A DNA stretch of 48,401 nt from the IMG/VR virus record IMGVR_UViG_3300045996_003364, positions 1 to 48,401 of that record, one strand, 5' to 3'. Every line of letters begins with the position of its first letter. Position 1 is the stretch's first letter. This document shows, in pieces, positions 1 through 48,401 of this stretch. The position numbers were made by a program, and so were the translations under genes. Source of the DNA: a virus. Below the pieces are notes generated by a model. It did no database searches. It was not told the origin of the DNA and saw nothing but the letters and a program-made list of their open reading frames with translations.

Positions 1-17
1 ATGATCGCCATGGGCCT
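1..17. repeat. Terminal direct repeat (circular junction)
   Basis: The first 17 bases, ATGATCGCCATGGGCCT, are identical to the last 17 (48385-48401). Joining the ends puts the gene ending at base 16 four bases ahead of the ATG of the 966-aa gene at 48395, so the leftward operon reads through. This is what a circular or circularly permuted genome looks like when opened with a short assembly overlap. The true unique length would be 48384 bases. It is too short to be a biological terminal repeat of the T7 kind. Confidence 0.85.
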
Positions 18-348
18 AGCCTCGCACGAAGTCGACGTAGTACCACGGGTCGAACGGGACGAACAGCGTCCGGGAGGACTGCCCGATCGGGTCGTGGTCG
101 ACGTCGCACAGCGCGACGAGCCAGCGCGCGCCGTCCTCGGTGCGCTCGAGGGCCTTCCCGGTGACCGTGTGGCCCTCGTCGCAGCGGACGCCCTGGAGCA
201 GATTCCGCTCCGCCTGGGTCGTATTCACGATCCTGATCCCAGGGATAAGCTCGAGGATCTGCTTGCGGTTCAGCGTCTCCCAGTAGTCACGGGAGAACTG
301 GAGCGGCGGGAACGGGGTGGCGAAGTTGGGCGGCCAGCCGGTCGGCAC
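16..348 (-). CDS. Small virion-operon protein, function unknown
   Basis: This is a 110-aa protein starting at GTG with GGGAGG five bases upstream. It is rich in aromatic residues and ends in a DPWYYVDFVRG tail. It has no membrane segment or recognisable motif apart from two cysteines. It lies between the 202-aa tail-fibre-like gene and, across the circular junction, the 966-aa repeat protein, with only four bases to the latter. The position suggests a head-tail connection or tail assembly role. I do not recognise the family, so the role is inferred from position only. Confidence 0.75.
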   Translation of the reverse strand: MPTGWPPNFATPFPPLQFSRDYWETLNRKQILELIPGIRIVNTTQAERNLLQGVRCDEGHTVTGKALERTEDGARWLVALCDVDHDPIGQSSRTLFVPFDPWYYVDFVRG

Positions 349-360
349 GTGGCCTCCCGG

Positions 361-969
361 TTAGGCTTCCGTCCAGCTGAACGCGGAGGTGTTGATCTGC
401 GGCGTGTCGCCGAGCAGGATCGCCTTCGCGACCGCGAAGTCCGCCCAGACCAGCAGGTTGTCCGCCGACGTCTTCGCGTTGCCGTCGAGGACGAGCAGCT
501 GCGGGATCACGTTCGACGAGTTCCAGTTCGCCGTCGCGGCCGCCCAGGTGATCGCGTTCGAGTTGACCTTGGCTGCCGCGCCCGTGATCGTCGCGAAGTT
601 CGTCGTGTTGTTCGTCTTCGCGACGCGGTCGTAGGCGCCCGAAGAGGCGACCTCGCCCGCCGTCCCACCGTGGGAGGCGGAGTGGTCGGTCGCCGCGGCG
701 GTCGTCCACAGCCCGAAGTACGCGGTGCCTGGCGCGGCGAACGCGACGGCCCCCAGCACCTCGTTGCGGAACTTCTCCTTCAGGTAGTTGCCCTTGCCGC
801 TCGCCATCAGCAGCAGGTCGAACGCCTTCCGGAGCTTGTCCGCCGACACGCGGGGAAGCTCGATGTCGCGCAGGCCCGGGCGGAGAAGCTCCGCGGCAGG
901 GCCTGCATGCCACATCGCGATGTCCATCGCGACGGGCCGGAACAGCCTGTTCTCGAGTGCTGCGTCCAT
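361..969 (-). CDS. Tail-fibre-like structural protein
   Basis: This is a 202-aa protein. Its middle part (about residues 75-170) is rich in Thr, Ala, Asn and Gly, with short alternating segments such as AYDRVAKTNNTTNFATI and ITWAAATANWNSSNVIPQLLVLDG. That pattern resembles the short beta-rich proteins annotated as phage tail fibre proteins, in which a YxRV..TNN..N block is followed by an ITW/F..A...W block. Its ATG overlaps the TGA of the upstream gene (TGATG), so the two are translationally coupled. The N-terminal 60 residues are helical and may be an attachment segment. It could instead be a decoration protein; its virion role is inferred. Confidence 0.6.
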   Translation of the reverse strand: MDAALENRLFRPVAMDIAMWHAGPAAELLRPGLRDIELPRVSADKLRKAFDLLLMASGKGNYLKEKFRNEVLGAVAFAAPGTAYFGLWTTAAATDHSASHGGTAGEVASSGAYDRVAKTNNTTNFATITGAAAKVNSNAITWAAATANWNSSNVIPQLLVLDGNAKTSADNLLVWADFAVAKAILLGDTPQINTSAFSWTEA

Positions 970-1286
970 CAGCCCCCCACTCCGGCCTCGGTCTTCCCTC
1001 GCACCTGATCGGGGCGAAGCTCGACGATGTTCCCCGACCCAGCGCGCGTCTGCATCGGGTCGTTCTTCCCGGCGACGACGTACTTCTCGAGGCCGTCCTC
1101 CGGGTTGTCCTCAGCGAGGTCGACCTGCATGAGCCTGACGGGCTTGCCGCCCTGCTTCAGCAGCGTCCGGCCGTCCTTCTCGAGCGCGTAGAAGCCGCGC
1201 TGGCCGCCGACCTCCTCGTCGTCGAAGATCGCGCGCGGGCCGTCGTAGTCGGCCCCCACGTTCAGCTTCTTCTGAGACTTCGCCAT
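969..1286 (-). CDS. Small head/tail protein, function unknown
   Basis: This is a 105-aa hydrophilic protein with no cysteines or membrane segment. The ATG has a GGAG six bases upstream. The N-terminus is lysine-rich (MAKSQKKLNV) and the rest is acidic with a glycine tail. It lies five genes after the terminase within the virion operon, among proteins that in other phages are head-completion or decoration factors. No family is recognised. A structural or accessory role is inferred from the neighbours only. Confidence 0.7.
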   Translation of the reverse strand: MAKSQKKLNVGADYDGPRAIFDDEEVGGQRGFYALEKDGRTLLKQGGKPVRLMQVDLAEDNPEDGLEKYVVAGKNDPMQTRAGSGNIVELRPDQVRGKTEAGVGG

Positions 1287-1320
1287 GTCCGCTCCAGAGT
1301 CTAGGAGGCTCCCCGGACGA

Positions 1321-1731
1321 TCAGATGCGCCCGGTGGGGAACTTGATGTGGTCAGGCAGCACGATACCCGTCCGAGCCTCGTACTCGTTGACCTCGTTCA
1401 GACGGTCGATCTCGTCCTGCAGGTTGACGCTGGGGCCGATCTTCACCGTCCCCTTGAACATCTGCGCGAACTCGCGCAGCTGCTCCGAGGCGATCGGGAA
1501 GCGGCACCACAGGTCGCCGTTGGGGAGCTTCGACTCGCAGATCTTCGGGAACGGCCTCGACTGCGGCTCGAGGCAGCGGATGCAGACGTAGCCCTGCCGG
1601 ATGCGCTCGACGTCCTCCTCCGGCAGGGCCATGTCGACGTCGGCCATGACACGATCGTCGCCGAAGCTCACCGTGGTGAGCGTGTTCGACGGCTGCGCGT
1701 CGAGGATCGTGACGGGGCCGTTGCGGCTCAC
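1321..1731 (-). CDS. Small head-region protein with CxxC
   Basis: This is a 136-aa protein. The GTG start at 1731 is chosen because it overlaps the TGA of the preceding gene (GTGA) and because the frame further upstream is antisense-like noise. A single CIRC motif near residue 45, followed by two more cysteines (KICES and LWCRF), could bind one zinc ion. The remainder is mixed alpha/beta with an acidic C-terminal half. It lies two genes after the major capsid gene, which suggests a head-completion or assembly role. The exact function is unknown. Confidence 0.7.
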   Translation of the reverse strand: MSRNGPVTILDAQPSNTLTTVSFGDDRVMADVDMALPEEDVERIRQGYVCIRCLEPQSRPFPKICESKLPNGDLWCRFPIASEQLREFAQMFKGTVKIGPSVNLQDEIDRLNEVNEYEARTGIVLPDHIKFPTGRI

Positions 1732-2357
1732 TGGAGGATGCCTGCCGGGACGACGCCGTCCTCCGACTGCTGCACCGCGATGGCGTCCTCGAGGATCGCG
1801 ACGACCTCGGGACGCTTCTGGTTCTGCCGCTCGTACTCGATGACGGCGGGCAGGTGGTGGCCCTGGGCGATCAGCACGCCCAGGAGATCCTCGGCGTCGC
1901 CGGGGAACTCGTCGTACTTGGGCCACGGCGGGGCCAGCGCCGGGGCCTCGAACAGCGCGAACGCGTTCGACGTCTCCGCGCGCAGGAGCAGCTTCCGCTC
2001 GATCAGCTTGCGCGTGGTGCCTTCGCCCCACGTCTCCCCGCGGAAGCCGGGGACGGGCTGGCCGTGCATCTGCTCGTCGATCTGCGCGTACCGCTCGACC
2101 TCACGGGGCGCGTCGGTGTCGTACACCGAGAGCCGTCCGAGCAGCGGGGTCGGCGTCACCATGTCGACCTCGGTGGTGCGCCCCTCCGGGTTGAAGCGCC
2201 GCTCGGCGAACTCGAGTTCCTCTGCGGTGATGTCGCCCTGCCAGAAGCGGGCGGTGATCTCGGGGACGATCTCCTGCTCACCGCCGACCGCGAGCGGCAC
2301 GGCGCGGCGCGGCACGACCCCTACCGCGTACTTCCTGATGTGGCTGATGAATCGCAT
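1728..2357 (-). CDS. Protein downstream of major capsid, function unknown
   Basis: This is a 209-aa protein starting at ATG (MRFISHIRKYAVGVV), with an acidic mixed composition, proline-rich loops and no membrane segment. It is the first gene after the major capsid gene, but a perfect 14-base hairpin stands between them (2381-2415), so it is probably made in much smaller amounts than capsid protein. Proteins in this slot in short-tailed phages are often head-completion or decoration factors. I do not recognise the family. Confidence 0.75.
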   Translation of the reverse strand: MRFISHIRKYAVGVVPRRAVPLAVGGEQEIVPEITARFWQGDITAEELEFAERRFNPEGRTTEVDMVTPTPLLGRLSVYDTDAPREVERYAQIDEQMHGQPVPGFRGETWGEGTTRKLIERKLLLRAETSNAFALFEAPALAPPWPKYDEFPGDAEDLLGVLIAQGHHLPAVIEYERQNQKRPEVVAILEDAIAVQQSEDGVVPAGILQ

Positions 2358-2380
2358 GTTGCTCCCTTCCGGCTAGAGGG

Positions 2381-2415
2381 ATCCTGGGGCCAGCAGCCGG
2401 GGCTGGCCCCAGGAT
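2381..2415 (-). terminator. Hairpin between capsid gene and next gene
   Basis: ATCCTGGGGCCAGC (2381-2394) and its exact complement (2402-2415) form a 14-base perfect stem with a 7-base loop. It lies directly after the capsid stop codon in the direction of transcription. No U-tract follows it on the leftward strand, so it may be a partial terminator or an mRNA 3'-end stabiliser that raises capsid output relative to downstream genes. Confidence 0.75.
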
Positions 2416-2442
2416 TGTTACACGGCGCTAGGCCGTGATGCT

Positions 2443-3615
2443 CTACACGATCCCGTACAGGATCCCGTGGTGGGACTGGTTCGAGATCTGCCAGCCGCCC
2501 TCGGTCAGGTACTCCTCCGAGATGCGGTCGGCGCCCGGGTGCTGCCTCGACGTGAGCAGCTTCGTGGACGCGTCCGTGAAGGGGCGCCACTCGATGCTGC
2601 TGTGGTCGACGAGGAAGACCCACCCGCCGTACTGGTCGAGCGTCGTCGGGAAGTCGTTCCAGTCCTTCTTCACGACGATCGGGATCTCGTACCCGTACAC
2701 CCCGGACATGAAGGCGTCGACCTTCAGACCGGCGACGTTCTCCCGCGACGGCCGCCACGCGGAACCCTGGCCGCCCCGGTTGAACTTCGACATCTGCATC
2801 GCCGCGAGCGGAGACGCGTAGATCACGACCTGGCGGGACGCGTACTGGAGCGCGTCCATCAGGAAGGTGTCGACGTAGTCGACCGTCAGCGAGCCGCCGA
2901 CGTCCTGCTTGTTGGTCGTGATGAACTCGACCAGGCCGCCGGTGAAGCCGACAGGCTCACCCGTGACCGGGTCGGTCTTCATGTCGCGAGCGCCCCAGAA
3001 GCCGGAGTACTCGATCGCCCGCTTGTGTTCGACGCCCTTCAGCGCCGACTCACTCCCAGGCTCGCTCCCGCCGTACGACTCGGCCTTCGCCGCCGTGCGG
3101 GCGAACGAGTAGCCGTGCCGGAAGATCTGGGTGTAGTTGTACCCCAGAGTCGGGAGCAGGATGGCCGTCTGACCGAAGTCGGCGCCCTGCGCAGCGGCGT
3201 TCGACATGATCAGCATCGTGTCTCCGGCGGTACCCGCGACGGCCGCGCGGACACCGACGTTCCGGACGACCGTCAGCGTGTCGCCGACGACGTTCGTGAC
3301 CCAGACGGCGTCGCCGCGGGCCATGTTGCGGAGGACGTCTCCGATCCGGACGTTGGCGCCCTGACCGGCCTCCAGCGGGATCGACGTGGCGCCTACGAGG
3401 TAGCCGCCCGCACCGACCGTCACCAGCCGAGGGAAGTACTCCTTCTCGAGCCAGTTGAACTTCTCCCTGCGAGTCTCGCGCGAACTCGTCGCCATGGTGA
3501 GCGTCGAGAACTGCGACTCGTCGGCGTCCAGCATCCGCATCTCGGGATCCATGTCGACGACGAGCGCGTCGGCATTCAGATCCACAGTGGACACTACGCC
3601 CTGTTCGATCGCCAT
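2443..3615 (-). CDS. Major capsid protein (candidate)
   Basis: This 390-aa protein is the expected shell protein. It sits after the portal and scaffold-like genes and is followed by a strong hairpin. The order of its parts resembles SU10/DUF5309-type HK97-fold capsid proteins: an N-terminal arm (about residues 1-60), a beta-rich extended segment (about 60-130), a long central helix region around GYNYTQIFRHGYSFARTA and KGVEHKRAIEYSGFWG, and an alpha/beta C-terminal part with a VIYASPLAAMQM block. The family name is my recognition rather than a search result. No leader peptidase site is evident. The ATG has GGGGAAGCG upstream. Confidence 0.85.
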   Translation of the reverse strand: MAIEQGVVSTVDLNADALVVDMDPEMRMLDADESQFSTLTMATSSRETRREKFNWLEKEYFPRLVTVGAGGYLVGATSIPLEAGQGANVRIGDVLRNMARGDAVWVTNVVGDTLTVVRNVGVRAAVAGTAGDTMLIMSNAAAQGADFGQTAILLPTLGYNYTQIFRHGYSFARTAAKAESYGGSEPGSESALKGVEHKRAIEYSGFWGARDMKTDPVTGEPVGFTGGLVEFITTNKQDVGGSLTVDYVDTFLMDALQYASRQVVIYASPLAAMQMSKFNRGGQGSAWRPSRENVAGLKVDAFMSGVYGYEIPIVVKKDWNDFPTTLDQYGGWVFLVDHSSIEWRPFTDASTKLLTSRQHPGADRISEEYLTEGGWQISNQSHHGILYGIV

Positions 3616-3681
3616 TCGCTTCCCCTTCAGATCGTGGAGTGGGTGAAACCGATCTGCTCGGGTGGGCGGGTACCTGGCTAG

Positions 3682-4800
3682 CTACTCGTCGAGCGGCTCC
3701 AGCCCCCACGCCTCGCGGTTGCGATTCCTCAGTGCGATGGCCTTGCGCTCGGCCTCTGTGAGAGGGGTACGAGTCGGCGTGCCTTCGGCTGTGGAAGTCG
3801 TCGCGGCGACCTTAGCACGCGCCGCGGACGTCTCGCGCTGCTTGCGCTCGGTCACGGCCGCCTCCGCCACCGTCGAGGCCTTCGACAGGCGCGCTTCGAG
3901 GTACAGCCACTCGAGGGCCGTCTCCTTGCCCTCCACGCCCGACTCCGCCTGCTGGCGCAGCCACGTGCGGCGCTCCGGCGGGAGCGTGTCGAGGATCTCC
4001 GCCATCGTCTCCTCGTAGTCGTTCAGGTCGGGCCGCTTCTCGAGCAGCCGCTGCTTCGCGACGACGCTCTCGTCGGCGGCAGCGACAGCCCGCTGCTGCT
4101 CGATCGCCGGTGCGGCAGCTGCGGCAGCCCGCTGCTCCGACATCTCGAGGGTGAGCGCGTTGTTGAAGAGCGTCGCCTCAGCGACCTGCTCGGGGTCGGA
4201 GAGCCACTCGCGCAGGTACACCTCGTACCCGGCGTAGCCGCCCTGGGAGAGCGCCTCGAGCGCACCCTGGGCGCCCATGCCCTCCGCGACCGCCTGCTCC
4301 GCCCACTCCGTCCAGGCGGCCCGGTCGATCTGCTTCGGCTGCTCCTGAACGGCCTGCCGCTCGGCCTGCAGCGCCTCCAGCTGCTTCTTCATCTCGCCGA
4401 GTTCGAGGCCCTGGCGACCGATCAACTCCTCCTTCTCGCGGAACCCGGCCTCGGCCTCCTCGCGGGTGCGGTAGCGCAGCACGTAGAAGTCGCGCTCGGC
4501 CTCCTCGCGGGCAGCAGCGCGCTCCTCGTCGGTGGCGTCGTCGGGAAGCTCGGCCTCGGCGGCGTCGGCGGCGGCCTCCGCAGCGGCGGCCGTCTCCTCG
4601 GTGGTCGGCTCCGGGGCGACGACCTCCTCCTGCTCCACCTCGGCGGCGGCGTCCTCCACCTCCGCCTGCTCCACCGTCAGCCCGCGCTTCTCCGCCAGCT
4701 TCGCTGCGAAGTCCTCCGGGGTGATCGCCGCGATCTCGGGCAGGCCGGTGTCGACCCGCTCCTGCTCGTCCGGCACGTCCCTCTCTGTGTCAGCTGCCAT
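3682..4800 (-). CDS. Scaffold-like capsid assembly protein
   Basis: This is a 372-aa protein, very rich in Glu, Ala and Gln, with long heptad-like helical runs (about residues 40-110 and 150-190) and almost no hydrophobic core. It lies between the portal and major capsid genes, the classical position of a phage scaffolding protein, and its helical acidic composition fits. The C-terminal 40 residues become basic (RKAIALRNRNREAWG), as is common in scaffolds that touch the capsid through a basic end. The ATG at 4800 overlaps the previous TAA (TAATG) and has GGAG nine bases upstream; a GTG six bases earlier is less well placed. Confidence 0.8.
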   Translation of the reverse strand: MAADTERDVPDEQERVDTGLPEIAAITPEDFAAKLAEKRGLTVEQAEVEDAAAEVEQEEVVAPEPTTEETAAAAEAAADAAEAELPDDATDEERAAAREEAERDFYVLRYRTREEAEAGFREKEELIGRQGLELGEMKKQLEALQAERQAVQEQPKQIDRAAWTEWAEQAVAEGMGAQGALEALSQGGYAGYEVYLREWLSDPEQVAEATLFNNALTLEMSEQRAAAAAAPAIEQQRAVAAADESVVAKQRLLEKRPDLNDYEETMAEILDTLPPERRTWLRQQAESGVEGKETALEWLYLEARLSKASTVAEAAVTERKQRETSAARAKVAATTSTAEGTPTRTPLTEAERKAIALRNRNREAWGLEPLDE

Positions 4801-5147
4801 TACCACTCGCTCCTCTCGTCGTCCGGCTCCGACACCGACGCCTCAGCGTCGGCCTTGCTCAGCGTGTTCGTCGCGGCACGCACGACCTGCTTGATGTACT
4901 TCATGCCGTCGACGAAGCCTCGATCGTAGTCGACCTGGCGCTGGTTGATCTCAACCCCCTGCATCGCGCCGTCGATCATCGTCTTCATCATCCGCTCCTG
5001 CTTGCGCTCAAGCTCCTTCAGAAGCTCGGCGAACGCGTCCTGCCCCTCGAGGGAGGCGAACAGTTCGGCGCGGTGGCGGAGCGCGCGCTCGATCGAGCGG
5101 CGCTTCTTCTCCGCCTCGAGCGGGTCGGGCGCGACCGCCTCAGACAC
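4800..5147 (-). CDS. Small helical protein between portal and scaffold
   Basis: This is a 115-aa highly charged, nearly all-helical protein (EKKRRSIERALRHRAELFASL, then ELLKELERKQERMMKTM). Its GTG start overlaps the last eight bases of the portal gene. Its position suggests a head-assembly helper such as a minor scaffold or portal chaperone. A charged coiled coil with no cysteines and no membrane segment fits that but does not prove it. No family is recognised. Confidence 0.7.
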   Translation of the reverse strand: MSEAVAPDPLEAEKKRRSIERALRHRAELFASLEGQDAFAELLKELERKQERMMKTMIDGAMQGVEINQRQVDYDRGFVDGMKYIKQVVRAATNTLSKADAEASVSEPDDERSEW

Positions 5148-7053
5148 TGCGTCCGGCTCCCGACGACGCCAGCGCCCTCGACATGGCGGCGGCGCCGCTC
5201 ATGCTGTTGTCGTTCGAGGGTGCGGTCGGCCCTGCGGCCAACTCGGCGTTCGTCACGCCACCGCCGCCGCCCATGTCCTCCATGAGGGCGTCGGCTCCGG
5301 GTGGCGTCCCGGCTCCAGGCTGACCGCCTGCAAGCCCCGGCTGAAGGGGGGACGGCTGGGGTGGTGCGAAGTACGTCATCTTGTCGATGACGTCGAACGT
5401 CTCGAGGTGCTTCTCCCAGAAGCGGCGGAGGTTGAGGGGCGCACCGAACTGCGCCATGATGGGCGCCGACTGGATCGCCTGGGTGAGGAGCGCGCCGCTC
5501 TCCGCGCGCCGCTCCTGCCGCATCATCGAGTCGCCCTGGAACTCCACGCTGACGTCGTAGATGCCCTGGATGTCGGGCCAGTTGACCTCGGCGTAGCGGC
5601 TGGCGCCACCCTCCCCCATGATCTCGATCAGGCGCTCCTCGCGGATCAGCTGCTGGTCGAGGGAGAGGAAGAACGAGCCGATCTTCCCGAACGCGCGCAG
5701 GTAGTGCTGCTTGCGCCGCTGCAGGATCGCCTGCGCGATGTTCGTGACGATCGAGATGCCGGTGGCGGTCTTCTGGTCGAGCGTCTGCGACTCCGCCCCG
5801 CCCGTGTAGGGGAGGCCGCCCATCACGTTCTGGATGTCGCCCTTCAGCAGCGCCTCATGCTGGATCGTCATCTGCGCCAGGGCGGGGTCGACGGCGAGGA
5901 TCGAGGCCGCGTTCGGGTCGGGGACGATCCACTGCGCGAGCGGCGCCCACTCGTACTCGTCGGCGTTCTCGACGTCGCCGCGGACGAGCGTGACCGGGTT
6001 CGCGAGCATGCGGGTCGCGTCGAGCCGGGTGTTCTGGAGCGTCCAGACCATCTCCTGCATCTGCGCGAGGCCCTCGATCACCGACACACCGGGGATGACG
6101 AACATGTCGGGGATCGCGGAGCAGACGACGAACGGCTTCTTGCCGTGCCAGTTCGGGTTCGGCTCGTCGCGGATCACGACGTTGCGGTTAGCGACGGTGA
6201 TGACGCGGAAGTTGTCCCAGTACTCGCACACCTCGACGAGGCCCCTGGTGCGGTCGACGGAGCGGACGCGCTGCTCGCGGTCACCGACGACGTCGGCGCC
6301 GCGGCGGGTCGTGTCGGCGCGCGTCTCCTTGACGAACTCGACGTTCTTGTAGACGCCGAGGTGCTGCATCCGCTCGAGCGTCTTGTAGTGGACGAAGGTG
6401 CGGTCGATCACCCAGGGGGCGCTGTCGAGGCTCTTCGCCGACTCGGGGAAGAGGAAGTCGCGGACGTCGCGCGGCTCGAAGCTCGGGTCGTCTCGCAGGA
6501 CGCGAGGCACCTCCCACTCGTCGAGCTTCATCGCGATGTCGATCGAGCCGCCGTTCTCGTCGTAGATCAACTCGGGCTGCTCGTCGAGGTACTTCTGCCG
6601 CACCTCCTCCTTCACCCAGCTGATCTTGCCGGGGGTGTACCCGGCGATCAGATCCTGCAGCATGAACGGCGACTGCTTTTCGGCAAAGTCGTCGACGCGC
6701 ATCTGATGGGCGATCAGGTGGGAGCAGAGTTCGGCGCGGTCACCCTGGGCGATGGCCTCCTCCATGCTCATGCCGGGGACGGCGCGGCCCTTGACGAGCC
6801 AGTTCGGCACCGCCTCCTCCATCGACGCCATCATCCCCTCGACGACGTTGATCAGCAGCGGCTGGTGCACGTTCGAGCGCCAGTTCTTCGGCGCGTTCTC
6901 GGCCTGCATGCCGCGCCAGGCGCCGTAGCGGCGGTCGACCTTCTGCGAGAACGTCGTGTGCCAGCGGCGGGCCTCTTCGATGCACTGCGTGACGAGCTTG
7001 AGCGCGTGGCGCTCCTCGTCGGTCGCCTTGTAGCGGGGCCTCGCCTTAGCCAC
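5140..7053 (-). CDS. Portal protein
   Basis: This is a 637-aa protein starting at GTG. It is the length of podovirus-type portal proteins and sits after the terminase, separated only by one small gene. The N-terminal part has a helical region and the typical early block NAPKNWRSNVHQPLL.NVVEGMMA (about residues 56-80). The central part is alpha/beta, with PNWHGKKPFVVCSAIPDMFVIPG, a common portal wing sequence. A long stem helix region (about 420-520) contains GIS.VTNIAQAILQRRKQHYLRAFGKIG. The C-terminus is Gly/Pro-rich. The portal forms the DNA entry ring of the capsid and binds the terminase. The family recognition is good, but the exact subfamily is not assigned. Confidence 0.9.
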   Translation of the reverse strand: MAKARPRYKATDEERHALKLVTQCIEEARRWHTTFSQKVDRRYGAWRGMQAENAPKNWRSNVHQPLLINVVEGMMASMEEAVPNWLVKGRAVPGMSMEEAIAQGDRAELCSHLIAHQMRVDDFAEKQSPFMLQDLIAGYTPGKISWVKEEVRQKYLDEQPELIYDENGGSIDIAMKLDEWEVPRVLRDDPSFEPRDVRDFLFPESAKSLDSAPWVIDRTFVHYKTLERMQHLGVYKNVEFVKETRADTTRRGADVVGDREQRVRSVDRTRGLVEVCEYWDNFRVITVANRNVVIRDEPNPNWHGKKPFVVCSAIPDMFVIPGVSVIEGLAQMQEMVWTLQNTRLDATRMLANPVTLVRGDVENADEYEWAPLAQWIVPDPNAASILAVDPALAQMTIQHEALLKGDIQNVMGGLPYTGGAESQTLDQKTATGISIVTNIAQAILQRRKQHYLRAFGKIGSFFLSLDQQLIREERLIEIMGEGGASRYAEVNWPDIQGIYDVSVEFQGDSMMRQERRAESGALLTQAIQSAPIMAQFGAPLNLRRFWEKHLETFDVIDKMTYFAPPQPSPLQPGLAGGQPGAGTPPGADALMEDMGGGGGVTNAELAAGPTAPSNDNSMSGAAAMSRALASSGAGRSV

Positions 7054-7378
7054 GTGGGCCGAGGGCCTTTCGGACAGCCGGATCGGCGCCCGTCAGCCCG
7101 TCGGCCATCTTCTGGTTGTCAGCCAGCAGCTTCTGGAAGATCGTGTCGGCCTTGGCCGCCTCGAGCCGCTCCGTCTCCTCGACGGTCGGGATCGCGCGGT
7201 ACTCCTGAATCAGGCCGAGGAGATCCTTGAGGACGGTCACCTCGTCGCGCTCGCCGCCACCGGCGGCCAGCTGCGGCTCCGGGTCGGGGATCGACATGGG
7301 CGGCTCGGATCCGGCGGTCATCGGGGCGCCCCCGCCTGCGGGTGCACCTCCAAGCAGCTGATCAAGGATCCCGGCCAT
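7046..7378 (-). CDS. Small protein between terminase and portal
   Basis: This is a 110-aa protein with a Gly/Pro/Ala-rich N-terminal half (MAGILDQLLGGAPAGGGAP) and a helical C-terminal half (residues 50-100, VTVLKDLLGLIQEYRAI and LEAAKADTIFQKLLADN). The ATG abuts the terminase stop with no gap, and its own end overlaps the portal start. Short helical proteins in this slot are frequent in short-tailed phages and may tie the terminase to the portal, but the function is unknown here. Confidence 0.7.
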   Translation of the reverse strand: MAGILDQLLGGAPAGGGAPMTAGSEPPMSIPDPEPQLAAGGGERDEVTVLKDLLGLIQEYRAIPTVEETERLEAAKADTIFQKLLADNQKMADGLTGADPAVRKALGPRG

Positions 7379-9100
7379 TTACCCCTCCCAAGGGTACAGA
7401 GTCTGCCGCCATCGTGACTTCTGCTTCGGACGGCGATGCTTCAGCACCTTCTTCCCGTACAGGCGGAAGAGGTAGAGGCTGATCCCGGCGCTCATGACCC
7501 GGTCGTCGTTGCAGCCGTCCTGGGCGCGCGGCGACGGGAGGCTCTTCGCGGTCGAGAACGTGCGTAGCTCATGGTCAAGCTCGGGGCTGATCCACGGGCA
7601 GATCTCCTCCCTGATCCACTCCTCGAGGTGGTTGATCACGGTGGGCCGCGTGTCGCCGTTCATGGGGAAGCCGAAGTCCTGCCGCTCGCGCGGCTTCACG
7701 CCCTGGTCGGGGCCGACGTTGTGCCGGTAGAGGCGCTGCCACGGCTTGCGGCCGCGGGTGCCGTCCCTGAGGGCGATGATGACGGCGGTGCCGTTGCCGC
7801 CCTGGTTCTCGACGGCGATCAGCGGCTCGGAGCGCATGCCGCTGACGACCTGATACCAGCGGGCGCAGTAGTAGAGATCCTTCGCGAACACGTCCTCGCC
7901 GACCTTCGCGTGGTATTCCGCCACCCATTCCCCGGTGCCGAGGTCGATGACATGCGCGCTGGAGAAGTCGGTGCCTTTACCGGTCGCGCTGTCGGCTGCG
8001 AACGCGTACGTGTGGCCTGCCTGCGGCTCGACAATGATGCGCCATTCGCCGCTGGAAGTCTTCGTCGGCTTTGCGACCGGAGATCCACCCCGGATTTCCT
8101 CGACGAAGCGCAGCCTGTAGAGCAGTTCCATCCCCTGGTCGCGCCACCGCTTCCGGTAGGCGTTCAGCTTGTCGAGGTCGAACCAGCACTGGCCGGTGTT
8201 GATGAACGCCTCTTCGGCGGTCGTCGGGTACTGCTCGGCCCGGTCGACCGGCGGCAGGCTCGAGGCCTTCTGGTCGTACCAGGCCTGGTCGCGCTTCGGG
8301 TGGCGGAACCAGCCGAGGAACCTCGCCTTGATGTTCATCGTGAGCGCGTTCACCCACAGGTAGTGGAAGAAGTTGCCCTCGCCGGTCAACTCGTTCGACA
8401 TGCCGTTGGCGGTCGAGATCGCGATGATGCGGCCGCCGCCGTCGATCACCGGGAAGACGCCCTTCCAGATCGAGCGGGCGAAGTCCTGGCGGGCGAACTC
8501 GTCGAGGATCACCAGGGCGGCCGTCTCGCCGTGTCCGGCCTTCTCGGTGGCGGGGAGCGCGAGGATCGTCGACTTCTTCCCGCTGGCCCGGTGCGTCCAC
8601 TCGATCTCCTGCGAGGGGTCGCCGCCACGGGCGGGCTTGGTCACCTCGACGTGTTCGGTGAGGTAGTGCGGCATGCTCTTCCACATGCCCCAGATGCGGG
8701 CGACAACCTTCTTCGCCTCCTCCTCGTTCACCGACAGGATCAGCACGCGGGTGCCTGGCCGGAACAGCGCCGTCCAGAGCGCGAGGAGGGCGGCGAGCCA
8801 GGTGATGCCGATCTGCCGTGCTTTCAACTCGAGCGAGAGCGTGTTCGTCAGCCAGTCGTCGAGAAGCTCGCGGTGCCAGAACCAGCCGGTCGCGCGCGGC
8901 TCCTCGTCGACCTCGGCCGCCTCCTCCTCGTCGAGCAGGTCGAAGTCGAACTCCTCGCCGGTCTTCGCGTCGATGCAGTGGACGTAGTGGCCGAGATAGG
9001 CGGGATGCTCGGTGACCTTCCGCAGCCGCGCCTCACGGACGGCAAGCTCGTACTCGAGATCCTCGTCGGGGACGCGTGTGTCGGCGACGATCGTCGTCAT
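7379..9100 (-). CDS. terL: Terminase large subunit
   Basis: This 573-aa protein is the ATPase-nuclease motor that packages DNA into the procapsid. The Walker A-like segment KARQIGITW lies at residues 93-101, Walker B LVILDEF at 196-202, and the coupling motif AISTANG at about 227-233. The C-terminal RNase H-like nuclease domain carries acidic residues D370 (AFAADSATGKGTD), E431 (AVENQGG) and a late DD (QDGCNDDRVMSAG, near 546). The length is typical. The ATG is the first gene of the leftward virion operon, and the 44 bases upstream must hold promoters for both this gene and the divergent gene at 9145. Confidence 0.95.
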   Translation of the reverse strand: MTTIVADTRVPDEDLEYELAVREARLRKVTEHPAYLGHYVHCIDAKTGEEFDFDLLDEEEAAEVDEEPRATGWFWHRELLDDWLTNTLSLELKARQIGITWLAALLALWTALFRPGTRVLILSVNEEEAKKVVARIWGMWKSMPHYLTEHVEVTKPARGGDPSQEIEWTHRASGKKSTILALPATEKAGHGETAALVILDEFARQDFARSIWKGVFPVIDGGGRIIAISTANGMSNELTGEGNFFHYLWVNALTMNIKARFLGWFRHPKRDQAWYDQKASSLPPVDRAEQYPTTAEEAFINTGQCWFDLDKLNAYRKRWRDQGMELLYRLRFVEEIRGGSPVAKPTKTSSGEWRIIVEPQAGHTYAFAADSATGKGTDFSSAHVIDLGTGEWVAEYHAKVGEDVFAKDLYYCARWYQVVSGMRSEPLIAVENQGGNGTAVIIALRDGTRGRKPWQRLYRHNVGPDQGVKPRERQDFGFPMNGDTRPTVINHLEEWIREEICPWISPELDHELRTFSTAKSLPSPRAQDGCNDDRVMSAGISLYLFRLYGKKVLKHRRPKQKSRWRQTLYPWEG

Positions 9101-9144
9101 CTGCGGGTAGCGTACCGCGCTGAGAAGTCGACCAAGGGGGACAG
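9101..9144. promoter_or_regulatory. Short divergent intergenic region
   Basis: Only 44 bases separate the terminase start (leftward) and the secreted transglycosylase start (rightward). An AAGGGGG ribosome site serves the rightward gene. I see no convincing -35/-10 pair, so any promoter of the rightward gene must be unusual, and the terminase may be read from elsewhere. Confidence 0.35.
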
Positions 9145-9693
9145 ATGAGGTTGCTCTTCATCTGCGTCGCCGCGCTCGCCCTGTCTGGGCCTGCGGAGGC
9201 GCACCTGATCAAGCATCCGGACGACCCAGGCAAGACGAAGACGGAACGTGTTCACGCCCAGCAGCTGAAGAACCTCGCGCACGCCCGCTACGTGTGCAGG
9301 AACGGCAAGGCCCGCCCGCAGCGGTGGCACTGCAACTGGGTGCGCATCCTCGAGCGGGAGTCGGCCCAGACGGCGCCGCGGCCGCGGTCGCCATACCAGC
9401 TGGCCGAGTTACTGTCGGAAAAGCGTGGCTGGAGCATGCGCTCACTGAACGAGATCATCGGCCAGGAGAGCGGCTGGAACCCCTGCGCCCGCTACCCGTC
9501 GACGATCGAGTGCGACTACGGCGGCATCAACGCGTGCGGGATCCCGCAGCGGGTGCCTTGCCCGTCTCACTGGCGGGGGCGGCTGTGGGAGACGCGCTTC
9601 GAGCAGGTGCGCTGGCTCTTCTCCTACATCGACGGCCGGTACGGGCATGTCGAGCGCGCGCTATCGTTTAAGCGTGCAACCGGCTACTACTGA
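9145..9693 (+). CDS. Secreted transglycosylase-like protein
   Basis: This is a 182-aa protein with a clear signal peptide (MRLLFICVAALALSGPAEA, cleavage about residue 19). A lysozyme/SLT-like fold is suggested by the catalytic-type glutamate E108 in NEIIGQESGWNPCARYP and by a following GGINACGIPQ segment, a pattern common to actinobacterial SLT-type muralytic proteins. Several cysteines (51, 63, 113, 123, 131, 139) suggest disulphides in the exported product. Unlike every neighbour it lies on the rightward strand, between two leftward operons, and its end faces the hairpin at 9774. It probably cuts peptidoglycan from outside the membrane, perhaps during lysis. Catalysis is inferred from the E motif only. 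Confidence 0.75.
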   Translation: MRLLFICVAALALSGPAEAHLIKHPDDPGKTKTERVHAQQLKNLAHARYVCRNGKARPQRWHCNWVRILERESAQTAPRPRSPYQLAELLSEKRGWSMRSLNEIIGQESGWNPCARYPSTIECDYGGINACGIPQRVPCPSHWRGRLWETRFEQVRWLFSYIDGRYGHVERALSFKRATGYY

Positions 9694-9737
9694 GAGGGAG
9701 GTCGAGATGGTGCGTCGCAGTTGGCACGACGGTCACT

Positions 9738-9752
9738 GAGCCTGATAGGCTC
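9738..9752 (+). other. Short hairpin after transglycosylase gene
   Basis: GAGCC-TGATA-GGCTC forms a 5-base stem between the gene end at 9693 and the stronger terminator at 9774. It follows a 10-codon reading frame at 9709 with a good GGGAGG site, which I do not call as a gene. Confidence 0.35.
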
Positions 9753-9773
9753 ACCGCGGGTTGACGAAGAGCG

Positions 9774-9799
9774 AAGGGCGCCTCTCAGGGGGCGCCCTT
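9774..9799. terminator. Bidirectional terminator hairpin
   Basis: AAGGGCGCC (9774-9782) and GGCGCCCTT (9791-9799) form a perfect 9-base stem with an 8-base loop between converging genes. The stop codon of the leftward membrane-protein frame (9785-9787) lies in the loop. Confidence 0.8.
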
Positions 9800-10009
9800 C
9801 TCGTTCAGCAGCCGGTCGAGCTTCTCCTCGAGCCGACGCAGCGCCTTCTCGTCGCCGCCCCTGAACGCCGACCATGACGTCTCGACGAGCGCCCAGATCG
9901 ACAGGAGGCTGACGAAAGGGACGCTCGAGAGCCAGCCGAGTTGGTAGCTGACGGGGACGAGGACGACCCAGGCGACGACCCTGAGGAGGTCGAACGCCTC
10001 GCCGCGGCT
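9785..10009 (-). CDS. Small membrane protein frame lacking a normal start
   Basis: This 74-codon open frame reads SRGEAFDLLRVVAWVVLVPV, then SYQLGWLSSVPFVSLLSIWA, then LVETSWSAF and a charged helical tail. The two hydrophobic segments and the helical tail look like a real lysis-block membrane protein, and similar short proteins occur beside holins in actinophages. No ATG, GTG or TTG exists in frame. It is open in the +1 frame directly over the stop codon of the holin-like gene (CCT TAG C). It might be reached by a ribosomal frameshift, or start at AUC (10027), which has GGGAG seven bases upstream. Sequencing error is a third option. Confidence 0.55.
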   Translation of the reverse strand, partial: SRGEAFDLLRVVAWVVLVPVSYQLGWLSSVPFVSLLSIWALVETSWSAFRGGDEKALRRLEEKLDRLLNEKGAP

Positions 10010-10313
10010 AAGGCTTGTACCGGGGATGGACGTACTCCCGCAGTTCCTCGCGCTGCTCGGCGACCTCTTCCGGGTCGGGGATCGACTCCGGCGGGGGAGG
10101 CACCTGCACGCCCTTCGCGACCTTGCCGTAGAACGGCTCGGAGATGGTGAGCGCGCCGATGCCGAGGTACCCGGCGAGGACGGTGAGGCCCGCGGTGGCG
10201 ATGATCAGGAGCGGGTTGTCGACCCAGATCGTGGAGGCGGCCCCGGCCATGGCGAGCGCGGTGGCGATGCCGACGCGCAGGTAGGTGCGGGCGGTGTGTG
10301 AGTCCTTGAACAT
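10008..10313 (-). CDS. Holin-like membrane protein
   Basis: This is a 101-aa protein with a short charged N-terminus (MFKDSHTARTYLR). Two hydrophobic segments follow, at about residues 12-28 (VGIATALAMAGAASTIWV) and 34-54 (PLLIIATAGLTVLAGYLGIGA). A soluble, proline-rich, charged tail completes it. This is the usual shape of a class II-type phage holin that forms membrane lesions and lets the endolysin out. Its ATG abuts the TAG of the preceding gene with GGGAGG six bases upstream. It follows the endolysin by three small genes. Its stop overlaps an open frame that continues in another frame (see the frame at 9785). Confidence 0.7.
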   Translation of the reverse strand: MFKDSHTARTYLRVGIATALAMAGAASTIWVDNPLLIIATAGLTVLAGYLGIGALTISEPFYGKVAKGVQVPPPPESIPDPEEVAEQREELREYVHPRYKP

Positions 10314-10703
10314 CTACGACCTCCCTGTCGTTGTCGGGGCTGGCGCCCTCGTCCTCGGCTTCTCGTTCTCGATCGGCTTGCGCGGACACCTCTCGGCGTG
10401 GTAGCGCCGCAGCACCTCGTCGCGCTGCTCCCGCTGCCGCATCTTGACAGCCTCGGTGTACGGGATGCCGAGCGCGGCCGCGTCGCTCCTCGAGTCGTTG
10501 AAGTCGGCCCACGCCGCCTCGCGCCGGAACCTCTTCAACTCCTCGATCTCGAGGCAGTTCAAGTAGATGGCGCGGTTGGCTCCCTCGACGGCGTCGGTGC
10601 GGACGACGAAGCCGTAGGCGAGCGCGACGATGTTGCCGAGCGCCAGGAACAGGAAGGCGATCAGCGGCCGCTTGCTCGGCGGGATCTTCGCGATCAGATC
10701 CAC
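10314..10703 (-). CDS. Small membrane-anchored lysis-block protein
   Basis: This is a 129-aa protein with the GTG at 10703 chosen because it sits within the overlap with the preceding gene. One hydrophobic segment (about residues 13-34, RPLIAFLFLALGNIVALAYG) is followed by a long charged helical domain and a basic proline-rich tail. The N-in, single-span shape with a long coil could be a spanin-like or antiholin-like lysis factor. Gram-positive hosts normally lack spanins, so this is uncertain. The family is not recognised. Confidence 0.65.
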   Translation of the reverse strand: MDLIAKIPPSKRPLIAFLFLALGNIVALAYGFVVRTDAVEGANRAIYLNCLEIEELKRFRREAAWADFNDSRSDAAALGIPYTEAVKMRQREQRDEVLRRYHAERCPRKPIENEKPRTRAPAPTTTGRS

Positions 10704-10813
10704 ACGAACACCCCGAGCGCGTGCGCGATCTGCGCGATGGCCCCGGCTACGGCGCAGACGCCGAGCCAGACGCATGTGCGTGGGTGGGTCGAGACGCGCC
10801 GAGGGACGTTCAC
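10694..10813 (-). CDS. Tiny single-span membrane protein
   Basis: This is a 39-aa protein starting at GTG 10813 with GGAAGG eight bases upstream. The GTG overlaps the TGA of the upstream membrane-protein gene (GTGA). A basic N-terminus (VNVPRRVSTHPR) is followed by one hydrophobic span (TCVWLGVCAVAGAIAQIAHA). It is too short for most gene callers, but the coupling and ribosome site support it. It may be a second holin or antiholin. Confidence 0.65.
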   Translation of the reverse strand: MNVPRRVSTHPRTCVWLGVCAVAGAIAQIAHALGVFVWI

Positions 10814-10977
10814 TGCCGATCCTTCCGGTCTGCCGCCAACACGAATGGTAGACCCATCAGCGCGCCGCAGAGCGCGAGCAGGAACGGACGCTCCCCCTGC
10901 TGCACGATCAGTTCGTGCAGGAAACCGCCCGCCCCGAGGGCGAACATGAGCGCGTCCCGCGTGACGAACTTCCACAG
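10810..10977 (-). CDS. Small two-span membrane protein, CTG start
   Basis: This is a 55-aa protein if it starts at CTG 10977, which has GGAGG eight bases upstream and follows the endolysin stop in the same frame. It begins LWKFVTRDALMFALGAGGF and has a second span FLLALCGALMGLPFVLAA. No ATG, GTG or TTG is available at that position; the only ATG in frame (10947) would remove the conserved-looking WKFVTRDAL segment. The stop overlaps the next GTG. A similar type of protein occurs beside actinophage endolysins. Function is probably lysis timing. Confidence 0.65.
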   Translation of the reverse strand: MWKFVTRDALMFALGAGGFLHELIVQQGERPFLLALCGALMGLPFVLAADRKDRQ

Positions 10978-10989
10978 AGGACAGCCCTC

Positions 10990-11820
10990 CTACGCCCGCT
11001 CGGCGTAGATGTTGGCGATCTGGTGCACCTTCTCGGCGTCGTTCCACCACGGCTGCGGGATCGTGGTCGGCACCTGGGGCCGTTCGCCGCCGGTGAGCCG
11101 CCACTTGATCCACTCCTCTTCCCCGACGGCCATGCCGAGGTGGTCGGAGATCTTCTTGCAGAGCGTGGTGAACTCCCACGCGATCTGCGGGATCTCGGCG
11201 GGGACGTTCGCGGGCCGCTTCGCGGGGTCGCCCTGGTGGACGAGCCGCCAGGTGATGAAGTCGTCGAGCCACTCGAGCATGTCCATGTCCGGCTCCTTCG
11301 GATCGGGTTCGGGGGTCGGCTTCGGCAGCTTCCACAGCCCCGCCTTCACCCATTCGCGGACGGTCGCGCCCGGGCAGGTGCTGCCCGTCCAGAAGCCGTG
11401 GTAGGTGACCGCTGTCCCGGCGCCGCGCCGCTGCCACTCCGCGATCAACTCGCGAAGCTCGCGCTGCATCGCCGGGGTGAACTCGGCGGGCGCGTCGCCC
11501 TGGCCGAGCATGGTGGCGATCGAGTAGTAGGCGCGGTTGACGTCGGTGTAGCCGTTCGCGCCGGACTGGTGGTCGAAGCCGCGAAGCTCGTACGTGTAGC
11601 CATGCTGGCAAACAGCGTGGTTGTAGGCGATGTCGTTGAACTCGCCGTTGACGTGCGCCGAGCGGACGCCGCGGAGGATGTCGTCGCACATGGCGTGGTC
11701 GTTCGGGCCGTTCGGGATTCCGAACCAGTGGATCCCTCCGCCGAGGAGCCGAGCGATCTGCCACGGCGTCGCGTTGGTCGGGGCGACCGTGTCCCACTCC
11801 CGGCGTGGCACGTAGTTCAT
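10990..11820 (-). CDS. Endolysin, N-acetylmuramoyl-L-alanine amidase
   Basis: This is a 276-aa protein that cleaves the bond between N-acetylmuramic acid and L-alanine in peptidoglycan. The start at MNYVPRREW is chosen, as the frame upstream is not protein-like. An Amidase_2/PGRP domain covers about residues 5-165. The predicted zinc ligands are H31 (GGGIHWFG), H141 (VTYHGFWTG) and C149 (STCPGA), with Y66 in FNDIAYNHAVC as the catalytic-type tyrosine. A C-terminal part after a Pro-rich linker (about 165-180) is probably a cell-wall binding region, of type unknown. No signal peptide is present, so it should need a holin. Confidence 0.9.
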   Translation of the reverse strand: MNYVPRREWDTVAPTNATPWQIARLLGGGIHWFGIPNGPNDHAMCDDILRGVRSAHVNGEFNDIAYNHAVCQHGYTYELRGFDHQSGANGYTDVNRAYYSIATMLGQGDAPAEFTPAMQRELRELIAEWQRRGAGTAVTYHGFWTGSTCPGATVREWVKAGLWKLPKPTPEPDPKEPDMDMLEWLDDFITWRLVHQGDPAKRPANVPAEIPQIAWEFTTLCKKISDHLGMAVGEEEWIKWRLTGGERPQVPTTIPQPWWNDAEKVHQIANIYAERA

Positions 11821-11830
11821 GCTGCTGACT

Positions 11831-12142
11831 CTAGCGTTTCGCGAGGACGGCCTGGATCTCTTCGAGGTCGTCCGGGTGCCACAGGTACGCGTCGACACCG
11901 GCTCTTCGCCACGCCTCGAGCCACTCGATCTGCTCGACGGTCGGCCTGCCCTTGCCGGTCTTTAGCTCGGCGGCGATGACGGTGTGCCGGAGCAGCAGCA
12001 GGTCGAGGAAGCCTTTCCCGTCGGCCTTGACGGGGGTGATCCACACCCCCGGCCTGATCTGCACGGGCGGGAAGTGAGCGACCCGCCAGCCGTGGATGTG
12101 GGCGAGGTCGATCACCTGATTCTCGAAGTCCTTGAAGCTCAC
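11831..12142 (-). CDS. VRR-NUC-like nuclease
   Basis: This is a 103-aa protein starting at GTG 12142, which overlaps the upstream TGA. The compact PD-(D/E)XK fold of the VRR-NUC type is suggested by a DNA-contact-like N-terminus and the catalytic pattern D47 (GKGFLDLLLL), E59 and K61 (VIAAELKTGKGRPT), followed by QIEWLEAWRRAGVDAYLW. Such single-domain proteins act as structure-specific or nicking nucleases in phages. It lies just upstream of the endolysin, an odd place for a DNA nuclease, and may act late, for example in processing packaged or concatemeric DNA. Confidence 0.8.
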   Translation of the reverse strand: MSFKDFENQVIDLAHIHGWRVAHFPPVQIRPGVWITPVKADGKGFLDLLLLRHTVIAAELKTGKGRPTVEQIEWLEAWRRAGVDAYLWHPDDLEEIQAVLAKR

Positions 12143-12243
12143 CCGGCCTCCGCGATCAGCCAGCCGATCCCGAAGAAGAAGACGAGGATGAAGATCAGGA
12201 CGGACACGCTGGCGACCTTGCCGCTCCACCAGAACTGCCTCAC
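12139..12243 (-). CDS. Tiny single-span membrane protein
   Basis: This is a 34-aa protein whose GTG start and TGA stop each overlap the neighbouring genes in a GTGA pattern. It has a positive N-terminus and one span (VSVLIFILVFFFGIGWLIA). The double coupling makes a chance frame unlikely. Function is unknown, possibly lysis control. Confidence 0.65.
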   Translation of the reverse strand: MRQFWWSGKVASVSVLIFILVFFFGIGWLIAEAG

Positions 12244-12863
12244 TTGAACCACGTCCGCAGCGGGTAGAGCGCGCTGGTGGGGACGACGAACGGGTGGCTG
12301 GCGACCCCTTCGCGGTGGAACGTCTTGCGGTACTCGGGGATCTGCACCTCGCCCGCCCTGACCCAGCCGTTGCAGCGCCAGTGGGTGCCTCCCTCATGGA
12401 CGATCAGGAAGAAGTTGCGCTTGGCTGGCTCCTTCTCGCCGACGATCAGGTTCCACGACCCGGCCCTCGGTGTGAACGCGCTGCAGTTGTTGCCGAGGTT
12501 GCCGTGGGCGCGCGCAGCCGTGTGGGTGGTGGCCGCACCGAACGGCAGGCCGAGCATGAGGCAGGCGGCGTACTGCGCGAAGACGGTGCGGGCCTCCTCC
12601 TCGAGTGTGCGGCGGGCGCCGTGCTTCTCGTCGAGATCCCACTGCTTGGCGCGTTCGATCCGGTCGCGCGCGACGCGGCGGGCGCGGCTCATGAGGAAGC
12701 CGGGTAGCTCGACGACGTCCATGGCGTCCCACTCGCTGCCGGGGAAGCCGAGCCTCCACTCGCGCATCTCCGCCATCGCCCGGGTCGCCCGTTCGCGCTC
12801 CTCGGGGCTGCCGTGCTTCAAGATCAGGTCGAAGTAGCGGGCGTGCACCTCGTTGGTGGTCAC
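12240..12863 (-). CDS. Conserved-looking hypothetical protein
   Basis: This is a 207-aa soluble protein, helical in its N-terminal half (HARYFDLILKHGSPEERERAT, then RARRVARDRIERAKQWD) and mixed in its C-terminal half, which holds TPRAGSWNLIVGEKEPAKRNF and aromatic strands. Its start and stop overlap both neighbours. A few histidines and cysteines are scattered without a clear metal site. I do not recognise it. The C-terminal half resembles a small beta-rich binding domain. Confidence 0.7.
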   Translation of the reverse strand: MTTNEVHARYFDLILKHGSPEERERATRAMAEMREWRLGFPGSEWDAMDVVELPGFLMSRARRVARDRIERAKQWDLDEKHGARRTLEEEARTVFAQYAACLMLGLPFGAATTHTAARAHGNLGNNCSAFTPRAGSWNLIVGEKEPAKRNFFLIVHEGGTHWRCNGWVRAGEVQIPEYRKTFHREGVASHPFVVPTSALYPLRTWFK

Positions 12864-13075
12864 TTCAGCCTCTTCTTCCGGCCGGAGCCTGGCTTGTGGC
12901 CGACGTGGACGCGGCCGCAGGAGGAGCAGGTGTACGCCTGCATCATGCCGCGGTCTTCGGCGCCGCGCATCCGCCGGATGTGGAGCTTCGCCGCCTTCTT
13001 GTCCTGAAACGCCCGTTTGCCGGGGGTGTGGCAGGGGCCGAGCAGTGGCGTGGAGACGTGCTTCTCGCGGGCCAT
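12860..13075 (-). CDS. Small zinc-ribbon-like protein
   Basis: This is a 71-aa basic protein. Residues near 50 carry YTCSSCGRVHVGH, and two more cysteine/histidine residues (GPCHTPGK) lie near residue 15, which suggests a small zinc site. The ATG overlaps the upstream TGA (TGATG). It is rich in Lys and Arg, so nucleic-acid binding is plausible. Confidence 0.7.
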   Translation of the reverse strand: MAREKHVSTPLLGPCHTPGKRAFQDKKAAKLHIRRMRGAEDRGMMQAYTCSSCGRVHVGHKPGSGRKKRLK

Positions 13076-13584
13076 CAGTCGAAGAGGTCGCGGATCGACT
13101 GGCGGAGGATCCGGACGGTCGTGTTCTTCTGGCCCTGGAGGGCCTTGGTGAGCTTGGCCGCCTCCTCCTGGGAGAGCCAGATGGGCGCGCTCGGCTGCTC
13201 GCGGATCTCGAGCCGGTTCCAGCGGTCGCTCGCGTCGTGCAGCTTGTTGATCGCGATCACCGCCATCTTCAGCAGCAGGCCCTGGGGGATCCCGGCGTTG
13301 CCGCTTTTCTGCAGCAGCCACGCGTGGAAGTCGGCGAAGTCGATCTCGGGCGGCACGAAGCTGTCTCGGATCTCCTCCTGCACCTCCCGGCCTTGCTCGG
13401 CTGCCTCCTCCCACAGCCCGACCCGGGCCAGGTTCGGCTTGGCGATGATCGAGCCGTTGAGGGTGCCGATGAACGTGTTCTCGGCCTCGGCGAGGTCGCG
13501 GTCGTTGTGGCGTTGGCAGAGGACGACGCCGTCTTCGCGGCGCCAGCTGCCGAGTTCGCCGCACAGGCAGTCCTGATCGCTCAT
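13075..13584 (-). CDS. Hypothetical protein with N-terminal Cys cluster
   Basis: This is a 169-aa protein starting at ATG 13584, which overlaps the stop of the RHH-type gene (ATGA). The N-terminus DCLCGELGSW plus VLCQRH suggests a small zinc knuckle (residues 5-30). The remainder is helical and acidic, with a last part that looks like a small helical bundle (TKALQGQKNTTVRILRQS). Function is unknown. Confidence 0.7.
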   Translation of the reverse strand: MSDQDCLCGELGSWRREDGVVLCQRHNDRDLAEAENTFIGTLNGSIIAKPNLARVGLWEEAAEQGREVQEEIRDSFVPPEIDFADFHAWLLQKSGNAGIPQGLLLKMAVIAINKLHDASDRWNRLEIREQPSAPIWLSQEEAAKLTKALQGQKNTTVRILRQSIRDLFD

Positions 13585-13928
13585 GCTTCTCCTCCGCATC
13601 TCCGGCACGGGTTGCCGGGTGAGCAGCGCCAGTGGTAGTCCCTGAGGCTGCAGTTGACGTCGAGCTTCTTCGGCAGGCCGATGCCGGTGAGGATCTCGGC
13701 GACCTCCTCTTCGGTCGCTCCCGCCTCCTCGGCGGCGTCCTCGAGCATGCGGAGGCCGTCGCCGAGGCCTGGCGGGGTCGGCATGGTGATCTCGCTGGCG
13801 GCCTGCCTGATCAGCCATTCGATGTGCTGGTTGAGGCTGACGCCGCGGGCGGCCGCCTGCTCGACCGCCATCTGGCGGACGACGTCGGGGACGCGCGCCC
13901 CCAGCTGCGCTTTGCGGTCACGCCCCAC
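13581..13928 (-). CDS. Ribbon-helix-helix-like DNA-binding protein
   Basis: This is a 115-aa protein starting at GTG. The first 45 residues (LGARVPDVVRQMAVEQAAAR, then GVSLNQHIEWLIRQA) match the Arc/MetJ/CopG-type ribbon-helix-helix pattern: a strand, then two helices. A helical acidic middle is followed by a C-terminal cysteine cluster (NCSLRDYHWRCSPGNPCRRC). It could be a transcription regulator binding as a dimer. No operator can be assigned to it, though the palindromes at 15342-15378 and 16506-16533 are candidates. Confidence 0.7.
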   Translation of the reverse strand: MGRDRKAQLGARVPDVVRQMAVEQAAARGVSLNQHIEWLIRQAASEITMPTPPGLGDGLRMLEDAAEEAGATEEEVAEILTGIGLPKKLDVNCSLRDYHWRCSPGNPCRRCGGEA

Positions 13929-14238
13929 CGGCGTCCCCTGTGTAGCCGAGAGCGGAGAGCCGCTGGGAGGCGTTCAGCGACGCGACCCGTTCGGGGAGGC
14001 AGATCCCGACGCTCTCGGCCCCCTCGACCTCGGCGTGTAGGTTCGCGAGCGCCTCGATCGTCTCGTCGAGTTCGCCGAGGAGGTAGCGGCAGGCGCGGGT
14101 GTACCAGCCGCCGCCGACGAGTTCCATGTCGAGGACTTCCCGGACACGCTCGAGCGTGATCTCCGGGAAGCCCTGCTGCGCCTCCTGGGCGCGGACGCAT
14201 TCGGCGATGCGCCTGCGTCGCGCCTCGTTCTCGTTCAC
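13918..14238 (-). CDS. Hypothetical protein
   Basis: This is a 106-aa protein starting at GTG 14238, which overlaps the upstream TGA (GTGA). It is helical, with ITLERVREVLDMELVGGGWYTRACRY and ETIEALANLHAEVEGAE. It has two cysteines. No family is recognised. It lies in a tightly coupled run of small genes. Confidence 0.7.
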   Translation of the reverse strand: MNENEARRRRIAECVRAQEAQQGFPEITLERVREVLDMELVGGGWYTRACRYLLGELDETIEALANLHAEVEGAESVGICLPERVASLNASQRLSALGYTGDAGGA

Positions 14239-14765
14239 GACGTCATCCTCTCGCCGACGTCGAGGGTGGCTGCGCCGTGCTTCAACACGGCTGCCCTGAG
14301 CGTGTCGAGGTCGGTTTCGTCGCGGCTGGCGAGTTCGGTGAGCGCCATGCTGCGGTTGGCGAGTTCGACGGCCGCCTCCTGCTCGAGTTCGAGCCGTGCG
14401 AGCGCGGTGAGCAGGGCGACGTCGACGTCGAAGCCGGGAGGCCACTTCTGGTGGACGGTCTTGTGGCCGATCGCGGAGTAGATCTCGCCGCGGCTGTACT
14501 CGGGCAGCTTCACGCGGGTGTCGATCCCCATCAACCGCCGCACCTCCTCGATCGCGTCCTGCGGGTTGGTGGCGCTCGATTCGTGGAGGAAGCCGACGAC
14601 CTCGCAGTCCGGGTGGTTCTCGCAGCGGAAGTTCAGTGGCGGCCCCTGACCGGGATGCTGGGGCCTCTCGTCTTCGGGGATCGGCTCCATCGAGCCTCCG
14701 CACTGTGTGCAGGCGGGCAGCTGGGCGAGGGCCTCCTCGAACGCCTCGTTCTCTTCGGGGGTCAC
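14235..14765 (-). CDS. Hypothetical protein with zinc-ribbon-like N-terminus
   Basis: This is a 176-aa protein starting at GTG. ACTQCGGSME near residue 20 and RCENHPDCEVVGF near residue 50 form a CxxC ... CxxHxxxC pattern typical of a small zinc ribbon. The rest is helical and acidic (DVALLTALARLELEQEAAVE). Function is unknown; nucleic-acid or protein contact is possible. Confidence 0.7.
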   Translation of the reverse strand: MTPEENEAFEEALAQLPACTQCGGSMEPIPEDERPQHPGQGPPLNFRCENHPDCEVVGFLHESSATNPQDAIEEVRRLMGIDTRVKLPEYSRGEIYSAIGHKTVHQKWPPGFDVDVALLTALARLELEQEAAVELANRSMALTELASRDETDLDTLRAAVLKHGAATLDVGERMTS

Positions 14766-15316
14766 GACCGCACCTCCTCGCCGAGGATCGACTCGGCGCC
14801 GATCGAGTCGCCCGCCTCGGAGGCGACGTGCAGGATCGCCCGCTCGGCCCGCTCGATGCGGGAGAGGAGCAGGTCGTTGTTAGCGAGGTGCTGCTCGAGG
14901 ATCTGGGCGCAGCGGACGAGCAGGCCGGTGACGGTGTCGTAGCCGGACTCGAGGCGCTGGAGGCGCTTCTCCGGCGAGTCGTCGCGCTCGGCGTTGATCG
15001 GGCCTCGCACCTCCCCGTCGGGGGCGACGGTGAAGTCGTACGGCAGCTGGAACCCCATGACCGACCGCACCATCAGCGACATGTCGTGGCTGATGTCGAC
15101 CCGCACCTCCTGACCGGCGTACTCGAGGGCGTGGTTGACGTCGGCGACGGTGTCGCGCCGCACCTCCTCGGGGTCGAACACCGGCACCGTCGACGCCTCC
15201 AGGGCACGCTCGAGAACCCGCCGGGTGACCTCCCTCGGGGGCACATCGCGGCGACGCGCCTCCGGGCTGTTCGCCGCGTCGATCGCGGCCTCCACCATCC
15301 GATCCGTGACACGCAT
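14762..15316 (-). CDS. Hypothetical helical protein, first gene after palindrome
   Basis: This is a 184-aa protein starting at ATG 15316 with GGAGG seven bases upstream; longer upstream extensions would read through the promoter palindrome. The N-terminal 60 residues are helical and basic, the middle is beta-rich, and the C-terminal 60 are a long helix (LLVRCAQILEQHLANNDLLL). It starts the coupled run that leads to the endolysin, so it is probably under control of the palindrome at 15342-15378. The family is unknown. Confidence 0.75.
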   Translation of the reverse strand: MRVTDRMVEAAIDAANSPEARRRDVPPREVTRRVLERALEASTVPVFDPEEVRRDTVADVNHALEYAGQEVRVDISHDMSLMVRSVMGFQLPYDFTVAPDGEVRGPINAERDDSPEKRLQRLESGYDTVTGLLVRCAQILEQHLANNDLLLSRIERAERAILHVASEAGDSIGAESILGEEVRS

Positions 15317-15555
15317 ACTCGACCTCCTCCTACACTCGGGTGCTAGCGACACTGGGCACCATAGCACAGGTCGCTAGCGGCTGCAGGGGGCCGCCGAGAG
15401 AGCCTCGAGAGCCGAATCGAGGGCCGCATCCGGGCCACCCGGGCGTCACGACTGTGACAGCAGGATGGGCAGCATGGAGCCTGCTGGGGGTGGCCGCCGG
15501 GAGGCTCCGGCCCGCGCGGCGCGGTCGCGGGGGTACCCCCCTCCCTCCCCCTCCT
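15317..15555. promoter_or_regulatory. 239-base gene-free region with promoter/operator
   Basis: There is no coding frame of protein-like composition here. It holds the palindrome and TATGGT box (15342-15378) that probably drive the leftward genes below 15316. It also has several GC-rich runs, including a CCCCC/GGGGG-rich stretch near 15535-15570 that may fold as a terminator after the gene at 15556. Confidence 0.5.
15342..15378 (-). promoter_or_regulatory. 9-base inverted repeat around a TATGGT box
   Basis: GCTAGCGAC (15342-15350) and GTCGCTAGC (15370-15378) are exact complements with a 19-base spacer. On the leftward strand the spacer contains TATGGT (15363-15358), a fair -10 box about 42 bases before the ATG at 15316. 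No good -35 box is seen. An operator that straddles a promoter is the natural reading. Confidence 0.6.
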
Positions 15556-16200
15556 CTACCCCCCGGGGGCTTCGCGCGGCTGCTCTTGATCCGGGTCGCC
15601 CACCGCACGCAGCTGCCTCGCCGCACGCCGCTCACGCACCAGCGCAAGCAGGTCAGCAGTAGGCATGGCCTTGATGTCGCCCTCGCTCTCAGGGGGCAGC
15701 GACACCGTGCGCTCAGTGGGCATGCCCTCAGCCTGGTTGATGTACGGCCCCACCAGCTTCGCCGCCTGCACATCCCCAGTAGCAGCAGCGTCGAGCAGCG
15801 TGTGCACCGTCGCCCGCAGCTGCACATGCTTCTCCGCCATCGCCTCACGAATCACGTCGCGGCTGGAGAGGCGGGCCAACCGTGCCCTCTCCTCGGCTGA
15901 GATACGGCGTTCCCGCATCGCTTCCGCCTTGGCTCGCGCGCCTTCGCTGGGATCCAGTAGTCCCGAGTGCGCTCCGCAGAGGACGTGCGAGTGCAGCGCC
16001 GTCACCGTGCACCGGCCGCCAGCGCGTCTCACGGCGATGCAGCGGCGCTTCGGCGACCCCTCGAGATGCGCAGGATCGGTCAAGCCGGACGTGTCGACCT
16101 CGCTGTCGATCGCGATGTCCAGAGGCACCGAGTCCAGCATGTCCTGCCAGGACGGAGGATCCGCTAGCGGCTCGGCCGTCGTGCCCTCGACCTCACTCAC
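15556..16200 (-). CDS. Small-terminase-like protein (tentative)
   Basis: This is a 214-aa protein starting at GTG. Residues 50-80 hold a compact cysteine/histidine knuckle (RRCIAVRRAGGRCTVTALHS and VLCGAHSG), of the type seen in a number of phage small terminases and HTH proteins. A helical basic region (about 85-125, RAKAEAMRERRISAEERARL) and a long helix follow, then a Pro/Arg tail. Small terminases bind the packaging site and often have this helical basic character. It is, however, far from the large terminase, so the name is tentative and another DNA-binding role is possible. Confidence 0.5.
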   Translation of the reverse strand: MSEVEGTTAEPLADPPSWQDMLDSVPLDIAIDSEVDTSGLTDPAHLEGSPKRRCIAVRRAGGRCTVTALHSHVLCGAHSGLLDPSEGARAKAEAMRERRISAEERARLARLSSRDVIREAMAEKHVQLRATVHTLLDAAATGDVQAAKLVGPYINQAEGMPTERTVSLPPESEGDIKAMPTADLLALVRERRAARQLRAVGDPDQEQPREAPGG

Positions 16201-16291
16201 TGAACGCGCCCCACCTCACGCCAAGAGCGGCACCGACGACGACGAGCGCCGCCGACACCGCCAGCCCCACCGTTGCCCGACGTCGGCTCAC
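16193..16291 (-). CDS. Tiny single-span membrane protein
   Basis: This is a 32-aa protein from GTG 16291, whose start overlaps the stop of the upstream membrane-protein gene (GTGA). A basic N-terminus (VSRRRATVG) precedes one span (LAVSAALVVVGAALGVRW). Function is unknown; it may associate with the 48-aa partner upstream. Confidence 0.6.
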   Translation of the reverse strand: MSRRRATVGLAVSAALVVVGAALGVRWGAFSE

Positions 16292-16434
16292 AGCGCCTGG
16301 TACGCCTGCACCGCAAGACCAGCGGCGATCAAGCTCACCGCGAGCGCGTACAGCACGTCGTCGCGGCCCGTGTCGAAGAACGCGGCGATGGCCGCCAGCA
16401 CCGCCGCCAACACGAACAAGATCAGAGCGAGCAT
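16288..16434 (-). CDS. Small two-span membrane protein
   Basis: This is a 48-aa protein with GGAGG six bases before the ATG. Two hydrophobic spans (LALILFVLAAVLAAIAAFF and VLYALAVSLIAAGLAVQAY) flank a charged DTGRDD turn. It has the shape of a mini-holin or of the small membrane proteins common in actinophages. It is the first gene of the leftward operon from the divergent control region. Confidence 0.65.
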   Translation of the reverse strand: MLALILFVLAAVLAAIAAFFDTGRDDVLYALAVSLIAAGLAVQAYQAL

Positions 16435-16472
16435 CACGACCTCCTAGACCGGGGGAAGCGCATCGTTGAGCC

Positions 16473-16478
16473 ATTCTA
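16473..16478 (-). promoter_or_regulatory. Leftward -10 box candidate
   Basis: TAGAAT on the leftward strand lies 39 bases before the ATG at 16434. The -35 position (CAGCGG, 17 bases upstream) is poor, so an activator would be needed if this is a promoter. Confidence 0.4.
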
Positions 16479-16505
16479 CCTGCCCCCGCGGACGCCCGCT
16501 GCCCC

Positions 16506-16533
16506 CCGAACACTTTGTAAGGATTTTGTTCGG
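16506..16533. promoter_or_regulatory. 7-base inverted repeat, possible operator
   Basis: CCGAACA (16506-16512) and TGTTCGG (16527-16533) are exact complements around a 14-base AT-richer spacer. They lie between the leftward and rightward promoter candidates, where a repressor could control both. Confidence 0.5.
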
Positions 16534-16550
16534 ATGTGCCCTCGAGGGGG

Positions 16551-16577
16551 TTGACAGGGTGTCACGGGTGTTACAAC
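16551..16577 (+). promoter_or_regulatory. Rightward promoter candidate
   Basis: A perfect -35 TTGACA (16551-16556) is followed after a 15-base spacer by TACAAC (16572-16577). The spacer is shorter than the usual 16-18, but the -35 match is exact and the box faces the punctuated gene array that starts at 17079. Confidence 0.55.
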
Positions 16578-16859
16578 GAGCAGGCAACCCCGACCCACCG
16601 GATCTGGCCCACAGGCCCCCGGCTCGCCCCATACCCCGCGAGCTTCATGTACCCGAGTGACGTCCGTGTTGCACCGCAGGCCCGGGTGACCACTCCCCGC
16701 GGAAGCGGCCCTACCTAGCCAGCCTCCTCCTACAGGGGCGCTGCGCTCGAAGCGGTGTTGAGCCGCGTCCGACCGAGGTCGGGGTAGAGCGCACGTTCAC
16801 GGAGTAGATGAGAGCCTCCCGGGCAGTGCGACCCGGGGAGAACACACATTTACGAACCA

Positions 16860-17052
16860 GACAACGGTGACTCTGAAGACCGGACACGGGGCGCGCTTCG
16901 GCGCGTCGGCTGACGTTGTCGAGCAGTGGTTCGTGGGAACAGCCGAAACGACGGGAGCAGCGCCCCCGTCACCAAGCTCGAACGCCGATGGGCCTCGAGC
17001 AGCGCGCACGACGACAGCCCCGGATGACTCACCTCTTCGGAGGTGCCGGGGC
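16860..17052 (+). ncRNA. Structured leader of the rightward array
   Basis: GACAACG (16860-16866) pairs with CGTTGTC (16914-16920), enclosing a GCGCGC-TTCG-GCGCGT hairpin (16891-16906). A second hairpin pairs GCCCCGG (17017-17023) with CCGGGGC (17046-17052) and CACCTC (17030-17035) with GAGGTG (17040-17045) around a TTCG loop. It ends at the first GTCAGTC motif. It looks like an untranslated leader; function (processing, antitermination) is not known. Confidence 0.45.
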
Positions 17053-17078
17053 CGTCAGTCAACCCCGAAGGAGCCACC

Positions 17079-17216
17079 ATGCGCACCGCACTCGCACTCG
17101 AGATCGCCTTCTTCACGCTCGTCCAGGCCAACTGGGAGCCGTGGGAAGAGCAGGCCTGGGACGAGTACATCGCCGACGTCGAGGCAGGCGCGACGAGCGT
17201 CCGGTTCCCCGCGTGA
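17079..17216 (+). CDS. Tiny protein of the punctuated array
   Basis: This is a 45-aa protein (MRTALALEIAFFTLVQANW, then acidic) with GAAGGAG before the ATG and the first motif copy. The N-terminal 20 residues are hydrophobic, perhaps a membrane or amphipathic helix. Its stop lies in the loop of the first hairpin. Function is unknown. Confidence 0.7.
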   Translation: MRTALALEIAFFTLVQANWEPWEEQAWDEYIADVEAGATSVRFPA

Positions 17217-17247
17217 GCGGGGAGTCAGTCAACCCCAGGAGGAGATC

Positions 17248-17535
17248 ATGAACCTCAAGCTCGAGTACCTCGGCACCAGCTGGGCCTTCGGCGGCGACCT
17301 GTTCACGCTCACCGACAGCAGCGGCGACCAGGCACGCGTCTACGTCGACTCGATCGGCGAGACGTGGGTCGACGTCCGGCGCATCCCCGAGGGCGGCTAC
17401 TTCCACAGCGAGCGCGTCACCGCCTACCGCGTCTTCGACAGCGCCGCAGCTGAAGAGCAGCGCCTGCTCGCCCGCGGCTTCGGCGACAAGCGCATCGCCC
17501 CGTACGCCCACCGCGTCCGCGAGCGCGGCCTGTAG
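17248..17535 (+). CDS. Small protein of the punctuated array
   Basis: This is a 95-aa protein (MNLKLEYLGTSWAFGGDLF) with beta-rich alternating residues up to about residue 60 and a basic helical C-terminus. It has no cysteines. The ATG follows an AGGAGG site and motif copy at 17224. No family is recognised. It resembles small mixed alpha/beta adaptor proteins. Confidence 0.75.
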   Translation: MNLKLEYLGTSWAFGGDLFTLTDSSGDQARVYVDSIGETWVDVRRIPEGGYFHSERVTAYRVFDSAAAEEQRLLARGFGDKRIAPYAHRVRERGL

Positions 17536-17577
17536 CAGCGCCCCTCACGGGGCGTCAGTCAACCCAGGAGGCACACC

Positions 17578-17754
17578 GTGAAGAAGATCGAGTACAAGAT
17601 CACGTTCGGCGACGGCACACACCTGAAGGTGACCGTCGAGGCACGCGGCATCAACACCGGCGCCGCGAAGGCCCTCGGCCACGGCCTGCGCTTCGCCAAG
17701 CGGCAGCGCAAGGAGTTCCACAGCATCGAGTTCAGCCAGGTCATCGCCTTCTAG
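17578..17754 (+). CDS. Small basic protein of the array
   Basis: This is a 58-aa protein starting at GTG with motif copy and AGGAGG upstream. Its beta strand pair (IEYKITFGDGTHLKVTVEA) is followed by a basic helix (AKALGHGLRFAKRQRKEF). A nucleic-acid role is possible from charge only. Confidence 0.7.
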   Translation: MKKIEYKITFGDGTHLKVTVEARGINTGAAKALGHGLRFAKRQRKEFHSIEFSQVIAF

Positions 17755-17785
17755 GCGAGCCGCCCCGGGAGACACCGGGGCGTCA

Positions 17786-18008
17786 GTCGATCCCAGCACC
17801 GCGAGGTACCGTCCAGCCAAGGGCCAGCCTGACGGCTAACGACCACGTCTCGAGTAGCTCTCGAGCGATCCCTGAACGAAGCTGGAACCACCCGACAGCG
17901 TACGGGCGAGTGAAGCGGTAACAGCCCGCGAGGGCGATCCGAGAGCATCCGGGGAGTGCGCACGATCCGGGGAGGGTAGGAGCGCCTGAGCGGGCCGCTG
18001 GGATCGAC
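17786..18008 (+). ncRNA. Structured RNA candidate closed by a 12-base stem
   Basis: GTCGATCCCAGC (17786-17797) and GCTGGGATCGAC (17997-18008) are exact complements enclosing 199 bases with no protein-like frame. Inside are AGCC-TGAC-GGCT (17826-17837), CTCGAG-TAGCT-CTCGAG (17849-17865), CCAGC/GCTGG (17813-17817 with 17881-17885) and CGGGC/GCCCG (17903-17907 with 17924-17928). ATCCGGGGAG occurs twice near the 3' end. GTCAGTC motifs stand on both sides, so the element takes the place of a gene in the array. The class is unknown. Confidence 0.65.
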
Positions 18009-18032
18009 GTCAGTCAACCCCGAGGAGGATCC

Positions 18033-18341
18033 ATGTTCAAGCGCACGCTCCTGAAGACGAAGGCCGCCGACATCCCCGTCGGCGCGCACGAAGTGCGACT
18101 CAGCATCAGCCTCAACGACGGCGGCAGCGGCTGCTACGGCCCGCAGGCCCTGCTCTTCCTGCGCGGCCCGAACGGGTCGCCGAACGGCACCGGCCCGAAG
18201 ACGTGGCCGCTCTTCCGCAAGCTCACGCTGAAGGTGCGGCTGCCGCACGTCAGCTGGGCGACCGGCTACCGCTTCCGCCGCGTCGGCGGGCTGCGGGCCT
18301 ACAAGCTCGTCTACGGCCTGTACGACCGCGCCCTCTCATGA
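18033..18341 (+). CDS. Small basic protein of the array
   Basis: This is a 102-aa protein with Gly-rich loops (SLNDGGSGCYGPQALLFL, then GPNGSPNGTGPKTW) and a basic beta-rich end. Its pattern of hydrophobic strands is like a small beta barrel. Motif copy 18009 and GAGGAGG precede the ATG. Function is unknown. Confidence 0.75.
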   Translation: MFKRTLLKTKAADIPVGAHEVRLSISLNDGGSGCYGPQALLFLRGPNGSPNGTGPKTWPLFRKLTLKVRLPHVSWATGYRFRRVGGLRAYKLVYGLYDRALS

Positions 18342-18373
18342 GGGCGTGTCAGTCAACCCCGAGGAGGAGCATC

Positions 18374-18592
18374 ATGACGCTCGAGCAGTACAAGTTCCGC
18401 GGCAGCGAGGTCGCCACCCAGGTCGCAGCAGCGATGGAGGCGATCCCCGAGGGCCGCGAGATCGTCACCATGTCGGCTGGCGAGAACATGATCGTCCGGC
18501 TCGCCCTCGCCCCCCAGGAGATCTCCGTCACCGACGAGATCATCGAGTACGCCTGGACGGGCGACGGCTTCGTCGAGATCGGCGTCCTGTAG
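18374..18592 (+). CDS. Small acidic protein of the array
   Basis: This is a 72-aa protein with an N-terminal helix (TLEQYKFRGSEVATQVAAAM) and beta strands (EIVTMSAGENMIVRLALA). It is acidic and has no cysteines. Motif copy 18349 precedes it, with the site GAGGAGG. Function is unknown. Confidence 0.75.
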   Translation: MTLEQYKFRGSEVATQVAAAMEAIPEGREIVTMSAGENMIVRLALAPQEISVTDEIIEYAWTGDGFVEIGVL

Positions 18593-18653
18593 CACACAGC
18601 CCCGCTACGTTCGGAGAACCGTGGCGGGGGTCAGTCAACCCGAGGAGGATCCG

Positions 18654-18941
18654 ATGAACGAGCAGCAGAACGAGCGGCGGCTCGAGCGCGAGGCGCAGCA
18701 CTGCCTCGGCGTCCTGTACCACCCCGACGCCAAGCGCGACGGCAGCGACTCCGCGTGCAAGGTCGAGGTGTACGACGCCGAGAACGACCGGGCGGGCCAC
18801 TTCAAGGTGGTCGTGCCCTCCGTCGACGCCGACGGCCTCAGCGACGACGAGGCCCTCGAGGTGCACCCCGCGACGCTCGCCACCGACGTGATCGGCGAGC
18901 AGGCACCCGCGTGGGAGATCGCGGACTGCACCGCCTGGTAG
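18654..18941 (+). CDS. Small acidic protein of the array
   Basis: This is a 95-aa protein with a charged helical N-terminus (NEQQNERRLEREAQHCL), followed by a beta-rich acidic domain. Two or three cysteines are spread along the chain. The ATG is taken at 18654 because it alone follows the motif copy (18630) and ribosome site; earlier in-frame starts would lie in the motif. Function is unknown. Confidence 0.75.
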   Translation: MNEQQNERRLEREAQHCLGVLYHPDAKRDGSDSACKVEVYDAENDRAGHFKVVVPSVDADGLSDDEALEVHPATLATDVIGEQAPAWEIADCTAW

Positions 18942-18983
18942 CAGCGCGCCTTCGGGCGCGTCAGTCAACCCAAGGAGGCACCG

Positions 18984-19292
18984 ATGCTCATCGCCAACTA
19001 CGCCCCGTTCGGGGGCGAGCTTGTCGTCACGCTCGACCACGACACCGCCCTGGCGCTGCACGGCCAGCTGGTGCGCGCCGTCGACATCGGCATCGTCGGC
19101 GACCGCTTCATGTCGATCCTCGAGCGGTACATCGCGAAGGGCGACCTGAGCGAGTACGACCGCCAGCCGGTGGGCCACCGCGCCCCCGACGGCGAGCAGC
19201 CGATCGAGGCGTTCGGCCCGTACGACCCGGTCGGCGACGGCTACGCGCCAGGCGACCCGAAGGGCCTGCCCAACGACGCTGGGAGGTGGTAG
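18984..19292 (+). CDS. Small protein of the array
   Basis: This is a 102-aa protein with an alpha/beta N-terminal half (ANYAPFGGELVVTLDHDTAL) and a proline/glycine-rich acidic tail. Motif copy 18960 and AAGGAGG lie before the ATG. Function is unknown. Confidence 0.7.
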   Translation: MLIANYAPFGGELVVTLDHDTALALHGQLVRAVDIGIVGDRFMSILERYIAKGDLSEYDRQPVGHRAPDGEQPIEAFGPYDPVGDGYAPGDPKGLPNDAGRW

Positions 19293-19379
19293 ATGACGAA
19301 GTCGAACAGCATCTAACCCGGCTCATGACCGGCCCCCTGCTGCGGTGGGGGGCCGCGTCAGTCAACCCGAGGAGGAGGC

Positions 19380-19565
19380 ATGTCCGAGCAGGAGCAGTTC
19401 GTCGTCGAGGTCGTCGAGGACGAGACGGGCGACATCGTCTCGCAGTCGAAGCCGACCTACCGCCGCCGCGCGGAGAAGATCGAGGACGGCTACATGATCA
19501 ACCTGAACCATGAGCGGTACAGCACCCGCATCGTCCCGGCCAGCGAGGCGGGCGAGAAGGTCTGA
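19380..19565 (+). CDS. Small acidic protein of the array
   Basis: This is a 61-aa protein, acidic at its N-terminus (EQEQFVVEVVEDETGDIV) and then basic (KPTYRRRAEKIEDGY), probably a beta hairpin followed by a helix. Motif copy 19357 lies 23 bases before the ATG. Function is unknown. Confidence 0.7.
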   Translation: MSEQEQFVVEVVEDETGDIVSQSKPTYRRRAEKIEDGYMINLNHERYSTRIVPASEAGEKV

Positions 19566-19611
19566 ACGCGCGCCCTCCGGGGCGTCAGTCAACCCGAAAG
19601 GAGACAGGCCC

Positions 19612-20595
19612 ATGCCTGCTTACTTCGACCGCGGATTCTTCGTCCGCACCCCCGCCTGGCACCAGCTGGGCACCGTCCTCGAGGACTTCCCGGGCCGCGA
19701 GGAGGGCATGCGCCTCGCCGGTCACGACTTCGAGGTTCTCGAGCGGCAGCTGAAGGTCGAGAAGCCGAACGACTGGCCGGGAGCGCAGCCGATGGCTGTC
19801 CCGCTGAAGGGCTGGAAGGCCCTCGAGCATTCGACGGAGGGCAACGTGCTGAACGTCGTCCGCTCGAGCTACGAGATCATCCAGAACTCGGTCGGCTGGG
19901 ACATCGTCGACGCGATCGTCGGCGAGGGCGCCAAGTACGAGACGGGCATCACCCTGAAGGACGGTGCTGTCTGCCTCGTCACGGCGTGGCTCGACGAGCC
20001 GGTGACCATCTCCGGCGACGACAGCGTCACCCTGCCCTACCTCGTCGTCCGCTGGACGCACGACGGCTCAGGCTCCCTCGTCGCACGCTCGACGTCGGTG
20101 CGGGTCGTCTGCGCCAACACCGACGAGGCGTCGGCGGCGGAGGCTCGGCGCAACAAGACCGAGTTCGTCTTCCGCCACACGAAGCACGTCTCGAAGCGGA
20201 TCGAGGACGCCAAGCTGGCGCTCCGCGGTGTCCGCGACGACTTCGCCGCCTTCACGGCGCTGTCGGAGGAGCTTGCCCGCATCCCGGTCACCCGGGAGCA
20301 GCGGGAACTCTTCGTGACGTCGTTCCTGCCGATGCCGCCGGAGGCGCTGATCTCCGACCGCGTCGTCTCGAACGTCGAGACGGCCCGGGCAGCCGTCCGG
20401 AACCTGTTCAACGGCCCGACGATCCCCGAGGCCCACAAGCTGACCGCCTACGGGCTGCGGCTGGCCGGGATCGAGTACCTCGACCACCTGCGGGGCTACC
20501 GCTCGACCGACACGTACGTCGGTCGGCAGCTGCTCCGCACCGAGCCTGCCAAGGTGAAGCTGACGGGCTTGATCAAGGAGGTCGTGAAGGCGTAG
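19612..20595 (+). CDS. DUF932 family phage/plasmid-like protein
   Basis: This is a 327-aa protein with the marks of the DUF932/TIGR03299 family known from phages and plasmids: PAWHQLGTVLEDF at the N-terminus, VVRSSYEIIQNSVGWDIVDAI near residue 85, a beta-rich centre with TLPYLVVRWTHDGSGSL, and a long helical C-terminal half. The family has no settled biochemical function; it is often beside replication or defence genes. It is the largest of the early array genes. Motif copy 19584 sits 28 bases before the ATG, slightly further than the rest because of an extra ACAGGCCC. Confidence 0.85.
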   Translation: MPAYFDRGFFVRTPAWHQLGTVLEDFPGREEGMRLAGHDFEVLERQLKVEKPNDWPGAQPMAVPLKGWKALEHSTEGNVLNVVRSSYEIIQNSVGWDIVDAIVGEGAKYETGITLKDGAVCLVTAWLDEPVTISGDDSVTLPYLVVRWTHDGSGSLVARSTSVRVVCANTDEASAAEARRNKTEFVFRHTKHVSKRIEDAKLALRGVRDDFAAFTALSEELARIPVTREQRELFVTSFLPMPPEALISDRVVSNVETARAAVRNLFNGPTIPEAHKLTAYGLRLAGIEYLDHLRGYRSTDTYVGRQLLRTEPAKVKLTGLIKEVVKA

Positions 20596-20623
20596 CACCC
20601 GGGGCGCTTCGGCGCCCCGTCAG

Positions 20624-20699
20624 TCCCCCCACCGTCGACCGGTAGGCGCCCGAGGCCGTCCCCTAGCGGCCCCGCTGCGACCGAGCGCAGGTGGGGGGA
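20624..20699 (+). ncRNA. Structured RNA candidate closed by a 10-base stem
   Basis: TCCCCCCACC (20624-20633) and GGTGGGGGGA (20690-20699) are exact complements around 56 bases containing CCCTAGCGGCCCCGCTG. GTCAGTC motifs abut it on both sides (20619 and 20700), as for the elements at 17786 and 21946. No protein-like frame is present. Confidence 0.55.
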
Positions 20700-20723
20700 G
20701 TCAGTCAACCCGAGGAGGCACAC

Positions 20724-20969
20724 ATGGCAAGCGCGGCGAAGGAGGCCCTCGAGATCACCCTCGAGCGGCTGATCGGCGCGTACGACGCCGGAGCGCGCGA
20801 CGACGGCCACCAGCCGGAGCGGTGGGACATCCGCGAGGACTTCGGCGACCTCGTCGCTTCGACCCGCTGCTCGCGCTGCGGGAAGGACGCCATCGTGCGC
20901 GTCGGCGACGACCGCACGTGGAGGGCCGGGAAGATGCGGCTCGACCCCTGCCCGATCGCCCCCGAGTAG
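20724..20969 (+). CDS. Small protein with CxxC
   Basis: This is an 81-aa protein with a long N-terminal helix (AAKEALEITLERLIGAYDAG) and a CSRCGK motif near residue 50, with another cysteine near the end (LDPCPI). It may bind zinc. Its stop lies in the loop of the hairpin 20957-20975. Motif copy 20700 is 24 bases before the ATG. Function is unknown. Confidence 0.75.
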   Translation: MASAAKEALEITLERLIGAYDAGARDDGHQPERWDIREDFGDLVASTRCSRCGKDAIVRVGDDRTWRAGKMRLDPCPIAPE

Positions 20970-21001
20970 GGGGCGTCAGTCACCCAACCGAAGGAGGAGC
21001 C

Positions 21002-21205
21002 ATGCCCGCTGATCGCACCACGTTCGAGATCCCGGCCACACTCGGCCGGTCGGGGCTGTTCAAGTTCGACCTGAAGGGCATCTCGACGCAGGCCCTCAGC
21101 GACCTGGCCGTCGACGTCGTCGTCGAGGTCGCGAAGGTGCGCGGCGTCTCGCCCGTCCAGCACATGCGGGACATGATCGAGGCGGCGCCGCCGGAGTACC
21201 ACTGA
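21002..21205 (+). CDS. Small protein of the array
   Basis: This is a 67-aa protein, beta-rich early (TTFEIPATLGRSGLFKFDLK), with a helical end (ALSDLAVDVVVEVAKVRG). The preceding motif is the variant GTCAGTCACCCAACC (20975). Function is unknown. Confidence 0.7.
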   Translation: MPADRTTFEIPATLGRSGLFKFDLKGISTQALSDLAVDVVVEVAKVRGVSPVQHMRDMIEAAPPEYH

Positions 21206-21249
21206 ACCAGCGCCCCCACGGGGGCGTCAGTCAACCCGAAGGAGGCTCC

Positions 21250-21471
21250 ATGTACGAGATCGTGATGTCGACCGGCGACCGCGCCGAGGCCGAGACGATC
21301 GAGGCGGCCCTGGTCGCCGCCCGGACGATGGCCGAGGATGTCGAGTGGGAGGCGTACGTGACGGCGGCACGCCGGGACGAGCGCGACTTCCCCTTCCTCG
21401 TCCCCGTCCTGAACCACCACCTCAACGAGAGGCGGCACGACGCACGCGTCCACCAGCCGCTCCGGCCATGA
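21250..21471 (+). CDS. Small protein of the array, coupled to a membrane protein
   Basis: This is a 73-aa protein with a helix (GDRAEAETIEAALVAARTMA) and a beta/basic end. The stop overlaps the ATG of the next gene (ATGA), one of two places in the array where two genes share one motif. Motif copy 21226 precedes it. Function is unknown. Confidence 0.7.
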   Translation: MYEIVMSTGDRAEAETIEAALVAARTMAEDVEWEAYVTAARRDERDFPFLVPVLNHHLNERRHDARVHQPLRP

Positions 21472-21587
21472 CCGGCGTCGAGGTGCTGGTGCTGTGCATC
21501 TGTGTCGCCCTCGTCTCGTTCTGCTCCGGTGCCATCTACGGCTACGAGCAGCGCGAGCGGGAGGAGTTCGAGGAGCGCCCCCGCTGA
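21468..21587 (+). CDS. Tiny single-span membrane protein
   Basis: This is a 39-aa protein with one span (VEVLVLCICVALVSFCSGAI) followed by a charged tail (YEQREREEFEERPR). It is coupled to the preceding gene by ATGA overlap and has no motif of its own. Its stop falls in the hairpin loop at 21576-21594. Function is unknown. Confidence 0.65.
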   Translation: MTGVEVLVLCICVALVSFCSGAIYGYEQREREEFEERPR

Positions 21588-21619
21588 GGGGGCGTCGGTC
21601 ACCCAACGAAAGGAGCAGC

Positions 21620-21922
21620 ATGGACGCAGACAAAGCTCGGCCTCTGATCGAGGCTGAGCTTCAGCGTCAGGGGTTCAGCGCCAAGGAGTGGCGTGAGGAT
21701 CCCGACGACGGCCTCACCGCCGTCATCGGCCGGTTCGAGGTCGTCCACGACGCGCTCGAGGACAGCGGCATCTACCTCGGTGACGAGGGCGTCCTCGAGG
21801 CCAGCGTGGTCGGCGCCGAGGAGTACCACAACGTCCGCGTCTGGCTCGGCTTCCGGGCCGACGGGTTGGACTCGGCGCTCGAGGTCGACGACATGTCGGC
21901 GCTCGAGCCGCTCGACGAGTAG
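21620..21922 (+). CDS. Small acidic protein of the array
   Basis: This is a 100-aa acidic protein with an N-terminal helix (DADKARPLIEAELQRQGF), then alternating strands, rich in Asp and Glu. The preceding motif is the variant GTCGGTCACCCAACG (21594). Function is unknown. Confidence 0.75.
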   Translation: MDADKARPLIEAELQRQGFSAKEWREDPDDGLTAVIGRFEVVHDALEDSGIYLGDEGVLEASVVGAEEYHNVRVWLGFRADGLDSALEVDDMSALEPLDE

Positions 21923-21945
21923 CACGCGCCCCTTCGGGGGCGTCA

Positions 21946-22010
21946 GTCCCCGGCCGTTTCCGAGGGGAAGGGCCGGAAGTGGGTTCTGCTGCGCAGCGGC
22001 GGCCGGGGAC
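21946..22010 (+). ncRNA. Structured RNA candidate closed by a 10-base stem
   Basis: GTCCCCGGCC (21946-21955) and GGCCGGGGAC (22001-22010) are exact complements around 45 bases with a further internal pair of GC-rich segments. GTCAGTC motifs stand at 21942 and, as ATCAGTC, at 22011, so this is the third case of an element framed by the motif instead of a gene. Confidence 0.55.
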
Positions 22011-22025
22011 ATCAGTCACCCTCGT

Positions 22026-22031
22026 TACACT
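22026..22031 (+). promoter_or_regulatory. -10-like box TACACT
   Basis: GTTACACT (22024-22031) lies 26 bases before the TTG start of the HTH-like gene. The sequence recurs at 25774-25779 before another gene, so it may be a promoter box or a protein-binding site. No good -35 is seen. Confidence 0.3.
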
Positions 22032-22056
22032 GTCACGGTCGAGACAGGAGGACGAC

Positions 22057-22263
22057 TTGAAGCATCCCGAGTACGTCGGCACCCATGAGATCCTCGAGAT
22101 CCACGGCGTGCCCCGCCATCGTGTCATCCGGTTCATGCGGCGCGGCCTGTGGCCGCCGCCGATCGCCGACCTGCACTGCGGCCTCGTCTTCAAGGGCGAG
22201 CCGGTCGCACGTGCGGTGCAGCGCCTCCGCTCCAGCGGCCAGCTGGAACGTCAGTCAACCTGA
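22057..22263 (+). CDS. Small helix-turn-helix-like protein, TTG start
   Basis: This is a 68-aa protein starting at TTG with CAGGAGG upstream. The pattern EYVGTHEILEIHGVPRHRVI followed by RFMRRGLWPPPI and LVFKGEPVARAVQRL looks like a MerR/excisionase-type winged helix: a helix-turn-helix for DNA contact followed by a wing. It is the best regulator candidate in the array. Its last codons are encoded by the next gene's GTCAGTCAACCT motif, so the motif is inside the coding frame. Confidence 0.7.
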   Translation: MKHPEYVGTHEILEIHGVPRHRVIRFMRRGLWPPPIADLHCGLVFKGEPVARAVQRLRSSGQLERQST

Positions 22264-22273
22264 GGAGGCACAG

Positions 22274-22510
22274 ATGCACCAGAAGTACACGCTCCGCGCG
22301 ATCCCCGACGGCGCCCCCGAGAGCGTCTCCGGCACCGACCTGACCCGCCCGCTCGCCCCGGCCCCGTCGTACTTCACTGCGGCCATCTACCGCGAGGACG
22401 GCAGCTGGGTCTTCCGGTTCAAGCCGGAGCAGCTGAAGACGCTGGTCGGCAAGGGGATGTCGGAGGCCGAGGAGATCGTGGCCGCCCTGAACGTCCCGCC
22501 GCTGTCATGA
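22274..22510 (+). CDS. Small protein of the array
   Basis: This is a 78-aa protein, beta-rich at the N-terminus (MHQKYTLRAIPDGAPESV) with a helical C-terminus (EQLKTLVGKGMSEAEEIVAAL). The motif copy (22250) lies within the preceding gene. The stop overlaps the next ATG (ATGA). Function is unknown. Confidence 0.75.
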   Translation: MHQKYTLRAIPDGAPESVSGTDLTRPLAPAPSYFTAAIYREDGSWVFRFKPEQLKTLVGKGMSEAEEIVAALNVPPLS

Positions 22511-22683
22511 GCGGCACCCTGCCCGCGAAGCTCCGCACGTGGGCGGCGAACCGGGAGCGCAAGAATCTCGACGGACGCCTGCTCCGCCAGGCAGCCGACG
22601 AGATCGAGCAGCTGCGCGAGCGGAAGCGAGAACTCGAGCAGCGCCTGAAGGTGCTGAACGAGCGCGATGGGCGCCCCGTCTAG
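22507..22683 (+). CDS. Small coiled-coil protein
   Basis: This is a 58-aa protein, nearly all helix, highly charged (NLDGRLLRQAADEIEQLRER and KRELEQRLKVLNERD), likely a dimeric coiled coil. It shares the motif copy of the previous gene through ATGA coupling. Its stop lies in the hairpin loop at 22671-22689. Function is unknown. Confidence 0.7.
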   Translation: MSGTLPAKLRTWAANRERKNLDGRLLRQAADEIEQLRERKRELEQRLKVLNERDGRPV

Positions 22684-22713
22684 GGGCGCTCGTCAGTCAA
22701 CCCGGAGGCTGTC

Positions 22714-22968
22714 GTGACCAACGAGGAGATCGAGGCGGCCCAGGCGGCGCTCGATCGAGGTGCGGCCGCCGGTCGAGTCGCGTTCTACAGGGCGGAGATC
22801 CGGCACACGAAGTCCGAGCGCGTCTTGGACTGCCACTGCCGGATCCCGCCCCGGATGGAGTACCGCTACGCCGTCTGGAAGGTCGTCGGCGTCGACGGTG
22901 TGATGCAGTCGACGACGTGCGACTGGCACATGCGCATCGGCGAAGGCACCACCAGCCGCTCCGACTAG
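22714..22968 (+). CDS. Small protein of the array with two Cys/His pairs
   Basis: This is an 84-aa protein starting at GTG. A helical acidic start (NEEIEAAQAALDRGAAAGR) is followed by a domain with LDCHCRIPPRMEYRY and TTCDWHMRIG that looks like a small zinc site of CxC..CxxH type. Motif copy 22692 precedes it. Nucleic-acid binding is possible; function is unknown. Confidence 0.7.
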   Translation: MTNEEIEAAQAALDRGAAAGRVAFYRAEIRHTKSERVLDCHCRIPPRMEYRYAVWKVVGVDGVMQSTTCDWHMRIGEGTTSRSD

Positions 22969-22997
22969 GGGCGGCGTCAGTCAACCCAGGAGGAGCG

Positions 22998-23909
22998 ATG
23001 CCACGCATCAAGTACAAGACGTTCAACTTCCGCCCGAAGACGCAGGACGTCATCGAGCGGGCCAACGCGATCCTCAGGGAGTACGGTGCCCAGGGCTTCG
23101 ACCTGACGCTCAGGCAGCTGTACTACCAGTTCGTCGCGCGCGGCGAGATCGCGAACAAGCAGAGCGAGTACAACAAGCTCGGCTCGATCGTGAACGACGC
23201 CAGGCTGGCGGGCGAGATCGACTGGAACCACATCACCGACCGCACCCGCTACGTCCGCAGCTTCCCGTCGTGGGACGACCCCGCCTCCTTCATGGAGAGC
23301 GTGGCCGGTGGCTACGCGATCGACCTGCTCGAGGGGCAGGAGAAGCACGTCGAGGTGTGGGTCGAGAAGGACGCCCTCGTCTCGGTCGTCGAGCGGGCAT
23401 GCCGGGACTTCACCGTCCCGTTCCTGTCGTGCCGCGGCTACGTGTCGCAGTCCGAGATGTGGAGGGCCGGACGGCGGTGCGCACGGGAGGTCGAGAACGG
23501 CAAGGACGTGGTGATCCTGCACCTCGGCGACCACGACCCGTCCGGGATCGACATGACCCGCGACATCCGGGAGCGCCTCGGCGACTTCGTCTACGCGCAC
23601 ACCCGGCAGCAGATCGTCGTCGACAGGATCGCGCTGACGATGGCGCAGATCGACCAGTACGACCCGCCCCCGAACCCGGCGAAGCTGACCGACTCGAGGG
23701 CCAACGACTACATCGCCCGCTACGGCGACGAGTCGTGGGAGCTTGACGCTCTCGAGCCGAGCGTGATCGTCGACCTGATCACCAGCAGCCTGAACGACCT
23801 GCTCGACACCGAACTGCTCGACGACCGCCGCGCGCGGGAGGAGCAGGAGGGCGAGATCCTGCGGGCGATCAGCGACCGGTGGGACGAGGTCGTCGACCTG
23901 CTCAGCTGA
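22998..23909 (+). CDS. Topo VI-A/Spo11-like TOPRIM protein
   Basis: This is a 303-aa protein, the last of the array. An N-terminal winged-helix-like part (residues 35-85, DLTLRQLYYQFVARGEIANK and LGSIVNDARLAGEIDW) precedes a TOPRIM domain with the acidic residues E123 (VWVEKDAL), D178 and D180 (LGDHDPSGIDMTRD). This combination occurs in Spo11/Topo VI A-subunit-like proteins and the related Toprim proteins of mobile elements and anti-plasmid systems. It could cut or nick DNA for replication or processing, but no catalytic tyrosine is assigned with confidence. A partner topoisomerase B subunit is not seen. The motif copy is at 22976. Confidence 0.8.
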   Translation: MPRIKYKTFNFRPKTQDVIERANAILREYGAQGFDLTLRQLYYQFVARGEIANKQSEYNKLGSIVNDARLAGEIDWNHITDRTRYVRSFPSWDDPASFMESVAGGYAIDLLEGQEKHVEVWVEKDALVSVVERACRDFTVPFLSCRGYVSQSEMWRAGRRCAREVENGKDVVILHLGDHDPSGIDMTRDIRERLGDFVYAHTRQQIVVDRIALTMAQIDQYDPPPNPAKLTDSRANDYIARYGDESWELDALEPSVIVDLITSSLNDLLDTELLDDRRAREEQEGEILRAISDRWDEVVDLLS

Positions 23910-23915
23910 ACGACA

Positions 23916-23935
23916 GAGGGGCCGTGAGGCCCCTC
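23916..23935 (+). terminator. Terminator-like hairpin after the array
   Basis: GAGGGGCC (23916-23923) and GGCCCCTC (23928-23935) form a perfect 8-base stem with a GTGA loop, followed by GTCGGTCTTCCCG. It faces the end of the converging three-gene set at 23970. Confidence 0.65.
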
Positions 23936-23969
23936 GTCGGTCTTCCCGCGCGACTGTGTTCTCCCCGAG

Positions 23970-24413
23970 CTAGGCGGCGTCGCCTCCGCGCTTCGGCCGC
24001 TCCGAGTCGCGAACGCCAGCGACCCGGCCCGTCCCCTCGACCCGCTGGAACTCCGTGCGGGCGGCCCGCACCTGCTGCTCGCGAGCGATGACGTCGGTCG
24101 GCAGCCCGTCGGGGCCGCTCTCCTTCTCCATCCGCTCGACGAGCGCGGCGGGCGAGGACGTCACGACGTGCGCTTCGTGCGCCGCCACCGTGTCGCCCTG
24201 CTCGAGCTTGCCGATCTTCTCCGGCTCCGCGGGGCCGACCTCCGCGAGCTTCTCGTCCGGCAGGATCGGCGACTCCGGCGACGCGATGTCCGCCTTGATC
24301 GCGGTCAGAACGCCGTCCGTCTCCTGACGGAGATCCTTCGTGTTGACGCGCTCACCCGAGGCCCTCGAGGTCGAGGTCTTCTTGGTGGCCGTGCGCTTCT
24401 TTGCAGGCGCCAT
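23970..24413 (-). CDS. Basic-tailed protein of the inverted cassette
   Basis: This is a 147-aa protein with a histone H1-like N-terminus (PAKKRTATKKTSTSRAS) and an acidic helical centre. Such a basic Lys/Ala/Ser tail can bind DNA or RNA. Start ATG 24413 with GAAGGAGG upstream. It lies at the end of a leftward three-gene set inside rightward genes; its role is unknown, possibly virion or DNA condensation. Confidence 0.7.
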   Translation of the reverse strand: MAPAKKRTATKKTSTSRASGERVNTKDLRQETDGVLTAIKADIASPESPILPDEKLAEVGPAEPEKIGKLEQGDTVAAHEAHVVTSSPAALVERMEKESGPDGLPTDVIAREQQVRAARTEFQRVEGTGRVAGVRDSERPKRGGDAA

Positions 24414-24432
24414 CTCTACCTCCTTCGATCTG

Positions 24433-24768
24433 TCAGGCCTCGTTTGCCCGTACGGGCGCGTTGACCGGTTGCGTGCGCTTCACAGTAGCGGCTGCGGCCG
24501 ACGGAGCGGGCGGCCGGTGCGGCTCGCTGACGACGTAGCCCGCCGTCGACGGCGTCGTGCGGCGGATGCCAGCGGCGACGTCCGGGTAGACGGTGAGGCC
24601 GACGGCGCGCGCGACAGCCTCCTCGCTGGCGTGCGGCGAGGAGATCTCGAGGTGGGTCATGCCGTCCTCGTCCGGCTCGAGCGGCAGCCACGTCAGCTTC
24701 GGCTGGTTCGGGACGCGGCCGTCGAGCGCCTCCCACCGCTCCAGCGCCTGGGCGTGGTTCACGCGCAC
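24433..24768 (-). CDS. Hypothetical protein of the inverted cassette
   Basis: This is a 111-aa protein starting at GTG (24768, or 24762). It has a mixed fold with prolines and an Ala/Pro-rich basic C-terminus (PPAPSAAAATVKRTQPVN). No motif is recognised. It sits between the other two genes of the leftward set. Confidence 0.6.
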   Translation of the reverse strand: MRVNHAQALERWEALDGRVPNQPKLTWLPLEPDEDGMTHLEISSPHASEEAVARAVGLTVYPDVAAGIRRTTPSTAGYVVSEPHRPPAPSAAAATVKRTQPVNAPVRANEA

Positions 24769-24771
24769 GGT

Positions 24772-25128
24772 CTAGTCCGGGACGAAGATCTTCGCCCGGT
24801 ACGTCACGTTCAGGATCCCCGACGTGACGAGGCGGTAGTGCCGGTAGATGCGTGCGAGCGGGTTCGCGAGGAAGAGCAGGTCGGCCGAGACGGTCGTGCG
24901 CGCGCGGGTCGTGACGGCGAGCGTGTCCGCGGCCGCCGTGATGTACGCGACGTCGTCCCAGTTCGTCCCGTCGACCGAACCCTGCCACTTGTAGGTCACC
25001 GTCGGCGTCGCGCCGATCGCGGTCACCTCGAACTGAAAGGCGACCCCCTTCTCGGGGCTGTCGACCTCGACCGCCGGGTGCGTCGCGTTCGTGTTGGAGC
25101 CATCCGGTGCGGCTTCCCTGACGAGCAT
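24772..25128 (-). CDS. Beta-rich structural-looking protein
   Basis: This is a 118-aa protein from the ATG at 25128; a TTG at 25143 is an alternative. The core is a beta sandwich-like alternation (VAFQFEVTAIGATPTVTYKW, then SVDGTNWDDVAYIT), like short Ig-like or carbohydrate-binding domains in phage decoration or fibre proteins. This suggests a virion component made from a separate leftward unit. No ribosome site is clear. Confidence 0.6.
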   Translation of the reverse strand: MLVREAAPDGSNTNATHPAVEVDSPEKGVAFQFEVTAIGATPTVTYKWQGSVDGTNWDDVAYITAAADTLAVTTRARTTVSADLLFLANPLARIYRHYRLVTSGILNVTYRAKIFVPD

Positions 25129-25187
25129 GCCTGGAGTGTACAAGACCCGTCCGGATGACGAAGCACGGAGGCCCTCCCGGAGGTCGA

Positions 25188-25216
25188 GTCACAGGAGGGC
25201 CTCAACGTGCTACGAT
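25188..25216 (+). promoter_or_regulatory. Rightward promoter candidate with TACGAT
   Basis: GTCACA (25188-25193) lies 17 bases before TACGAT (25211-25216), within the repeated core GTGCTACGATCG. It points to the gene at 25290. The same core recurs at 26687 and 30331, so it is probably a promoter family for the right-hand genes. Confidence 0.5.
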
Positions 25217-25289
25217 CGCCACCTCCTCAAGCGGCGGGGAAAGCGTACCACGTAGGATCGGACGCCGCAGACAAGAGAGGTCGAGCAAG

Positions 25290-25496
25290 CTGGAAGATTC
25301 GCAACACCAGACGAACCGCCCCCCCTCGAGGAGGGAGCTTCGTCACGCACGTCAGCGCGCGCGAGGACTCGTCCCCACGGCACCAACGAAGTACCCGTTC
25401 GTGGCGACGATCAACGGGCATGACGTCGTCGTCTGGCCGGACTGGATCGAGTGGCCGGACGACGAGATGGAGGCAGCCCTTCGGCAGCTGCGCTGA
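25290..25496 (+). CDS. Small protein, CTG start likely
   Basis: This is a 68-aa protein if it starts at CTG 25290, which follows GAGAGG nine bases away. The C-terminal half is convincing (KYPFVATINGHDVVVWPDWI, then EWPDDEMEAALRQLR). The only ATG in frame lies at 25155, before the promoter and without a ribosome site. Function is unknown. Confidence 0.5.
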   Translation: MEDSQHQTNRPPSRRELRHARQRARGLVPTAPTKYPFVATINGHDVVVWPDWIEWPDDEMEAALRQLR

Positions 25497-25795
25497 CATC
25501 TTCCGTGAGAGTCTCGGGAGAGGTGCTGGTGGCCGGGGAGGACGTAGAACTCGGGCATGCCAAGCGTCCAACCGGACGACGGTCGCCGACAGCGGACGCC
25601 AGCGAGCGCACCGCGCGTGACCGGATCCGGAGTGGGGGCCGCCAGCAGGCAACGAGTGGGATCCCTCTCAGATCGAGAACACGGAAGCTAACTGCCGCCC
25701 GCCAGCCAGCCGCTGCCCCGGGCGCCAGCCAACCCCGCCTCCCGAACCAGGGAGAGCCGACCGCTACCACTGTTACACTGGAAGGAGTGAGTCAC
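25497..25795. other. 299-base region without a convincing gene
   Basis: This stretch holds no supported gene. A 44-codon Arg/Ser-rich frame (25557-25691) has no ribosome site. GC-rich runs with CCAGCCAGCC-type repeats lie near 25700, and GTTACACTGGAAGGAG near 25773-25788 heads the next gene. Nothing else is recognised. Confidence 0.5.
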
Positions 25796-26224
25796 TTGGA
25801 ATCTGAACTGGCGAGGTCGAGCGAGATCGAGGAGGCGCAGCCGTGGACGGCGCCGCGAGTCGTCGGCAACGTCGTCGTCGCTTGCAAAGCAACCGGTGTG
25901 CTAGTGCCGCCGTCGTGGCGCGACATCATCGGCAGGCACGCCCGGACGCTGCTGAAGGACGGCTTCCCGCACGACGTCGTGACCGCCGCCTGCTACATGG
26001 GCGTGCTGCGAGGCCGCCCCGAGGTCGTCCAGTACATCGCCGGTGACCTGATGCTCGCCCGCACCGGCCAGCGGATGTCGACGAAGGAGTACGAGCAGAA
26101 GCTCGCCCTCTACGCCGCCGACCACTCAGGCGCCCGCAACATGCTCGCCGAGCAGCGCGAGCGGATGCGCGAGCGCGAAGCCGAGATCGACAGGAGGAGG
26201 AACGGTGAAACGCGAGGAAGCTGA
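25796..26224 (+). CDS. Hypothetical helical protein before loader-like gene
   Basis: This is a 142-aa protein with a TTG start eight bases after AAGGAG; a GTG at 25787 sits too close to the site. The middle (DIIGRHARTLLKDGFPHDVV) is a possible helix-turn-helix-like segment, and the end is a long charged helix (MLAEQRERMREREAEIDRRR). It overlaps the loader-like gene by 20 bases. A helicase-loading partner role is conceivable, but no family is recognised. Confidence 0.65.
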   Translation: MESELARSSEIEEAQPWTAPRVVGNVVVACKATGVLVPPSWRDIIGRHARTLLKDGFPHDVVTAACYMGVLRGRPEVVQYIAGDLMLARTGQRMSTKEYEQKLALYAADHSGARNMLAEQRERMREREAEIDRRRNGETRGS

Positions 26225-26666
26225 GTCGATCTGGGGGATCATCAGCGCGCTCTACGACCTGCACCCCGAGCGGAACGCCGAGCAGGCCGTCGTCTGGATC
26301 CCCGCGCTCGAGGAGATGGACGGCGAGATCGTCATGGCGATCGTGCAGCAGTGGATGCGGGGCAACGCGCCGGACAAGATGCCGAAGCTCCCGACGTTCG
26401 TCCACGACGTCAAGGCGGAGGTGAAGCGTCGCAACCCGGTGCAGCCCGGGGAGGCCGAGTGCGACCTGTGCGAGGACAACGGGCTGGTGGCGATGGCGAC
26501 CGGCGACTCGCGCTACCCGGAGGCGAGCGTGCCCTGCCCCAGCTGCGACCGCGGAAGGGCGATCGAGTTCCCGCTCGAGGCCCGCGGAGCGTGGGGGCCG
26601 GACGGCTTCTGGAGGGGCCGCGCGTGGGAGATCGTGGGCCACGGCGAGGTGGCGTTCTCCGAGTAG
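26205..26666 (+). CDS. Helicase-loader-like protein with zinc motif
   Basis: This is a 153-aa protein. The N-terminal part (residues 1-75, EEAESIWGIISALYDLHPER, then MPKLPTFVHDVKAEVKRR) resembles the phage G40P-type loader/inhibitor of replicative helicase, which has helical segments ending in a PPTI.D-like turn. A zinc-ribbon-like pair follows (AECDLCEDNG and VPCPSCDRGRA). It is probably involved in recruiting the host DnaB-like helicase, since no phage helicase is seen. The start is GTG 26205. Confidence 0.6.
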   Translation: MKREEAESIWGIISALYDLHPERNAEQAVVWIPALEEMDGEIVMAIVQQWMRGNAPDKMPKLPTFVHDVKAEVKRRNPVQPGEAECDLCEDNGLVAMATGDSRYPEASVPCPSCDRGRAIEFPLEARGAWGPDGFWRGRAWEIVGHGEVAFSE

Positions 26667-26686
26667 ATTCCGTCCGCCCGGAGTGC

Positions 26687-26692
26687 TACGAT
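26687..26692 (+). promoter_or_regulatory. -10-like TACGAT before the ssDNA-binding gene
   Basis: TACGAT in AGTGCTACGATCGTG is the second copy of the TACGAT core. A weak -35 TAGATT (26664-26669) is 17 bases upstream. It would start the transcript of 26745 onward. Confidence 0.45.
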
Positions 26693-26719
26693 CGTGACAC
26701 GCTCGTACCCTTGTTGATC

Positions 26720-26738
26720 GTCAACCCAACGTAGGAGG
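26720..26738 (+). promoter_or_regulatory. Degenerate start-associated motif
   Basis: GTCAACCCAACGTAGGAGG stands directly before the ATG at 26745. It keeps the second half of the array motif (TCAACCC, as in the variant TCACCCAACG) but lacks the first GTCA. It suggests that the motif extends outside the array. Confidence 0.45.
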
Positions 26739-26744
26739 TTCCTC

Positions 26745-27563
26745 ATGTCTTTGCCCGTAGGCGACCACGTCGTCACCGGCACCCTCTCCGGCCTCGAGGC
26801 CCGCTCGAACGGCTGGGTGCGCTACTCGATCACCGAGCCGAACAAGCAGTACCCGGTGAAGGTCGACACGAAGAAGCCGGAGATCATCAACGCCGCCGCC
26901 GCCCTGATGGGCCAGCCCGTCTCGGCGATGGTCACCGTGCAGGACTCCGGCAACCCGAACCCGCACCAGCCGGGGCAGAACTTCATGAACCGGTACCTCA
27001 ACCAGATCGGCCCCGCCGGGACGATCGCCGCGCCGCAGCAGCAGGTCTACCAGGCGCCCCCGCAGCAGGCCGCTGCAGCGCCGCAGATGGCTGGGCTGAC
27101 TCCGCAGGCCCAGGCGCAGCTGGCTGCCGCTCAGACGGCCGCACAGCCCCAGCAGCAGGCCCCGCCGCAGCAGCCCGTCGACCCGTTCCAGCCGGACAGC
27201 CGGGACATGAAGATCTACCGGCAGGTCGCGGTCAAGGCGGCGATCGACCTGGCGTGCGCCGAGCGGATCCCGTCGGACTCGGTGTCGATGGTGCAGACCG
27301 CCGAGGTCGTGATGGCCTACCTCGTCCACGGCCCCGCCCGCTTCGGCGTGACGGCGTTCAACGTGGCGCCCCCGCAGGCCCAGCCGCAGGCGCACGTCCA
27401 GACGGACGGCACGGCCACGTATGACGGCCAGCAGCCCGAGGAGGCGACGCAGCAGTCGTTCACAGAGGCGGGGATCCCGAACGTGAACGTGAACGACACG
27501 CCGTGCAACGGCTGCGGCGCCATCCCCGGCGAGCTTCACGCCGACGACTGCATCCCGTTCTGA
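26745..27563 (+). CDS. OB-fold-like ssDNA-binding protein
   Basis: This is a 272-aa protein. The N-terminal 65 residues (GDHVVTGTLSGLEARSNGW, then QYPVKVDTKKPEIINAAA) resemble an OB fold like those of phage ssDNA-binding proteins. A Gln/Ala/Pro-rich linker (about residues 95-145) joins a helical conserved part (155-205) and a C-terminal end with CNGCGAIPGELHADDC, a possible metal site. SSB-like proteins protect replicating DNA and have acidic tails; this one ends in DDCIPF. Family recognition is moderate. Confidence 0.65.
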   Translation: MSLPVGDHVVTGTLSGLEARSNGWVRYSITEPNKQYPVKVDTKKPEIINAAAALMGQPVSAMVTVQDSGNPNPHQPGQNFMNRYLNQIGPAGTIAAPQQQVYQAPPQQAAAAPQMAGLTPQAQAQLAAAQTAAQPQQQAPPQQPVDPFQPDSRDMKIYRQVAVKAAIDLACAERIPSDSVSMVQTAEVVMAYLVHGPARFGVTAFNVAPPQAQPQAHVQTDGTATYDGQQPEEATQQSFTEAGIPNVNVNDTPCNGCGAIPGELHADDCIPF

Positions 27564-27682
27564 TGACGAGGCGGCAGAAGATCAAGCGGCGTGAGGCCCC
27601 AGGCCCGCGCCGCGCCGCGCGCCTCGAGGCGCAGGAGATCCTGAAGATCACCCTCCACCTGAGAACGCGGGGCTGGCGATGA
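27563..27682 (+). CDS. Tiny basic protein
   Basis: This is a 39-aa, Arg/Lys-rich protein (TRRQKIKRREAPGPRRAARL) whose ATG overlaps the stop of the ssDNA-binding gene (TGATG) and whose stop overlaps the next ATG. The double coupling and basic charge suggest a nucleic-acid partner. Function is unknown. Confidence 0.6.
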   Translation: MTRRQKIKRREAPGPRRAARLEAQEILKITLHLRTRGWR

Positions 27683-27945
27683 CGACGTCGCTCGTACTCC
27701 TCGAGGTGCGCCAGGAGCGCCACCGTCAGGAGCAGCTGCGTCGCGAGGGTCGCTTCACGTACACCCTCGCCACGCCTGACGGCATGGACGACGGCGAGAA
27801 GCTCGCCGCCCTGATGGAGGAGGTCGGCGAGGTGGCGCGTGCGATCCTCGGCGACCACGACATCGTTCAGGACGGCGGCGACGTCCGGAAGGAACTGATC
27901 CACGTCGCCGCGGTCGCGGTCGCGTGGGCGGAGTCCCTCCGATGA
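27679..27945 (+). CDS. MazG-like nucleotide pyrophosphohydrolase
   Basis: This is an 88-aa protein. The helical pattern EKLAALMEEVGEVARAILGD (residues 38-57) with GDVRKELIHVAAVAVAWAES (70-88) is the EExxE...ExxxD-like arrangement of single-domain MazG pyrophosphatases, which remove pyrophosphate from (d)NTPs. In phages this may limit ppGpp-type alarm signals or bad nucleotides. The fourth acidic residue of the site is not clear. It is coupled on both sides by ATGA overlaps. Confidence 0.75.
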   Translation: MTTSLVLLEVRQERHRQEQLRREGRFTYTLATPDGMDDGEKLAALMEEVGEVARAILGDHDIVQDGGDVRKELIHVAAVAVAWAESLR

Positions 27946-28103
27946 AGGCGGCTAGCGTGATCGGCTTTACCTCGACCGAGGTGCGGATCCTCGAGTGCAA
28001 GCGAGGCAAGGTGCTGGTCGAGGTCGGCGGCGCGCGCAAGTGGGTGCCGCAGGGCGACGTCCTCGTCGTCACCGCCTGCTTCGACCTGAAGGCGGGCGAG
28101 TGA
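27942..28103 (+). CDS. Small protein of the replication cluster
   Basis: This is a 53-aa protein, beta-rich (EVRILECKRGKVLVEVGGAR, then KWVPQGDVLVVTACF), like an SH3-type barrel. Its ATG overlaps the stop of the MazG-like gene and its stop overlaps the next start. Function is unknown. Confidence 0.65.
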   Translation: MKAASVIGFTSTEVRILECKRGKVLVEVGGARKWVPQGDVLVVTACFDLKAGE

Positions 28104-28204
28104 TGCCGCGCAAGGGGGTCACGTTCCTGCTTCACGTCTGGATCGTCAACTCGCTGCTGATCACCGCAGTGCTGACGGCGCACCTGATGGACGTGCTGTC
28201 GTGA
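28103..28204 (+). CDS. Tiny single-span membrane protein
   Basis: This is a 33-aa protein with one span (VTFLLHVWIVNSLLITAVLT). Start and stop overlap the neighbours (TGATG and GTGA). Its placement inside a replication cluster is odd; it may tether a complex to the membrane. Confidence 0.6.
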   Translation: MPRKGVTFLLHVWIVNSLLITAVLTAHLMDVLS

Positions 28205-29175
28205 GCGCCGTCGACGTCGAGCGCAGCCCGTTCGTCATGCCGCCGGTGCCGGACAACTTCCGGGTGACCGAGGAGGGCCTCGTCGTGCCGCTCGAGGCGC
28301 CCCCTCCGCAGCCGGACTACCTCGGCGGCTACATCAAGTCGTTCTCGGCCTCGAGCCTCCGCCTGCTCCGCGTCTGCCCGGAGGCGTACCGGCAGCGGTA
28401 CATCCTCGGCCGGAAGGAGCGCCCCGGCGGCGCCCTGACGCTCGGCTCCGCCGTCCACGACGCGCTGGCGTTCAGCCACGCAGACAAGGTGACGTCGGGC
28501 GTCGACAAGCCGGTGCCGGAGGTCGTCGAGTACTTCCACGACAAGTCGTGGCCGAAGGCGGTCGAGAGCGACGGCGGCCTCGATGTGATCAAGTGGGACG
28601 ACGGCGTGAAGCCGGACGACTACCGGCGCGACGGTGAGCGGATGGCGCAGGCCTACCACCACACCGTGTCGCCGCGGATCCAGCCGGTCGAGCGTCCCGA
28701 GCAGAGGTTCGACCTGTACGTCGACGGGATCCCGGTGCCGTTCATCGGCTACCTCGACTTCGTCGAGCAGGAGGACGTCATCGACCTGAAGACCGGCAAG
28801 CAGGTCAGCCGCAAGCCGGACGCCAACTGGCGGATGCAGGGCGCCATCTACACGCTGGTGAAGCAGAAGCCGACGCACTTCCACTCGCTCTCGAGGGCGA
28901 AGACGCCGTCGATCGCGACGCCTCTCACCGACCCCGACATGGCGATCCCGTACCGGCACGACATCGCCGAGGTGACGCGCGGTGTCCTGCGCGCCTACAA
29001 GGAGCAGGTCGAGTGGTTCATGAACCGCCACGGCCCCGACGAGGCCTGGCCGACCAACGGGCTGTTCATGGACTACAAGGGCGGCCCCGCCTGCCGCTAC
29101 TGCGGCTTCCGCTCGACCTGCCCAGCGTGGGCGTGGGAGCGGAGCATCGCCAACGAAGGGAGTGTTTCCACGTGA
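28201..29175 (+). CDS. PD-(D/E)XK nuclease with Fe-S cysteines
   Basis: This is a 324-aa protein of the RecB/Cas4-like nuclease superfamily. GSAVHDALA (residues 82-90, with H86), D186 in GYLDFVEQED and IDLKTGK with D195 and K197 form the active site. C59 together with C298, C301 and C307 (ACRYCGFRSTCPAW) matches the four-cysteine iron-sulphur cluster of AddB/Cas4-type enzymes. It should resect or cut DNA ends, for recombination or DNA turnover. No helicase partner is encoded beside it. The GTG overlaps the preceding stop. Confidence 0.85.
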   Translation: MSAVDVERSPFVMPPVPDNFRVTEEGLVVPLEAPPPQPDYLGGYIKSFSASSLRLLRVCPEAYRQRYILGRKERPGGALTLGSAVHDALAFSHADKVTSGVDKPVPEVVEYFHDKSWPKAVESDGGLDVIKWDDGVKPDDYRRDGERMAQAYHHTVSPRIQPVERPEQRFDLYVDGIPVPFIGYLDFVEQEDVIDLKTGKQVSRKPDANWRMQGAIYTLVKQKPTHFHSLSRAKTPSIATPLTDPDMAIPYRHDIAEVTRGVLRAYKEQVEWFMNRHGPDEAWPTNGLFMDYKGGPACRYCGFRSTCPAWAWERSIANEGSVST

Positions 29176-29426
29176 AAAGGCGCAGCTGGTGGGACAGGGT
29201 CGTGTGGTTCCTCGGCTCCTCGCCGCTGGTGAAGGGCGATCTCGTCTACCACTCGAGGCGGGAGCGCCGCCACGGGCGCGACGACCGCGGCTTCTTCCAG
29301 CTGACGGACTGCGGCCGCACCGTGTACTCGATGAACTACTCCTCGCAGCCGGTGCTGATCGAGCATGCCGGGAAGATCGGCCGCCCGTGCAGCCAGTGCT
29401 TCGACCTCGAGGGGTCACAGTCGTGA
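29172..29426 (+). CDS. Small protein with Cys motif
   Basis: This is an 84-aa protein with basic N-terminus (KRRSWWDRVVWFLG) and two cysteine-bearing loops (LTDCGRTVYSM and RPCSQCFDLEG), probably binding one zinc. It is coupled by overlap to the nuclease gene and precedes the HNH-type gene. Function is unknown. Confidence 0.7.
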   Translation: MKRRSWWDRVVWFLGSSPLVKGDLVYHSRRERRHGRDDRGFFQLTDCGRTVYSMNYSSQPVLIEHAGKIGRPCSQCFDLEGSQS

Positions 29427-29439
29427 CACTTCGGGGGGC

Positions 29440-30171
29440 ATGTTCATTCAGTTTCCGAATGGGGACACCGTGACGCTCCTGCCCAGCGGCGACTTCGGCA
29501 TCCGGGGCCACCCCGGGAACGCCTACGACGTCGCAGCGACCTGCTCGCACCCGAACTGCGGGAAGATGGCGGCGCACACCCACCACTGCTGGCCCCGCAG
29601 CTACCTCCGCGGGCAGCCGTACGAGTGGGTGAAGCTCCCCGACGGTGCCGTGATCGGCAACCGCCTCGGCTTCTGCGTCGAGCATCACGACATGCTGACC
29701 GGCGAGATCGGCGGCTACCGTGCGCGCCTCCGCTGGAGCGACGGATGCATGTGGTGGGAGCGGCCGATGGAAGGCGGCCAAGCCTCCGGCGAGGTCTTCT
29801 GGGAATCCCTCGGCCCGACCAGGCACCAGCCTCCGGCCGCGGGCGAGGACGTCGGCCATGAGAACCTGCCGGAGGGCGAGCAGTGCCCCACCTGCGGCCA
29901 CGTGAAGCGCAGCGACCGGTCGAAGCCGAAGCCGGGGAAGCTCCGCCCGACGAAGGAGTGGACGGTCGCCGTCCCCGACGACGCCGAGGTCGGAGCGAAG
30001 ATCCTCGACGAATGGATCGAGGACTTCGCGATCATCCTCGAGGCGACCGAGTGGTCGTCGAGGCTGAAGAGGTACCACGTCCTCGCGGTCGTCCTCGGCT
30101 GGGCGATCATGCACCGCGAGGAGTTCATCGCCGACGTCGCTGAGGCGGCAGAGAGGAGGCTCGGTGCCTAG
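29440..30171 (+). CDS. HNH-like zinc protein
   Basis: This is a 243-aa protein starting at ATG 29440. The first 90 residues hold ATCSHPNCGKMAAHTHHCWP and a later IGNRLGFCVEHHDML, the Cys/His arrangement of HNH-type nucleases with a HH catalytic-type core (H48-H49), N74 and H82-H83. A second knuckle, EQCPTCGHVK, lies near residue 150. The C-terminal 80 residues are a helical domain (LKRYHVLAVVLGWAIMHREE). It could nick or cut DNA; no homing target is evident. Confidence 0.65.
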   Translation: MFIQFPNGDTVTLLPSGDFGIRGHPGNAYDVAATCSHPNCGKMAAHTHHCWPRSYLRGQPYEWVKLPDGAVIGNRLGFCVEHHDMLTGEIGGYRARLRWSDGCMWWERPMEGGQASGEVFWESLGPTRHQPPAAGEDVGHENLPEGEQCPTCGHVKRSDRSKPKPGKLRPTKEWTVAVPDDAEVGAKILDEWIEDFAIILEATEWSSRLKRYHVLAVVLGWAIMHREEFIADVAEAAERRLGA

Positions 30172-30376
30172 CTCCAACCGATGCTGGTGCGGCTCGAGGA
30201 TCAAGCGTGGCGCCGGGACGTGCCACCTGCACGCGCGCGACGACGGCTTCGTCCCCTTGACCCAGAGTCAGATCGACGCGTGGGCGAAGGGGGTGATCTC
30301 GAGCAACCCGCAAGTTGCTGCCGCAGCTAGTACGATCGCACCTGTCCTGCTCCATCTCTCAGAAGGAGACTCATGA
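30164..30376 (+). CDS. Small Cys-rich protein (SEC-C-like)
   Basis: This is a 70-aa protein starting at GTG. The N-terminus (NRCWCGSRIKRGAGTCHLHA) resembles the SEC-C metal-binding motif, and the remainder is helical. Its 3' part contains the TACGAT box of the next genes, and its stop overlaps the first secreted-protein gene. Function is unknown. Confidence 0.65.
   Translation: MPSSNRCWCGSRIKRGAGTCHLHARDDGFVPLTQSQIDAWAKGVISSNPQVAAAASTIAPVLLHLSEGDS
30331..30336 (+). promoter_or_regulatory. -10-like TACGAT before the secreted-protein genes
   Basis: TACGAT in GCTAGTACGATCGC, inside the preceding gene, is the third copy of the TACGAT core. It is 37 bases before the ATG of the first small secreted protein (30373). 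The -35 position is poor. Confidence 0.4.
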
Positions 30377-30525
30377 AGAAGCTGGTAGCACTCCTCGCAG
30401 TCGCTGCTGCTCTCGCAGCGCCCGTGACCGCCTCGGCAACGTGGCAGGATCCGGGCGGCGGCAGCGGCCAGTACTGCAACTACTGGGATCCGTTCGCGGG
30501 CCAGTGGGTCTGGACGAGGTGTTGA
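30373..30525 (+). CDS. Small secreted protein 1 of 3
   Basis: This is a 50-aa protein with a signal peptide (MKKLVALLAVAAALAAPVTA) and a short mature part rich in Trp, Tyr and Gly, with two cysteines (GQYCNYWDPFAGQWVWTRC). The closing GQWVW segment is shared in form with the next two genes. It has AGAAGGAG before the ATG. Function is unknown; a host-surface role is suggested by secretion only. Confidence 0.75.
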   Translation: MKKLVALLAVAAALAAPVTASATWQDPGGGSGQYCNYWDPFAGQWVWTRC

Positions 30526-30527
30526 CG

Positions 30528-30746
30528 ATGAAGAAGCTGATCGTCACCGCGCTCGCCGCCCTCAGCCTCGCACCCGCCGCGGGCGGGGCGGTCTTCACCA
30601 CGAACGTCGACCTGGGCGGCGGCGGGTACCACTCGCTGTACGACTACTGCGCCCAGTTCGGCTGGCACGCGGTCTACCCCGGCTCGGTGCCGGGGTACTG
30701 GTGCCACACTCCGGGTGACGGAACCTGGGTCTGGGTCAGCCCATGA
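30528..30746 (+). CDS. Small secreted protein 2 of 3
   Basis: This is a 72-aa protein with a signal peptide (MKKLIVTALAALSLAPAAGG) and a mature part with two cysteines (DYCAQFGWHAVYPGSVPGYW and CHTPGDGTWVWVSP). The end GTWVW matches the GxWVW pattern of the first. It is two bases after the first gene and overlaps the third. Probably a paralogue. Confidence 0.75.
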   Translation: MKKLIVTALAALSLAPAAGGAVFTTNVDLGGGGYHSLYDYCAQFGWHAVYPGSVPGYWCHTPGDGTWVWVSP

Positions 30747-30928
30747 AGCGGGTCATCGTCACTCTCCTCGCAGCGGTCGCGCTGCTCGTCTCCGTCCCGG
30801 CCGCCACGGCGTCCTGGGAGGACACCGGCAGCAACGATCTCGTCTGCGTCTGGGGCCTCTACGGCCACCTGATCGGCTGCTACAACGTCGTCACGGGCGT
30901 CTGGGTCATCGGCCCGTACCCCGGCTAG
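30743..30928 (+). CDS. Small secreted protein 3 of 3
   Basis: This is a 61-aa protein with a signal peptide (MKRVIVTLLAAVALLVSVPA) and a mature part with two cysteines (DLVCVWGLYGHLIGCYNVVT) ending in GVWVIGPYPG. It is the last gene of the rightward set and runs up to the shared terminator. The three may form small disulphide-bonded extracellular proteins. Confidence 0.75.
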   Translation: MKRVIVTLLAAVALLVSVPAATASWEDTGSNDLVCVWGLYGHLIGCYNVVTGVWVIGPYPG

Positions 30929-31110
30929 TCAGGCGTTGCACGTGAGGGGCCGTCCTTCGGGGCGGCCCCTTCGTATGCGTCGATGACGACGCGCGCCATG
31001 TGCCGCCACCCCTCCCGCTCGTACTCGGAGAGATGCTCCCACCACAGCGCCTCGGGCCGACCGGCGGCCCGGATCAGCGCGGCGGCGGCTACGTCCAGAT
31101 CGCGAGCCAC
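30925..31110 (-). CDS. Small last gene of the virion operon
   Basis: This is a 61-aa protein starting at GTG 31110, inside the end of the previous gene. Its helical part (AAAALIRAAGRPEALWWEHL and EYEREGWRHMARVV) is convincing, but it has no clear ribosome site and its last third is encoded across the terminator hairpin. The call is moderate; function is unknown. Confidence 0.5.
   Translation of the reverse strand: MARDLDVAAAALIRAAGRPEALWWEHLSEYEREGWRHMARVVIDAYEGAAPKDGPSRATPD
30945..30970. terminator. Convergent terminator hairpin
   Basis: AGGGGCCG (30945-30952) pairs with CGGCCCCT (30963-30970), with TCC/GGG extending the stem around a TTC loop. It closes the rightward set at 30928 and the leftward virion operon from the other side; the last leftward gene (30925-31110) runs across it. 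Confidence 0.75.
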
Positions 31111-31229
31111 GGGTAGAGGCTGTCGACGAGGCCCTCGAGCCACGGCACGATCTCGTCGCCGTCCTCGTCGAGCGCAGGCTGCTCCGGCACGTCCTCCTCG
31201 ATCAGGTGGAGGGTGTGCCGGATCTCCAT
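31089..31229 (-). CDS. Tiny acidic protein after the tail lysin
   Basis: This is a 46-aa acidic protein (MEIRHTLHLIEEDVPEQPAL, then EIVPWLEGLVDSLYPWLA). The ATG overlaps the stop of the lysin gene (TGATG). Function is unknown; small acidic proteins after tail lysins are sometimes chaperones. Confidence 0.6.
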   Translation of the reverse strand: MEIRHTLHLIEEDVPEQPALDEDGDEIVPWLEGLVDSLYPWLAIWT

Positions 31230-32380
31230 CAGCTGAAGACCTTCACGGGGTCGATCATGTTCTCGAAGGTGTAGCCGCCCTCGAGCGTCCGCCAGATCTC
31301 GACGTGCGCGTGCGGGCTGCCGTCCGTCCAGGCGGAGACGCGAGCGAGCGACGTGCCGACGGGGACACGCTCGCCGACCCGGAGCTTCAGCGGGTCGACG
31401 TGGCGGAAGACGTAGACGAGGCCGTCGTCGCCGCGGATCTTCACGGTGCCGCCGAAGACCTGCCCGCTGTTGCCGCGCGACTGCTTCACCTCGACGATCT
31501 CCCCGGCCCTGGGCGCGCGCACGACAGCACCGGCGGGGGCGAACCAGTCCTTCGCCGCGTGGTAGCGGCCGCCGTTGCGGGACGGTGCACCTTCCGCGTC
31601 GGCCGCGCCGAACTCGCTCCCCTTGGACATAGGAGTAGAGAGGGGCTTGACCACCTTGACCCCCTTCGGCGGGCGCCCGACCGGCGGGCCGTCCCACTCC
31701 GGCGGAGCCTCCTGCTCTGGGGGCGCCTCTCGCACGCTCACCTGCGCTGCACGCCTGGCATCCTCTTCGGCCTGCGAGGCTGCGACGAGGGCGGAGAGCG
31801 TGCGCTGCGGCGATTCTCCGCGGGCGATGCGACCGAGGTTCTCGAACGCCGCCTGCGCACCGAGGCCGCCAGGGAACGACGTCGTCGACGGCGGAGGGAT
31901 CGAGGCGGTCGTCGGCATCCCCTGCGACGGCAGCTGCGCGACCGCCTTCGGCGACGCGTCGTGGCGCCAGCCGCGGTTGACGTTGTTCGGGTCGCCGCCG
32001 AGCGCCTTGTAGATCGCCGAGTTGTTCCGGTACCAGTTCGAGTTCAGGTTCGTCGGGTCGTTGCCCGCACCGATCGGCGCCCACTTCGCCCCGATCGCCT
32101 GCAGCGTCCGCAGGCCCTTGCCGACGTAGTTCTCCCGCAGCAGCCTCGCGGCGGCGTCGATGCCTTCCGCCCAGTCCTTGTAGCGGCGGCCGGGGCCGAT
32201 GCCCCACGCGTTGTGGCTGCCCTGCGGGACGGCCTTGCCGAAGCTCGACTCGCCACCAGAGATCGCGATGATCAGGCGCGGGTCGATGCGGTAGCGGTTC
32301 GCCGCCGACATGATCGCCGGGAGATGTTCCGCCAGCGGCGACTTCTTCTCGCTCAGGTACTTGCCGAGGTCAAGGGCCAT
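31229..32380 (-). CDS. Two-domain virion muralytic protein (lysozyme-like + M23)
   Basis: This is a 383-aa protein starting at MALDLGKYL; the frame before is inside the giant gene. Residues 25-125 resemble a lysozyme/glucosaminidase/SLT fold (IIAISGGESSFGKAVPQGSH, NAWGIGPG). A Pro/Gln-rich linker (about 165-240) leads to an M23 metallopeptidase with the zinc ligand pattern HxxxD (RYHAAKDWF, near residue 272) and HxH (HAHVEIW, near 358). The two activities would cut the sugar chain and the peptide bridge during DNA entry. Its start lies within the end of the giant gene, implying translational coupling. Confidence 0.85.
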   Translation of the reverse strand: MALDLGKYLSEKKSPLAEHLPAIMSAANRYRIDPRLIIAISGGESSFGKAVPQGSHNAWGIGPGRRYKDWAEGIDAAARLLRENYVGKGLRTLQAIGAKWAPIGAGNDPTNLNSNWYRNNSAIYKALGGDPNNVNRGWRHDASPKAVAQLPSQGMPTTASIPPPSTTSFPGGLGAQAAFENLGRIARGESPQRTLSALVAASQAEEDARRAAQVSVREAPPEQEAPPEWDGPPVGRPPKGVKVVKPLSTPMSKGSEFGAADAEGAPSRNGGRYHAAKDWFAPAGAVVRAPRAGEIVEVKQSRGNSGQVFGGTVKIRGDDGLVYVFRHVDPLKLRVGERVPVGTSLARVSAWTDGSPHAHVEIWRTLEGGYTFENMIDPVKVFS

Positions 32381-35300
32381 CGGGGATCCTGTACGCGTCG
32401 TTCGCCGCATCGTTCACGGCGCCCACGGTGGCGTCCCACGTCGCCTCGACGACAGCGTGAAGCTCCTCCACCGTCGGCGCGTCGAAGACCTCGTCCTCCG
32501 GCACGAAGCCGTACTTGCGCATCGTCGTCGCCTTGATGCGGGCCTGCTCGAGCAGCTTCTCCTCCTCGTCGGCCTCGTCGAGGTCGCCCTGCGCCTGCCG
32601 CCACAGCGACTGGTTCTCGTACAGGGCCGCCTTCGCCGCCACGCTCGTCTCGTCCGGCGGGCTGCCGAAGTACGTCTCGATCTCGTTCGCCCACGCCTGC
32701 ACGCGACGCTGCGCCCGCATCCCCGACTCCTCCGACATGCGCTCCCACCTCTCGACGATCTCGTCGCGCACGTAGCGGGTCGGGTAGGCCCGCCCGAAGA
32801 TCAACTCCTTCGTGTACCGCTCGGCCGTCTGGTCGACGCGCAGCTTCGACGGCGTCCGCTCATGGTTGAACCACCTGAACGCGCCGGGGAAGTAGTCGGC
32901 GACGTAGTCGAGCGGGGTGTTCGCGATCATGAAGTCGTCGGCTGCCGTCGACCAGCTGTACGGCTCCCCGTAGATCGACTCGCGGGTCAGGCCAGCCCAC
33001 ACCAGGCGGGCGCCGGTGCCGAAGTTCTCCGTCCACTTCCGCTCGCTCTCGGCGAGGCCCAGCAGCTGCAGGCCGGTGCCGACCATGTCGGAGGCCGTCG
33101 CGAACGGCAGCCACTGCCCGATGTCGGTCTGGTCGGAGTACTCGATGCCCTCCGGCGTGACGCCCTCCCCGATCTCGAGGCTGTACTTCGTCGGCTGCGC
33201 CCACTCGGCGATCCGGCGGCGCATCTCCTCCCAGCCGTCGTCTCCCAGCTGCGCCAGCATCGTCGTCCAGAACGGGTGGTTGGCCGGGTAGCGGAGCGTG
33301 AAGCGGGAGGCGGAGACGAGCCAGCCGGACACGAAGAAGACGGCGCGGAGCATGTCGCGCTCGGCCGGGGGCAGGCCCCTGAAGCGGACGACGTCCTCCT
33401 CTGCGTACCGGGCGATCTGGTTCAGGTACGCGCGGCTCGCCTCGTTCGTCTTCGCGGCGTCGAGGAGCGCCAGCATCTGCTGCTCGGTGCGCAGGCCCGC
33501 CCGCCGCATGTGGTGGATGATCGACGTCGAGCGCAGGAACGCCTCCGGCCGCGACACGGCGGTGCCGACCGCGCTCGCCGTCCGCTCGATCAGCTGCGCC
33601 GCCGTCGGTGCGCCCCTCGAGAGTTCGCCGAGGGTCAGCGCCTCGAAGAAGCCGGAGCCGACCTCGGCCTCGAGGCGCCCGAGCAGGTCGGGGTTGCCGT
33701 GGGCCATCCGCACAGCCCGACCGAGGTTCATCGGCATGAACAGGCCCTGGTGCATCGTGTTGAGGGTGCCGGTGGCGCCGACGTTCAGCACGATGTAGCG
33801 GAGCGCGATGTACATGCGCAGCCGCTGCAGGGCGTTCAGGGTCTTCAGGACGTCGGCGACCTTCGAGAGGCCCCGGCCCAGCACCTGCCGGTTCAGCAGC
33901 GCCCCGCTCATGTCGCGCACGTACGCCTCCTTCACCCAGTTCGGGATGAAGTACAGCGTCCCCGCCGACGGGTCGGCGTCGAAGCCCGTCTCGGGGAACA
34001 CGCGGTTGCCGATGTCGAGCGCGGCCCCGTGGATCCGCTCCGCCAGTTCCACCGGCAGCAGGTCGAGGTCGGCGTCGTCGAGCGACGGGGACGCCTCGAG
34101 CGACTCCCACATGCGGGCGTCCGCCTCGTTCTCATGGCGCGTCCAGCCGCGCAGGCCGTCCGGGTTGAAGACCGAGTGGCCCGGAGGCTTCGCGGCGAAG
34201 TCGTAGAAGCCGTCGACGATCGGGATCGGGGTAGCCCAACCGGAGGTGCGGATCATCTCGAGCTTCTCCTGCTGCTCGACGTACCGCTGCCACCGCTCCG
34301 CGTTCTCGAGGACGTTCGTCGGCCCGGGGACGTCGCGGGCCTGCTCCTCGAGGATGCCGGTGCGCTCCCGCACCCGGTCGCGAGGCTTCGACAGCCCCGA
34401 CTTCTGCCGGAGCCGGTCGAGCGGGTTGCGCGACAGCGGGGTGCGGCGGCTGATGAAGAACGCGCCCTCCTTCGCCTGCATGCCCCAGAGGGGATCCCAG
34501 AGGTCGGCGATCCAGGCGGTGTACTCCGGATCCATCAGGGCCTCGTCGACGAACTGGCGGTACTCCTCGGGGATCTTCGTGCGGCCCCTGTAAGCCTGCC
34601 TCGACTCCTTCGCGTAGTGCTGCCACCGCTCCCGCAGCTGCGTCACCGTCGGCCGCCCCATCGCCGCCCACGCCTCCACCGAGTACGCGAAGATCTCCTG
34701 GGCGCGCTCGTCGATGACGTCGCCGTCCATCTTCAGCCGCTTCGCGATCCGGTCGGCCCACTCCGGGTCGTAGTCGGCGACCCAGCCCAGCTGCTCCGGC
34801 AGGAATGCGTGCGCCGCCTCATGCACCACCGTGGTGAGGTCGGCGGCAGGCCCCAGGATGATCTCGGTGCCGTCCTCCCGCACCAGGGCGCCGCCGCGAG
34901 GCTCGCGCGGCTCGGTGTCGTAGAAGCGCGCGTAGTCCCACTGGAAGTACACGTCCTCGGGGGAGGCGATGGCCCCGAGCGCCATCGTGCGGGTGTTCGG
35001 GGGCAGCACGCTCTCCGGGAACTCGAGGACGACGTCGCCGTGGAACGCGGCCATGCCCGGGTTGGAGGTGAACCAGGCCGCCTCCGGCTGGCGCTCGGTG
35101 CCGACCTTCACCACCCGATCCTTCAGGATCGACTCGGCGCCGCCCTCGGAGGTGCCGTGGTACACGAACCCGGGCGTCGGGGGCATGTCCCACGCCTCCC
35201 CCTTCGACAGGATCCGCGGCGTTACTCGGGGGGCGTCGGCTCCGGCTCCGGCTCCGGCGCGGGCGATGGCGTCGGCGAGTCGCTCGCCCACGGCACGGGC

Positions 35301-38300
35301 AACTGGATCGTCCACGTCTCCTGCTGCCCATCTGTCTCGTCCTTCTGTACTAAGCCGATCAACGAGGCCATACTGATCTCCGATCAGAAGCTCGACGTTC
35401 TTGACCCCCAAGTCTACCTCGAGGCCCAGTTCCTCCTCGACCCGCTCGACCGCGTCACGCCACCGGCCGAGCCACTCGTTCGCGGTCGCCTTCGACACGC
35501 TGCCGCTGCCGGTGCGGATCGTGATCGCGGGGGTGTCGCCGATCGAGTCGGGCATGAACCCCTCGAGGCGCGGCTCCACCTCGTTCAGCCGCTTGAAGAA
35601 CGCGGCCTTGACGGTGTCGTCGGCGAAGCTCGGGGAGGCGATGACGACGGCGGCGCGGCTGTTGCGGCCCGTCACCTCCCGGGAGGCCTGGACGAGGTGC
35701 TGGCGGAACGCGGTCGCGAAGCGTGAGGTGAGCGCGGCCACCTCCTCGCGGGAGCCGATCACCTTCACGTGCATCGACGGGGTGACCATGCCTCCCCAGC
35801 CGCCGACGCCATGCTCGACGCCGCGGAGCCACACCCCTTCGTGGCTCTCGACGAGATCCCGGGCGGACGCCTCCATCTCGCGGCCGACCGCCTGGATCTG
35901 CTCCATCGTCAGGCCAACGCCGAGGCCCTCCGGCCCGTCGGTGTACTCGAAGTCGATCGAGCGGGTGTTGCGGCCCAGCGCGTAGCCGAGATCCTCCGGG
36001 TCGACGCCCAGCATCTTCTGCGCCGTCCCCCAGCCGAGCGCCTGCACCTGCGCGGGGATCCAGTCGGTGCGCCCGTCGAAGGCGATCTCGTTCAGGTGGT
36101 CGGTGATCGCCACGTACTGCTCGGCTGCCCGCTCGTACATGGGGCCGTCGGCACGGCCGGTCGAGTCGATCTCGTAGTGGACGCCCTCCTTCAGCCCCCA
36201 GATCGAGTCGAGGCGCCGGACGATCTTCGGGTCGACATAGCCGAGGTCGCGGAGCGCGTGAACGTCGACGGCGACGGGAGGCCCACCGTCGGGGTCGTCG
36301 CCCATGTGGGTGCGCGTCGTCTTCCCGGCGAGGCTGTCGGAGAAGTCGCGGAGCTTCGCGGCCATCCCCTTCTCGATCCGCTCGCCCTTGACGGCGGCCT
36401 CGATCCCCTTCACGACCACCGAGATCTCGTCGGGCCGCACCTCCTCGCCGCGGCGCACCTTGTCCATCACCTTCAGCGTTGCCTCGACGCCGAACGTGGG
36501 GGAGGCGTTCGCCTGGCTGACGGCGAAGCCGCGCATCAGCGTGTCGGCGTGGTCGCCGAACGTCTCGCGGAAGAGCGGCTCGAACGTCTCGTACCAGCGG
36601 GCCATCAGGTCGCGGTCGCTCGGCTCCGGGTACATCGCCTCCACGCGCTTCACCCACTCGCGGGGGGTGACGCGGCCGACGACGACGAGGCCCTTCCGGC
36701 GCACCGCCTTGTTCCGCTGGGCGCCCTTCTTCGCGTTGCGCGGGTTCAGCTTCGAGCGGAGGTTGCGCTGCGCCTCGGCCGGGTCGAGCGCGTAGTCGAA
36801 GTCGCGGATCTGCAGCAGCGCCCCCTCCGGCATGACGTCGCTGACCGTCACCGTCTTGATCAGGTCGTCGTACAGCTGGCCGGGGTCGTTGCCGGTGCGC
36901 CGCTCGTACGAGAGCGCCTGCGCGTCCAGCAGATGCAGGGCGGTCGCCACCCTCTCGTCGACGTTCGGGGAGCCAGCCCAGCGGGCGTACAGGGCGTCCT
37001 CGAGCCGGTCGCGCGACTCGCTCTGCACCTGCTCCAGTCGCTCGACGTCCCGTGTCTGCCGGTCGATCAGGTTCGCGGCGGTGTCGGGGCGGAGCAGGCC
37101 GATCTCGATCAGCCGCTGCTCGGTGTCGTTCGCCAGCTGCCGGGTCGCCTCGAGGTCGTCGAGGAACGCGACGGCGTCGGCCGAGTCGGGATCCTCGATG
37201 TAGCGGGCGAGCAGCGTGCGAGCGTTGATCAGGTCGCGCACCCGGCGGATCTGGTGGGGCGCCCCCGTCTCGAGGACACGGTTCTGGCGCACCTCGATCT
37301 CGGTGTCGATCTTCTCGACGACGTCGTAGAGGCTGCCGCCGTGGATCCCGGCACGGTCGAGCGCGACGGCGAGCGCGCGGGCGGCGACCAGCCGGTTCGA
37401 CTCAAGCTCGCGGGCGGCCCTGCCCTTCCGGCCGCTGCCGGTGATGCCGATCAGCCTGGCGGCTCCGTCCAGCACCGACGGGCTGTACGTGGAGACGCGG
37501 CGGGCGAACGTGGCAAGCTCGGCGCGGGAGCGCACCTGCCGCTGCTCGAGTTCCTCCCGGATCAGCTTCTCGCCGCGGCGCTTCGAGCCTCCCCGGGTCG
37601 CGCGCAGCGCCTCGAGCCGGTCGCTGACCGCCACCCCGATCGCCGACTGCGGCACCATCCGCTGCACGCGTGCGCGCTGCCCCGCCTCCGTCTCGAAGTT
37701 CTCGTACCGGATCGTCGGCTTGCGCCCGAAGACCTCGCCGACGCCGGGGATCGAGTACGGCTGCTTCCGGAAGAGGATCGACTGGGCGATGGCGGCGGCC
37801 CGCGGGATGTTCGCCAGCTGCTCCGGCGTCGCCTTCAGCGTCCGGCCGAGTGCGGTCGCGCGCACGCTCGCCCCGGCACCGATCGCCAGGGCGGCCCACA
37901 CGTCGAAGACGATCTGCACCGGCTGCTCCTCGAGGTTGCGCTGGAACTGCTTCCAGTCGCCCCGCAGGGCAGGCCCGTAGTACTGGGCGTACTGCGCCTT
38001 CGTCTCCTCCCACACCCTGCCCGGGTCGGTGACGAGCATGATCGCCCCGGCGGGCGCACCGGCGATCGTCTGGGCGAGGCCGGTCGCGAAGTTCTGCGCC
38101 ACCTCCGGCGGCACCAGCCCGGAGGCCTTCGGCGACGGAGCGTCCTGGGTGAACCCGGCGTTGCCTGCCGCCTGCACGGTGAGGTACCCGGCGATGCCCC
38201 GGTTGATGATGTCGACGACCGGCTCGAACAGGTTCGTGAGCGGCTGCACGCCACGCTCGGCGAGCGCGTCCGCGCCCTTCGAGATCTCACGGCCGGTGCC

Positions 38301-38864
38301 GTGGATCCCCTCGCCGAGGGCGACCATCGTGTCGACCGCGCCGATGCCGCTGTACGGCTCCGAGCGGCCAGGCCCCATCTTCACGCGCTTGTCGAAGACG
38401 CTCTCCGCCTTCCCGGCCACCCAGTTGATCGGGTCGTCGACGAGGCCCAGCACACCCATCACGTTGTCCCTCGTCGAGCGCGGCTTCCTCGGCGGCGGGA
38501 TCGTGCCGGTGCGGATCTTCCGCTCCGTCGGCGTCTCCTTCTCGCGCAGCCGGATGCGGGCGTCACGGCTGACCGGGGCGAGGTCGGCGAGCGCCGCCCG
38601 CTCCTTCACCGTCAGCCGCGTCTCGCGCACCTGCCGGTCGCGCGCCTGCTTCGGCGTCTCCTCGAGCCTGAACTTCGGCTTCGTCCCCGGCACCTTGCGG
38701 TGGTCGGGATTCCGGATCGGAGGGGGCGGTACGAGCGCCGGTGGCGTGAACGTCGAGGTGTTCGCGGCCGCGGCCTTGACGACCGGGTCGACCCTCCTGC
38801 GCTTCTTCTTCGGTGGGGGCTTCCTGGCAGCGTCGGTGCCGCGCGTTCCCCGGTCGAGTGGCAT
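32370..38864 (-). CDS. Giant virion protein with ART-like and zincin-like motifs
   Basis: This is a 2164-aa protein, the largest in the genome. It has a basic N-terminus (PPPKKKRRRV), long helical regions, then near residue 1235 FVYHGTSEGGAESIL followed by WFTSNPGMAAFHGDVVLEF, a typical ADP-ribosyltransferase-like core. About 110 residues later VVHEAAHAFLPEQLG (near 1348) is a HExxH zinc protease-type motif. Two hydrophobic helical segments follow (about 1672, LRMYIALRYIVLNVG, and 1845, VFFVSGWLVSAS). The likely role is an internal/ejection protein injected with the DNA, carrying host-modifying domains. The nucleotide site residues beyond the YHGT motif are not assigned. Confidence 0.8.
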   Translation of the reverse strand: MPLDRGTRGTDAARKPPPKKKRRRVDPVVKAAAANTSTFTPPALVPPPPIRNPDHRKVPGTKPKFRLEETPKQARDRQVRETRLTVKERAALADLAPVSRDARIRLREKETPTERKIRTGTIPPPRKPRSTRDNVMGVLGLVDDPINWVAGKAESVFDKRVKMGPGRSEPYSGIGAVDTMVALGEGIHGTGREISKGADALAERGVQPLTNLFEPVVDIINRGIAGYLTVQAAGNAGFTQDAPSPKASGLVPPEVAQNFATGLAQTIAGAPAGAIMLVTDPGRVWEETKAQYAQYYGPALRGDWKQFQRNLEEQPVQIVFDVWAALAIGAGASVRATALGRTLKATPEQLANIPRAAAIAQSILFRKQPYSIPGVGEVFGRKPTIRYENFETEAGQRARVQRMVPQSAIGVAVSDRLEALRATRGGSKRRGEKLIREELEQRQVRSRAELATFARRVSTYSPSVLDGAARLIGITGSGRKGRAARELESNRLVAARALAVALDRAGIHGGSLYDVVEKIDTEIEVRQNRVLETGAPHQIRRVRDLINARTLLARYIEDPDSADAVAFLDDLEATRQLANDTEQRLIEIGLLRPDTAANLIDRQTRDVERLEQVQSESRDRLEDALYARWAGSPNVDERVATALHLLDAQALSYERRTGNDPGQLYDDLIKTVTVSDVMPEGALLQIRDFDYALDPAEAQRNLRSKLNPRNAKKGAQRNKAVRRKGLVVVGRVTPREWVKRVEAMYPEPSDRDLMARWYETFEPLFRETFGDHADTLMRGFAVSQANASPTFGVEATLKVMDKVRRGEEVRPDEISVVVKGIEAAVKGERIEKGMAAKLRDFSDSLAGKTTRTHMGDDPDGGPPVAVDVHALRDLGYVDPKIVRRLDSIWGLKEGVHYEIDSTGRADGPMYERAAEQYVAITDHLNEIAFDGRTDWIPAQVQALGWGTAQKMLGVDPEDLGYALGRNTRSIDFEYTDGPEGLGVGLTMEQIQAVGREMEASARDLVESHEGVWLRGVEHGVGGWGGMVTPSMHVKVIGSREEVAALTSRFATAFRQHLVQASREVTGRNSRAAVVIASPSFADDTVKAAFFKRLNEVEPRLEGFMPDSIGDTPAITIRTGSGSVSKATANEWLGRWRDAVERVEEELGLEVDLGVKNVELLIGDQYGLVDRLSTEGRDRWAAGDVDDPVARAVGERLADAIARAGAGAGADAPRVTPRILSKGEAWDMPPTPGFVYHGTSEGGAESILKDRVVKVGTERQPEAAWFTSNPGMAAFHGDVVLEFPESVLPPNTRTMALGAIASPEDVYFQWDYARFYDTEPREPRGGALVREDGTEIILGPAADLTTVVHEAAHAFLPEQLGWVADYDPEWADRIAKRLKMDGDVIDERAQEIFAYSVEAWAAMGRPTVTQLRERWQHYAKESRQAYRGRTKIPEEYRQFVDEALMDPEYTAWIADLWDPLWGMQAKEGAFFISRRTPLSRNPLDRLRQKSGLSKPRDRVRERTGILEEQARDVPGPTNVLENAERWQRYVEQQEKLEMIRTSGWATPIPIVDGFYDFAAKPPGHSVFNPDGLRGWTRHENEADARMWESLEASPSLDDADLDLLPVELAERIHGAALDIGNRVFPETGFDADPSAGTLYFIPNWVKEAYVRDMSGALLNRQVLGRGLSKVADVLKTLNALQRLRMYIALRYIVLNVGATGTLNTMHQGLFMPMNLGRAVRMAHGNPDLLGRLEAEVGSGFFEALTLGELSRGAPTAAQLIERTASAVGTAVSRPEAFLRSTSIIHHMRRAGLRTEQQMLALLDAAKTNEASRAYLNQIARYAEEDVVRFRGLPPAERDMLRAVFFVSGWLVSASRFTLRYPANHPFWTTMLAQLGDDGWEEMRRRIAEWAQPTKYSLEIGEGVTPEGIEYSDQTDIGQWLPFATASDMVGTGLQLLGLAESERKWTENFGTGARLVWAGLTRESIYGEPYSWSTAADDFMIANTPLDYVADYFPGAFRWFNHERTPSKLRVDQTAERYTKELIFGRAYPTRYVRDEIVERWERMSEESGMRAQRRVQAWANEIETYFGSPPDETSVAAKAALYENQSLWRQAQGDLDEADEEEKLLEQARIKATTMRKYGFVPEDEVFDAPTVEELHAVVEATWDATVGAVNDAANDAYRIPDGP

Positions 38865-38874
38865 GCCCTACAGC

Positions 38875-40167
38875 CTACGCGGTGACGCCGCCGGAGCCAC
38901 CCTTCTTGCGCGAGTACGAGCTTGGCTGCCACCACGCGTTCGGGAAGCTCATGACGATGTCGCTCGCCCACCGGCGGATCATCGCCTCGGTGAACCCGAA
39001 CTTCCCGATCAGCGGCGGCCCGTACGCGTTGAAGATCGCGTTCATCAGGGCGACCCGCCGCGGCGGCATCTTCAGGGGGCGGCCGAGATCCTCGTTGTAC
39101 CCGGCGAGCTTCTGCGCGTAGTTGAGGCCCTCGGTGCGGAACGACTGCTCCGCGTCGAGGCGCGTCTTCGCCAGCTGGATCCGGTTGTTGCCTCGCGTGA
39201 CGTTCTTCGTCTGCGCCTTCGCCCGGTTGTTCATCTCGGCGATGGCCCTCGCGTTCGCCCGGTCGGCCGCCTGCTCCGCGGCGCGTGCGCGACGGTCGGC
39301 GGCGTTCTCCCGCGCCCGCGCGCGCCGGTCGGCCGCGTCGTTCGCGTTGCGGGCAGCGATCTGTCCTGCCTCGGAGCCGGGGGCGGGCCTGCCGGTGTCG
39401 ACGACCCTGCCGTTCTTCACCCGGTGGAGCGTGCCGGTCATGTTCGTCATCGCGACCGCCTGCTCCTGAACCGTCTTGGCCTGCTGCAGCTGCAGGTAGC
39501 CGATCTGCACGTTCGTGGCGCGCTCGGCGTTGTACCGCTGCTTGATCGACTCGAGCGCCTCGAGCAGCACGCCGGGGCGCTTCGACTCCACCTCGAGGAT
39601 CTTGCTGCGGAGGTCTTCGATCCCCTGCTTCGCCTTGAAGTCGGTCGCGCCGAAGTCGTCGGCGAGCCTAGCCCCACCGGCCGCGCGACGATCCAGGGTG
39701 GTGCGCAGGCCCGTCACCGCGGCGGCCGACAGCCCCTCCGCAGGGATCACCCCGCCGAGGAAGTGAGACACGTTCGCGTTCGCCTCCGCCCCAGGCGTGA
39801 CCGTCCCCGGCGCGGCCATCGTCCGGATCAGATCAGCCTGCCCTGCGGTCGCGCCGCGCTGAAGCTCCGCGAGGTGACCGGAGAGGCCCGCCGACAGCTG
39901 GCCGACCCGGTCGGCGGCACCGGCGTACACGTCCCTGACCGCGCCAGCGTCCCCCGCCGACATCTCGGCGAGCGCGCGCGTGATCCCCTCCGTTGCCCTG
40001 GCAGCCATCACCCGCTGCGCCTCCGCGTCGGCGACCGCCTGCGTGATCGCGAGCTTCTGCGGGTTGATCGTCTGCGCCGCGATCCTCGCCGCCTCCTGCA
40101 TCTGCAGCTGGGCGAGGGTCTTCGGGCGAGGAGCGGGCTTCCGCTTCTTCTTCTTGGCGACCGCCAT
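38875..40167 (-). CDS. Helical internal virion protein
   Basis: This is a 430-aa protein with a Lys-rich start (AVAKKKKRKPAPRPKTLAQL) and long Ala/Arg/Gln helices (NANDAADRRARARENAADRR is one heptad-like run near residue 280). Composition and position suit a podovirus core or ejection protein that forms the internal channel. Homology is not established. Confidence 0.7.
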   Translation of the reverse strand: MAVAKKKKRKPAPRPKTLAQLQMQEAARIAAQTINPQKLAITQAVADAEAQRVMAARATEGITRALAEMSAGDAGAVRDVYAGAADRVGQLSAGLSGHLAELQRGATAGQADLIRTMAAPGTVTPGAEANANVSHFLGGVIPAEGLSAAAVTGLRTTLDRRAAGGARLADDFGATDFKAKQGIEDLRSKILEVESKRPGVLLEALESIKQRYNAERATNVQIGYLQLQQAKTVQEQAVAMTNMTGTLHRVKNGRVVDTGRPAPGSEAGQIAARNANDAADRRARARENAADRRARAAEQAADRANARAIAEMNNRAKAQTKNVTRGNNRIQLAKTRLDAEQSFRTEGLNYAQKLAGYNEDLGRPLKMPPRRVALMNAIFNAYGPPLIGKFGFTEAMIRRWASDIVMSFPNAWWQPSSYSRKKGGSGGVTA

Positions 40168-40168
40168 C

Positions 40169-41062
40169 TCAGTACATCAGGATCGGCTTCTTGTAGCCGA
40201 TCGTCCCCGGGGTCGGTGAGTACGTGGCCGTCGGCGCACCGATCACGTCCGGGGGAGGCGGCGGAGCGACGTAGGCGCTCTGCTGCGGGGCCGGGACGCG
40301 GCGCCCCGACTGGTCGTACCAGCGGCCGTCAGCGGTGCGGTACAGGCCCGTGGCCGGGTCGAGCGTCGCCTGCTCGCTGCCCGTCGGCTGGTAGCGCGGA
40401 TCCGCCTGCAGCCTCGAGGCCGCCGACTCGCGCAGCATCGCCAGCTGCCGGAGGATGTCCGCCTTCTTCGTGGCGGTGTCGCCCTCGTAGCCGCTGATCG
40501 CCTCCATCAGGCTGTTCAGCAGCTGGGAGGTGCCGCGCTCGTAGTTCTGCTGGATCCGCTGGGTGCCGCCGGTGAGCGCACCCGAGGAGAGGATGCCGCG
40601 GGCGGCCAGGATCGCGTTGAGGTCGGTGGAGCGCATGTTCTTCTCGCGCTCGAGTTCGGCGGCGCCCGAGAACTGGTTCTGGGCTGCGGCAGCCTTCGTC
40701 GCCTCGTCGATGTACTTGTTCGTAATGCCGCCGGTCAGGCCCGCCTGCACGATCGCCCTGCGGATCGCCGCCGACAGCCCCGTCTCCAGCTGACCGCTGT
40801 AGCCCTCGAGGTCGGCCTGCCCCTGCATCAGCGTCGGGTCGCTCTTCAGCAGCGCCGCGTAGTCGGGGTCGTAGCCGGGGATGTTGATCGACCGGAACGG
40901 CGTGTTCGTGACCGGCGCGGCCGCACCGACGGGAGGCGTGGTAGGCGGGGCGCCGACAGGAGTGGGCTGGAATCCCTGCTGCGTGACGGCGCTCTCGAGG
41001 AGCTTCTTCTCCCACTCGCTCAGGCCACTGCCCGAGCCACCCGGTGCCGGAAGGAAGGCCAC
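40169..41062 (-). CDS. Internal virion protein, Pro/Gly-rich
   Basis: This is a 297-aa protein with a Gly/Pro start (FLPAPGGSGSGLSEWEKKL), a helical centre (residues 90-200, NQFSGAAELEREKNMRSTDL) and a Pro/Tyr-rich tail with PATGLYRTADGRWYDQSG. It lies with the other internal proteins. It probably belongs to the ejection machinery; function is unknown. Confidence 0.65.
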   Translation of the reverse strand: MAFLPAPGGSGSGLSEWEKKLLESAVTQQGFQPTPVGAPPTTPPVGAAAPVTNTPFRSINIPGYDPDYAALLKSDPTLMQGQADLEGYSGQLETGLSAAIRRAIVQAGLTGGITNKYIDEATKAAAAQNQFSGAAELEREKNMRSTDLNAILAARGILSSGALTGGTQRIQQNYERGTSQLLNSLMEAISGYEGDTATKKADILRQLAMLRESAASRLQADPRYQPTGSEQATLDPATGLYRTADGRWYDQSGRRVPAPQQSAYVAPPPPPDVIGAPTATYSPTPGTIGYKKPILMY

Positions 41063-41090
41063 GGCGGAAGCGTAGCGCGTTTGGTGGACG

Positions 41091-41834
41091 TCAGCCCACG
41101 TAGATGATCTTGTTCGCCGTCAGCGTCGGCGGCATGTTGTCGTGCGCGGTGCCGCTGCCCTCGGTGTTGATGACCGAGCCGGAGTTGGCGATTGCGCCCG
41201 ACTCCTGTCCGGCGTTGATCACGTCGCGGCGCATCGCGGTGTCCGTCCCGGACAGGAACGCCTGCACGTTGTAGGCGTGGGAGTGGTTGCCGCCGCCGTG
41301 GTTGTGGGCGGGCATGTGGGCGATCGAGAGCGCCACCGTCCGTGACCCGGCCCGCTTCCCCAGCGCGTTCGACTCCGTCTGGGATCCCTTGCCGATCGGG
41401 ATCCGGTCGCGGAAGTCGGGGATGTGGAAGAGGTTGCTGCCCGGATCGGTGCCAGGCACCGGGCTGTACGCGAAGCCGAGGACGCCGTACAGGAGCGCGT
41501 AGGCGGTGCGGTCGAGGGTGCGGCCGTCGCAGATCAGCCAGTGGGCGTCCGGGTCGGTCGCGCCCCCGTAGTCGAGCATCATGCCGGGGAGGAAGTCGGC
41601 CGTCTCGATCGCCGCGATCTGCTGGGCGACGGCGGAGCGGAAGCCGAAGATCGACGCGGTCGTCAGCAGCGGCGGGTTCGACTCGAGGTAGCTGATCAGC
41701 CACGCCTTGAACTCGATCGGGATCTCGAACGGATCCGAGAACAGCCGCTTCACCAGGCTGCGTTCCCGATCGGAGAGAGGCCTGTTGTCGTCGGCCTCGA
41801 GGTGTCCGCCACCGACCTGCGGCACCTCGCTCAC
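41091..41834 (-). CDS. Tail-collar domain fibre protein
   Basis: This is a 247-aa protein with a phage tail collar (PF07484-like) domain at about residues 80-150: HWLICDGRTLDRTAYALLYG then SNLFHIPDFRDRIPIGKGSQ. A His/Gly-rich loop with AHMPAHNHGGGNHSHAYNVQ follows, usual in collar-type trimeric fibres. The N-terminus is helical and probably attaches to the tail. The GTG start overlaps the nozzle gene stop. It likely contributes to host recognition. Confidence 0.8.
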   Translation of the reverse strand: MSEVPQVGGGHLEADDNRPLSDRERSLVKRLFSDPFEIPIEFKAWLISYLESNPPLLTTASIFGFRSAVAQQIAAIETADFLPGMMLDYGGATDPDAHWLICDGRTLDRTAYALLYGVLGFAYSPVPGTDPGSNLFHIPDFRDRIPIGKGSQTESNALGKRAGSRTVALSIAHMPAHNHGGGNHSHAYNVQAFLSGTDTAMRRDVINAGQESGAIANSGSVINTEGSGTAHDNMPPTLTANKIIYVG

Positions 41835-43324
41835 TTGAGCCGATGCTCCTCGAGCTTCTCCATCCGCACGCCCATGTCGTACAGGCGGAGATCCTTCATC
41901 GCGTCGACGGCCGCGAACTTCACGCCGAGGCCGTACGAGGTGTGGCCGAACTGCACCCGGTCGCGGGTGTAGTCGGAGGCGTGCGGCAGGTTGCGGATCA
42001 GGTGGTAGTGGTCGTCGCTCGCAGGCCCGTGCAGGTAGCTGAGGGCGACGATCTCCTGGCCGACCGCGGTCGCCTCAGCCGTCTCGTAGCTGACGAAGAT
42101 GTCGCTGAACTTCTTCAGCCCCTCCTCACCCTTGCCGAGCCTCGTCCAGCCCGTCTCCATCACCGGCAACACCGGCGTGCCGTCCTCGTCGATCTGGTCG
42201 ACGAGCGGGTCGGGGTTGAACATGGTGGAGAGGTTGAGGACGCGGAGCGAGTTGACGTCGCCGCCCCAGAGAAGCTCGCTGGCACCCAGCGAGTTCGCGT
42301 ACGCCTGCGCGTCGATGTTCGAGAGGATGAACCACTGCCGCGTCGGGATGTCGCACACGAACGTGATCGGCGGCCCCGACTGGTTGCGCATCGTGACCAT
42401 GTACAGGTCGCGGAAGATCCCGGCGGCGAGCGAGACGACCGAGCCGCGCGACTCGTCCCCGTGAAAGTAGAACCGCCACGGCGTCTCCATGCCGCCCTGC
42501 GAGATCATGTTCCGGACGATCGCGCCGTCGGTGATGTGCACGCCGCGCGCGTCGGCGAAGATCACGTTGTCCTGCCAGAGGACGATCGAGCGGGAGTCGT
42601 AGCAGCCCGCACGGTCGAAGAGCGAGTCGAGGATCATGTCCCCCGTCGGGTCTGACGCGCTCGAGTCCGGCGGCGTGGTGCCGCGGATCCGCTCCACGCT
42701 GCCCTCATGGAACGCGAGGATCTGGTTGCGCTGCGCAGCCACCCCGGTGACCGCCAGCGACGTGTTGATCTTCGACAGAGCGTCCCACGCGATCGTCGGG
42801 TCGCCAGGCTTCGAGAACGCCACCGCCGACTCCTCCCCGTTCGCGTTCGCGAGGATCGTCCTGTCCTTGAAGACGGTGCCGTACCGGCCCTGCAGTGCGG
42901 AGGCGGGTGCTGCGGCGCCCGTGAAGGTCGTCCCGTTGTAGGTGACGATCGACGCTGCGGCCGCGCCGCTGGCCGCCGGGATGATCACCCGGTCGCGGTG
43001 GAAGAGCGGGTTCGTGGCGGAGGCGACGACCCCTCCGCCGACAGCGACCGTCGCCGACCCCACCGTGGTCACGTCGACGAGGGTGGTGCCGTACAGGGCG
43101 AGCAGTCGCCCGCCGCTCTTGAACGGCGCGTAGATCATCGCGGTCGGAGCGCCGCCCAGCGCGCCCGAGTGGTACTTCCAGCGGCCGCGCATCCTGATCG
43201 GTGCGCCCAGCACCCGAGGGACGAAGTCGACGAGGCTCCAGACGTGGCCGATCGGCACGCGGTCGCGACCGGCGTCCTGATGCATCCCGCGTGCCTCGCG
43301 CCAGAGGGTGACGACCTCAGCCAT
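41831..43324 (-). CDS. Tail nozzle, beta-propeller-like
   Basis: This is a 497-aa protein with repeated beta-sheet blades each holding a hydrophobic strand pair (GGRLLALYGTTLVDVTTVGS, then FKDRTILANANGEESAVAFS, then QDNVIFADARGVHITDG). This is like the nozzle proteins of P22 and T7 type that cap the short tail and open for DNA exit. Its place after an adaptor gene supports this. The name is from recognition of overall pattern, not a search. Confidence 0.75.
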   Translation of the reverse strand: MAEVVTLWREARGMHQDAGRDRVPIGHVWSLVDFVPRVLGAPIRMRGRWKYHSGALGGAPTAMIYAPFKSGGRLLALYGTTLVDVTTVGSATVAVGGGVVASATNPLFHRDRVIIPAASGAAAASIVTYNGTTFTGAAAPASALQGRYGTVFKDRTILANANGEESAVAFSKPGDPTIAWDALSKINTSLAVTGVAAQRNQILAFHEGSVERIRGTTPPDSSASDPTGDMILDSLFDRAGCYDSRSIVLWQDNVIFADARGVHITDGAIVRNMISQGGMETPWRFYFHGDESRGSVVSLAAGIFRDLYMVTMRNQSGPPITFVCDIPTRQWFILSNIDAQAYANSLGASELLWGGDVNSLRVLNLSTMFNPDPLVDQIDEDGTPVLPVMETGWTRLGKGEEGLKKFSDIFVSYETAEATAVGQEIVALSYLHGPASDDHYHLIRNLPHASDYTRDRVQFGHTSYGLGVKFAAVDAMKDLRLYDMGVRMEKLEEHRLK

Positions 43325-43327
43325 GGG

Positions 43328-44026
43328 CTAGCCGCTGAAGTAGGTGGGGTCGGTGTCGATCAGGCGGATCTCACCGGCGGCAGGGAGGCGCCTCGAGCCT
43401 GCGCCGGAGCGGCCGCGGCGGTTGACCGCCATCTTGATCTGGCCGAGGTTGCTGCCCATCATGCCCATCCCGTCCTGACCCTCGTAGAGGATCCGGTACC
43501 GCTCGCCGAGGCCGGTGCCTGCCTCCCCCACCGACGCTGCGGCGTGCCAGCACATGTAGTTGATCAGGCCCGGGTGGAACTCCTCCGGGATCCCACCGTA
43601 GGTGGGGTCGGACGGGTCGTGCGTGTCGTCAGACATCGGCGTCGGCTTGCGCTGGTACCACGCCTCGATGATCAGGCCGTCGGCGTCAGGCTCCCAGCCG
43701 AGCGCGAGCCGGTTGTACCCGACGATCGCGTAGCCGCCGGAGCCGACACGGCGGATGTCGCCGCTCGAGTACTCGCTCAACTCCGTCCCCGCCTCCGTCC
43801 GCAGGTTGTGGAGCGTGAGGATCTCGTCGGCAAGCTCGTACTCGCGCTTCCCGGCGACGAGGGTGATGTCGACGCAGCGCAGCGCGATCCGGGTGCGGCG
43901 GAGCATGTCGAGGACGGCCTCGTTCGCAAGCTCCTCGAGCAGCGCCCGCTCCTCGGTGCTGTGGGCGTCGGAGGAGCCGAGGCCGACGATGCGGCTGACC
44001 CGGGTGATCATCTCGCCGCGGGTCAC
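43328..44026 (-). CDS. Head-tail adaptor-like protein
   Basis: This is a 232-aa protein starting at GTG 44026, overlapping the tailspike stop (GTGA). The first half is helical (TEERALLEELANEAVLDMLR, then RTRIALRCVDITL) and contains a beta segment with KREYELADEILTLHNLR, as in tail tubular/adaptor (gp4- or gp11-like) proteins that join the portal to the nozzle. Length is usual. The C-terminus has a Gly/Arg tail. Confidence 0.7.
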   Translation of the reverse strand: MTRGEMITRVSRIVGLGSSDAHSTEERALLEELANEAVLDMLRRTRIALRCVDITLVAGKREYELADEILTLHNLRTEAGTELSEYSSGDIRRVGSGGYAIVGYNRLALGWEPDADGLIIEAWYQRKPTPMSDDTHDPSDPTYGGIPEEFHPGLINYMCWHAAASVGEAGTGLGERYRILYEGQDGMGMMGSNLGQIKMAVNRRGRSGAGSRRLPAAGEIRLIDTDPTYFSG

Positions 44027-45495
44027 TTCGCCGTCCACCCTGTGTTGCCGGTGCCGGACGTCTTCACGTACAGGGTGGTGGCCGCGCCACCGTCCTGCCG
44101 GAGGAACAGCGATCCGACCGGCGCGGTGACCACGCCCTCCGGCGTGCCGGTGCCGGTGAGGACACGCACGTGCGTCGTCGGCGTGCCGAGCGCGATGTAC
44201 GGGCGTGTGCCGTCCCAGGCGAAGAAGCCGATCGCGTTCGCGTCCGCGTCGAAGGCCGCGCCCGGGTTCGTCGCGAACGGGCGGCGGGAGACGACGAAGA
44301 CGGGCGAGTTGGCGTTGCTGTAGCCCCACACGTGCGTCGTGACGCGGTTCGCGGAGGAGCCGAAGCCGATGCCCGCATGGTCGTGGTGGGCTGCCGCGTC
44401 GATCGCGGTGCCTGGCCGGTCGAGGTTCCCCTGGTACAGCTGGGTGACCTGAATCTTCGGGCTGCCGCCGATCGAGTCGACGATCGTTGCCGTCCCCATG
44501 TCGTGGCCGAACCAGCCTCGCACCCGGAAGACCGTCGACGACGTCGCGCCCGAGTCGGTCTTCAGCCGCACCATGCCGGTGTAGCTGCCCATCGACTCGA
44601 GGTTGACGTCAGCGTGCACGTCCTTGTTGAGCCAGGAGGTGTTCTTCAGGTGGAAGGCGCACGCGTTGTTGCCGTCCATCCAGAAGTGCACGTTCAGCTT
44701 CGCCGAGTAGGTGCCGACCTCCATGCCTGAGGAGCCGCCGAAGTCGATCCCCGTCTGGTCGGCGCCGACGTTGATGTTCGTGTTCTCGATGCGGAGGTAG
44801 GCGAACGACTTCGCGTCTGACGTGGTGCCGGTCGCGCGCTCGAAGCGGATCGCGGTCTTGCAGTAGCCGATGTTGACCTGCTGGAGCGTCAGCCCCTCCA
44901 CCCAGTGGCCGGAGGCGGACGAGTGCGCCCAGATCGGGCAGCCGTTCGTGAACCGGCCGGGGCCACCGTTGTAGTTGCCGAAGTTGCAATCACGGATGGT
45001 GTAGCCCCAGCTGCCGCGGATCTCGAGGGCGACACAGGAGGCGCCGGTGTTGCCCATGAACCAGATCCCCTCGCAGTGACCTCGCTCCTGGGTGTACGGC
45101 TGCGTCTCCGGCCCGTAGATGAAGTGGCTGACGTTGCCGTTACAGATGATGATGGTGGAGCCGATCCCGTCGCCGAGCATCTTGACGCCGTCGTGGAGGA
45201 CGTGGCCGCCGTTCGTCAGGTAGTTCCCCTGCGGGAAGTAGAGGACGCTCCGGCCGAGCGTCAGCAGCGCCTGGATCGCGGCGTTGATCGCGGCGGTGTC
45301 GTCGGTGGAGCCGTCTCCGGCCGCCCCGTAGTCCTTCACGTCGACCCAGCCGCGCGGGCCGCTCCCGGCCCCTGCCTCCAGGGCGGCAAGGTCGTCGTCG
45401 AGAAGCTCGACCGTCTCCTCGATGTTGTTCAGGCGGGCAGCGTCGACGGGGGTGGTGTCGTCCACCCACGTCTCGCGCACGTACGGACGCGCCAT
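44023..45495 (-). CDS. Tailspike with pectate-lyase-like beta helix
   Basis: This is a 490-aa protein, starting at MARPYVRETW. Its N-terminal 60 residues form a helical head-binding segment. Residues 60-340 hold DVKDYGAAGDGSTDDTAAIN, the well known entry to right-handed parallel beta helices of polysaccharide-cutting tailspikes, followed by aromatic and Asn-rich rungs (LYFPQGNYL, GCPIWAHSSASGHW). The C-terminus carries a repeat-like beta tip (VGSLFLRQDGGAATTLYVKT). Likely a depolymerase for host glycans, but the catalytic acids are not assigned. Its start overlaps the stop of the upstream 966-aa gene (TAATG). Confidence 0.85.
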   Translation of the reverse strand: MARPYVRETWVDDTTPVDAARLNNIEETVELLDDDLAALEAGAGSGPRGWVDVKDYGAAGDGSTDDTAAINAAIQALLTLGRSVLYFPQGNYLTNGGHVLHDGVKMLGDGIGSTIIICNGNVSHFIYGPETQPYTQERGHCEGIWFMGNTGASCVALEIRGSWGYTIRDCNFGNYNGGPGRFTNGCPIWAHSSASGHWVEGLTLQQVNIGYCKTAIRFERATGTTSDAKSFAYLRIENTNINVGADQTGIDFGGSSGMEVGTYSAKLNVHFWMDGNNACAFHLKNTSWLNKDVHADVNLESMGSYTGMVRLKTDSGATSSTVFRVRGWFGHDMGTATIVDSIGGSPKIQVTQLYQGNLDRPGTAIDAAAHHDHAGIGFGSSANRVTTHVWGYSNANSPVFVVSRRPFATNPGAAFDADANAIGFFAWDGTRPYIALGTPTTHVRVLTGTGTPEGVVTAPVGSLFLRQDGGAATTLYVKTSGTGNTGWTAK

Positions 45496-48395
45496 TAGTG
45501 CTGCTCCGGGTCGCTCGCCACCAAGACCATAGTGTCGCACGAAGCGGATGCCAGGGAGAGGTCGTCGTCCTCCTCCTCGATGCTGCCGCCGCCGACGAGG
45601 AACGTGCCGACGATCAGGTCGCTCCCGACCTCGACCATCTCGAAGCCGACCAAGCCCAGCTGAATGTCGTCGCAGGCGGCGCTGGCGAACGCCAGGGCCT
45701 CGTTGACCGTCTCGAGCAGGGTGACGTCGTCGCAGTCCGCTCCGATCAGCAGGGGCGGCAGGACAGCGACGAGGGCGGCTGCGACGTCAGCCCGCCCCTC
45801 CACCGTGACGGAGAGCGGGACGGTGCGGCCGAGGACGACGGAGATGCTGGTCTGCCCCTGGACAGCCGCCTGGAGGCCACGGCGGCGCACCATGTCCGCG
45901 GTGACCGCCGCCTGGCCTGCCACGGCAGCGTCGAGAGCCTTCACGCGGCCCAGCTGCACCGAGATGGTGGTCTGGCCGGTCACGCTCGCCTCGAGCGAGA
46001 CGAGGGTGCCGAGCATGAAGATCTCGGCGGTGACCGAGCCAGCGCCCGCCACGGCCGCCTCGAGCGCCCTGACGCGCGCGGCGAGGACGGAGATGCTGGC
46101 AGCACCCTGCGGGGATGCTGAGAGCGAGACGAGCCTGGAGAGCGCCGCAGCGACGGTCGCCTGCCCCTGCACCTGAGCCTGGAGGGCGCGGCTGCGCGCC
46201 AGGGCGGCGGAGATCGAGCCGACCCCCTGCACTGTCGCTCCCAGCCCCCGCAGCGGCGACATCGTCGAGGTGATCGTGCCGACCCCCTGCACCGGCGACT
46301 CGACGCTGCGAAGCCGGGAGTTGAGCGCGGAGATCGAGGCGGCACCGGCGACGGCAGCCTCGAACTCGACGATGATCGTGGAGAACGGGATGACGGTGAG
46401 ATCCGCGTTGACGGTCGCGCCGACCCTCCCCTCGCCGACGAGGAACGTGCCGACAAGCTCCTCGCCGACCAGCACCGGGTTGTCTTCGATCGTCGCCTCG
46501 AGGCTCCGGGTGCGCGCCAGCGCCGCGTCGACCGTGGCCTGCCCTGCGACGCTCGCCTCGAACTCGACCGTCTCACCGGCGGGCGGGATGACGTCGAGGC
46601 CGACCGCGATAGCAGCCTGCCCCTGCACCACGGTGGAGACGCTGCGGGTGACGGCGAGCGGGGCGGCGACGGAAGCCTGGCCGCTGACGCTCGCGGCGAT
46701 GCCGCGGGCGCGCGCGACCGCGGCGGCGACGGTGGCTACCCCGGCGACAGCTGCGGCACCGGCCCTGGTGCGGGCGAGCGCGGCCGAGACGGTCGCGGCA
46801 CCAGCGGGGCTGGCGGCGAACGTGACGGGGGCGGGGCCGCTGTCACTGAAGATCGCCTCCAGCTGGAAGGCGATCATCTTCGGCGCCGGGGAGGCGTCGT
46901 TGGTGAAGCCGAACCTGACCTTGGCGGCGTTGAACTCCGTCTGGGAGGGGGACACCCCCCACGTCGCCTTCTGGAAGCTGTTCGCGGATCCGACGCTGGC
47001 GGCGTTGGCGATGTTGTTCGACGTCCCGCCGATCTCCGCCTTGACAGTGATGCTGTTCGAGCCGACCCCGGAGGCGACCTTCAGGGTGGCGACACCGCTG
47101 ACAGCCACCGGGTCGCCGTCCGTCGTGTCGGCGACCTCGTACTCGGCGTACAGCAGGTTCGACGGCTGCGTCTCGGAGCCGGGGATCTCGAGGTAGACCG
47201 CCCGGACGTCGGCGATGCCTGCGCCGCCGCCACCGGCGGTCGAGTTGCAGATCAGCTGCACCCGCAGCGCGTCCAGTTCGGCCTGCGAGGAGATCGTCAG
47301 GTCGCGGGAGTGCCACTGGAGCGTGGCGTCGCGGGTTAGCTCGGCGCGGCTCGCGTGGCCGGTGCCGGGATCCGTCCCGTTCACCGAGTAGGCGACGTCG
47401 ATCGCGCGCTTCGCCCCCGCACCGCCGTACACCCACAGCCGGTAGGTGGCCCCGGCCACGTAGGTGCCGGTGCCGAACGTGAGCGTCTCGGAGGCCTCGT
47501 CGGTGCCGGACGTGATCGCGTCCGAAGCGGGCGTCGTCGGCTGCCTGGTGCCGTCGTCGACCGACGTGTACGTTCCCGTCCAGGCTGTCGCGGTGCCGTT
47601 GCCGTCCGGGTCGATGTACTGAGTGGAGGTGCCTCCCGCCTTCACCTGCACGCCGTCCTCGTCGGCGAAGATCGGGACGTCGTCCATCGTCTGCCAGGAG
47701 TCCGTCTCCGCGGACGTCAGAGCGGTCGGCGAGCCGCTCACGATCTTCTCGAAGTGGGCCGACGGGGAGGCGTCGAGGTTGTGGCTGCCGACGCCGTTCG
47801 GGAGGAACGCCCGGATCTTGTACTTCGGCAGCAACTCCGGCGTGTGGTCGATCGCCGCCACCATGCACGACTGGTTGACGACGTCGGCGGTCGCGTTGCC
47901 CCACCCGTAGATCGAGGGGGCGGTGCCGGTCAGCCCGACCGTCGTCGAGATCACCTCCGTCTCGTCGACCGACGCCTTGATCCGCCACGGGTTCGTGGAC
48001 ATGTCGACGAAGAGGGAGAGCCAGTACCACGTGGCGGCGGAGATCACCGCGGAGGCGCTGACGACGTACTCGGAGCCGCCGATCCAGATCGCCAGCTTCC
48101 CGTCGGAGCGCACCCGAAGCTCGACGATCGTCGCGCCGTCGGTAGCCATGCAGATCGACTGGGCGGTGGAGGCCGGGAGCGACGGCATGCGGGCGGCGCT
48201 GCCGAGCGAGATCGTGCCGAACGCCAGCGCGGTGCGCCGCAGGTACTCATTCAGCGCGTTGAACTGCACCGAGCATGGCTCGCCCGCCCGCACGGTCGTC
48301 GTGTCGCGCCCCGGCGTCGCGCCGACGACGGAGTAGATGCCGCCCGACGTGGAGAACGCCCCGTGGTTCCCCGAGTCGATGCTGATGATCGCCAT
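45495..48395 (-). CDS. 966-aa repeat-rich fibre-like protein
   Basis: The first 230 residues resemble a LamG/concanavalin-type sandwich (YWLSLFVDMSTNPWRIKASV), and a beta-rich middle follows (TYVAGATYRLWVYGGAG). About residues 520-880 are tandem units of about 22-23 residues with the pattern (L/S)xAxVxGQAxVxAALxRxR, such as AVAGVATVAAAVARARG. This is probably a beta-solenoid stalk. The unit is interrupted by an LVGTFLVG insert that recurs near the C-terminus. Three cysteine pairs of type ADCDD, ACDD, SCD occur near the end. It is the first gene after the junction from the small 110-aa gene. Likely a long tail fibre. Confidence 0.75.
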   Translation of the reverse strand: MAIISIDSGNHGAFSTSGGIYSVVGATPGRDTTTVRAGEPCSVQFNALNEYLRRTALAFGTISLGSAARMPSLPASTAQSICMATDGATIVELRVRSDGKLAIWIGGSEYVVSASAVISAATWYWLSLFVDMSTNPWRIKASVDETEVISTTVGLTGTAPSIYGWGNATADVVNQSCMVAAIDHTPELLPKYKIRAFLPNGVGSHNLDASPSAHFEKIVSGSPTALTSAETDSWQTMDDVPIFADEDGVQVKAGGTSTQYIDPDGNGTATAWTGTYTSVDDGTRQPTTPASDAITSGTDEASETLTFGTGTYVAGATYRLWVYGGAGAKRAIDVAYSVNGTDPGTGHASRAELTRDATLQWHSRDLTISSQAELDALRVQLICNSTAGGGGAGIADVRAVYLEIPGSETQPSNLLYAEYEVADTTDGDPVAVSGVATLKVASGVGSNSITVKAEIGGTSNNIANAASVGSANSFQKATWGVSPSQTEFNAAKVRFGFTNDASPAPKMIAFQLEAIFSDSGPAPVTFAASPAGAATVSAALARTRAGAAAVAGVATVAAAVARARGIAASVSGQASVAAPLAVTRSVSTVVQGQAAIAVGLDVIPPAGETVEFEASVAGQATVDAALARTRSLEATIEDNPVLVGEELVGTFLVGEGRVGATVNADLTVIPFSTIIVEFEAAVAGAASISALNSRLRSVESPVQGVGTITSTMSPLRGLGATVQGVGSISAALARSRALQAQVQGQATVAAALSRLVSLSASPQGAASISVLAARVRALEAAVAGAGSVTAEIFMLGTLVSLEASVTGQTTISVQLGRVKALDAAVAGQAAVTADMVRRRGLQAAVQGQTSISVVLGRTVPLSVTVEGRADVAAALVAVLPPLLIGADCDDVTLLETVNEALAFASAACDDIQLGLVGFEMVEVGSDLIVGTFLVGGGSIEEEDDDLSLASASCDTMVLVASDPEQH
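45745..46835 (-). repeat. Tandem repeats inside the 966-aa protein
   Basis: About fifteen units of about 66-69 bases encode the pattern xAxVxGQAxVxAALxRxR. The sequence has GC-rich runs with much CCTGCCC/GGCCTGG wording. Copy number probably varies between relatives through slippage or recombination. Confidence 0.7.
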
Positions 48396-48401
48396 GGGCC
48401 T
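48385..48401. repeat. Terminal direct repeat (second copy)
   Basis: ATGATCGCCATGGGCCT, identical to bases 1-17. It contains the ATG (48393-48395) of the 966-aa gene. See the entry at 1-17. Confidence 0.85.

Follow-up and report, generated by a model that had tools for sequence, protein, structure and literature searches.

Why should nearly every small gene in one run of a viral genome be preceded by the same short module, made up of a GC-rich hairpin, a fixed word and a ribosome site? An earlier note on this DNA, a stretch of 48,401 nucleotides (here called the window), described such a punctuated array and suggested a role in translation initiation, in mRNA processing between genes or in the binding of a phage protein. 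The array is real, and our results suggest that the module is a boundary element acting at the level of RNA.

A module at the gene boundaries of the window

The motif GTCAGTCAACCC is present in 13 exact copies, all on the + strand and all within 17054-22987, against 0.00 expected from dinucleotide shuffles. Each of these copies stands before a gene and, together with degenerate copies carrying one to three mismatches, they precede 17 genes (Table 1); all of the motif copies in the window lie on one strand. A search allowing up to 3 mismatches is uninformative by itself (50 matches versus 43.5 expected, i.e., chance level), and weaker copies were therefore admitted on position and hairpin alone. 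The reported spacing of 22 to 28 nt between the first motif base and the start codon, usually 24, holds for 16 of the 17 genes, with 24 as the commonest distance, but not for the TTG gene at 22057, which begins 46 nt from its motif. A Shine-Dalgarno site lies at fixed spacing in nearly every gene copy. The stop codon, said to lie often in the hairpin loop, is found in the loop or at its edge in about one-third of cases and is otherwise upstream of the hairpin.

The module was also said to precede almost every gene, which describes only part of its distribution. There is no copy at two genes that overlap their upstream neighbor at ATGA (about 21468 and 22507). Three copies (17782, 20619 and 21942) have no gene behind them, each being followed by a structured non-coding segment that extends to the next copy. 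Finally, the last gene of the array is followed by a hairpin and GTCGGTC, with no + strand gene beyond.

Table 1. Coordinates of the leader, gene boundaries and non-coding cassettes in the window
Feature	Coordinates	Strand	First motif base (copy)	Next gene start	Basis or remark
Candidate promoter of leader, TTGACA ... TACAAC, 15-nt spacer	16551..16577	+			by eye only
Conserved structured leader RNA upstream of first array gene	16855..17053	+			alignment, covarying pairing, fold
TGACT of block A, complementary to motif AGTCA	16868..16872	+			invariant in 6/6 GTCAGTC genomes
Leader pseudoknot domain	16944-17010	+			
Last leader hairpin S1 (GCCCCGG/CCGGGGC)	17017..17052	+			TGACT in loop, 17025-17029
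Motif	17054..17065	+	17054 (exact)	17079	exact copy, motif-to-start distance
Hairpin TCCCCGC-GTGA-GCGGGGA + motif	17206..17235	+	17224 (exact)	17248	
Hairpin GCCCC-TCAC-GGGGC + motif	17540..17565	+	17554 (exact)	17578	
Hairpin GCCCCGG-GAGACA-CCGGGGC + GTCAGTC	17762..17788	+	17782	none	
Cassette 1, P1 GTCGATCCCAGC/GCTGGGATCGAC, motif base 5 to next motif	17786..18008	+			fold z = -3.0
Motif	18009..18020	+	18009 (exact)	18033	exact copy
Hairpin GCGCCCTC-TCAT-GAGGGCGT + motif	18328..18359	+	18348 (exact)	18374	
Hairpin CCCCGCTACG...CGTGGCGGGG + motif	18600..18641	+	18630 (exact)	18654	
Hairpin GCGCC-TTCG-GGCGC + motif	18946..18971	+	18960 (exact)	18984	
Hairpin CGGCCCCCTGC-TGCG-GTGGGGGGCCG + motif	19330..19368	+	19357 (exact)	19380	
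Hairpin GCCC-TCCG-GGGC + motif	19572..19595	+	19584 (exact)	19612	DUF932 gene
Hairpin GGGGCGC-TTCG-GCGCCCC + GTCAGTC	20601..20625	+	20619	none	
Cassette 2, P1 TCCCCCCACC/GGTGGGGGGA	20623..20699	+			fold z = -3.56
Motif	20700..20711	+	20700 (exact)	20724	exact copy
Hairpin GCCCCC-GAGTA-GGGGGC + motif variant	20958..20986	+	20975 (2 mismatches)	21002	
Hairpin GCCCC-CACG-GGGGC + motif	21212..21237	+	21226 (exact)	21250	
Hairpin GCCCCC-GCTGA-GGGGGC + GTCGGTCACCCA variant	21577..21605	+	21594 (3 mismatches)	21620	ATG start
Hairpin GCCCC-TTCG-GGGGC + GTCAGTC	21928..21948	+	21942	none	
Cassette 3, P1 GTCCCCGGCCGTT/GGCGGCCGGGGAC	21946..22010	+			fold z = -2.86
Degenerate motif ATCAGTCACCCT	22011..22022	+	22011 (3 mismatches)	22057	TTG start, 46 nt away
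Motif with 1 mismatch	22250..22261	+	22250 (1 mismatch)	22274	last T is first base of upstream gene's TGA stop
Hairpin GGGCGCCCC-GTCTA-GGGGCGCTC + motif	22669..22703	+	22692 (exact)	22714	
Hairpin GCCGCTCC-GACTA-GGGGCGGC + motif	22955..22987	+	22976 (exact)	22998	topoisomerase-like gene
Array end, hairpin GAGGGGCC-GTGA-GGCCCCTC + GTCGGTC	23916..23942	+		none on + strand	

Free-sequence hairpins, fixed words and non-coding cassettes

Six related viral contigs carrying GTCAGTC were compared (the window and five relatives), all metagenomic and from uncultivated viruses of bacteria. The array contigs came from a tighter pattern scan; broad scans of viral and genome contigs gave mostly chance matches among the matches listed. 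A further contig (G006, L252) was left out, having a single copy in AT-richer DNA. Of 87 GTCAGTC sites, 76% had the 3' arm of a hairpin ending flush at the word, compared with 7% of control positions in the same arrays (threshold score, at least 11). With 48 distinct stems among 68, it is the pairing of the hairpin that is retained while its sequence is free. Orthologous genes in different genomes have unrelated hairpins ahead of an identical motif. In three arrays, the hairpin and motif close the last gene with no gene behind them.

The module also brackets about ten non-coding cassettes across the related genomes. A P1 helix of at least 6 bp, running from motif base 5 to just before the next motif, was found in 9 of 24 non-coding intervals versus 0 of 69 gene intervals; the nine become ten if position 7108 of G002 is counted, where a false site divides the interval. 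In these cassettes the GTC of the motif pairs with a GAC directly ahead of the next motif, and the pair at motif base 6 varies (T-A, T-G or C-G). Cassette 1 has a relative in G002 (L248, 7112-7232). Presence or absence of a cassette falls exactly between copies: the hairpin at 17782 is followed by a cassette in the window, whereas a gene comes immediately after its close counterpart in G004 (position 9485 of L250, read as the reverse complement). Rfam 15 gave no gathering match anywhere in the window, and permissive searches gave nothing credible in the window array, L001 or L002; a SAM-IV candidate at L001 4175-4290 was rejected, being inside a gene and below the cut-off.

The earlier note had proposed a search for the motif in related genomes. 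The five relatives carry the identical motif, and in two more distant sister genomes, whose leader is homologous, another motif fills the same architecture. Their module is, throughout, hairpin-CTCCAGG-hairpin-CACCCACGAAGGAG, with the first helix present at 20 of 21 sites and the second at 19 of 21, and it stands before orthologs of genes that bear the motif, the topoisomerase and DUF932 genes among them. The word is thus uniform within a phage lineage and different between lineages, having undergone concerted replacement. Since orthologs bear the module of their own lineage, modules have not been carried with genes between lineages. The occurrence of a different word throughout the sister group points to an undescribed division of one long transcript at the RNA level.

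Genes and non-coding RNAs alike form transcript units that close with a free-sequence helix set against a fixed short word (GUCA-GUC here, CUCCAG in the sister group), after which ACCC and a Shine-Dalgarno site open the next gene. We suggest that the module is an RNA-level boundary, or punctuation, element and most likely a processing site at which the early transcript is cut into gene and non-coding RNA units, a tentative reading to which we assign a probability of about 0.42. A polycistronic early transcript would be cut at or beside the fixed word, and this putative cleavage would give every unit a hairpin-protected 3' end, provide each gene with a short leader and its own ribosome site and release the bracketed non-coding RNAs. 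The cutting or binding agent would be matched to the word and therefore lineage specific; it could be a protein of the phage, a nuclease of the host working with an adaptor, or the conserved leader RNA itself, in which the motif has a complement. However, nearly the same pattern in the sequence would result from a binding site that is not cleaved or from a translation regulator, and the fixed Shine-Dalgarno spacing fits a translational role too.

The module could instead serve translation initiation, in the sense of the start-associated sequences (SAS) of mycobacteriophages, with the hairpin insulating the ribosome site and the word recruiting or positioning ribosomes or a phage initiation factor. 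This is favored by the narrow range of distances to the start codon in 16 of 17 genes, with the Shine-Dalgarno site between, and by the predicted unpairedness, which is highest in the AACCC part of the motif (mean of 0.61 versus 0.38 for random 7-mers). Nevertheless, copies occur with neither gene nor ribosome site at the ends of three arrays, the motif is itself drawn into a helix before cassettes and overlapping genes do without a copy. Translation alone does not fit copies that come after the last gene or that flank cassettes lacking a ribosome site, and we consider this explanation unlikely. Among the roles proposed earlier, mRNA processing between genes or binding of a phage partner fits better.

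The leader RNA and other explanations

In all six GTCAGTC genomes the array opens with a conserved, pseudoknotted leader, which could also be aligned in the two sister genomes. Sequence varies in helix Pb and in S1 with retention of pairing, and the window leader has a fold z of -2.99. The leader is without a match in Rfam 15, and named phages yielded no convincing relatives of the leader DNA or of the adjacent gene. A strict sigma-70 scan listed no promoter at the leader candidate (Table 1), and a consensus scan listed none at the modules. Matches to leader block B at L253-L260 and a match found with the sister-leader pattern (L276) were dismissed as chance matches in coding sequence. Pairing within the leader between TGAC of block A and GTCA of CCCGTCACC, seen in the window fold, fails in G002 and G003.

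The leader may act as a global riboregulator: either in place on the transcript or after release as a small RNA, it would pair with every motif and switch the entire array at once, in its translation or its stability. TGACT, the complement of AGTCA in the motif, recurs without change in 6/6 genomes at two leader sites, one in block A and one in the loop of S1, although S1 itself varies. The block A site of both sister genomes reads AGCCT between conserved flanks, the complement of AGGCT, a variant of the sister motif CTCCAGGC(C/T), and true matches to block B were found only in array genomes. Against this, the complement is short, at 4-5 nt (7 in two genomes); in the sister group it comes down to 4 for the majority of motif copies, the leader showed no recognisable second complement, and the complementary motif bases also pair in the second hairpin. 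Two lineages amount to a single informative compensatory change, and a fully formed S1 would, on geometric grounds, keep its loop from reaching the adjoining motif in cis. Regulation of this kind seems rather improbable. Also unlikely, though conceivable, is a dedicated phage system of RNA punctuation in which a short guide in the leader pairs with the fixed word at every boundary of the early transcript and directs cutting or translation, word and guide changing together between lineages.

Modules could also be DNA-level boundaries, that is, homology patches for the exchange of gene cassettes. Boundary sequences, short and conserved between exchangeable genes, have been proposed for lambdoid phages; we know of no hairpin rule, leader RNA or lineage-wide replacement for them. 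In favor of this view, arrays differ markedly in the genes that they carry (8 ortholog pairs across the six genomes), and cassettes are either present or missing exactly between copies. However, exchange of this kind would need neither free-sequence hairpins nor P1 covariation that includes a T-G pair, nor copies in one orientation only, and orthologs in the two lineages keep to their own module, making this a very doubtful explanation.

Stoperators of cluster A mycobacteriophages are many short, asymmetric, one-directional copies across the genome, but they are DNA sites bound by the immunity repressor, without hairpins or fixed start spacing (PMC9283540), and they differ in sequence from the window motif. 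Their 13-bp consensus, GGTGGMTGTCAAG, gave 5 matches at 2 mismatches, all of them outside the array. Transcription-elongation sites, either of this L5 type or as antitermination or termination signals with a put/nut-like leader, would account for asymmetric, one-directional, intergenic copies in a long operon that opens with a structured leader, but they too are very unlikely, as hairpins are unneeded for DNA sites, start-codon spacing would be free and a fixed word rather than a T tract follows the module stem (a consensus scan for intrinsic terminators, GC-rich hairpin plus T tract, gave 0 in 16400-24100).

Comparison with known systems

What start-associated repeats do in phages has been an open question since 2011, and the similar layout found here has features that make function testable: position-fixed, free-sequence hairpins, copies without genes, bracketed non-coding units, a conserved leader and two words. 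With two lineages using different words, word-swap experiments become possible. If the modules are processing sites, they would represent a compact route from one promoter to many separately translated and separately stable units, could also be used in constructing operons and would flag a group of phage non-coding RNAs not described before.

In cluster K mycobacteriophages, many small non-structural genes are preceded by SAS, short asymmetric repeats that share one orientation. Roughly half of the SAS, whose function is unknown, also have an inverted repeat (ESAS) just upstream, with a consensus that differs between subclusters (PMC3203893). The window motif is likewise short, asymmetric and in one orientation among small non-structural genes, but its copies are not tied to gene starts alone. 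SAS (GGGATAGGAGCCC, a 13-bp consensus) contains the core of the Shine-Dalgarno site and is 3-7 bp away from the start (PMC3203893), whereas in the window the ribosome site is a separate element downstream of the word. In ESAS the repeat sequence is fixed, with little support for RNA pairing, the opposite of the hairpins here, and no SAS is described as closing an array or flanking a non-coding RNA (PMC3203893), whereas the window module does both. No match to the SAS consensus was found in the window with up to 2 mismatches, and in TM4 a flush hairpin was present at 2 of 8 SAS. The parallel drawn earlier with cluster K, in concept and with a different sequence, was apt: the module resembles SAS in position but departs from their defining features.

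Mitochondrial transcripts are punctuated by tRNAs, and CRISPR arrays are cleaved at repeat hairpins. In plastids, the IEE is an intercistronic processing element (PMC2230500). The concept shared with all three is that of structured intergenic elements dividing a polycistronic transcript into translatable units. The sequences and organisms are unrelated, and cleavage, shown for those systems, is inferred here. Unlike those elements, the module described here combines a hairpin of free sequence with a fixed short word outside it.

The motif array and its hairpins

The word GTCAGTCAACCC has 13 exact copies in the window, a virus record of 48,401 bases, and all are on one strand; none would be expected from shuffled window sequence. 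Counting four weaker copies, which were admitted on position and hairpin, the motif precedes 17 genes, and its first base lies 22-28 nt from the start codon in 16 of them (most often 24). The earlier note's account of a module ahead of seventeen small genes, usually at a distance of 24, is thereby borne out for all but one spacing. GTCAGTC is found in the window 18 times forward and never in reverse, and the module is absent where genes overlap at ATGA. Pattern scans of a viral collection found the array in five further contigs (G001-G005); across the six genomes there are 87 forward copies of GTCAGTC, nearly all inside arrays, and a handful in reverse. Gene content differs greatly between these genomes, with eight ortholog pairs among motif-preceded genes, and hence the motif persists in front of differing sets of genes.

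A good stem (score of at least 11) ends flush with the first base of GTCAGTC at 76% of the 87 sites, compared with 7% of positions within those arrays, and away from this offset the signal falls off in both directions. Among the 68 good stems there are 48 distinct sequences, four bases being the commonest loop length, and orthologs can carry unrelated hairpins beside the same motif (e.g., window 22274 and G004 13423, with proteins 90% identical). These differences indicate that selection maintains the helix and its position while leaving its sequence free. Local-context folding agrees: the bases just 5' of the motif come out largely paired, the best protected of them being 5-15% unpaired, whereas motif positions A4, A8 and A9 are predicted to be >80% unpaired.

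Copies without genes and array ends

Three window copies are followed by a structured non-coding segment that reaches the next copy, and these cassettes fold more stably than shuffled sequence (z from about -2.9 to about -3.6). Among all six genomes, a closing helix, P1, is present in nine non-coding intervals, or ten including G002 7108, and in 0 of 69 gene intervals. P1 begins at motif base 5 (base 6 in one case) and stops just before the next motif; once it has formed, the unpaired spacer between helices is GTNA only. Motif base 6 and its partner are T-A, T-G or C-G, and the partner reads GGC where the motif is GTCAGCC or GTAAGCC. In three genomes (the window, G002 and G005) hairpin and motif also stand behind the last array gene, with no same-strand gene beyond; in G004 a different hairpin occupies this place. 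The module marks unit ends at least as much as gene starts. A purely translational role leaves the copies without genes unexplained; of the roles suggested in the earlier note, mRNA processing between genes and binding of a phage protein fare better than translation initiation alone.

At the G002 array end, the placing of an HNH endonuclease-like gene suggests insertion into a boundary module. The last array gene of the window has its match in phrog_6247, a family of phage DNA topoisomerases, and the nearest named matches to the region are relatives of this gene in Curtobacterium and Microbacterium phages.

Coordinates of features in the window and in related contigs
Feature	Sequence	Position	Strand or orientation
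Exact motif copies	window	17054-22987	plus
Copies followed by non-coding segments	window	17782, 20619, 21942	
Protein divergent from leader	window	15565-16200	minus
Last array gene	window	22998-23906	
Array end, HNH-like gene between two motif copies	L003 (G002)	1780-2220 (G002 12266-12701)	gene on minus
Copies with inserted hairpin	G005 (L251)	3575, 4151	L251 reverse complement
Copy with inserted hairpin	G001 (L247)	16191	array sense
TGTTGCGCTATGCC...CCTGGGGCC stretch	L272	13800-13890	reverse complement
TGTTGCGCTATGCC...CCTGGGGCC stretch	L274	8890-8984	reverse complement
Repeated intergenic module	L244	5600-11500	

The leader RNA and a sister lineage

A conserved RNA-like leader lies 5' of the first motif copy in all six genomes. 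In its 3' domain, the loop of helix Pa is predicted to form a pseudoknot with the stretch after helix Pb (GCGC/GCGC, UGCGC/GCGCA, UGCGUG/CGCGCA and GCAC/GUGC across genomes). Pb pairs as GCTCGA/TCGAGC, GCCTG/CAGGC, CCTCGG/CCGAGG and others; in G005 the automatic search retained its inner part only. The last hairpin, S1, is different in each genome. TGACT, complementary to AGTCA of the motif, is present in all six genomes both in the S1 loop and in block A, about 190 nt 5' of the motif. A pattern search with the 3' domain returned array genomes only, beside chance matches in coding sequence, and an Rfam search of the leader gave no fitting family. The protein encoded divergently from the leader, common to eight genomes, has a C-x(n)-C-x(n)-C-x2-H pattern and no family or named-phage match; it resembles actinophage small-terminase-like proteins.

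Searching with the protein encoded beside the leader on the opposite strand identified a sister lineage (L272 and L274), in which GTCAGTC was not found. The motif, whose presence in related genomes the earlier note had proposed to check, is shared by the five contigs G001-G005, and these two have another module in its place. Nearly every gene there is preceded by a variable hairpin, CTCCAGG, a second variable hairpin and CACACCCACGAAGGAGG (first helix at 20 and second at 19 of 21 sites). Long stretches of the leader are homologous to its window counterpart, and the lineage's own module also precedes orthologs of motif-bearing genes, including the topoisomerase gene, DUF932 genes and a number of small genes. 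The word has therefore been replaced array-wide in one lineage or the other. Such replacement, before orthologs too, points to a lineage-matched partner that must match the word. A DNA cassette model leaves it unexplained, as it does the free-sequence hairpins and the T-G pairs of P1. Block A, with conserved flanks, reads TGACT in the first lineage versus AGCCT in the sister lineage; the latter is complementary to AGGCT, which is one variant of CTCCAGGC(C/T), and pairs by four bases with the commoner form. This covariation of leader and motif, one compensatory change in a short match, is suggestive rather than conclusive.

In both sister genomes a conserved stretch, possibly another non-coding RNA, takes the place of the usual module end before one gene. 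A small hairpin separates GTCAGT from (T)AACCCC in three G005 and G001 copies, with AGTCA in its loop in two cases; these copies fit the arrangement of two hairpins that the sister lineage shows. L244, a DUF932-bearing virus that is more distantly related, carries a further repeated module, ordered as hairpin, (A/T)(C/T)GCGG, second short hairpin, ACACTTTGGAGGTGTG and start codon.

A putative RNA boundary element and known systems

Most of these facts would be covered by an RNA boundary element matched to a lineage-specific partner, most likely acting as a processing site. The sequences show the structure, the position and the concerted replacement of the module; cleavage, the partner and a part for the leader are inferred. 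Models of transcription termination and of stoperators fail the sequence test.

The mechanism has a genuine chance of being new, judged against the open-licence literature, within which the module belongs with repeated modules between small phage genes as a variant not yet described. Stoperators (PMC9283540) are DNA sites, whereas the module is read as an RNA element, and plastid intercistronic elements (PMC2230500) offer a functional analogy only. The start-associated sequences of cluster K mycobacteriophages (PMC3203893), which the earlier note had rightly named as a conceptual relative of different sequence, are closest in layout, although they differ from the module in sequence, in position and in the nature of the inverted repeat.
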